In this document: positions 1-32,847 of the stretch, in pieces | Layout of the letters: every line of letters starts with the position of its first letter | How positions within the stretch are numbered: the first letter of the stretch is position 1 | Source of the DNA: Ardenticatenaceae bacterium | Lineage (GTDB): Bacteria > Chloroflexota > Anaerolineae > Ardenticatenales > Ardenticatenaceae | Direction of reading: 5' to 3' | Length of the DNA stretch: 32,847 nucleotides | Assembly: GCA_026989095.1 (NCBI GenBank) | Contig: JALSKA010000014.1 | Location: forward strand, 1-32,847 | The notes under the pieces: model-generated | The model's database searches: none | What the model was told of the DNA's origin: nothing | What the model saw: the letters and a program-made list of their open reading frames with translations, nothing else | Made by a program: the position numbers and the translations under genes

Positions 1-1605
1 GCAACGGGCGTAGTCGGGCGTGGCCTTCCCCTCCAGCAGGCCGGGAATCTCCCGGAACTGCCGGCGCACTTCCTCGATAATGGCGCCGGCCGCCTTGCCC
101 ACGGCCGTCATCGTCAGGGCCGTGAAGAGGAAGGGCAACGTCCCGCCGATCAGCAGGCCCGGGATGATGCGCACGTCGCCCACCAGGTCCACTACCTGCA
201 AGTCAACGGCCTGGGTGTAGGCCGTCATCAGGGCCAAGGCCGTCAACACGGCCGAGCCGATGGCGAACCCCTTGCCCGTGGCCGCCGTCGTGTTCCCCAG
301 CGAGTCCAGCGCGTCGGTGCGGTCGCGCACCTCCTCGGGGAGCTCGGCCATCTCCACGATGCCGCCGGCGTTGTCGGCCACCGGCCCGTAGGCGTCCGAG
401 GCCAGGGTGATGCCCAGCGTGGAGAGCATTCCCACCGCGGCCACGGCCACGCCGTAGATGTCCCCCAGCTTCACGCTGGCCAGGATGGCCACGATCACCA
501 CCAACACGGGCGGCACCGTGCTCAACATGCCCACGGCCAAGCCCTGGATGATCGTCGTGGCCGCGCCCGTCTCGCTCGCCCTGGCGATCATCTGCGTGGG
601 CGGGTAGGCGTAGGAGGTGAAGTACTCCGTGCTGAAGGCGATCAGGATGCCGGCCACCAGGCCCACGAGAATGGCGCCGTAGACCGACCACCCGAACCCC
701 ATGCTGATCACCACGAAATAGGCCAACACCGCGAAAATCAGCGCCGCGCCGTAGATGCCCCGGCGCAGGGCGTTCAGCAAGTCCCCCTGGGTGGCGTCCT
801 CGCGGGTGCGCACGAAGAAGGTGCCGATGATGGAGGCCAGGATGCCCGCTCCGGCCACCAGGAAGGGCAGACCAATGCCCTTCAGGCCGTGTATGGCCCC
901 ACCAATGGCCGCGGCCGCGATGATGGAGCCCACGTAGGACTCGAAGAGGTCCGCCCCCATGCCGGCCACGTCCCCCACGTTGTCGCCCACGTTGTCGGCG
1001 ATCACCGCCGGGTTGCGCGGGTCGTCCTCCGGGATGCCGGCCTCCACCTTGCCCACCAGGTCGGCGCCCACGTCGGCCGCCTTGGTGTAGATGCCGCCCC
1101 CCACGCGGGCGAAGAGGGCAATGCTGGAGGCGCCGAAGCCAAAGCCGGCCAGGATGTCAATGTTCCCGAAGATGGTGTAGAGCACGGCCAGCCCCACGAT
1201 CCCGAACCCCACCACGGCCAACCCCATGACCGCCCCGCTGGAGAAGGCCACGCGCAGCGCGGGGTTCAACCCCTTGCGGGCCGCCGCGGCCGTGCGCACG
1301 TTGGCCCGCACGGCGATGTTCATCCCGATGAACCCCGTCAGGGCGGATGTGAAGGCCCCCACGATGAACGTAATGGCCGTGGGGACATTGATGAGCACGG
1401 CCAACACAATCGCCACGACGACCACGAAGACCACCAAGTACTGGTACTCGCGCTTCAAGAACGCCGACGCGCCCTCCTGCACGGCCTGGGAAATGCGCAT
1501 CATCTCCGCCGTGCCCGTCTCCGTGGCGAGCACCTGGCGGGTGAGCACGCCGGTCATGAGCAGGCCGAGCAGGCCGGCACCTAAGCCCAAGAGTACGGGG
1601 GACAT
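1..1605 (-). CDS. hppA: Membrane-bound ion-pumping pyrophosphatase, K+-dependent type (C-terminus beyond window)
   Basis: This integral membrane enzyme couples hydrolysis of pyrophosphate to pumping of H+ or Na+ out of the cytoplasm. The 535 visible residues are mostly hydrophobic helices and include the substrate-binding motif [20 protein letters not shown] (complement of about 925-1000), the family hallmark. The motif [10 protein letters not shown] (near 285-315) has Ala and Gly at the two positions where K+-independent enzymes carry Lys and Thr, so this is a K+-dependent form. The Glu in LFESY is the one used by Na+-pumping and K+-dependent H+-pumping members, so the pumped ion is not settled. 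The ATG start at 1605 follows a GAAGGAGG ribosome binding site. The family is about 650-750 residues long, so roughly the last quarter lies left of position 1. It is transcribed divergently from the der cluster. Confidence 0.97.
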
Positions 1606-1649
1606 GCACACACCTCCTTCCTTTCGCAGGTTTGGGGAAACGTGGCGCG

Positions 1650-1678
1650 ATTCTAACACATTTTCGACTCCTTCGCAA
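1650..1678 (-). promoter_or_regulatory. Promoter of the pyrophosphatase gene
   Basis: On the minus strand there is a -35 element TTGCGA (complement of 1673-1678), a 17-base spacer and a -10 element TAGAAT (complement of 1650-1655). The -10 is preceded by TG at the extended -10 position. The predicted transcript starts near 1643, leaving a leader of about 40 bases before the ATG at 1605. Confidence 0.7.
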
Positions 1679-1756
1679 TTTCCCCACACTTTGTGCCATT
1701 TGGTACAAACTGAGGCCGACAGAGCCTGAACCGCCCCGGCGCAGCCGGCCTGGGGC

Positions 1757-1785
1757 TTGCTCCAACGGCGGCTTGGTGGTATCCT
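1757..1785 (+). promoter_or_regulatory. Candidate promoter of the zinc-ribbon/der cluster
   Basis: TTGCTC (1757-1762), a 17-base spacer and TATCCT (1780-1785) form a moderate sigma-70-like promoter about 40 bases ahead of the ATG at 1826. The match is partial, so this is a candidate. The rest of the 1606-1825 gap holds only this and the divergent pyrophosphatase promoter. Confidence 0.4.
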
Positions 1786-1825
1786 CATAGCCGTGGGAAA
1801 AGCCCGAGGGGAAGCGAGGGAGGGC

Positions 1826-2236
1826 ATGATGGGGCGACAACAGCCAATTTGCCCGGCCTGCGGGGCGGCCAACGCGCCGGGGGCGACGTTCTGCGGCACG
1901 TGCGCGGCCTCCTTGACGGCGACGGCCCTGGCCCGGCGCGAGCCGCCGAGGGCCGTGTTGGCCCGCTGGCGCGGCCGTGACACGGCGCTGGCCGTCGGCG
2001 TGGGCGCTCTCGTGGTCCGGCTGGGCGTGTGGGCCGCCAGGCACGCGGTCAGGGCCCTGGTGGCGCGCTCGCGCCGCGGCGGGGAGCCGTCGGGTTCCCC
2101 CGCCGCCCCTCCTGCCCCTCGGCCCCGCGCCCGCGTGCGCCGCTTCTGGGCCGTGGGCGACGCCGGGGGGCTGCGCCGGTGGGGGCTGGAGGAGATGCTC
2201 GTCGAGGAATGGCCGGGAGCGGATCATGGCAGCTAA
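1826..2236 (+). CDS. Small zinc-ribbon protein of unknown function
   Basis: The 136-residue product starts with a four-cysteine zinc ribbon (CPAC at residues 9-12 and CGTC about 15 residues later). A basic, Arg- and Ala-rich region follows, with one weakly hydrophobic stretch ([17 protein letters not shown]) that could be a membrane helix, then a Pro/Arg-rich linker. Cytoplasmic ribbon plus membrane segment is common in small bacterial proteins, but no specific family is recognised. The start was placed at the ATG at 1826 because a GAGGGAG site lies just upstream and residues before it do not look like protein. An in-frame start at 1757 would fall inside the candidate promoter. The stop overlaps the start of der by 11 bases, which suggests translational coupling. 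Confidence 0.7.
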
Positions 2237-3593
2237 GCCCGTCGTGGCCATCGTCGGCCGGCCCAACGTGGGCAAATCCACCCTCTTCAACCGCCTCATC
2301 GGCGAGCGCAAGGCCATCGTCGAGGACCGGCCGGGCACCACGCGCGACCGCCTCTACGGCGAAGCTGAGTGGAACGGCCGGGCCTTCATCGTGGTGGACA
2401 CGGGCGGCCTCCTCCTCCAGGACGAGGATGTCTTCGCCCCCCACATCAGGGAACAAGTCCGCGCGGCCGTCGAGGAATCGGACGTGATCCTCTTCCTGGT
2501 CGATGGCCGCGAGGGGCTGACCGCGGCCGACGAGGAGATCGCCGAGCTCCTGCGCCACACGGCCAAGCCCGTCTTCCTGGCCGTCAACAAGGCCGACAAC
2601 CTTGCCCGCCGCCTCGACGCCGTGGAATTCTACGCCCTTGGCCTTGGCGAGCCCATGCCCATCTCGGCGCTCCACGGCATCGGCACCGGCGATCTGCTCG
2701 ACGCCGTGGTGGAGCGCTTCCCGCCGGCCACGTGGCCCGACGAGGAGGACGAGAGCGTCCGCGTGGCCATCGTGGGCCGGCCCAACGTGGGCAAGTCCAG
2801 CCTCCTGAACCGGCTCTTGGGCGCCGAGCGGGCCATCGTGAGCGAGCGGCCGGGCACTACCCGCGATGCCATCGACACCCGTCTCACCTGGGACGGCCGC
2901 GCCGTGACCCTCATCGACACGGCCGGCATCCGCCGGCGAGGGCGCATCGAGCGGGGCGTCGAGCGCTACAGCGTCGTCCGCGCCCTGCGGGCCATCGACC
3001 GCGCCCACGTGGCCCTCCTCGTGGTGGACGCCACCGAGGGCGTGACCGCCCAGGACACCCACATCGCCGGCTACATCCTCGACGCCTACAAGAGCGCCGT
3101 CGTGGTGGTCAACAAGTGGGACTTGGTGAAGAAGGACACCTACACCATGCTGGAGTACGAACAGCGCGTGCGCCAGGCCCTCAACTTCATGGACTACGTC
3201 CCCGTCATCTTCGTCTCGGCCAAGACGGGCCAGCGCGTGCGCAAAACCCTCGACCTGGCCGTTAAGGTCTACGACGAGCGCTTCGCGCGCATTCCCACGG
3301 GCGAGCTCAACCGCCTGATCGCCGAGGCCACGGCCCGCCACTCGCCGCCCAGCGAGGGCCGGCGCAAGCTGCGCATCCGCTACGTCACCCAGGCCGACGT
3401 CAACCCGCCCACCTTCGTCTTCTTCGTCAACCACGTGGACCTGCTCCACTTCAGCTACGAGCGCTACTTGGAGAACACCATCCGCAGCGCCTACCCCTTC
3501 CTGGGCACCCCGCTGCGCTTCGTCTTCCGCACGGGCGAGGGGGACGAGCGCGTGGAACCCCGCCGGCGCCGGCGGAGGGCTCCGCGCCCCTGA
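2226..3593 (+). CDS. der: Ribosome biogenesis GTPase Der (EngA)
   Basis: Der is an essential GTPase with two tandem G domains that acts in assembly of the 50S ribosomal subunit. The 455-residue product shows the first P-loop GRPNVGKST at residues 11-19, a NKAD base-recognition motif, the second P-loop GRPNVGKSS at 184-192 and NKWD at 296-299. A C-terminal KH-like domain follows, with the typical [22 protein letters not shown] stretch in part. Length and domain order are normal for the family. The ATG at 2226 starts exactly at the conserved N-terminus and overlaps the upstream zinc-ribbon gene. The C-terminus ends in a run of arginines, as is usual for RNA-binding Der proteins. Confidence 0.98.
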
Positions 3594-3633
3594 GCTCCAC
3601 GGAGGCCAACCACGCGGTGTTTGGAGGAACCCC

Positions 3634-3941
3634 ATGTCCACGAGTATAATCCTTCAACTTGAAGATGTTATCTCCCTCCGAGAACGAGAGCGCCCCCCGG
3701 GCTCCTACACGGCCTACCTGTTCAACGCCGGCCAGGATAAGATCCTCAAGAAGCTGGCCGAGGAGGCCGGCGAAACCATCATTGCCAGCAAGAACAACTC
3801 CCGGGAAGAGCTGATCTACGAGGTAAGCGACCTGGTTTACCACTTGCTCGTCCTGCTGCGCTGGCACGGCATCCCGTGGGCCGACATCGAGGCCGAGTTG
3901 GCCCGACGCCACCACCCCACAACCGACCAGGAGGAAAACGC

Positions 3942-3945
<4 letters not shown>
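3634..3945 (+). CDS. hisE: Phosphoribosyl-ATP pyrophosphohydrolase HisE
   Basis: HisE hydrolyses phosphoribosyl-ATP to phosphoribosyl-AMP and pyrophosphate, the second step of histidine biosynthesis. The 103-residue all-helical protein has the MazG-like metal-binding pattern, with KLAEEAGETIIA followed by EEL and EVSDLVYHLLVLL, matching monofunctional HisE in sequence and length. A GGAGG site precedes the ATG. The stop overlaps the purH start in an ATGA arrangement, so both are probably on one transcript. No other his gene is present here. Pairing with purH is sensible because the histidine pathway releases AICAR, which PurH recycles into purines. Confidence 0.95.
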
Positions 3946-5504
<1,559 letters not shown>

Positions 5505-5538
5505 GAACGAGACCGCCGCGGGGAGCGCAGGTGTCCGT

Positions 5539-5555
5539 GGGGCCTTGTGGGCCCC
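5539..5555 (+). terminator. Short GC hairpin after purH, possible weak terminator
   Basis: GGGGCC (5539-5544), a 5-base loop and GGCCCC (5550-5555) form a perfect 6-bp stem about 35 bases after the purH stop. There is no U-tract, so intrinsic termination is doubtful. The remaining gap to 5601 contains only the ribosome binding site of the next gene. Confidence 0.25.
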
Positions 5556-5601
5556 CGGGCAGGACGGGGGTCTGGTCTGACGGAACGGGAAGGAGTGTGG
5601 T

Positions 5602-6693
5602 GTGGTGAGCGAGGGCGTACACAATGCTCATGAGATGGAAGGGCTCCGCCGATTGGTCAACACCCTGAGCGAAGTCCCCCTGCTGGCTTCCCTGTCGCGC
5701 AGTCAACTGGCCGAACTGGCGCGCCTGGCTACAGTGTGCGAGTTCCCCCCCGGCACGCCCATCATTGAGGAGGGCACGCCGGGCGACTGTTTCTACATCG
5801 TCGAGGAGGGCCACGTGGTCATCGTCAAGCGGCTGGGGGAGGAGGAATTGCCCATTGCCCGACGTGGCCCGGGCGCCCTGGTGGGGGAGATGGCCCTGCT
5901 CGAGGAGGCCGTGCGCTCGGCCACCGTGCGCGCCGAGACGGGCGTGCGGGCGCTGCGCATCTCCCGCGAGGGCTTCGAGCGGATGTTGGCGGCCAGTTCC
6001 CAAGTGGCCCTGGATGTCATCCGCGAGATCAGCCGCCGTCTCCGGGACACCGACCACCACATGATCCAGTCGCTGCTCCAGAAGAACAGGGAGCTGCGCG
6101 CGGCCAAGGAGCTCCTGCGGAAGAGCTACGACGCCACGTTGGTGGCCCTCAGCCGGGCGCTGGACCTGCGGGACCGCGAGACCGAGGGGCACTCGGTGCG
6201 CGTGGCCAACTTGGCCGTGGAAATTGGCGCCAGCTTGGGGCTGGACCGCACACAGTTGGAGCACCTGTGGCGGGGCGGCCTGCTGCACGACATCGGCAAG
6301 ATCGGCGTGCCCGACACGATCCTCCAGAAGCCGGGGCCCCTCTCGCCCCAAGAGTGGGAGATCATGAAGCGCCACCCCGTGTGGGGAGCGCGCATCCTGA
6401 AGCAGGTGGACTTCCTGGCCGAGGCCATGCCGGTGGTGCGCTACCACCACGAGGCGTGGGACGGCAGCGGCTACCCCGAGGGGCTCTGCCGGCGGGAGAT
6501 TCCCCTGCTGGCGCGCATCTTCATGGTGGCCGACACCTACGATGCCATCACCAGCGACCGGCCCTACCGGACCAAGCGGCCGCCCGAGGTGGCCCTGGCC
6601 ATCATCCGCGAGGAGAGCGGCCGACAGTTCGACCCCGAGATTGTGAGCGTCTTCGAGAGCGTCTTCCCGCGCATCCGCAAGGTGGCCGGATAG
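5602..6693 (+). CDS. Cyclic-nucleotide-binding / HD-GYP domain protein (putative c-di-GMP phosphodiesterase)
   Basis: The 363-residue protein joins a Crp-type cNMP-binding domain (about residues 20-140, with EEGTPGDCFYIVEEGHV and GALVGEMALL) through a helical linker to an HD-GYP domain (about 170-355). The metal-binding HD pair is His229-Asp230 in LLHDIGKIG. Downstream are YHHEAWDGSGYPEG (Gly290-Tyr291-Pro292) and VADTYDAITSDRPYR, so the phosphodiesterase looks intact. HD-GYP proteins degrade the second messenger c-di-GMP. Putting one behind a cNMP sensor suggests that cAMP or another ligand controls c-di-GMP turnover, although the ligand cannot be read from the sequence. The start is GTG after GGAAGGAG. 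No membrane segment is seen, so it is cytoplasmic. It ends 2 bases from the convergent cinA-like gene. Confidence 0.93.
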   Translation: MVSEGVHNAHEMEGLRRLVNTLSEVPLLASLSRSQLAELARLATVCEFPPGTPIIEEGTPGDCFYIVEEGHVVIVKRLGEEELPIARRGPGALVGEMALLEEAVRSATVRAETGVRALRISREGFERMLAASSQVALDVIREISRRLRDTDHHMIQSLLQKNRELRAAKELLRKSYDATLVALSRALDLRDRETEGHSVRVANLAVEIGASLGLDRTQLEHLWRGGLLHDIGKIGVPDTILQKPGPLSPQEWEIMKRHPVWGARILKQVDFLAEAMPVVRYHHEAWDGSGYPEGLCRREIPLLARIFMVADTYDAITSDRPYRTKRPPEVALAIIREESGRQFDPEIVSVFESVFPRIRKVAG

Positions 6694-6695
6694 GA

Positions 6696-7892
6696 TCACC
6701 CTGCGGGCGCCAGGGCCCGGCGCAGGGCGTCGAGCGCCCGGTTGGCCACCCAGCGCCTGCTGTGTTCGTCGCGGCCGCCCAGCTCGAAGCGGTGTGTCAG
6801 GGGGGCGCTTCCCTCCCGCGCCACCACGATGACTGTGGCGCCCAGCCGCCGGCCGTAGACTCCCTCGTCGGCCCCGGCCGTGCCCCATACGACCAGCGCC
6901 CACATGCTCCCGCCGCGGCCCAACAGGCGCGAGGCCCACGTGACCGCGCGGGCCTCGTCCGGCGTTCCCTCGGGAGGAGCGGCCACCTCGGCGTGGACCA
7001 CCACAGAATCGTCACCTTCGGCCTCCCGGAGCCGGCGGGCGACCTCGCCCCCGGTGTTCGTCTCCACCAGTGCCATCGTCTCCCCGCGCCGGCGCAGCAG
7101 GCGCACGACCACTTCCTCGATGGTCTCGTTCCCCTCCCCGTAGATCCACGTGCCGATGCGCCGACGCACCTCCCGCTCCACTTGCGCGATCATCACCTCG
7201 GCCTCGCGGGGTCCTGGGGCGCGCGCGGTGATGCGCACGTCCACCTGGCCCATGTGGGCGGCCAGGCCCACGGTGGGGTTGCTCAGGCGCATCAGGTCGG
7301 CTAGGTGCTGGTCTACCACGCTCTCGCCCACCCCGATGGTGCGCAGCACCTTGGTGCGGATGGTGACGGGGCGGTCCACCAGCTCCCGCAGGAAGGGCAC
7401 CACCTGCTCGTCCACCATGCGCTTCATCTCGCGGGGCACGCCCGGCATGGCAATGATCCACTTGCCCTCGTGGGCGACGATGAACCCCGGGGCCGTGCCG
7501 ATGGGGTTCCAGAGCACGCGGGCCCCCTCGGGCACATCGGCCTGGCGCAGGTTGTTCTCGCCCGGCTCCCGCCCCATCCGCCGGAAGAGGGTGGTCAGGT
7601 GCTCCACCAGCTCGGGCCGGCGCACCAGGGGGCGGCCCGTCACGTCGGCGATGGCCTCCCGTGTCACGTCGTCCACCGTGGGACCCAGGCCCCCGGTGGT
7701 CAACACCACGTCGGCCCGGCCCAAGGCGTGGCGAATGACCTCGGCGATGCGCCGGCGGTTGTCGCCCACTGTGGTCTTGTAGTAGAGGTTGATCCCCGCC
7801 TCGGCCAGCCGGCGGGCGATCCAGGCGGCGTTCGTGTCCACGATCTGGCCCAGGAGCAACTCCGTGCCGACCGTGATCAGTTCCGCGTTCAC
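6696..7892 (-). CDS. CinA-like protein with intact MoCF-type domain and degenerate C-terminal domain
   Basis: Residues 1 to about 250 form the COG1058 domain of the CinA family: AELITVGTELLLGQIVDTNA, TTGGLGPTVDD, PIGTAPG and MPGVPREM are all present. In the family this domain is an ADP-ribose or FAD pyrophosphatase. The C-terminal half (about 255-398) occupies the place of the nicotinamide-mononucleotide deamidase domain but has lost its signature. The usual AESCTGG is VETNTGG, and the GSS...YSNEAK block and the GIAGP motif are not recognisable. Deamidase activity is therefore doubtful. The start is a GTG that overlaps the upstream PHP gene stop by 4 bases (GTGA). It is the last gene of a six-gene minus-strand run. 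Confidence 0.85.
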   Translation of the reverse strand: MNAELITVGTELLLGQIVDTNAAWIARRLAEAGINLYYKTTVGDNRRRIAEVIRHALGRADVVLTTGGLGPTVDDVTREAIADVTGRPLVRRPELVEHLTTLFRRMGREPGENNLRQADVPEGARVLWNPIGTAPGFIVAHEGKWIIAMPGVPREMKRMVDEQVVPFLRELVDRPVTIRTKVLRTIGVGESVVDQHLADLMRLSNPTVGLAAHMGQVDVRITARAPGPREAEVMIAQVEREVRRRIGTWIYGEGNETIEEVVVRLLRRRGETMALVETNTGGEVARRLREAEGDDSVVVHAEVAAPPEGTPDEARAVTWASRLLGRGGSMWALVVWGTAGADEGVYGRRLGATVIVVAREGSAPLTHRFELGGRDEHSRRWVANRALDALRRALAPAG

Positions 7893-8962
7893 CGCGTTCT
7901 CCCCACGTGAATGTGGTTGGTCAGGATCCAGAGCTGTCCCCAACGGCGGGCCTCGGCCCGGTAGTGGCCCGGCTCGTGGGCGGTGAACCACAGGGCGCGC
8001 TCCCCTCGGACGCGGGCCACGGGGGTGCCGTCGCGGTAGAGGGTGATGTGCGCCTTGCGTGGCGCCTGGAAGAGGAGGGCCACCGGCCCCTCCGCGGGCA
8101 CCTCGTCGCCCACGGTGAACCGCCGGCCGTCGGGCAGGTGGGCCTCGAAGCGCGTGCCGGCCGCCTCCCCCCACGTGCGGTTGGCCATGATCACCCGGCC
8201 GGCCCGCAGGGCGCCCAGGATCTGGGCTGCGGCGCCGGCGAAGTCGGCCTCCAAGGGGCTGTCGAGCACCAGGTAGTCGGTCAACGCCCGGAAGACGTGC
8301 TCGTAGGGAAAGACCTCCCAGACGCGCCCCAGGGCACGCACTCTGGTGGCGTGGACATCGGCGCCCACCACGCCCGTGGGCCGCCACCCTTCCACGGCCA
8401 GCCGGTCCCACCAGGCCAGCGTGGCCGGCGTGGGCCCTCTGACGACGAATTGGGGGAGAAAATAGTTAACATAACGACGACGAGGGCTGTACCGCTCGAT
8501 CCACTCGCTCATGTAGTTCCACAGCTCGATGCCGGTGAAGCCCCGTAGGTTCCAGTCGTCCCACCGGAAGGGCCGCGTGTACTCGTTGGTCACCCGCTCG
8601 TCGGGGTGGGCCACGAACCCCAGCCCGCCCTTTTCGGCCACCAGGCGGACGTACTCGGCCGGGGGGAGGGTGTTGGGGATCAGCTCCTCCAGGCCGCAGA
8701 CCAGGTAGTGATTGCGCTCCGGCGTGATCTCGTAGCCGGCCAGCACGGCCACGCCGTCGTGCCAGCCCGCCTCGGCGCCGGCGCGCAGGTCGTCGTGGTC
8801 GGTGATGATGATCCAGCGCAGGCCGGCCCGCTTGGCCGCCCGGGCCACGTCGGGCACGCGGCCGGTGCCGTCGCTGTAGGTGGTGTGGATGTGGAGCACG
8901 CCCGGGCAGAGGTGGTAAACGGGCGGGGGCGCGGCAGGGGGTGGCGCGTCCGCGCGGGTCAT
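7889..8962 (-). CDS. PHP-domain metallohydrolase, CehA/McbA-like
   Basis: The 357-residue product has the metal-ligand motifs of the PHP fold in order: HIHTTYSDG, ITDHDD, a Glu in GYEITPE, GFVAHPDE and GADVHATR. The arrangement and length fit the CehA/McbA-like hydrolases, a PHP branch that includes phosphoesterases. Substrate is not predictable. The last 100 residues (from about 255) have a beta-rich, Ig-like look (RFTVGDEVPAEGPVALLFQAP), which is also frequent in this branch. No signal peptide is seen. The ATG at 8962 overlaps the trmO-like gene stop (ATGA), and the stop overlaps the cinA-like start, so it is translated as part of the run. Confidence 0.88.
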   Translation of the reverse strand: MTRADAPPPAAPPPVYHLCPGVLHIHTTYSDGTGRVPDVARAAKRAGLRWIIITDHDDLRAGAEAGWHDGVAVLAGYEITPERNHYLVCGLEELIPNTLPPAEYVRLVAEKGGLGFVAHPDERVTNEYTRPFRWDDWNLRGFTGIELWNYMSEWIERYSPRRRYVNYFLPQFVVRGPTPATLAWWDRLAVEGWRPTGVVGADVHATRVRALGRVWEVFPYEHVFRALTDYLVLDSPLEADFAGAAAQILGALRAGRVIMANRTWGEAAGTRFEAHLPDGRRFTVGDEVPAEGPVALLFQAPRKAHITLYRDGTPVARVRGERALWFTAHEPGHYRAEARRWGQLWILTNHIHVGRTR

Positions 8963-9384
8963 GGCTCCTCCGCCTCCTTGGGCCGGTCGAAGCTCTCCAC
9001 GAAGGGCTTGATGTCGAGCACGGGCGTGCCGTTGAGGGCGTCGAGCTCCCGCACGTGGAGGATGTGCCCCTCCTCGATCCGCTCCACGCGGGCCACGGTC
9101 GCCCCGATGGGGTTGGGCCGGTACTGGGTGCGGGTGGCGAAGACGCCCCGCAGGGGCACGGTGGGATCGTCCTGGGGGTGGAGCTGGAGTTTCACCTCGG
9201 AGATGTGGTGGAAGTGGAAGAGGACCAGGATCCAGTCGCCGGGCTCCAGGCCAAGGGTGCCCGGCGCCCACCGGGGGTCGAGGACGATGCGCATGGGCGT
9301 GGCCCGCAGGGTCTCGACGGGCGTCCACTCGTTGAACTCGTTTTCCACGAAGCCGATGGGCGTGTAACAGACGGGCTCGCTCAT
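8959..9384 (-). CDS. TrmO-like (TsaA/YaeB family) tRNA methyltransferase, compact form
   Basis: The family methylates N6 of threonylcarbamoyl-adenosine 37 in tRNAs, using S-adenosylmethionine. The 141-residue protein has the conserved core: IGFVENEF at the N-terminus, the RPNPIGATVARV motif (usual SRPNPIG, here with YRP) and LNGTPVLDIKPF. It is much shorter than the approximately 235-residue E. coli enzyme, lacking its C-terminal domain, but similar to the compact archaeal-type members. Tyr in place of the Ser before RPNPIG is slightly unusual. It is linked by ATGA overlaps to both OsmC upstream and PHP downstream. Confidence 0.85.
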   Translation of the reverse strand: MSEPVCYTPIGFVENEFNEWTPVETLRATPMRIVLDPRWAPGTLGLEPGDWILVLFHFHHISEVKLQLHPQDDPTVPLRGVFATRTQYRPNPIGATVARVERIEEGHILHVRELDALNGTPVLDIKPFVESFDRPKEAEEP

Positions 9385-9806
9385 GGCTCCTCCACCAAAT
9401 GAAGCTCCCACGTCACTTCGGCCACGCCGCGCAGGCTGGCCGTGGCCGAGCAGTACTTGTCCTGGGAGAGCGTGATGGCCCGTTCCACTTTGGCCCGGTC
9501 CAAGTTGCGCCCCCGGACCGTGTAGGTCAGGTGGAGGCGCGTGAAGGCGCGCGGGTGCTCCTCGCGCCGTTCTCCCCCGATGGTCACCTCCACGGCGGAG
9601 AACTGCTGGCGCATCTTGCGCAGAAGGGCCACCACGTCCATGGCCGTACAGCCGGCCGTGCCGATGAGCAGCAGCTCCATGGGGCGGAAGCCGGCGTTGC
9701 GCCCCCCGTGTTGGGGCGCCGCGTCCAGGGTGAGGCGGTGGCCCGAGTCGGCCGTGGCCTCGAACTGCATTTCCCCTTTCCACACGACACGGGCTTGGTG
9801 TGCCAT
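9381..9806 (-). CDS. OsmC/Ohr-family peroxiredoxin
   Basis: OsmC-family proteins reduce organic hydroperoxides with a pair of cysteines. The 141-residue product has the expected cysteines, Cys53 in GTAGCTAMD and Cys119 in DKYCSA, and the conserved PMELLLIG helix. It is closest to the YhfA/general OsmC branch rather than true Ohr, judged from the SQDKYCS motif. A GAGGA ribosome binding site precedes the ATG at 9806. It lies in the minus-strand run next to a HAD hydrolase and TrmO. A role in oxidative stress defence is inferred from family only. Confidence 0.93.
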   Translation of the reverse strand: MAHQARVVWKGEMQFEATADSGHRLTLDAAPQHGGRNAGFRPMELLLIGTAGCTAMDVVALLRKMRQQFSAVEVTIGGERREEHPRAFTRLHLTYTVRGRNLDRAKVERAITLSQDKYCSATASLRGVAEVTWELHLVEEP

Positions 9807-9821
9807 GTTTTCCTCCTCGGT

Positions 9822-10511
9822 TCAGGAGTGGTCTGGTGGCGGCAGAATGTCGAGCAGGCCGGCCAGGTCGGCGCCCTCGTGGTCGGGCGCGTAGGCGGGG
9901 TCGAAGGGGCGCTCGCCCCGGCGGTTGGCCCAGTAGCACCGGAGCCCGGCCGCCTTGGCCCCCGTGGCGTCCAGGGAGGAGCCGGCCACGTGGAGCACGT
10001 CACGGGAGAGGAGGCCGAGCGTTTCCAGCGGCAGGTAGTAGATACGGGGGTGGGGCTTGTAGACGCCCGCCTGCTCGCCCGAGAAGATGTGGTCGAAGGC
10101 CAGGTTCCAGTGGGCCTGGAGGGCCTGGAGCATGGCGTCGTCGCCGTTGGAGAGGAGCGCCACGGCGTAGCCCCGCGCGCGCACCTCCTCCAGCACGCGG
10201 CGGGCCTCGGGCCACAGCTCCAGGCGGTGCCAGGCGGCCACCAGCTCGTGGCGGGTGGCCTCGTCTGCCTGCAGGCGGAACCGGGCGAGGGCCTGCTGGA
10301 GGGCCAAGTCGGTCAGGCGGGCGAAGGGCACGCGCCCCTTGAGCAGGGAGTTGCTGATGAGGGTGCCGGCCTGTTGGGTGCGCCGCCAGAGGGCCAGCAG
10401 CGCCCTGGCGCGGGCCTCGCCCAGGCCCAAGTGGGCCCGGAGCGCCGGCACCAGGCTGCGCTCCAAGTCCGCCAGCGCGCTGTAGACGTCGAACGTGACC
10501 AGGCGCACCAT
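9822..10511 (-). CDS. HAD-superfamily hydrolase, haloacid dehalogenase type II-like
   Basis: The 229-residue protein has the HAD motifs: the nucleophile Asp8 in TFDVYSAL, LLSNGDD as motif II, the Lys in YKPHPRIY as motif III, and SSLDATGAKAAGL as motif IV. The Tyr two residues after the nucleophile and the SSxxDxxGAKxxG ending resemble L-2-haloacid dehalogenases more than phosphatases, which have DxDxT. Whether the substrate is really a haloacid is not clear, since many members act on other molecules. It lies 13 bases after the permease gene and 15 bases before osmC. Confidence 0.85.
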   Translation of the reverse strand: MVRLVTFDVYSALADLERSLVPALRAHLGLGEARARALLALWRRTQQAGTLISNSLLKGRVPFARLTDLALQQALARFRLQADEATRHELVAAWHRLELWPEARRVLEEVRARGYAVALLSNGDDAMLQALQAHWNLAFDHIFSGEQAGVYKPHPRIYYLPLETLGLLSRDVLHVAGSSLDATGAKAAGLRCYWANRRGERPFDPAYAPDHEGADLAGLLDILPPPDHS

Positions 10512-10524
10512 GAGCTCTCCGGTC

Positions 10525-12930
10525 TCACTCCTCCCGCCGCAGGGCCTCGGCGGCCTGTTGCACCTCGTCCGGCGTGGCCTCGGGGCGGCGAATGCCCACC
10601 AGGTCGGGGTCGCTCAAGTCCACGGGCTGGGGCAACAGGAGGCGGCGGAGCCAGCTCACCATTTCGCCCTGGTAGCTCTTGCACATGATGATGGTTGAGG
10701 GCGACAGGCGCATCACCTGTTCGGGGATGTTGCCGAAGAGGCGCTGTTCGAACACCCCCTGCTCCGAGGCCCCCATGATCACCACGTCGTCGGGCCGGAT
10801 CACGCCGACGATGCCGGCCACCACGTGCTCGGCCTCCTGTTCGAGCACCTGCACGCGAACGCCCAGCTCCTCGGCGAGCCGGCCGATCTGGCGGCGGAAC
10901 GCTTCCACCTCCTCCGCCGGCTGGCCGGGCGTGACTACGTGGAGGGCGCAGATGTCGATCTCGTGCCCGCCCTGTTCGGGCTGGGCGTAGAAGGAAACGA
11001 TGTCGCGGGCCAGGGCGAAGGCCAGGCGCACGTTGGCCCCCCGTCCGCGACAGGGCAACAGGAGGCGCTGTGGCGCCTCCCAGGGCCGGCGGAAGCGCAC
11101 CACGGCCACGTCGCAGGGCGGGTTCTTGCTGATCAGGTCGATGACCGAGCCGAAGGCCACGTCGCGCGAGTGGGTGTAGCCGGGCCAGCCCAAGAGCATC
11201 ACGTTGGCCCGCCGCTCGCGGGCTGTGTTCATGATGGTCTGGCCGATGTTGCGCCCCAGGCGGATCATGGTGCGCACGGGCACATCGAAGCTCTTGCCGG
11301 CCTCGATGGCCGCCTCCAGCACGTGGCGGCCGTGTCGCAGGAAGATGCGCCCCTCGCTGATCGTCATGGCGCGGGGCACGCGGATGACGTGCAGGGCGAA
11401 GAGCTCGCCGTCGTGGACCGCTGCCAGCATGGCCCCCAGTTTGCCCAGCTCCCGTGCCTGGCCGATGTCGCTCACCGGGACCATCACGCTGTACTGCTTG
11501 ATGGCCACGATTTCTTCCATTAATATAGGCTGGGCCTCGGCGATCCGGCGCTCCTGCTGGCGCACCCCGTATCCCAGGTAGATGACCACGCCGCCGGCGA
11601 TCCAGAGGATGGTGGTGTACCAGGCGATGGGGCTCAGCTCGAAGAGGGTGAGGGAGAGGGCCAGGCAGGCCACGATTCCGGCGATGGGCCAGTAGGGAAA
11701 GAAGGGCACGGTGAACTGGCGGTCCAAGTCGGGCCGGCGTTCCCGCAGGGTGATGAGCGAGTAGCAGACCATCATGAAGAGCAGCAGGAACATGATGTCG
11801 GCGCTGGCGGCCACGTCCTCAATGGGCAGGGCGATGGCCATGAGAATGATCAGGGCCCCGCTGATGAAGATGGCGTAGTGGGGCGTGTGGGTCAGGGGGT
11901 GGATGCGGCCGAAGACGGCCGGCAGGTTGCCGTCCCGCCCCATGGCGAAGCTCACCCGGCTGGAGCTGTAAATGGTGGCGTTGAGGGCGCTCATGGTGCT
12001 GGCCAGGCCGGCCAAGAGGAGGGCCACTTTGCCGTAGGGCATCAGTTGGCCGGCGGCCTCGGCCATGCCCAGCTCGCCCAAGGTGCCCAGGTACTTGTAG
12101 ATGGGCATGTCGGGCGGGGCCTCGATGCCGCCCAAGACCACGAAGGCCACCAGCAGGTAGATGACCACCACCGACCCGATGCTCAGAAAGATGGCCCGCG
12201 GGATGTTGTGGGCCGGGTCCTTCACCTCCTCGCCGCTCTGGGCGATGATCTCGTACCCCTCGAAGGCGATGAACGTGAGCCCCATGGCCACGAAGACGCC
12301 CAGCCACCCCTCGGGCAGGAAGGGCGTGTAGTGCTGCCAGGCGCTGGGGTTCCCGAAAATCTTGAACACGCCGAACCCGACGAGCACCAACAGGATGAAG
12401 ACCTTGAGGCTCGTCACGATGTTGCCGACGAGGCCCGTCTCCGACGCGCCCCGGAAGTTGATGAAGGTGAAGAGCAGGGCCACCAGCACGCTGATGGTCA
12501 CGGCGACGAGCTCCCGGGGGAAGGGCAGCGGCCCGAAGGCCATCTGGAGCAGCTCGGTGGCAAAGGAGCCGAAGCCCAGGGCGTAGAGGGAGCAGGCCAC
12601 GGCGTGGGCGAACCAGCTCATCCAGCCGGAGAGGAAGCCGAAGATGTCGCTCATGCCCTGCTTGACCCACAGGTAGCCGCCGCCGGCCTCGGGAAAACAA
12701 CTGCCGAGCTCGGCGTAGGCGGCGCCGATGATGATGGCAATCAGGCCGTTGAGGAAGAAGGCCAGCAGGAGCCCCGGCCCGGCGTGGCCGGCCGCGATGC
12801 CGGTCAGCACGAAGATGCCGGCGCCGATCATGGCCCCCACGCCGATCATGGTGATGTCCAGCAGGCCGAGGTCACGGCTGAGGCTGACGGACGTCTCGCC
12901 GGCGGCAAGGGACGGTGCGGTCTTGGCCAT
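10525..12930 (-). CDS. APC-family amino-acid permease with two C-terminal universal-stress (Usp) domains
   Basis: The first 460 or so residues are an amino acid-polyamine-organocation permease with about 12 helices, starting with the substrate-site motif GVGAMIGAGIFVLTG in helix 1. Two cytoplasmic Usp domains follow, from about residue 465 and 640. The first keeps the ATP-binding signature G2xG9xGS (GWPGYTHSRDVAFGS). In the second it is broken (GASEQGVFEQRLFGN). The total of 801 residues fits the known APC-Usp fusions found in bacteria and archaea, where Usp domains probably sense nucleotides and control transport. The transported amino acid is unknown. ATG at 12930 follows AGGAG. It is the first gene of the six-gene run. 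Confidence 0.93.
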   Translation of the reverse strand: MAKTAPSLAAGETSVSLSRDLGLLDITMIGVGAMIGAGIFVLTGIAAGHAGPGLLLAFFLNGLIAIIIGAAYAELGSCFPEAGGGYLWVKQGMSDIFGFLSGWMSWFAHAVACSLYALGFGSFATELLQMAFGPLPFPRELVAVTISVLVALLFTFINFRGASETGLVGNIVTSLKVFILLVLVGFGVFKIFGNPSAWQHYTPFLPEGWLGVFVAMGLTFIAFEGYEIIAQSGEEVKDPAHNIPRAIFLSIGSVVVIYLLVAFVVLGGIEAPPDMPIYKYLGTLGELGMAEAAGQLMPYGKVALLLAGLASTMSALNATIYSSSRVSFAMGRDGNLPAVFGRIHPLTHTPHYAIFISGALIILMAIALPIEDVAASADIMFLLLFMMVCYSLITLRERRPDLDRQFTVPFFPYWPIAGIVACLALSLTLFELSPIAWYTTILWIAGGVVIYLGYGVRQQERRIAEAQPILMEEIVAIKQYSVMVPVSDIGQARELGKLGAMLAAVHDGELFALHVIRVPRAMTISEGRIFLRHGRHVLEAAIEAGKSFDVPVRTMIRLGRNIGQTIMNTARERRANVMLLGWPGYTHSRDVAFGSVIDLISKNPPCDVAVVRFRRPWEAPQRLLLPCRGRGANVRLAFALARDIVSFYAQPEQGGHEIDICALHVVTPGQPAEEVEAFRRQIGRLAEELGVRVQVLEQEAEHVVAGIVGVIRPDDVVIMGASEQGVFEQRLFGNIPEQVMRLSPSTIIMCKSYQGEMVSWLRRLLLPQPVDLSDPDLVGIRRPEATPDEVQQAAEALRREE

Positions 12931-13037
12931 GATGCGCTCCTGGCGAAGTGGACTTGGGCTCCTGTCCGCCGGGCGCGCGGGCCCGGATGCGCGGGGCGAA
13001 AACGCGCCTGTCAACGTGTGCGGACGAAACCCTGCAA

Positions 13038-13066
13038 AGCATAGCGGCAAAGAGGGGGGAGGGCAA
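13038..13066 (-). promoter_or_regulatory. Candidate promoter of the permease operon
   Basis: On the minus strand, TTGCCC (complement of 13061-13066), a 17-base spacer and TATGCT (complement of 13038-13043) form a sigma-70-like promoter. Transcription would start near 13031, giving an approximately 100-base leader with no obvious riboswitch. Confidence 0.5.
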
Positions 13067-13099
13067 ATTGGGGCGGGGAGAGGCGTGGTAGCCCCGGCC

Positions 13100-13134
13100 C
13101 CCCAACGGGGCCGTAGAGCTCGGCCCCGTTGGGG
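13100..13134 (-). terminator. Perfect GC-rich hairpin after the acyl-CoA synthetase gene
   Basis: CCCCAACGGGGCC (13100-13112) and GGCCCCGTTGGGG (13122-13134) are exact inverted repeats. With the flanking G-C pair the stem is 14 bp and the loop 7 bases. It lies 30 bases past the stop of the acyl-CoA synthetase and upstream of the permease promoter, so termination of the former is the likely job. No U-run follows on the minus strand, so it may instead protect the 3' end. Confidence 0.55.
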
Positions 13135-13163
13135 AAACACACTTGTCCGCCGTGGCCGGGGGA

Positions 13164-15125
13164 CTACGTGGCCGCCCTGATCTCCTCCACGGCCTCGGGG
13201 TTGACCAGGGCGCTCAGGTCACCGGGAGGGGCGCCCAGGTAGGCGGCCCGGATGACCCGCCGCATCACCTTGGCGTTGCGCGTCTTGGGGATGTCCCGCA
13301 CGAAGCGCACCTCTTTGGGCGCCAGCGGCTTGCCCATCTCCCGGGCCACCAGGGCCCGCAACTCCTCGCGCAGCCCCTCCGAGGGCTCGTGGCCGGGTTG
13401 GAGCACCACGAAGGCCACCACAGCCTGTCCCTTCACCTCGTCGGGCACGCCCACGGCGGCCGCCTCGGCCACGGCGGGGTGGCCCACCAGCACGCTCTCC
13501 ACCTCGGCCGGCCCCACGCGCTTGCCGGCCACCTTGATGGTGTCGTCCGAGCGGCCCAGAATGTACCACTGGCCGTCCTCGTCGATGGCCGCGAAGTCGC
13601 CGTGGACCCACACGTCCGGGAAGCGACTCCAGTAGGTCTGGAGATAGCGGTCCGGGTCCTTCCAGAACCCCCTCGTCATGCCGATCCAGGGCTTGCGCAC
13701 CACCAGCTCGCCCACGGCGCCCCTGACGGGGTTGCCGGCCTCGTCCACCACGTCGGCCGCCATGCCCGGCGGCGGCCCGGCGAAGGCACATGGCTTGAGG
13801 GGCGTGAGCACGTTGCCGATCAGGATGCCGCCGCTGATCTCCGTGCCGCCCGAGTAGTTGATGATGGGCACCCGGCCGCCCCCCACGGTCTGGAAGAACC
13901 AGAGCCAGGGGTCGGGGTTCCACGCCTCGCCCGTGGAGCCCAAGATGCGCAGGGAGCTCAGGTCGTGGCGCCGGACAGGCTCCTCGCCGTGGGGCATGAT
14001 GGCGCGCACGAAGGTGGGGGCTACGCCCAGGCAGGTGACGCCGTGGCGTTCCACCAGGGCCCACACGCGGTCCACGTCGGGGTAATCGGGGGCGCCGTCG
14101 TAGAGGAGCATGGACGCCCCCAAGAGGGTGACGCCGAAGACCTCCCACGGCCCCATCATCCAGCCCATGTCGGTCATCCAGAACATGGTGTCGAAGGGCT
14201 GAATGTCGAAGCCGTGGGCCATGTCCTGGGCGCCCTTGATGGGGAAGCCGCAGTGGGTGTGGACGGCCCCCTTGGGCCGGCCGGTGGTGCCGCTGGTGTA
14301 GATGATCATGAGCACGTCCTCGGCATCGGTGCGCTCGGCCGGGGCCTCGGCCGGCCGGCCGGCCACGAAGTCGTGCCACCAGATGTCCCGCCCGGGGGTC
14401 ATGGGCACTTCAGTGCCCGTCCGCCGGTAGACGATCACCCGCTCCACGGAGGGCACCTCGGCCAGGGCGTCGTCGGCGACCGGCTTCATGGGCACCACCT
14501 TGCCCCGCCGGAACATCCCGTCGGCCGTGAAGAGGGCCTTGGCCTCCGCGTCGGCCAGGCGGGTGGCCACGGCGCCGGCCCCGAAGCCCGAGAAGAGGGG
14601 CAGGATGATGGCGCCGACCCGGGCCACGGCCAGCAGGGCCACGGCGATCTCGGGCACCATGGGCATGTAGAGTCCCACCACGTCCCCCTTGCCGATGCCG
14701 GCCTGCCGGAGCGCGGCCGCCACGCGGTTCACCTCGCGGTAGAGGTCCCGGTAGGTCAACAGGCGCGTGTGGCCCTCCTCGCCCTCCCAACGGATGGCCA
14801 CGCGGTTTTGCGTTGGCGTGCCCATCCACTTGTCCACACAGTTGTGGACAATGTTGAGCTTGCCCCCCACACACCAGCGGGGCCACTGAATGCCCTGGGA
14901 GAGGTCCACCACGCGGGTGTAGGGCTCGTAGAACTCAATGCCCAAGTCGTCGAAGACCGCCTCCCAGAACCACTCGATCTCCTCCGTGGAACGGGTCACC
15001 AACTCCTCGTAGGTGGCGATGCCGTGGCGATCCATGAACCGCTTGAGCCGGCTCCTGCGGACGTACTCCTCCGAGGGGTGCCAGACGAAGGGTTGGCCGA
15101 ACGGGAAGTGGGCTTCCGCCGTCAT
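13164..15125 (-). CDS. AMP-forming acyl-CoA synthetase, acetyl-CoA-synthetase-like
   Basis: The 653-residue enzyme activates a carboxylic acid with ATP and joins it to CoA. The AMP-binding motif YTSGTTGRPKGAVH lies near residue 272, the hinge and GRSDDTIKVAGKRVGPAEVES block is present, and the catalytic Lys619 is in PKTRNAK (PKTRSGK in typical Acs). An Acs-type N-terminal domain precedes it. Where true acetyl-CoA synthetases have a WQTET stretch that blocks the acyl pocket with Trp, this protein has GGTEISGG (about residue 420). That suggests a larger or different acid than acetate. The ATG at 15125 follows GGAGGTG. It is divergent from the Lon-like gene, and a hairpin follows it. Confidence 0.92.
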   Translation of the reverse strand: MTAEAHFPFGQPFVWHPSEEYVRRSRLKRFMDRHGIATYEELVTRSTEEIEWFWEAVFDDLGIEFYEPYTRVVDLSQGIQWPRWCVGGKLNIVHNCVDKWMGTPTQNRVAIRWEGEEGHTRLLTYRDLYREVNRVAAALRQAGIGKGDVVGLYMPMVPEIAVALLAVARVGAIILPLFSGFGAGAVATRLADAEAKALFTADGMFRRGKVVPMKPVADDALAEVPSVERVIVYRRTGTEVPMTPGRDIWWHDFVAGRPAEAPAERTDAEDVLMIIYTSGTTGRPKGAVHTHCGFPIKGAQDMAHGFDIQPFDTMFWMTDMGWMMGPWEVFGVTLLGASMLLYDGAPDYPDVDRVWALVERHGVTCLGVAPTFVRAIMPHGEEPVRRHDLSSLRILGSTGEAWNPDPWLWFFQTVGGGRVPIINYSGGTEISGGILIGNVLTPLKPCAFAGPPPGMAADVVDEAGNPVRGAVGELVVRKPWIGMTRGFWKDPDRYLQTYWSRFPDVWVHGDFAAIDEDGQWYILGRSDDTIKVAGKRVGPAEVESVLVGHPAVAEAAAVGVPDEVKGQAVVAFVVLQPGHEPSEGLREELRALVAREMGKPLAPKEVRFVRDIPKTRNAKVMRRVIRAAYLGAPPGDLSALVNPEAVEEIRAAT

Positions 15126-15147
15126 GGGAACACCTCCTATGGTGTGT

Positions 15148-15175
15148 TTGCGTTTGGGTCCAAGTCTGGTATAGT
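15148..15175 (+). promoter_or_regulatory. Candidate promoter of the Lon-like gene
   Basis: TTGCGT (15148-15153), a 16-base spacer and TATAGT (15170-15175) fit a sigma-70 promoter on the plus strand, with a leader of about 120 bases to the ATG at 15303. The same 177-base gap must also hold the acyl-CoA synthetase promoter on the other strand. A TATACC at the complement of 15168-15173 could be its -10, so the two promoters may overlap. Confidence 0.45.
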
Positions 15176-15302
15176 CTTCCTGCGTGCGAGGTACAGTTTG
15201 GCGGTTCGTCTCCCTCATTCTACCGGCGGTGGGCGGAGAAGAGCAAGTCCGACCACCGTGGAGGGGTGGCCCCGCCTCGGTCAGTGCGGCAGGACGGAGA
15301 CG

Positions 15303-17819
15303 ATGACACCGATACCTCCCCTTCCTCCTGAACAGCTTCGCCGGCGGTGCGATCCGGCCCACCTGGGCTTTCAGACAACTGACGATGTGGTGCCCTTGGA
15401 GGAGATCGTGGGCCAGCCCCGTGCCGTGGAGGCCGTGCGCTTCGGCGTTCGCATGGCACGGGAGGGCTTCAACATCTACGCCCTTGGCCCCAGCGGCACG
15501 GGCAAGCACACCCTGGTGCGCCGTGCGCTGGAGGAGCAGGCCGGCCGGCGCTCGCCCCCTCCCGACTGGTGCTACGTCTACGATTTCTCGGCACCCCACC
15601 GCCCCAGGGCCCTGCGGCTGCCGGCCGGCACGGGGGTCCGGCTCCGGGAGGCCATGCGGCAGCTCGTCGCCGACGTGCGCTCGGCCCTGCCGGCCGCCTT
15701 CGAGAGCGACGAGTACCAGACGCGCCGCGAGGTGATCCAGCAGGAGTTCGTGGAGCGCCAGCAGAAGGCCTTCGAGACCCTCCACCAGAAGGCCCAGGAG
15801 CGGGGATTAGCCCTCCTGCACACGCCGGCCGGGTTCGCCTTCGCGCCCGTGCGCCAGGGTCAGGTGCTCCCGCCGGAGGAGTTCCGCCGCCTGCCCCCCG
15901 AAGAGCAGGAGCGCATCACGGCCGACATCCAGGCCATGCAGGAGGAGCTCCAGCGGGCATTGCGCCAGATGCCCCGCTGGCAGCGGGAGCTCCGCCAGAA
16001 GCTCATGGAGCTCGACCGCGAGGTGGCCGGTTACACCGTGCGGCCGCTCGTCGAAGAGGTGCGCCGGCACTACCAGCACCTGCCCGAGGTGATGGCCTAC
16101 TTGGACGAGGTGGAGGCTGACATCATCGCCAACGCTGCCCTCTTCCTGCGTTCGGAGGCCCAGCAGGCCGCGCCGCCGGCCGTGGCCGACGCCCAACAGC
16201 ACGCCTTGGGCACGCCCCTGCGCCGCTACGAGGTCAACGTCCTCGTGGACCACGGCCAGGCGCGCGGCGCCCCCGTGGTCTACGAGGACAACCCTACCTT
16301 CGCCAACCTGCTCGGCCGCGTGGAGCACGTGACCCACATGGGCACGTTGGTCACCGACTTCACCCTCATCAAGCCCGGCGCCCTCCACCGTGCCAACGGG
16401 GGCTATCTCATCCTCGACGCCCACCGCCTGCTCCAACACCCGCTCGCCTGGGACGGGCTCAAGCGGGCGCTCCGCTCCCGCCAGCTCCGCATCGAATCCC
16501 CGGCCCAGACGTTGGGCCTCGTGAGCACCGTCTCCCTCGACCCCGAGCCCATTCCCCTGGACGTGAAGGTGGTGCTCCTGGGGGACCGGCGCCTCTACTA
16601 CATGTTGAGCCTCCTGGACCCCGATTTCCCCGAGCTCTTCAAGGTGGCGGCCGACTTCGACGACCGCATGGGGCGCGCGCCCGACGACGAACGGCTCTAC
16701 GCCCGGCTCCTGGCCACGCTGGTGCAGAGGGAGGAATTGCGCCCCTTCCGCGCCGACGCCGTCGCCCGGGTCATCGAGGAGAGTTCGCGGTGGACGGGCG
16801 ACGCCGCGCGCCTGTCCACCCGCATGAACCGCGTGGTGGACCTCTTGCGCGAGGCCGACTACTGGGCGGGCCAGGCCGGCGCCGGGATGGTCGAGGCCGA
16901 ACACGTGGCCCAGGCCGTGGAGGCTCACGTCTTCCGCGCCGACCGCGTCCGGCAGCGGGTGCAGGAGGAGATCCTGCGGGGCATCCTGCGGGTGGAGACT
17001 GCCGGCGAACGGGTGGGCCAAGTCAACGGGCTCTCGGTCATTGACTTGGGCAATTTCGCCTTCGGCCGGCCCACCAGGATCACGGCCCGCGTGTGGGCCG
17101 GCCGGGGAGCCGTGGTGGACATCGAGCGGGAGGTGCGCCTGGCCGGCCCCATTCACTCCAAGGGAGTGCTCATCCTCTCGGCCTTCCTCGAGGGGCGGTA
17201 TGCCGCCGAGCGGCCCCTCTCCCTTTCCGCCAGCCTGGTCTTCGAGCAGTCCTACGGCGAGGTGGAGGGGGACAGCGCCTCGGTGGCCGAGCTCATTGCC
17301 CTGCTCTCGGCCATCGCCGACGTGCCCGTCAAGCAGTCGCTGGCCGTGACCGGCTCGGTGGACCAACACGGCAACGTGCAGGCCGTGGGCAGAGTGAACG
17401 AGAAGATCGAGGGCTTCTTCGACATCTGTCGGGCCCGGGGGCTCACGGGCGACCAGGGCGTGGTGATTCCCCGCGCCAACGTCGGCCACCTCATGGTGCG
17501 GGAGGACGTGGTCCAAGCGGTGGCCGAGGGGCACTTCGCCATCTACGCCGTCGAGACGGTGGACGAGGCCATCGAGCTTCTCATGGGCATTGAGGCCGGC
17601 GAGCGGGATGAGGAGGGAGCCTACCCCGAAGGGTCCCTGAACGCCCTGGTGGTGCAGCGTTTGGAGCAGTTGGAGAGGGAGGCCAAGCGCCGGCGGGGAG
17701 GCGGGCCCGACGGCGAGGAGGGTGAGGAGGACGGGGATCCGTCCCACGGCGAGGCGACGGACACGTCGGGGGAGGGGAAGCAGGAGCCGGACGAGGAGGA
17801 AGGGGAGGAAACGCCGTGA
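15303..17819 (+). CDS. Lon-like ATP-dependent protease (AAA_32/LonB-like family)
   Basis: The 838-residue product carries a Walker A motif GPSGTGKHT at 62-70, a long helical insertion rich in Gln and Glu (about 140-290), the rest of the AAA module and a C-terminal Lon protease domain. The Ser-Lys dyad is visible: Ser658 in EGDSAS and Lys701 in VNEKIEG, 43 residues apart as in Lon. It lacks the Lon N-terminal substrate domain, which is normal for this family of Lon-like proteases. The last 45 residues are strongly acidic (EEGEEDGD, PDEEEGEE) and probably disordered. The ATG at 15303 was chosen because conserved sequence begins there. Its stop overlaps the Usp gene (GTGA), so they are coupled. 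Confidence 0.94.
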   Translation: MTPIPPLPPEQLRRRCDPAHLGFQTTDDVVPLEEIVGQPRAVEAVRFGVRMAREGFNIYALGPSGTGKHTLVRRALEEQAGRRSPPPDWCYVYDFSAPHRPRALRLPAGTGVRLREAMRQLVADVRSALPAAFESDEYQTRREVIQQEFVERQQKAFETLHQKAQERGLALLHTPAGFAFAPVRQGQVLPPEEFRRLPPEEQERITADIQAMQEELQRALRQMPRWQRELRQKLMELDREVAGYTVRPLVEEVRRHYQHLPEVMAYLDEVEADIIANAALFLRSEAQQAAPPAVADAQQHALGTPLRRYEVNVLVDHGQARGAPVVYEDNPTFANLLGRVEHVTHMGTLVTDFTLIKPGALHRANGGYLILDAHRLLQHPLAWDGLKRALRSRQLRIESPAQTLGLVSTVSLDPEPIPLDVKVVLLGDRRLYYMLSLLDPDFPELFKVAADFDDRMGRAPDDERLYARLLATLVQREELRPFRADAVARVIEESSRWTGDAARLSTRMNRVVDLLREADYWAGQAGAGMVEAEHVAQAVEAHVFRADRVRQRVQEEILRGILRVETAGERVGQVNGLSVIDLGNFAFGRPTRITARVWAGRGAVVDIEREVRLAGPIHSKGVLILSAFLEGRYAAERPLSLSASLVFEQSYGEVEGDSASVAELIALLSAIADVPVKQSLAVTGSVDQHGNVQAVGRVNEKIEGFFDICRARGLTGDQGVVIPRANVGHLMVREDVVQAVAEGHFAIYAVETVDEAIELLMGIEAGERDEEGAYPEGSLNALVVQRLEQLEREAKRRRGGGPDGEEGEEDGDPSHGEATDTSGEGKQEPDEEEGEETP

Positions 17820-18643
17820 AGGGCGCGCGCGGATTTCACCTGATCCGTCACATCCTGGTGGCGTTGGACGCCTCCTCCCACAGCCGGGCTGCCCTGGGGG
17901 CGGCCGTGGAGTTGGCCGCTGCCTTCCGGGCCGACGTGCGGGGGCTTTTCGTCGAGGACATCGAGCTGCTGGCCCTTGGGGGCCTTCCCGCCGCCGAGGT
18001 GGGGGTCTACTCGGCCGGGCCCCGGCCGCTCAGCCGCCGGTACCTGGAGCAGCAACTGCGCGCCCTGGCCCGCCGGGCCGAAGCCATGCTCGCGGAGGTG
18101 GCCGGCCCGCGGCAGGTGCGTTGGACTTTCCACACGGTGCGTGGACAGGTCCACGTGGCCCTGTTGGAGGCCACACCCGAGCACGACATCGTCTGCCTGG
18201 GGGTGGCCGGCCGGTCGGCCGTGCGGGGCCAGGGCCTGGGCTCGACGGCGCGGGCAGCCTTGCGTTCCTCCTCCAAGCCCCTCCTGGTGGTGCGCCGCGG
18301 GACTTCCCTGAGGCCGCCCGTGGCGGCGGTGTGTCTCTCCTCCCGCGTGGCGCCGGCGCTTCAGATGGCGGCCGGGCTCCGCGAAGCCCTGGGTGGACGG
18401 CTGATGGTGTTGGCAGCCGGCCCGCAGAGCCCCGCGCGCGCCGAGGCGTGGTTGGCCGAGCACGGGGTGCCCGCCCTGCTCCGCCGGGTCCCCGGCCGCG
18501 ACGCGGAGACCGTCGCCCGGGCCGTGGCCGAGGTGGGGGCCGGAGTGGTGGTCATGGCGGCGGAGAGCGCTTCCCCTGAGCCGGCCCACGTCGAGTGGCT
18601 GTTGTGGCGCACCGGCGTCCCCGTGTTGTGGGTGCGCCCCTGA
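17816..18643 (+). CDS. Tandem universal-stress (UspA-like) protein
   Basis: The 275-residue protein contains a full Usp domain (about 10-160) starting with HILVALDASSHSRAAL and bearing the ATP-binding signature G2xG9xGS (GVAGRSAVRGQGLGS, about 128-142). A second, shorter Usp-like half follows (about 165-275) without the signature. It is therefore a nucleotide-binding first domain plus a degenerate second one. Translation starts at a GTG overlapping the stop of the Lon-like protease gene. This suggests that the two are made together and may act together in stress, an inference from coupling only. Confidence 0.85.
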   Translation: MKGARGFHLIRHILVALDASSHSRAALGAAVELAAAFRADVRGLFVEDIELLALGGLPAAEVGVYSAGPRPLSRRYLEQQLRALARRAEAMLAEVAGPRQVRWTFHTVRGQVHVALLEATPEHDIVCLGVAGRSAVRGQGLGSTARAALRSSSKPLLVVRRGTSLRPPVAAVCLSSRVAPALQMAAGLREALGGRLMVLAAGPQSPARAEAWLAEHGVPALLRRVPGRDAETVARAVAEVGAGVVVMAAESASPEPAHVEWLLWRTGVPVLWVRP

Positions 18644-18666
18644 ACCCCGAGGTGCCCGGAGGCCGT

Positions 18667-20385
18667 ATGGGCCGCGGTTTCCAGGCCGTTGCTCCTCCCA
18701 GACTCGGTTCCCTCACCCTGGGGCTTCTCGTGGTGGTGCTCCTCCTGCTCCCCTTCGAGGTCATTCGCCCGACGCTGTCGGTGGGCCCCCTGCGCGTGAC
18801 CAACGTGGAGCTGGCCTTGGGCGCCTTCGTCTTGGCGGCGACGGCTGGCCGCCCCCGTTGGCACCCTCGGATGTCCGACGGGGCGCTGGCCCTCTTCCTG
18901 GGCGCGGCCTTGCTCTCGGCCCTGGTGGCGCCGGCCTACCGTCCTGAGGCGCTCAAGTTCGCCCTGCGCCTGGCGGCCGGCGCGGCCTTTATGGGCGCCG
19001 TGGCTGTCTGCCTCCGGGAGACGTGCTCTTGGCGACCGTTCCTGTGGGCCGCTGTGGCGGGAGGTGTGGCAAGCGCCCTGCTGGGCCTCGGCGAGGTGGC
19101 GGGGTGGAGCTTTCTGGAGCCGTGGCTCCCGGCGTTCAAGGAGAGCCCCAGTCGCGTGGGGGGCACGTTGCGCCTGAGCGGCTCCTTCCAATACGCCACC
19201 ATTGCCTCGGCCTACTTCGAGATGGTGTGGCCCCTGGCGGCCGTGTTGGCCGCCTCCGGGCGGGGCCGGGAGCGGGCGGCCGCCTTGGGCGCCGTGGGCC
19301 TGTTGGGCGTGGCCGTGGCCCTGACCTTGACGCGCAGCGGCGCGGCCACCGTGCTCCTCACGGCCCTGGTGCTCGGCGGAGGGGCCGTGGCCGACCGTCG
19401 TCTGAGGCCGTTGGCCGTGCCCGCCACGGTGGCCGCGGCCAGTGTGGTGGCGGCCACCGCCCTGTTGGCCTGGAGCGCGCCGGCCGTGCGCGCCCGGCTC
19501 GTCACCGAGAATGACCTGACGTGGTACGGGGCGCGGTACACGGTGCCGGCCGCCGTGCGGGTTCGCGCCGGCGACGTGGTGACAGTGACGGTTGAGGTGG
19601 AGAACACGGGGGCGGTCACGTGGACGCCCGAGGGCGAGACGGCCTTCGCCTTGGGGGCCTATTGGCGGCGGGCCGAGGACGGCGCCACCCTCGACGTGCC
19701 CCACGTGGAGTGGCCCCTTCCACGCCCGGTTCCCCCCGGGGAGCGCGTGCGCCTCCGCGTGGCCGTGCCCGTGGCCCTCCCGCCGGGCACCTACCGGCTC
19801 ACCTGGGGAATGCTCCAGCGCCAGATCCTCTGGTTCCGCCACCGCGGCGTGCCCGAGGCCACGACGCTGGTCGAGGTGGAGGGCGAGGGACACGCGGAAC
19901 CCGTTCACCCCGATGCCAGGCCCCCGGAGCCCGTGCCCACGACCCCGCCCACGGTCTCCCGCCGCGACCTGTGGCGCGCCGCGTGGGCCATGTGGCGCGA
20001 GCGCCCGCTGCTGGGCCACGGCCCCGACACGTTCCGGCAACGTTACGGGAGCTATCTGGGACTCCCGGCGTGGGACCGCCGCCTGCACGCCAACAACCTC
20101 TACCTGGAGCTGCTGAGCGGCGTGGGGCTGGTGGGCGTGGCCGGGTTTGTGGCCTTCCTCCTGGCCGTCGCGCGGGACCTGTGGCGCCACTGGCGGACGG
20201 CCGAGGCCGACGGGGCACTGTGGGCCGCCGGGGTGGGCGCCGGGGTGCTGGCCTTCGCCGTCCACGGGCTGTTGGACGCCTTCTTGGGGTTCACGCCCAC
20301 GGCCTCGCTCTTCTGGCTGCTCGTGGGCGTGGGACGGGCCCTGGTGGAGCGGGGCGCCGAGGTCGGCGCGGCCGGCGGGCGTTAG
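18667..20385 (+). CDS. O-antigen ligase/polymerase-like membrane protein with inserted Ig-like domain
   Basis: The 572-residue protein has about ten hydrophobic helices and the Wzy_C-type signature near the C-terminus: LLGHGPDTFRQRYGSYLG and His474 in HANNLYLELLSGVGLVG. This family attaches or polymerises surface glycans on the outer face of the membrane. Unusually, residues about 279-407 form a beta-rich soluble domain (VTVTVEVENTGAVTWTPEG, VPPGERVRLRVAVPV, LPPGTYRLTW) resembling NBR1-type Ig-like domains. It is inserted in the external loop between the hydrophobic core and the catalytic motif. The ATG at 18667 follows GGAGG. The stop overlaps the convergent glycosyltransferase stop by 4 bases. 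Confidence 0.88.
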   Translation: MGRGFQAVAPPRLGSLTLGLLVVVLLLLPFEVIRPTLSVGPLRVTNVELALGAFVLAATAGRPRWHPRMSDGALALFLGAALLSALVAPAYRPEALKFALRLAAGAAFMGAVAVCLRETCSWRPFLWAAVAGGVASALLGLGEVAGWSFLEPWLPAFKESPSRVGGTLRLSGSFQYATIASAYFEMVWPLAAVLAASGRGRERAAALGAVGLLGVAVALTLTRSGAATVLLTALVLGGGAVADRRLRPLAVPATVAAASVVAATALLAWSAPAVRARLVTENDLTWYGARYTVPAAVRVRAGDVVTVTVEVENTGAVTWTPEGETAFALGAYWRRAEDGATLDVPHVEWPLPRPVPPGERVRLRVAVPVALPPGTYRLTWGMLQRQILWFRHRGVPEATTLVEVEGEGHAEPVHPDARPPEPVPTTPPTVSRRDLWRAAWAMWRERPLLGHGPDTFRQRYGSYLGLPAWDRRLHANNLYLELLSGVGLVGVAGFVAFLLAVARDLWRHWRTAEADGALWAAGVGAGVLAFAVHGLLDAFLGFTPTASLFWLLVGVGRALVERGAEVGAAGGR

Positions 20386-21497
20386 CCGCGTGTCGCGCGG
20401 GCGTAGAGGGCGGTCAGGCTCTCCACGGTGCGCTCCAGGCTGAAGCGGGCTTCGATGACCTCCCGGGTTCGTCGGGCCAAGGCCGTGAGGTCCTCGTCCA
20501 GCAGGCGCGCTGTGGCCTCGGCCAGGGCGAGGGGATCGCCGGTCGGGGCGCTTTGGGCAACGCCCAGCTCGTGCAGTTCGGGGACGAGGCCCACGGCCGT
20601 GCCGGCCGTGGGCGTGCCGCAGGCGGCTGCCTCGAGGATGACGAGGCTCTGGTTCTCGAAGCGGGAGCTGCTCACCAGCACGTCGGCGGCGCGGTAGAAG
20701 GGGGGCAGGTGGTCGTGGGGCACGGGGCCGTGGAAGGTGACGTGATCGGCCACGCCAAGAGAGCGGGCCAGGCGCACCAGCGGGGCGCGCAGGGGGCCGT
20801 CGCCCACAACGTGCAGGTGGACGCGGGGGTGGCGGGCGCGCAGGTGGGCCAGGGCCTGCAGGAGGGTGGCCTGGTCCTTCACGGGCACCAGGGAGGCCAC
20901 GTGGAGCAGGGCCGGTCGGCCCGTCAGGTTCACACGGTCGCCCGAGGGCGTGAACCGGCGGGCGTTGACCCCCAACGTGCAGGCCACCACGCCCCGGGTG
21001 CGCCCCCGCGTGCGGACCAGGCGTTCGATGGGGCGGGAGCCCACGGCGATCACGTCGGCCCACCGCAGGGTGATGCGGACCAGGAGCCGGTTCCAGCGGC
21101 TGAGCTGTCCCCCGTAGCCGATCTCCGGGATGGCGACGAGCTCGCCCCCGAAGAGGGAGACGAGGGCGGCGCGCCCCGTCATCCTGCCGGCCACGGTGGC
21201 GAGGGCCCCGGGTTCGTCGCCCCAGTAGGCGTGGTAGAGCTCCGCGGGCGTGGCCCGCAGGGCCCGCAGGGCCCGGGCGAAGAGGGGCAGCCGGCCCAGG
21301 CCGCCCACAGTGCCGCCCCCCAGTGCCTCGACCTGGATGCCGTCCACGGCGTAGGTGTGCGGCCTCGGAGGGTAGCGCAGGGTCACCACGGTGACGTGAC
21401 ACCGGGCCGCCAGCGCCCGCGCCAACTCCAGGAGGGCGGGGATGCACCAGTCCCGCTCGTGGGCGCTGAAGCCCGGAGTAATTAAGGTGACTCGCAT
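20382..21497 (-). CDS. Glycosyltransferase family 4 (GT-B fold)
   Basis: The 371-residue protein has a Rossmann-like N-terminal domain (TLITPGFSAHERD) and the GT4 C-terminal domain with HVASLVPVKDQATLLQAL, VVGDGPLRAPL and the catalytic E-x7-E motif in RFENQSLVILEAAACG. It would transfer a sugar from a nucleotide donor on the cytoplasmic side of the membrane. The exact sugar cannot be told. The neighbouring O-antigen-ligase-like gene, though convergent, suggests a shared surface polysaccharide pathway. The ATG at 21497 lies inside the end of the upstream peroxidase-related gene (16-base overlap), so translation is likely coupled to reading that gene to its end. Confidence 0.93.
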   Translation of the reverse strand: MRVTLITPGFSAHERDWCIPALLELARALAARCHVTVVTLRYPPRPHTYAVDGIQVEALGGGTVGGLGRLPLFARALRALRATPAELYHAYWGDEPGALATVAGRMTGRAALVSLFGGELVAIPEIGYGGQLSRWNRLLVRITLRWADVIAVGSRPIERLVRTRGRTRGVVACTLGVNARRFTPSGDRVNLTGRPALLHVASLVPVKDQATLLQALAHLRARHPRVHLHVVGDGPLRAPLVRLARSLGVADHVTFHGPVPHDHLPPFYRAADVLVSSSRFENQSLVILEAAACGTPTAGTAVGLVPELHELGVAQSAPTGDPLALAEATARLLDEDLTALARRTREVIEARFSLERTVESLTALYARATRG

Positions 21498-22126
21498 GGG
21501 TCCACAGGGTCCACAGGTGGCTCTGCCCGCATATCGCCGCCCGGCTCCAGCCGCTCCTCCTCGCGCCAGTACGCCTCCAGGCTCACGCCCAAGCCCTCGG
21601 CCAGGCGGTTGACGAAGTTGAAGTAGGCCACGATGCTGGCCATGTCCAGGATGGCCCGGTCGTCCCAGCCGGCGCGGCGAAGGCGTTCCACATCCTCCTC
21701 GCGGACGGCCCAAGGTGTGCGGGTGAGCTTGATGGCGTACTCGAGCATGGCCCGCTCGGCTGGCGATATGGGCGCGTCGGCCAGGCCTGACGCCAGCTCG
21801 CGCACCAACGTCTCGTCTCCGGTGAGCCGACGGAGCGCCGCTCCGTGGTGGGTCATTCAGTACTGGCACCGGTTGGCCGCGGAGACCACCAGGGCGATCA
21901 TCTCCCGCTGGGCGCGGCTGAGGGGGGATGGGCCGTACATGAGCGTCCGGTAGAGTGCCCGGTGGTCGAGCATGGCGGCCGGGTTGAGGCTGTGGACGGC
22001 CATGATGTGGGCCGGCTCGCCGGTCTGGGGATCAGCACAGCGGGCATACGCCCGCCGGAGGGCGTCGTCGGCTTGGTCCGGCGGAACAACGCGAATCCAG
22101 GCGGCTGATTGGGTGTGGGCGCTCAT
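21482..22126 (-). CDS. AhpD-like peroxidase-related protein, candidate selenoprotein with in-frame UGA
   Basis: The 215-codon frame encodes a peroxidase-related carboxymuconolactone-decarboxylase-fold protein. It is complete except for a TGA at codon 90 (complement of 21857-21859). The catalytic region reads Glu75-x11-Cys87-Gln-Tyr-[UGA90]-Met-Thr-His-His94. In AhpD the pattern is E-x11-C-x2-C-x3-H, so the UGA stands exactly for the second, peroxide-reactive Cys and the proton-relay Glu and His are kept. The sequence before and after the UGA is family-like with no decay. The most economical reading is selenocysteine, giving a CxxU redox motif. An ATG follows the UGA directly, so two separate peptides are a formal alternative, as are nonsense mutation and sequencing error. 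AGGAGG precedes the ATG at 22126. It overlaps the glycosyltransferase start. Confidence 0.72.
21830..21846 (-). promoter_or_regulatory. Candidate bacterial SECIS hairpin
   Basis: On the minus strand, ten bases after the in-frame UGA, ACGGAGC (complement of 21840-21846) pairs perfectly with GCTCCGT (complement of 21830-21836) around a GGC loop. Opening the last pair gives a CGGCG loop whose first base is the 17th after the UGA. Known bacterial SECIS elements lie inside the reading frame with an apical loop about 16-37 bases after the UGA and a G in the first two loop positions; both criteria are met. Two further C-G pairs can extend the stem past a one-base bulge. SelB binding is inferred. Confidence 0.6.
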
Positions 22127-22262
22127 CGTCCGGTCCTCCTGTCACCGTGTTGCCGTTCGGCGCGGCCGGTGGCATTGCCCCTTTACGATACCCGCAAGCG
22201 GCGCGGAGGGGAAACCGGACGCGGGCACGGGTGGTAGGTTCCCCGGCCACCGGCAAGTGTGC

Positions 22263-22268
22263 TATACT
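22263..22268 (+). promoter_or_regulatory. -10 element of the RarD-like permease gene
   Basis: TATACT is a 5 of 6 match to the -10 consensus, 45 bases before the ATG at 22314. The -35 is poor (TTCCCC at 22239-22244, 18-base spacing). The rest of the 22127-22313 gap, which must also hold the promoter for the divergent peroxidase-related gene, shows nothing else clear. Confidence 0.5.
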
Positions 22269-22313
22269 GGGGCCTCACACGTGGGCAGTGGTGCCCGGAC
22301 AGGAGGGAGCCAG

Positions 22314-23216
22314 ATGCGATACGACAGGCGCGGGCTGGTATATGGGGTGGCCGCCTATGTGATTTGGGGGGTCTCTCCCGTCTACTGGAAGCTCCTCAAA
22401 CAGGTGCCGGCCACCCAGCTCATCGGCCACCGGCTGATCTGGTCGTTCCTCTTCTTGGTGGGCCTCTTCGGGGTGACGGGCCGGCTCCGCCGGCTGCGCT
22501 CCCTGTGGCGCAACCGCCGTGTGGTGGCCGTCTACACGGTGGCCGCGTTCATCCTGGCCGGCAACTGGCTCATTTACGTCTGGGCCGTGAACGCGGGGTT
22601 CATCGTGGAGGCCAGCCTGGGGTATTTCATCAACCCCCTGCTGAGCGTGCTCTTGGGCATGGTGGTGCTCCGGGAGCGGCTGCGCCCCTGGCAGTGGGCG
22701 GCTGTCGGGCTGGCCGCGCTGGGCGTGGGCTACTTGACGGTCACCTACGGCCGGCTGCCCTGGATCGCCTTGGCCCTGGCCGGCACCTTCAGCGTGTACG
22801 GTTTGGTGACGAAGGTGGCGCCGTTGGACGCCCTGGAGGGGCTCACCCTGGAGACCGGCGTGCTCTTCGTGCCGGCGCTGGCCTTTCTGGCGTGGGCCGA
22901 CGCGCGGGGCAGCGGGGCCTTCCTGCGCGCCGGCGCCTGGCCCAGCCTGCTGATGGCCGGCGCCGGGGCCTTCACGGCCGTGCCGCTGCTCTTCTTCGGC
23001 GCCTCGGCGCGGCGCGTTCCGCTGAGCGTGGTGGGCGTGCTCCAGTACCTGGCGCCCACGCTCCAGTTTCTCATTGGCGTCTTGGTCTACCGGGAGCCTT
23101 TCTCCGCCTCCCAGCTCGCCGGCTACGGGGCCGTCTGGGTGGCCCTGCTCATCTTCTGGGCGGACGGGTGGAGGGCTTCCCGGGTCAGGGGCGAGGAGTT
23201 GGCCCTCTCAGGCTGA
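22314..23216 (+). CDS. rarD: EamA-family permease, RarD-like
   Basis: The 300-residue protein has ten predicted transmembrane helices in two EamA repeats and the RarD-specific start GLVYGVAAYVIWGVSPVYWKLL. Other RarD traits are the HRLIWS motif, the NWLIYVWAVN stretch and SLGYFINPLLSVLLG. RarD-type proteins belong to the drug/metabolite transporter superfamily. The name comes from a chloramphenicol-sensitive phenotype, but the physiological substrate is not established. AGGAGGGA lies just upstream of the ATG at 22314. It ends 39 bases from the convergent aroKB gene. A 6-bp hairpin (23209-23225) at its stop could help separate the two transcripts. Confidence 0.93.
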   Translation: MRYDRRGLVYGVAAYVIWGVSPVYWKLLKQVPATQLIGHRLIWSFLFLVGLFGVTGRLRRLRSLWRNRRVVAVYTVAAFILAGNWLIYVWAVNAGFIVEASLGYFINPLLSVLLGMVVLRERLRPWQWAAVGLAALGVGYLTVTYGRLPWIALALAGTFSVYGLVTKVAPLDALEGLTLETGVLFVPALAFLAWADARGSGAFLRAGAWPSLLMAGAGAFTAVPLLFFGASARRVPLSVVGVLQYLAPTLQFLIGVLVYREPFSASQLAGYGAVWVALLIFWADGWRASRVRGEELALSG

Positions 23217-23255
23217 GGGAGCCTGCGGGCGGGCCCACACCCAGCCCCCGGCGGC

Positions 23256-24854
23256 TCACCCCGGGCTGCCGGGGCGCAGAGTTGCGAGCACGGCGCGCAC
23301 GTCCTCGGCCGGCACGCCATCGGTGACGATGACGTCGCCCACGGCGCGCGGCAACACGAGGCGCAGCCGGCCACGCACTTTCTTCTTGTCCCCCTGCATG
23401 GCCTGCCAGACGGCCTCCGGGTCGGCGGGGTAGTGGACCGGCAGGCCCAGCCGGCGGAGCAGGGCTTCCACGCGCGCGGCCAGGGCCTCGTCGGCCAGGC
23501 CCACGCGCGCGGCCAGCCGAGCGGCCAGCACGAGCCCCACGGCCACGGCCTCGCCGTGGGGCAGGGCGTAGTCGCTGACCACCTCCAGGGCGTGGGCGAA
23601 GGTGTGGCCCAAGTTGAGCACGGCCCGGCGCCCGCGCTCGAAGGGGTCCTCCTCCACAATGGCCTTCTTGACGGCAATGGCCTCGCGGATGAGGGCCGGC
23701 CAGGCCCACGCCCCGCTCTCCAGCCACGCCAACAGGTGGGGGGCGCCGATGAGACCGTGTTTGACCACTTCGGCCAGGCCGCAGCGCCGCTCCCGCTCGG
23801 GCAGGGTGCGCAGGAAGCGGGTGTCGGCCACCACGAGGGCCGGCTGTTTGAAGGCGCCGATGAGGTTCTTCGCCCGGGGATGGTCCACGCCCACCTTGCC
23901 GCCCACGCTGGCGTCCACCATGGCCAACAGCGAGGTGGGCATCTGGACGAAGGGGATCCCGCGCATGTAGGTGGCGGCCACGAAGCCGGCCAAGTCGCCC
24001 ACCACGCCCCCGCCCAGGGCCAGAACTGTTGAGGTGCGGTCGAAGCCGTCTTCCAACAGGCGCCCGTGGAGCCACAGGGCCATCTCCGGTGTCTTGGAGC
24101 CCTCGCCGGCCGGCACCTCGTACACGCGGGCCTCCAGGCCGGCAGCAGCCAGGTCGGCCTGAACCGAGGCCGCGTGCAGGGGGGCCACGTGGCTGTCGCT
24201 GATGATGGCCACGGTTCCCAGGAGCTCTCTTTCCCTCATCCAGGCTCCCAGGTCGGCCGTGGCGTCGAAGCCGATCAGGATGGGATAGGTGCCCCCGGGG
24301 TGCCGGACCCACATCACCTCGGGCGGCGCCGTTGGCGTGGGCTTGGCGTGGGGCACCAAGGCGAGGAGCTCCTCCACCACGTCGTCAGGAGAGCGGCCCG
24401 TGGTCTCCACCCGGTGGGGGAGGAGGTCATACGCGGCGCGCCGGCGGGCGTACAGCTCGCGGAGGCGGGCCAGGGGATCAGGGCCGGCGAGCAGGGGGCG
24501 CTGCTCGATCTCCCCCCGGAGCCGTTCCACGATGGCCTCCGCCGTGGCCCGCAGTTCCACCACGATGCCGTTGGCGCCCAGGGCGCGGCGGTTCTGGGCG
24601 GCGAGGAGCGTGCCGCCGCCCGTGGCGATGACCAGGCCGTGCCGCTGTCCCAGCTCGGCCGCCACCGCGGCTTCGGCGTGGCGGAAGGCCGTTTCGCCCC
24701 TCCTGGCGAAGAGCTCCGGGATGGAAAGGCCCGTGCGGCGCTCGATCTCGGCGTCCATGTCCACGAAGGGCCGTTCCAGGCGCCGGGCCAGGAGTCGGCC
24801 CACGGTGGTCTTTCCCGTCCCCATGAAGCCGGTGAGCACGATGTTGGGGTCCAC
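23256..24854 (-). CDS. aroKB: Fused shikimate kinase / 3-dehydroquinate synthase (AroK-AroB)
   Basis: One 532-residue chain carries two shikimate-pathway enzymes. Residues 1-170 are shikimate kinase with P-loop GFMGTGKTT (9-17), the DMDAEIERR shikimate-binding motif and ATGGGT. Residues from about 185 to the end are 3-dehydroquinate synthase with GGGVVGDLAGFVAATYMRG, MPTSLLAMVDASVGGK, LNLGHTFAHALE and LPHGEAVAVG, which include the zinc ligands. The domains thus catalyse step 5 and step 2 of the pathway. Such fusions are known in some thermophilic and other bacteria. The start is GTG at 24854 after AGGAGG; the ATG at 24859 is out of frame. It is the last gene of the aromatic operon. Confidence 0.97.
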   Translation of the reverse strand: MDPNIVLTGFMGTGKTTVGRLLARRLERPFVDMDAEIERRTGLSIPELFARRGETAFRHAEAAVAAELGQRHGLVIATGGGTLLAAQNRRALGANGIVVELRATAEAIVERLRGEIEQRPLLAGPDPLARLRELYARRRAAYDLLPHRVETTGRSPDDVVEELLALVPHAKPTPTAPPEVMWVRHPGGTYPILIGFDATADLGAWMRERELLGTVAIISDSHVAPLHAASVQADLAAAGLEARVYEVPAGEGSKTPEMALWLHGRLLEDGFDRTSTVLALGGGVVGDLAGFVAATYMRGIPFVQMPTSLLAMVDASVGGKVGVDHPRAKNLIGAFKQPALVVADTRFLRTLPERERRCGLAEVVKHGLIGAPHLLAWLESGAWAWPALIREAIAVKKAIVEEDPFERGRRAVLNLGHTFAHALEVVSDYALPHGEAVAVGLVLAARLAARVGLADEALAARVEALLRRLGLPVHYPADPEAVWQAMQGDKKKVRGRLRLVLPRAVGDVIVTDGVPAEDVRAVLATLRPGSPG

Positions 24855-24866
24855 GGCATCTGCCTC

Positions 24867-26048
24867 CTACTCGAGCCCCACGTCCCAGCGGTAGGGCCTC
24901 TGGCGCACGCCCTCCCGCACCCAGCGGGCGTGTTCCTCCAGCAGGAGGGCGTACCGGGCGCGCATTTCGGCCAGGCTGTCGCCGCCCAGCTTCTCGATGA
25001 GGGCATCGGCCACCACGAAGGCCAACATGGCCTCGCCCACTACCACGGCCCTGGGCACGGCGGTGAAATCGCTGCGCTCGTAGACGGTTGGCTCTTCCTC
25101 TCCTGTGGCCAGGTTGACCGAGGGCATGCCCTTGAGGATGGTGGAGATGGGCTTCATGGCCGCCCGCACGACGATGGGCTCGCCGGTGGTGATGCCCCCC
25201 TCGAAGCCCCCCGCGTTGTTCGAGGGGCGCACGATGCGGCCCTGGTGCCACCGGAACGGGTCGTGGACGTGGGAGCCCCTCTGGCGGGCGTTGTGGAAGG
25301 CCGGCCCGATCTCCACGCCCTTGATGGCCGGGATGCTCATGATGGCCTGGGCAATGCGCGCCTCGAGCTTGCGGTCCCAGTGGACGTGGCTGCCCAAGCC
25401 GGGCGGGACGCCCGTGGCCACCACCTCGAAGATGCCGCCCAGGGTGTCCTGGTCGCGGATCACGGCGCGGATGGCCTCCCTCATGGCCTCGGCGGCCTCC
25501 GGGTCGGGGCAGCGGACGTCGTTCTCCTCGGCGCGCCTCCAGCGTTCCGGGTAGTCCATGTGGTCTACGCGCGCCTCCACCGGGCCGAGGGCCACGACGT
25601 AGCCGCCCACGTGGATGTCGAAGGCGGCCAACAGGCGCTTGCAGAGGGCGCCCACGGCCACCCGCATGGTGGTTTCGCGGGCGCTGGCCCGCTCCAGGGC
25701 GTGGCGGAGGTCCTCGTAGCCGTACTTGAGGCCTCCGGTCAGGTCGGCGTGGCCCGGCCGGGGACGGGTGATGGGAGGGATGTCACGCCCCTGCCAGTTG
25801 GGCCAGTCGTCGTTGACCACGTGCAGCGCAATGGGCGCGCCGGTGGTCTGGCCGGCGATGATGCCCGACGTGATGCGCACGCGGTCCTTCTCGATCTTCA
25901 TGCGCCCGCCGCTGCCGAAGCCCCGCTGCCGGCGGGCCAGCTCGCGGTTGATGTCGTCGGCCGTCAGGGAGACGCCGGCGGGGAAGCCCTCCAGAATGGC
26001 CGTCAGCGCCGGGCCGTGGGATTCGCCGGCGGTGAGGAAGCGCAACAT
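24867..26048 (-). CDS. aroC: Chorismate synthase
   Basis: AroC converts EPSP to chorismate with reduced FMN as catalyst, the last common step of aromatic biosynthesis. The 393-residue product has the family motifs GESHGPALTAILEGFPAG, RRQRGFGSGGRMKIE, GHADLTGGLKYG and RASARETTMRVAVGA, plus the C-terminal RSDFTAVPRA. Length is normal. AGGAGG lies just ahead of the ATG at 26048. The stop is 12 bases before the GTG of aroKB. The 44-base gap to aroE contains nothing but the ribosome binding site. Confidence 0.98.
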   Translation of the reverse strand: MLRFLTAGESHGPALTAILEGFPAGVSLTADDINRELARRQRGFGSGGRMKIEKDRVRITSGIIAGQTTGAPIALHVVNDDWPNWQGRDIPPITRPRPGHADLTGGLKYGYEDLRHALERASARETTMRVAVGALCKRLLAAFDIHVGGYVVALGPVEARVDHMDYPERWRRAEENDVRCPDPEAAEAMREAIRAVIRDQDTLGGIFEVVATGVPPGLGSHVHWDRKLEARIAQAIMSIPAIKGVEIGPAFHNARQRGSHVHDPFRWHQGRIVRPSNNAGGFEGGITTGEPIVVRAAMKPISTILKGMPSVNLATGEEEPTVYERSDFTAVPRAVVVGEAMLAFVVADALIEKLGGDSLAEMRARYALLLEEHARWVREGVRQRPYRWDVGLE

Positions 26049-26092
26049 AGTCGTTTTTCCTCCTGCATGGGTGGTCCTCTTCGGCGGTGAGC

Positions 26093-26929
26093 TCATTGGG
26101 CTTCGAGGGCACGCCGCATGACATCCAGGGGAGGGGGCGTGCCCGTCCACAGCTCGAAGGCCACGGCGCCCTGGTGGAGCAACATGCCCAGCCCGTCGAT
26201 GGTGGTGGCGCCGGCCCGCCGGGCCCGGGCGACCAGCGCCGTCTCGCGCGGCGTGTAGACTGTCTCGTACAGGGTCAGTGAGGGGGGGATGGCCACTTCT
26301 TCGGGCAGGGGGCAAGCGTCGGCGTGGGGAGCCATGCCCACGCTGGTGGCGTTCACCAGGAGGTCGGCCCGGGCCAGGGCGGCTTCGAGGGCTTGGACGG
26401 CGTTCAGGGGGATGGTGGAAACGTGGGCGCGGAAGAGGGCGCCCAGCTCGTCGGCCAGCCGGCGGGCACGGCTCAGGGTGCGGTTGGCCACGGTCACTGT
26501 GGCCCGGGCGGCCAAGAGGGCGTAGACGATGGCGCGCGCGGCCCCGCCGGCGCCCAGCACCACGGCGCGGCAGTCGCGCGGCTCGAATCCCCCCTCCCGC
26601 AGGGCGCGCAGGAAGCCGATGGCGTCGGTGTTGTGGCCTTCGAGTACGCCGTCCCGGTTCACGATGGTGTTGACGGCGCCGATGGCCCGTGCTTCCACGG
26701 TGACTCTGTCCAAGGCCGACATCACCGCCTGCTTGTGGGGCACGGTGACGTTGGCGCCGGCGAAGCCCAGGGCCCGCAGGCCGCGCACGGCATCATCGAC
26801 GTGTGCGGGGGCCACGGGCAGGAAGAGGTACTCCCAGTCCATGCCCAGGGCCTCGAAGGCCGCGTTGTGCATGGCCGGCGAGCGGCTGTGCGCGACCGGC
26901 CACCCCATGATGCCCACATACGTTGGCAT
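26093..26929 (-). CDS. aroE: Shikimate dehydrogenase
   Basis: AroE reduces 3-dehydroshikimate to shikimate with NADPH. The 278-residue protein starts with GIMGWPVAHSRSPAMHNAAF, whose Ser pair binds shikimate, and has the catalytic Lys in NVTVPHKQAVM. The nucleotide-binding loop is GAGGAARA, with NADP preference suggested by NRT in VANRTLSRA. The usual DLVYNPxET motif is YETVYTPRET, with Glu for Asp and Thr for Asn, a small departure. Asn-Thr-Asp in GHNTDAIGFL is retained. It lies 9 bases downstream of aroA, in the same operon. Confidence 0.97.
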   Translation of the reverse strand: MPTYVGIMGWPVAHSRSPAMHNAAFEALGMDWEYLFLPVAPAHVDDAVRGLRALGFAGANVTVPHKQAVMSALDRVTVEARAIGAVNTIVNRDGVLEGHNTDAIGFLRALREGGFEPRDCRAVVLGAGGAARAIVYALLAARATVTVANRTLSRARRLADELGALFRAHVSTIPLNAVQALEAALARADLLVNATSVGMAPHADACPLPEEVAIPPSLTLYETVYTPRETALVARARRAGATTIDGLGMLLHQGAVAFELWTGTPPPLDVMRRALEAQ

Positions 26930-26938
26930 GAATCCCCC

Positions 26939-28291
26939 CTACGTGGCTGTGCCCGCCCGAGTCAGGCTCAGCAGGGTCTCGGTGAATCCCGGAAAGCTGT
27001 CGGCCATGACTTCGGCGCCGCGAATGGTGGTGGGGCCCTCGGCGATGAGGGCGGCCACGGCCAGGGCCATGGCCAGGCGGTGGTCCCCGTGGCTGTCCAC
27101 CTCGGCGCCGCGCAGGGGCGTGGGGCCGTGGACCACGAACCCGTCCGGGCGAGGCTCCACGCGGGCGCCCATCTTGTTCAGCTCGCGGGCTACGTTGGCG
27201 ATGCGGTCGGTCTCCTTGACCCGCAGCTCGGCCGCGTCCTGCACGAGGGTTTGGCCGTGGGCCTGGGTGGCGGCCACGGCCAGGATGGGAAATTCGTCGA
27301 TGGCCCGCACGACGAGCTCTCCCCCAACGTGCGTCCCCCGGAGCTCGCCGGCGCGCACCCGCAAGTCGGCGATGGGTTCCACGTCTGCTTGGCGCCGGCG
27401 CTCCACGGCGATGTCGGCGCCCATGGCGGCGAGGATGTCGAGCAGCCCGGTGCGCGTGGGGTTGACGCCCACGCCGGCGACGAGCAGTTCGCTGTCGGGC
27501 ACCAGCAGGCCGGCGACGACGAGGAAGGCCGCGGAGGAGATGTCGCCGGGCACGTGGAAGGGGGCCTCGTCCGTGCCGAGGGGGCGCAGTGGGGCCTTGG
27601 GGCGCTCCACGCGCACGGTGGCACCTTCCACGTGGATGGGGGCGTGCATGGCCTTCAACATGCGCTCGGTGTGGTCGCGGGCCGGGCCGGGTTGGTGAAC
27701 GGTGGTCACCCCGTTGGCCTGGAGGCCGGCCAGCAGCAAGGCGCTCTTGACCTGGGCGCTGGCCACGGGCATGGGGTACTCGATGGCTTCCAGCCGGCCA
27801 CCTTGGACGGCCAAGGGCGCGTAGGCCCCGTTCTGGCGGCCCAGGACGGTGGCCCCCATGAGGCGCAGGGGCTCGGCCACGCGGCGCATGGGGCGTCGGC
27901 GCAGGGCCTCCCGGCCGGTGAGCACGCTGAAGAAGGGCCGGCCGGCCAGCAGGCCGCAGAGCAGGCGCATGGTGGTGCCGGAGCCGTCACAGTCGAGCAC
28001 GTCGTCCGGCTCGTGCAGGCCGTCCGGGCCCACGCCGTGAACGGTGAGGGATGTGGGGTCGTCGGGCGCCACGTCCACGCGCACGCCCAGGGCGCGCACG
28101 CAGGCCAGGGTGGCCAGGCAGTCGGCGGCCGGCAGCCAGCCCCGCACGGCCGTGGGGCCCTCGGCCAGGGCGCCCAGGATGAGGGCCCGGTGGGAGATGG
28201 ACTTGTCGCCCGGCACGCGCACCACGCCCCGCAGCGGGCCTTCCGCCGGGGACAGGGTGAGCGCGGCGGGCGGGTGGCGCTCAGAGGACAT
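26939..28291 (-). CDS. aroA: 3-phosphoshikimate 1-carboxyvinyltransferase (EPSP synthase)
   Basis: AroA joins phosphoenolpyruvate to shikimate-3-phosphate and is the target of glyphosate. The 450-residue product has the family blocks [48 protein letters not shown], the catalytic Asp in [12 protein letters not shown], and [16 protein letters not shown] (where class I enzymes have NAGTAxR) and SAQVKSA (SSQ in class I) point to class II EPSP synthase. The ATG at 28291 has a GGGGAG site 8 bases ahead and is preferred. An in-frame ATG at 28312 overlaps the tyrA stop (ATGA) and would add seven residues; both are possible. Confidence 0.96.
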
Positions 28292-28308
28292 GGCCGTTGC
28301 TCCCCGTG

Positions 28309-29223
28309 TCATGGGATGGTCTCGCCGTCGCCCGAGGCCGCGTGGGGCGGGGCACCGTATTTTTCGGCGTACCACGCTCGACGCCGTTCGGCTCCGGCGG
28401 TGAGGAAGGCCCGCAGTGCCTCCTCGTCCTGTCGTCGGACGGCTTGGGCCAACTGGCCCACGGTGGCGCCGAGGCGCTCGAGGGCGTCGGCGATGAGGTC
28501 GGCGTTGGTCATCACGATGTCGAGCATCATGCGCACGTCGCTGGCCGCCAGGCGGCTGGTGTCCCGGAAGCCGGAGGCGGCAAGCTGTCGCGCGCGGGGG
28601 TCATCATTCTGCAGGGCCGTCTGGACAAGGGCCGAGCTGAGCAGGTAGGGCAAGTGGCTGACGGCGGCCACCAGGCGGTCGTGCTCCTCGGCCGTGAGCC
28701 AGAGGGGCGTGGCCCGGAGGGCGCGCACCACGGCCTCAGCCTCGTCGCGCGCCGTTTCCTCCGTGAGCCGGGTAGGGCAGAGGGCGAAGGTGGCGCCGGC
28801 GAAGAGGGTGGCCTCGGCGTGGCGGAGGCCGGCCACCTCCTTGCCGCACATGGGATGGCCGCCCACAGCCCGCACGCCGTCGGGCAAGCGGTTCATGTGG
28901 GCCACGACGTGGCGTTTGGTGCTGCCCAAGTCGAGCACAAGGGCCCCCGGCCTCACGTGGGGCGCCAGGCAGTCGAGCAGCTCCAGGATGGCGCGCACCG
29001 GCGCGGCCAGCACGACGAGCGAGGCTTCGGCCACGGCGTCCCCGATGGCGCTGGCCGCCTGTTCGATGGTGCCCGTGCTCACGGCGTGGACGAGCGTCTC
29101 GCGGTCCGGGTCAAACCCCACGATGAAGCGGGCCAGCCCGGCCTGGCGGGCGGCCATGGCGAAGGAGCCGCCCATCAGTCCCAGGCCGAGCACGGCGATC
29201 TGCTCGTAGGTGGGGTGGCTCAT
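28309..29223 (-). CDS. tyrA: Prephenate (or arogenate) dehydrogenase TyrA
   Basis: TyrA makes the tyrosine precursor from prephenate or arogenate with NAD(P)+. The 304-residue protein begins with the dinucleotide-binding motif [17 protein letters not shown], then has STKRHVV, the HPMCGKE motif, and [11 protein letters not shown] with the conserved His. It ends after the helical dimerisation domain, and there is no C-terminal ACT domain. Direct feedback by tyrosine through an ACT domain is therefore not expected, which fits control at the level of the operon leader. GAGGAG precedes the ATG at 29223. An internal promoter lies upstream, so tyrA and the genes after it may also be transcribed separately. 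Confidence 0.94.
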
Positions 29224-29272
29224 GGGGATGTTCTCCTCGCGCGTTGCGTGTGGGCGTCGTGTCGTCCTCCTT

Positions 29273-29300
29273 ATAGTACCGCCCTCTCCCCGTTTGGCAA
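29273..29300 (-). promoter_or_regulatory. Internal promoter upstream of tyrA
   Basis: On the minus strand, TTGCCA (complement of 29295-29300), a 16-base spacer and TACTAT (complement of 29273-29278) form a good sigma-70-like promoter, about 50 bases ahead of tyrA. It would allow expression of tyrA-aroA-aroE-aroC-aroKB independently of the attenuator. No leader peptide is seen behind it. Confidence 0.6.
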
Positions 29301-29327
29301 CCCCCGTGTCCGCCAACTGGGGAACAA

Positions 29328-29366
29328 GGGGAGGGGGCGAAGTCCCGGGGGCTCCACGCCCCTCCC
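29328..29366 (-). terminator. Imperfect GC hairpin after DAHP synthase
   Basis: Just past the DAHP synthase stop, the minus-strand RNA can pair GGGAGGGGCG with CGCCCCCTCCC (one bulge). It has no U-tract. A second imperfect hairpin overlaps the tyrA promoter -35. Partial termination between the two parts of the operon is possible but not proven. Confidence 0.35.
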
Positions 29367-29378
29367 GCCTGCCGGCGT

Positions 29379-30431
29379 TCACGCGGCCACCGTGGACGCG
29401 CCGGCCGGCGATGGGCGGGCCACGGTGCGCCCCACCGCCTCGGCCACGCGCACCACATCCTCGACGAGCCGGGCGAAATTTTCTGGCGTGAGGGATTGGG
29501 CGCCGTCGGACCAGGCGTTGGCCGGGTCGGGGTGGACTTCGATCAGCAGGCCGTCGGCGCCCGCGGCCACGGCCCCGCGCGCGATTGGGGCCACGTGTTG
29601 CCAGAGGCCCACGCCGTGGCTGGGGTCGGCGATGACCGGCAGGTGGGTCAGTTCCTTGAGCACCGGAATGGCGTTCAGGTCGAAGGTGTTGCGGGTGGCC
29701 CGCTCGAAGGTGCGGATGCCCCGCTCGCAGAGCATGACGTGGTAGTTGCCCTGGCTCAGGATGTACTCGGCGGCCAGCAGCAGCTCCTCGATAGTGCTGC
29801 TCATGCCCCGCTTGAGGAGCACCGGGCGGTTGGTCTCGCCCACGGCTCTCAGGAGGGGGTAGTTTTGCATGTTGCGGGCGCCGATCTGGAGGATGTCGGC
29901 GTAGTGGGCCACGAGGGGCACTTGGCCCGGGCTCATCACCTCGGTGACGATGAGCAGGCCGGTGGCCTCGCGGGCCTCGGCCAGGAGCTTGAGCCCCTCT
30001 TCGCCCAGCCCCTGGAAGCTGTAGGGGGAGGTGCGCGGCTTGAAGGCACCGCCCCGCAGGATGACGGCGCCGGCCTCCTTGACGGCCTGGGCCGTGGCCA
30101 GGATCTGCTCCCGCGACTCCACAGAGCAGGGCCCGGCCATGATGACGACGTGCTCCCCGCCGATGCGCACGTCGCCCAGCTCGATCACAGTGTTCTCCCG
30201 GTGAAATTCCCGGCTGGCCAGCTTGTAGGGCCGCAGGACGCGCATGGCTCGTTCCACCCCCTCCAAAAGGCTCCACTGATCTGGGTCCAAGTGCCGCTCG
30301 TCGCCGATGACGCCAATGACCGTGCGCTCCTCGCCGCGCGAGATGTGGGCCCGAAAGCCGGCGTCCTCGATGCGCTGGAGCACGTGGCCGATCTGTTTTG
30401 CCGTGGCATTCGGTTTCATCACGATGATCAT
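29379..30431 (-). CDS. aroF: 3-deoxy-7-phosphoheptulonate (DAHP) synthase, type I-beta
   Basis: DAHP synthase joins phosphoenolpyruvate and erythrose-4-phosphate, the first step of aromatic biosynthesis. The 350-residue product has an N-terminal ferredoxin-like domain of about 75 residues ([18 protein letters not shown]) and a TIM barrel. Barrel motifs are [39 protein letters not shown] and [13 protein letters not shown]. This is the I-beta form seen in Thermotoga, in which the N-terminal domain allows feedback by tyrosine or phenylalanine. It lies in the operon behind the chorismate-mutase fusion, with GAGGAGG ahead of the ATG. The small upstream reading frame overlaps its start. Confidence 0.96.
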
Positions 30432-30496
30432 TGGTTTCCCTCCTCGTGAAGTTTCAGGTTCAGGTCGGTTCGAGTCGTCCGAAGGTGAGGCGGCAT
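30428..30496 (-). CDS. Possible 22-residue coupled reading frame upstream of DAHP synthase
   Basis: In the 210-base gap between the chorismate-mutase fusion and DAHP synthase, an ATG with a good GCAGGAG site starts a frame for [20 protein letters not shown] and two more residues. Its stop overlaps the DAHP synthase start (ATGA). It has no run of aromatic codons, so it is not a second attenuator of the same kind. It could serve to bring ribosomes to the DAHP synthase start across a structured gap (an imperfect hairpin lies near 30505-30570). No homologue is recognised. Confidence 0.3.
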
Positions 30497-30641
30497 GGTG
30501 GGCTCCTGCGTTCGTGTGGCACGGGCAGGGACACCCCAGTGAGTGGGGGCTCTCCTGCGCGGGACGGGGGAGCGCGGCCCCGTCGGCCGGCAACGTGGCC
30601 GGCACGGTGGCCGAGCGGGACGTGGGCCGGCCGTGGCAGCG

Positions 30642-32048
30642 TCATGATCGCGACCTCCTCCCCGTGCCGGCGGAGATGGCGCGCACGAGGTGGTCCCACC
30701 TGAAGCTGGGCCCTCCCATGTGCTCCAGCGCCAAGCGGAGAGTGCCGGCCACCACGTGGGGCACGGGCACGAGCTCGGCTTCGGCAAGCGTGGTTTGCAG
30801 GGTCTCGCCGGCCCGGCGGAGCAGGGCAGGGTGGAGGTCGGCCAGGGCGCCGGCCACGACGACTGTGAGCGCGTCGCCCTGGAGACCCAGCAGGTGGGCG
30901 AGCAAGCGGCCCGCCTCTCCCAGCGCCCGGCCGGCTTCGTCGAGCAGGCGAAGGGCGACCTCGTCTCCACGGTGGGCCGCCGTGGCCACGGGTTCCGCCA
31001 GGGCGGCCCAGAAGGCGGGGCCAGCCTGGCCTTGGGCCAACCGGAGGAGCTCCGGCGCGGAAGCTGTGCCCGTGTGGGCCAGCAGGAGGTCGAGGAGGGG
31101 CGTGGGCGGGCCTGTGAGCTGTGAGGATATGGCTGCCTCGAATCCCCGGTGGCCGAGCCACGCGCTGGTGGGCCGGTCCGCCAGGGAGAGGGGGGCTTCG
31201 GAGCCGGCGAACGGGGCGGGCTGGTGGCGGCCGGCGGCGTCCACGCCGAGGGCGCTCCAGCGCGCGTCGGCCAGGAGCACGACGGCCGGGGCCGGGCAGC
31301 CGGCCGCCGCGTGGGCGGCCGTGAGCCGGTCAACCACGCGGATTTCCTCATCCCACCCGTACCGCTCCCGCAGCGCCTCCCGCAGGGGCTCCGGTTCCCG
31401 GGCGTCGAGGCTCAGGACGACGGCGCTGAGGCTCTTGGGGCGCAGGGGCCGGGGGCGGGCTTCCAGGAGGGCGGCGTCCAGGGCGTCGTAGAGGCGCGAG
31501 AGGACCAGGCGGCCGGAGGGGAGGAAGAGGGAGGAGGTCGAGCAGTAGTGGGCCAACACTTCGCCGTTCGTGGCGCCGATGACTGTGGTGTAGCCCCCGG
31601 CGTGGGCGTCGAGGGCGAGAACGAGGGGGCCGCTCGGCGCGGCGTCCAACACCTCGTCTTCCGGGGAAGGTGGGGAGAACTCGACGGCCCGGTCGGGGCG
31701 CAGGTGGCGGGCGCCCCGGATGTAGACGTGGTGGATTTCGTCCTGGGCGCGCTCGGTGTTCCAGTGGATGAGCACGCGGATGCAGCGCCGGAGGGCGCCG
31801 GGCACGTTCATCTCGTGGGTGCAGAAGAGGGCCACGTCGTGCCAGCCGAGCTGGCGGGCCGCCACGGCGGGGAACTCGGCGTTGAGGTCCGGCGTGGTGC
31901 TGAAGATGACGCTGGCCACGTCCTCGGGGCGAATGCCGTTGGCGAGCACCAGGCGGCGCAGGAGGTCGCGGGTGGCTTCCAGGATGGCCTCACGGTCATT
32001 GGAGTCCACCGTGGTGGCGCCGCGCACTCCCCGACATACGAGTCCCAT
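30642..32048 (-). CDS. AroH-type chorismate mutase fused to a BadF/GlcNAc-kinase-like domain
   Basis: Residues 1-120 are an AroH-class chorismate mutase, which turns chorismate into prephenate. All active-site residues known from Bacillus subtilis AroH are present: Arg9, Phe59, Arg65, Cys76, Glu79, Arg91 and Tyr109. After a short linker the chain continues to 468 residues, while AroH proteins are normally about 120-127. The extra part (from about 138) resembles the ASKHA fold of BadF/BadG and N-acetylglucosamine kinases: [17 protein letters not shown] near its start, [13 protein letters not shown], and the C-terminal [20 protein letters not shown]. The phosphate-1 motif is altered (AHAGGYTT for GGGTKT), so kinase activity is doubtful. 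GGGAGGAGG lies ahead of the ATG. It is the first enzyme gene after the attenuator. Confidence 0.85.
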
Positions 32049-32068
32049 GTGCCTCCTCCCTCACCAAC

Positions 32069-32099
32069 AAAAAAGCGTGGAGCTGGCTGCTCCACGCTT
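32069..32099 (-). terminator. Intrinsic terminator (attenuator) of the aromatic operon
   Basis: On the minus strand AAGCGTGGAGC pairs with GCTCCACGCTT through 11 perfect base pairs (complement of 32089-32099 and 32073-32083) around the loop AGCCA, followed by a T-run (six T's, complement of 32069-32074, the first two shared with the stem). It ends about 20 bases before the chorismate-mutase start and lies after the leader peptide stop. With no gene ended nearby other than the leader, it must act as a regulated terminator. Confidence 0.88.
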
Positions 32100-32178
32100 C
32101 TGTTCGGTCCTGGTCGGGGCGGCTAGGTGAGGCCCTCAAGGTATGGCGCGTCGCAGCCAGGCGCCGGGAGGCACCAGG
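32083..32178 (-). promoter_or_regulatory. Protector and antiterminator structures of the aromatic attenuator
   Basis: Two competing folds are visible in the leader RNA. Protector: CCTGGTGCC (complement of 32170-32178, including the Trp37 codon) pairs with GGCGCCTGG (32157-32165) around TCCC, with one mismatch and one G-U. Antiterminator: CTGGCTGCGACGC (32148-32160) pairs with GCGTGGAGCAGCCAG (32083-32097) in an 8-bp and a 4-bp block, using up the terminator 5' arm. The two share 32157-32160 and cannot coexist. A ribosome stalled on the aromatic codons would open the protector and so favour the antiterminator. The pairing is seen; the mechanism is inferred. Confidence 0.65.
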
Positions 32179-32284
32179 CAAAGTAGAAAAAGTAATACGG
32201 CGCGCCAAAGCCCTGAGCGGACGGCCGTCTGGCCGTCCCGGCAGCGGGCATCGTTCCGTTGAACGCAATGCTGAACATGTGCAT
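32123..32284 (-). CDS. Leader peptide of the aromatic amino-acid operon
   Basis: A 53-residue reading frame starts about 20 bases after the predicted transcription start, with GGTGAGG just ahead of the ATG at 32284; an alternative ATG lies at 32278. Residues 30-37 (complement of 32174-32197) read Tyr-Tyr-Phe-Phe-Tyr-Phe-Ala-Trp, followed by Cys. A run of six Tyr/Phe plus a Trp is far from chance in this genome and is what attenuation leader peptides such as trpL and pheL look like. It is followed by the protector/antiterminator segments and a perfect intrinsic terminator. The peptide itself probably has no function beyond the stalling of the ribosome. Phe and Tyr codons here include TTT and TAT, which are rare in the surrounding genes. 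Confidence 0.85.
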   Translation of the reverse strand: MHMFSIAFNGTMPAAGTARRPSAQGFGAPYYFFYFAWCLPAPGCDAPYLEGLT

Positions 32285-32309
32285 GGACCTCACCCCACGT
32301 GTGGCTCCT

Positions 32310-32338
32310 ATGGTAACAGAAGTGGCCCGATTTGTCAA
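32310..32338 (-). promoter_or_regulatory. Promoter of the aromatic operon
   Basis: On the minus strand there is a perfect -35 TTGACA (complement of 32333-32338), a 17-base spacer and a -10 TACCAT (complement of 32310-32315). Transcription should start near 32303, just ahead of the leader peptide. It is the strongest -35 in the window. Confidence 0.8.
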
Positions 32339-32420
32339 CGGGGATTTTGCCGTATCGCGGAGTTTTCTCTGCGGTGCCCCGATGGGATGTGCCCACGCGC
32401 TGAAGGCGTGTTGGAAGAGG

Positions 32421-32436
32421 GCGGGCTCCCGCCCGC
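32421..32436 (-). terminator. GC hairpin after the Uma2-like gene
   Basis: GCGGGC (32421-32426) and GCCCGC (32431-32436) form a 6-bp stem a few bases past the stop at 32443, on the minus strand. No U-tract follows, so it is a weak terminator candidate. It would separate the upstream gene from the aromatic promoter about 85 bases further on. Confidence 0.4.
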
Positions 32437-32442
32437 GCCACC

Positions 32443-32847
32443 TTACGGCGTGGCGTCTTCACCTCCCCCGGCGCGTGGCCCACGTGCGGCGATTTGGCGC
32501 AGGGTGGCGATGATGTCGTTGGGGAAGCCGGCGATCTCGGCGAAGGTGAGCAACGGGTCGGGCAGGGTGTCGGCCTGGAGCCACGCCAGGCGCAGCCAGA
32601 AGCCGGGGAGCACCGCGGAGCGGTAGACTCCCTCCTCGCCCACGTCTGCCGCTTGGAAGCGTCCCTCAGTGTCCCGTACCCAGAACTCGGCCCCGCGGCG
32701 GCTGGGGCGGGAGTCGATGAGCCAGTACTCCTGGACGCCGTAGCGCTCGTACTCGCGGAACTTCTCCACGTAGTCCCGGCGGACGCTGTCGGCGGAGACG
32801 ACCTCGACGACGAGGTCGGCGGGGCCGGCGAGGCGCTCCTCGGTGAG
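32443..32847 (-). CDS. Uma2-family (DUF820) putative endonuclease, N-terminus beyond window
   Basis: The 134 visible residues begin inside the protein. They contain the core of the Uma2 family: DLVVEVVSADSVRRD, then EKFREYERYGVQEYWLID, the hallmark of this PD-(D/E)XK-nuclease-like fold, and a C-terminal FWLRLAWL block. Function in the cell is not known for the family; many copies occur in cyanobacteria and Chloroflexota. The Asp/Glu residues of the putative active site are kept in the part visible. The start lies to the right of 32847. It is transcribed in the same direction as the aromatic operon but is separated by a hairpin and a strong promoter. Confidence 0.88.
   Translation of the reverse strand, partial: LTEERLAGPADLVVEVVSADSVRRDYVEKFREYERYGVQEYWLIDSRPSRRGAEFWVRDTEGRFQAADVGEEGVYRSAVLPGFWLRLAWLQADTLPDPLLTFAEIAGFPNDIIATLRQIAARGPRAGGGEDATP

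Follow-up and report, generated by a model that had tools for sequence, protein, structure and literature searches.

A Phe/Tyr-rich leader peptide and a predicted transcription attenuator ahead of the shikimate operon in Chloroflexota

In Escherichia coli, the pheL (pheA leader) and trpL leaders are each rich in the amino acid that they regulate and can adopt alternative protector, antiterminator and terminator hairpins (PMC11802643). The leader described here has the same organization, but whereas pheL and trpL each respond to one amino acid and serve a single terminal branch, it stands ahead of the common pathway, and we claim no sequence relation. Closer in its placement is the aroR leader of Corynebacterium glutamicum, which likewise precedes the DAHP synthase gene aroF, carries the residues Phe-Tyr-Phe and acts by ribosome-mediated attenuation; its three aromatic codons are reported to respond to Phe and not to Tyr (PMC11802643, PMC4046766). 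aroR belongs to a different phylum, and the present leader differs from it in having about seven aromatic codons, a Trp codon in some lineages and a seven-gene shikimate operon downstream. The uORFC-13-1 motif likewise consists of a predicted upstream ORF with one or more Phe codons and a terminator, followed by aroF; in the part of the report drawn on here, it is confined to Acholeplasma (24 sequences, with at least one Phe codon) and a Tyr/Trp run is not described (PMC8632094).

Peptides that carry codons for each of the three amino acids made by a branched pathway are well known from the ilvL-type leaders of E. coli ilvGMEDA and C. glutamicum ilvBNC (PMC11857589, PMC6123439), so that a preliminary description of our locus overstated the case in holding that leaders usually sense one or two amino acids. 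Those Ile/Val/Leu leaders belong to the branched-chain pathway of Proteobacteria and Actinobacteria, whereas the present one belongs to the aromatic pathway of Chloroflexota. Within the latter phylum, tRNA charging is known to control aromatic biosynthesis through a T-box ahead of trpE, which binds tRNA directly, has no leader peptide and concerns the Trp branch only (PMC2494555). As late as 2010, a study that added Firmicutes cases could state that leader peptides had until then been unknown beyond Proteobacteria and Actinobacteria (PMC2965389). For Chloroflexota, we found no published case of aromatic genes controlled by leader-peptide attenuation, an absence that is uncertain because the search missed several comparative attenuator surveys. 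The preliminary view that no example had been described in a bacterium of this type holds for the phylum as far as we found, but is too strong in general, given the Phe-Tyr-Phe leader of C. glutamicum aroF.

Layout of the leader and its operon

The window, that is, the whole stretch of DNA analysed here, comprises 32,847 nucleotides from a metagenome-assembled genome (MAG) of an Ardenticatenaceae bacterium of the class Anaerolineae. On its minus strand, a promoter, a 53-codon leader (...PYYFFYFAW...), a terminator and aroH follow one another in this order, and we confirmed that the elements are present as previously described, including the run Tyr-Tyr-Phe-Phe-Tyr-Phe-Ala-Trp and the enzyme gene that follows. 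The sigma-70-type promoter of the leader transcript (32310-32338, minus strand) reads TTGACA-17-TACCAT with a TG before the -10 element; it matches the consensus at 10/12 positions, against a mean of 0.0 for shuffles in a promoter scan of the minus strand. From the end of the -10 element to the first ATG we measured 25 bases rather than the 20 or so given initially. The leader ORF (MHMFSIAFNGTMPAAGTARRPSAQGFGAPYYFFYFAWCLPAPGCDAPYLEGLT; 32123-32284, minus strand) consists of 53 codons plus TAG, its ATG lying at 32284, an alternative in-frame second ATG at 32278 and the stop at 32125-32123; its aromatic run and its position are conserved class-wide. Codons 30-37 (32174-32197, minus strand) form the presumed control region, Y30 Y31 F32 F33 Y34 F35 A36 W37. 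The first gene of the operon starts with an ATG at 32048, preceded by a Shine-Dalgarno-like GGAGGAGG. An attenuator calls for a promoter and a short ORF in which codons for the pathway products are clustered, and for an intrinsic terminator between that ORF and the first gene; each of these was found.

The first gene (30642-32048, minus strand) encodes a type I chorismate mutase (AroH, residues 6-119) joined to a sugar-kinase-like (ASKHA) domain. Pfam assignments identify the remainder of the operon (23256-30605, minus strand) as aroF (DAHP synthase), tyrA (prephenate dehydrogenase), aroA (EPSP synthase), aroE (shikimate dehydrogenase), aroC (chorismate synthase) and an aroK-aroB fusion (shikimate kinase-DHQ synthase), all on one strand and in that order. 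Relatives keep the order aroH-(pheA)-aroF-tyrA-aroA-aroE-..., pheA standing between aroH and aroF in some of them. A scan of the operon interior revealed no minus-strand terminator and no other good promoter, the one weaker minus-strand candidate (29300-29273) scoring 9/12; the proposed control of the whole operon by the leader fits these results. The gene content matches the amino acids presumably sensed, which we count in favour of an attenuator.

In Ardenticatenaceae, the domain fused to AroH (30645-31682, minus strand) comprises 345 residues, evolves fast and has no Pfam match. Its predicted structure (mean pLDDT 77) resembles N-acetylglucosamine kinase/hexokinase (ASKHA) folds, with a best Foldseek E of 4e-14 and a TM of about 0.6, and the domain may have a regulatory role. 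In the closest relative (L003; G002:C14:28490-29885), the fused aroH is split into two overlapping frames, either by a frameshift or by an assembly error.

Conservation of the leader and co-evolution of its RNA arms

To follow the leader across the class, aroH upstream regions from Anaerolineae were freed of duplicates and 450 bases of each were scanned for a short ORF with at least six aromatic residues in 10 codons (n = 162). Such a frame occurs in 140/162 regions, as against 8/810 dinucleotide shuffles and 2/162 antisense sequences. When leaders with at least five aromatic residues are considered, 143 of 147 are separated from aroH by a terminator, mostly 14-54 nt past the leader stop codon. 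Four close family members have in common the promoter position (TTGACA/TATCAT, TTGACA/TACCAT and, twice, TTGACT/TATAGT), the TGG codon, segment 2 (see below) and the terminator. The closest named relatives of the DAHP synthase come from MAGs called Ardenticatenaceae and Ardenticatena. Outside the class but in the same phylum, the leader recurs in families f71, f81, f107, f110 and part of f74; it was not seen in families f76, f77, f89 and f102. Inspection further revealed, as single examples, an aromatic leader plus terminator ahead of aroF in two Calditrichota records (L093, HFFGFYFGYYYWTQ, leader ORF at 4837-4903; L103, YFEFQLYYFYYFP, at 4844-4909) and in one Planctomycetota record (L094, FGYFFSFWYY, at 4779-4901).

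Two further observations concern the terminator region. In L093, a long complement to it (CCTCTCAGTAGATTGAG) lies after the leader. Among Anaerolineae, the terminator arm AGCGTGGAGC is nearly identical across many distant families (for example, L002, L015, L023 and L058), a degree of conservation that exceeds the needs of a terminator.

The alternative RNA structures of the window involve four segments, all on the minus strand. Segment 1 (TGGCGCGCCGTA; 32196-32207), the 5' arm of the protector, lies immediately before the first Tyr codon and reaches into it; in the minimum-energy fold of the leader it pairs with 32155-32144. Segment 2 (TGGCTGCGACGCGCCA; 32144-32159) takes part in both the protector (1:2) and the antiterminator (2:3); its codons specify Gly-Cys-Asp-Ala-Pro, and it is near-invariant within the Ardenticatenaceae relatives. 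Segment 3 (GCGTGGAGCAGCCA; 32084-32097) forms the 5' arm and loop of the terminator and is the antiterminator partner of segment 2. The intrinsic terminator (32069-32101) consists of segments 3 and 4 and a T-run, its hairpin (32071-32101) having a predicted energy of -22.7 kcal/mol (z = -6.8 relative to shuffles). The minimum-energy structure of the complete leader RNA contains both protector and terminator, and its stability exceeds that of dinucleotide shuffles by 5.6 sd.

The window's own 2:3 fold is not stronger than shuffles (z = -0.8; a single-genome test). Such unremarkable single-genome statistics for the antiterminator would suit a chance meeting of T-rich sequence with a random terminator, an explanation ruled out by class-wide conservation, codon bias and co-evolution and to which we accord practically no weight. 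Across the class, simple shuffling of segment 2 lends moderate support to 2:3 pairing, with 47/141 leaders beating all 50 shuffles, and protector pairing (1:2) is not significant in this cruder test. We attribute the weakness of this support to the readiness with which GC-rich DNA pairs with anything, and therefore relied on a swap test instead. For each leader, segment 2 was taken from run end to stop and segment 3 as terminator 5' arm plus loop; the leader's own pair was then compared with all swapped pairs after removal of mean arm strength (double centring), in 108 dissimilar representatives and with 20,000 permutations. Own 2:3 pairs are more stable than expected by 3.5 kcal/mol (z = -13.5; 0/20,000 permutations), and protector arms 1:2 also co-evolve (z = -5.9; 0/20,000 permutations). 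Two control segments gave null results in the same test, namely the 45 bases upstream of the run (z = +1.1) and the spacer between stop codon and terminator (z = +1.4). The complementary change can be seen by eye, as in L012 (CCGTCCCACGC with GCGTGGGACGG) and L152 (GTCGCCATCC with GGATGGCGAC). The antiterminator hence has an arm in common with the terminator that is conserved by complementary change, and segment 2 can also be captured by a protector arm that precedes the control codons or lies among them.

These observations bear on two other accounts of the leader. The ORF is conserved and short aromatic-rich peptides can be membrane peptides, which would agree with a functional small protein that has the terminator to itself; yet only the aromatic run is conserved, Phe and Tyr are freely interchanged, the N- and C-terminal parts differ widely among relatives, and a function at the protein level leaves unexplained why segment 2, inside the ORF, co-evolves with a terminator arm. 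We consider this account very improbable. Just as little credit is due to direct sensing by the RNA, in which the leader would be a riboswitch or T-box and the ORF incidental. The organism does possess such a device, the T-box on its trp operon, but the leader RNA matched no Rfam family, even at a relaxed threshold, and what is conserved is the codon run and not a receptor-like RNA, the sequence 5' of the run varying widely. By comparison, ribosome-mediated attenuation, as originally suggested, is strongly supported by class-wide conservation together with co-evolution of the protector and antiterminator arms. The envisaged refutation, that relatives might keep the operon and lose the run, is likewise countered by retention of the run in most aroH upstream regions and by the co-evolving arms. 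The leader is thus very probably a classical ribosome-mediated transcription attenuator that senses Phe and Tyr, with Trp a plausible, lineage-dependent third input.

Ribosome position and the predicted switch

Judging from these elements, the leader would be translated, and stalling of the ribosome would set expression of the operon. RNA polymerase would start near 32303 and a ribosome would begin the leader peptide. When charged tRNA-Phe or tRNA-Tyr is scarce (in Ardenticatenaceae, perhaps also tRNA-Trp), the ribosome would stall at codons 30-37, on or beside segment 1, so that the protector could not take segment 2. Free segment 2 would then pair with the emerging segment 3, the terminator would be blocked, and aroH-aroF-tyrA-aroA-aroE-aroC-aroKB would be transcribed. 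With plentiful amino acids, the ribosome would pass segment 2 and reach the stop codon, leaving segment 2 occupied or refolded with segment 1; segment 3 would pair with segment 4 and transcription would end before aroH.

We modelled this switch by folding the RNA downstream of the ribosome codon by codon with arm 4 absent and scoring the pairing probability of arm 3 with segment 2; the model assumes that the ribosome covers 13 nt beyond the first base of the codon in the A site and that the partial transcript folds at equilibrium. Averaged over the class (n = 141), the modelled antiterminator probability drops from 0.66 for a ribosome in the run to 0.26 for one at the stop. The corresponding values in the window are 0.64 at every run codon, Trp included, and 0.06 at the stop; the plateau of 0.64 extends from seven codons before the run to two past the Trp codon and then declines unevenly. 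In the class-average profile, the drop comes no more than 5-6 codons beyond the last aromatic codon, which indicates that the run, including Trp where present, sits where a stall would matter; 66/71 Trp codons fall inside the modelled stall window. In the model, then, a stall on the control codons frees segment 2 and a ribosome at the stop does not favour the antiterminator, as expected for an attenuator. The untranslated leader of the window would, with a modelled value of 0.53, also antiterminate rather frequently, which counts against the proposed switch, and the effect of the protector is small in this model. When the complete window leader is folded at equilibrium, the terminator dominates at every ribosome position and the states are not separated; the stalled and stop-codon states can be told apart only when the fold is scored ahead of arm 4 synthesis, and this premise, although customary, is nonetheless a premise.

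Amino acids sensed and the reach of the system

In the run cores of 141 leaders we counted 552 Phe, 442 Tyr and 53 Trp codons as compared with 2 Leu, 6 Ile and 10 Val, and this near-absence of Leu, Ile and Val points to selection on the codons rather than to T-rich DNA. Both Phe and Tyr are present in 139/141 leaders and are, on this codon usage, highly likely to be inputs. Trp is found in the run core of 48/141 leaders and within three codons of the run in 56/141, and is lacking in about 60% of relatives. The initial proposal that one peptide senses all three products of the pathway is accordingly credible for Phe and Tyr, whose codons are near-universal, and less so for Trp, which is fixed only in some lineages, Ardenticatenaceae among them.

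Conceivably, then, the attenuator senses Phe and Tyr only, the Trp codon being a bystander kept by RNA structure or by common descent. Beyond the patchy occurrence of Trp near the run, a 77-row AroH tree of poor resolution requires a minimum of 15 changes in the state of this residue; as the tree has too few columns for dating Trp gains, we used this minimum count alone. In 13 of the 56 leaders, moreover, Trp lies only within a Trp-Arg-Gly or Trp-Cys-Gly motif, whose DNA may serve the protector arm. The operon itself contains genes of the Phe/Tyr branch (aroH, tyrA and sometimes pheA) and no trp genes; in the window's genome pheA is located elsewhere, outside the aro operon, and inspection of its sequence by eye revealed no aromatic leader ahead of it. 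The trp operon in this genome carries a promoter and a tRNA sensor of its own, namely a T-box RNA ahead of trpE (L229 3155-3497, G000:C178; RF00230, 76.8 bits, E = 5.7e-17), matched in relaxed mode with a score below the curated cut-off of 93; its specifier aligns as UGG, after GAA. Because Trp is sensed separately for the trp branch, sensing it at the common pathway as well is sensible but not necessary.

Several findings go against a mere bystander. Among non-Phe/Tyr residues, Trp accounts for 6.1% in or beside the runs and only 1.3% elsewhere in the leaders, an approximately fivefold enrichment (Fisher p = 1e-17, uncorrected for relatedness), and two substitutions separate TGG from every Phe and Tyr codon. 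Nearly all such Trp codons fall within the modelled stall window. Finally, all three residues are conserved in 6/6 Ardenticatenaceae genomes examined, the window's included, with Ala-Trp or Gly-Trp at or near the run end; L010 keeps its Trp in an otherwise diverged sequence, with a weaker run (GAYYYAW) and Phe outside the tight run. Weighing both sides, we regard sensing of Phe and Tyr alone as a serious candidate that falls somewhat short of an even chance, and a real Trp input in Ardenticatenaceae as about evenly balanced.

If Trp is an input, a single leader would act as an OR gate through which shortage of any aromatic amino acid affects the whole shikimate operon. We tentatively propose, with a little less than even confidence, such a gate, a Trp input repeatedly gained and lost within Chloroflexota, and a separate origin of similar aroF leaders in Calditrichota and Planctomycetota. 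The predicted attenuator would bring leader-peptide attenuation, long known mainly from Proteobacteria and Actinobacteria and later from Firmicutes, into a phylum that is large and mostly uncultured, and to the point where the aromatic pathway begins. The naturally occurring variants, more than 140 in number and with Phe, Tyr and Trp codons exchanged among them, would constitute a data set on how one leader weighs several amino acids, and may also allow one to ask how an amino-acid input is gained or lost.
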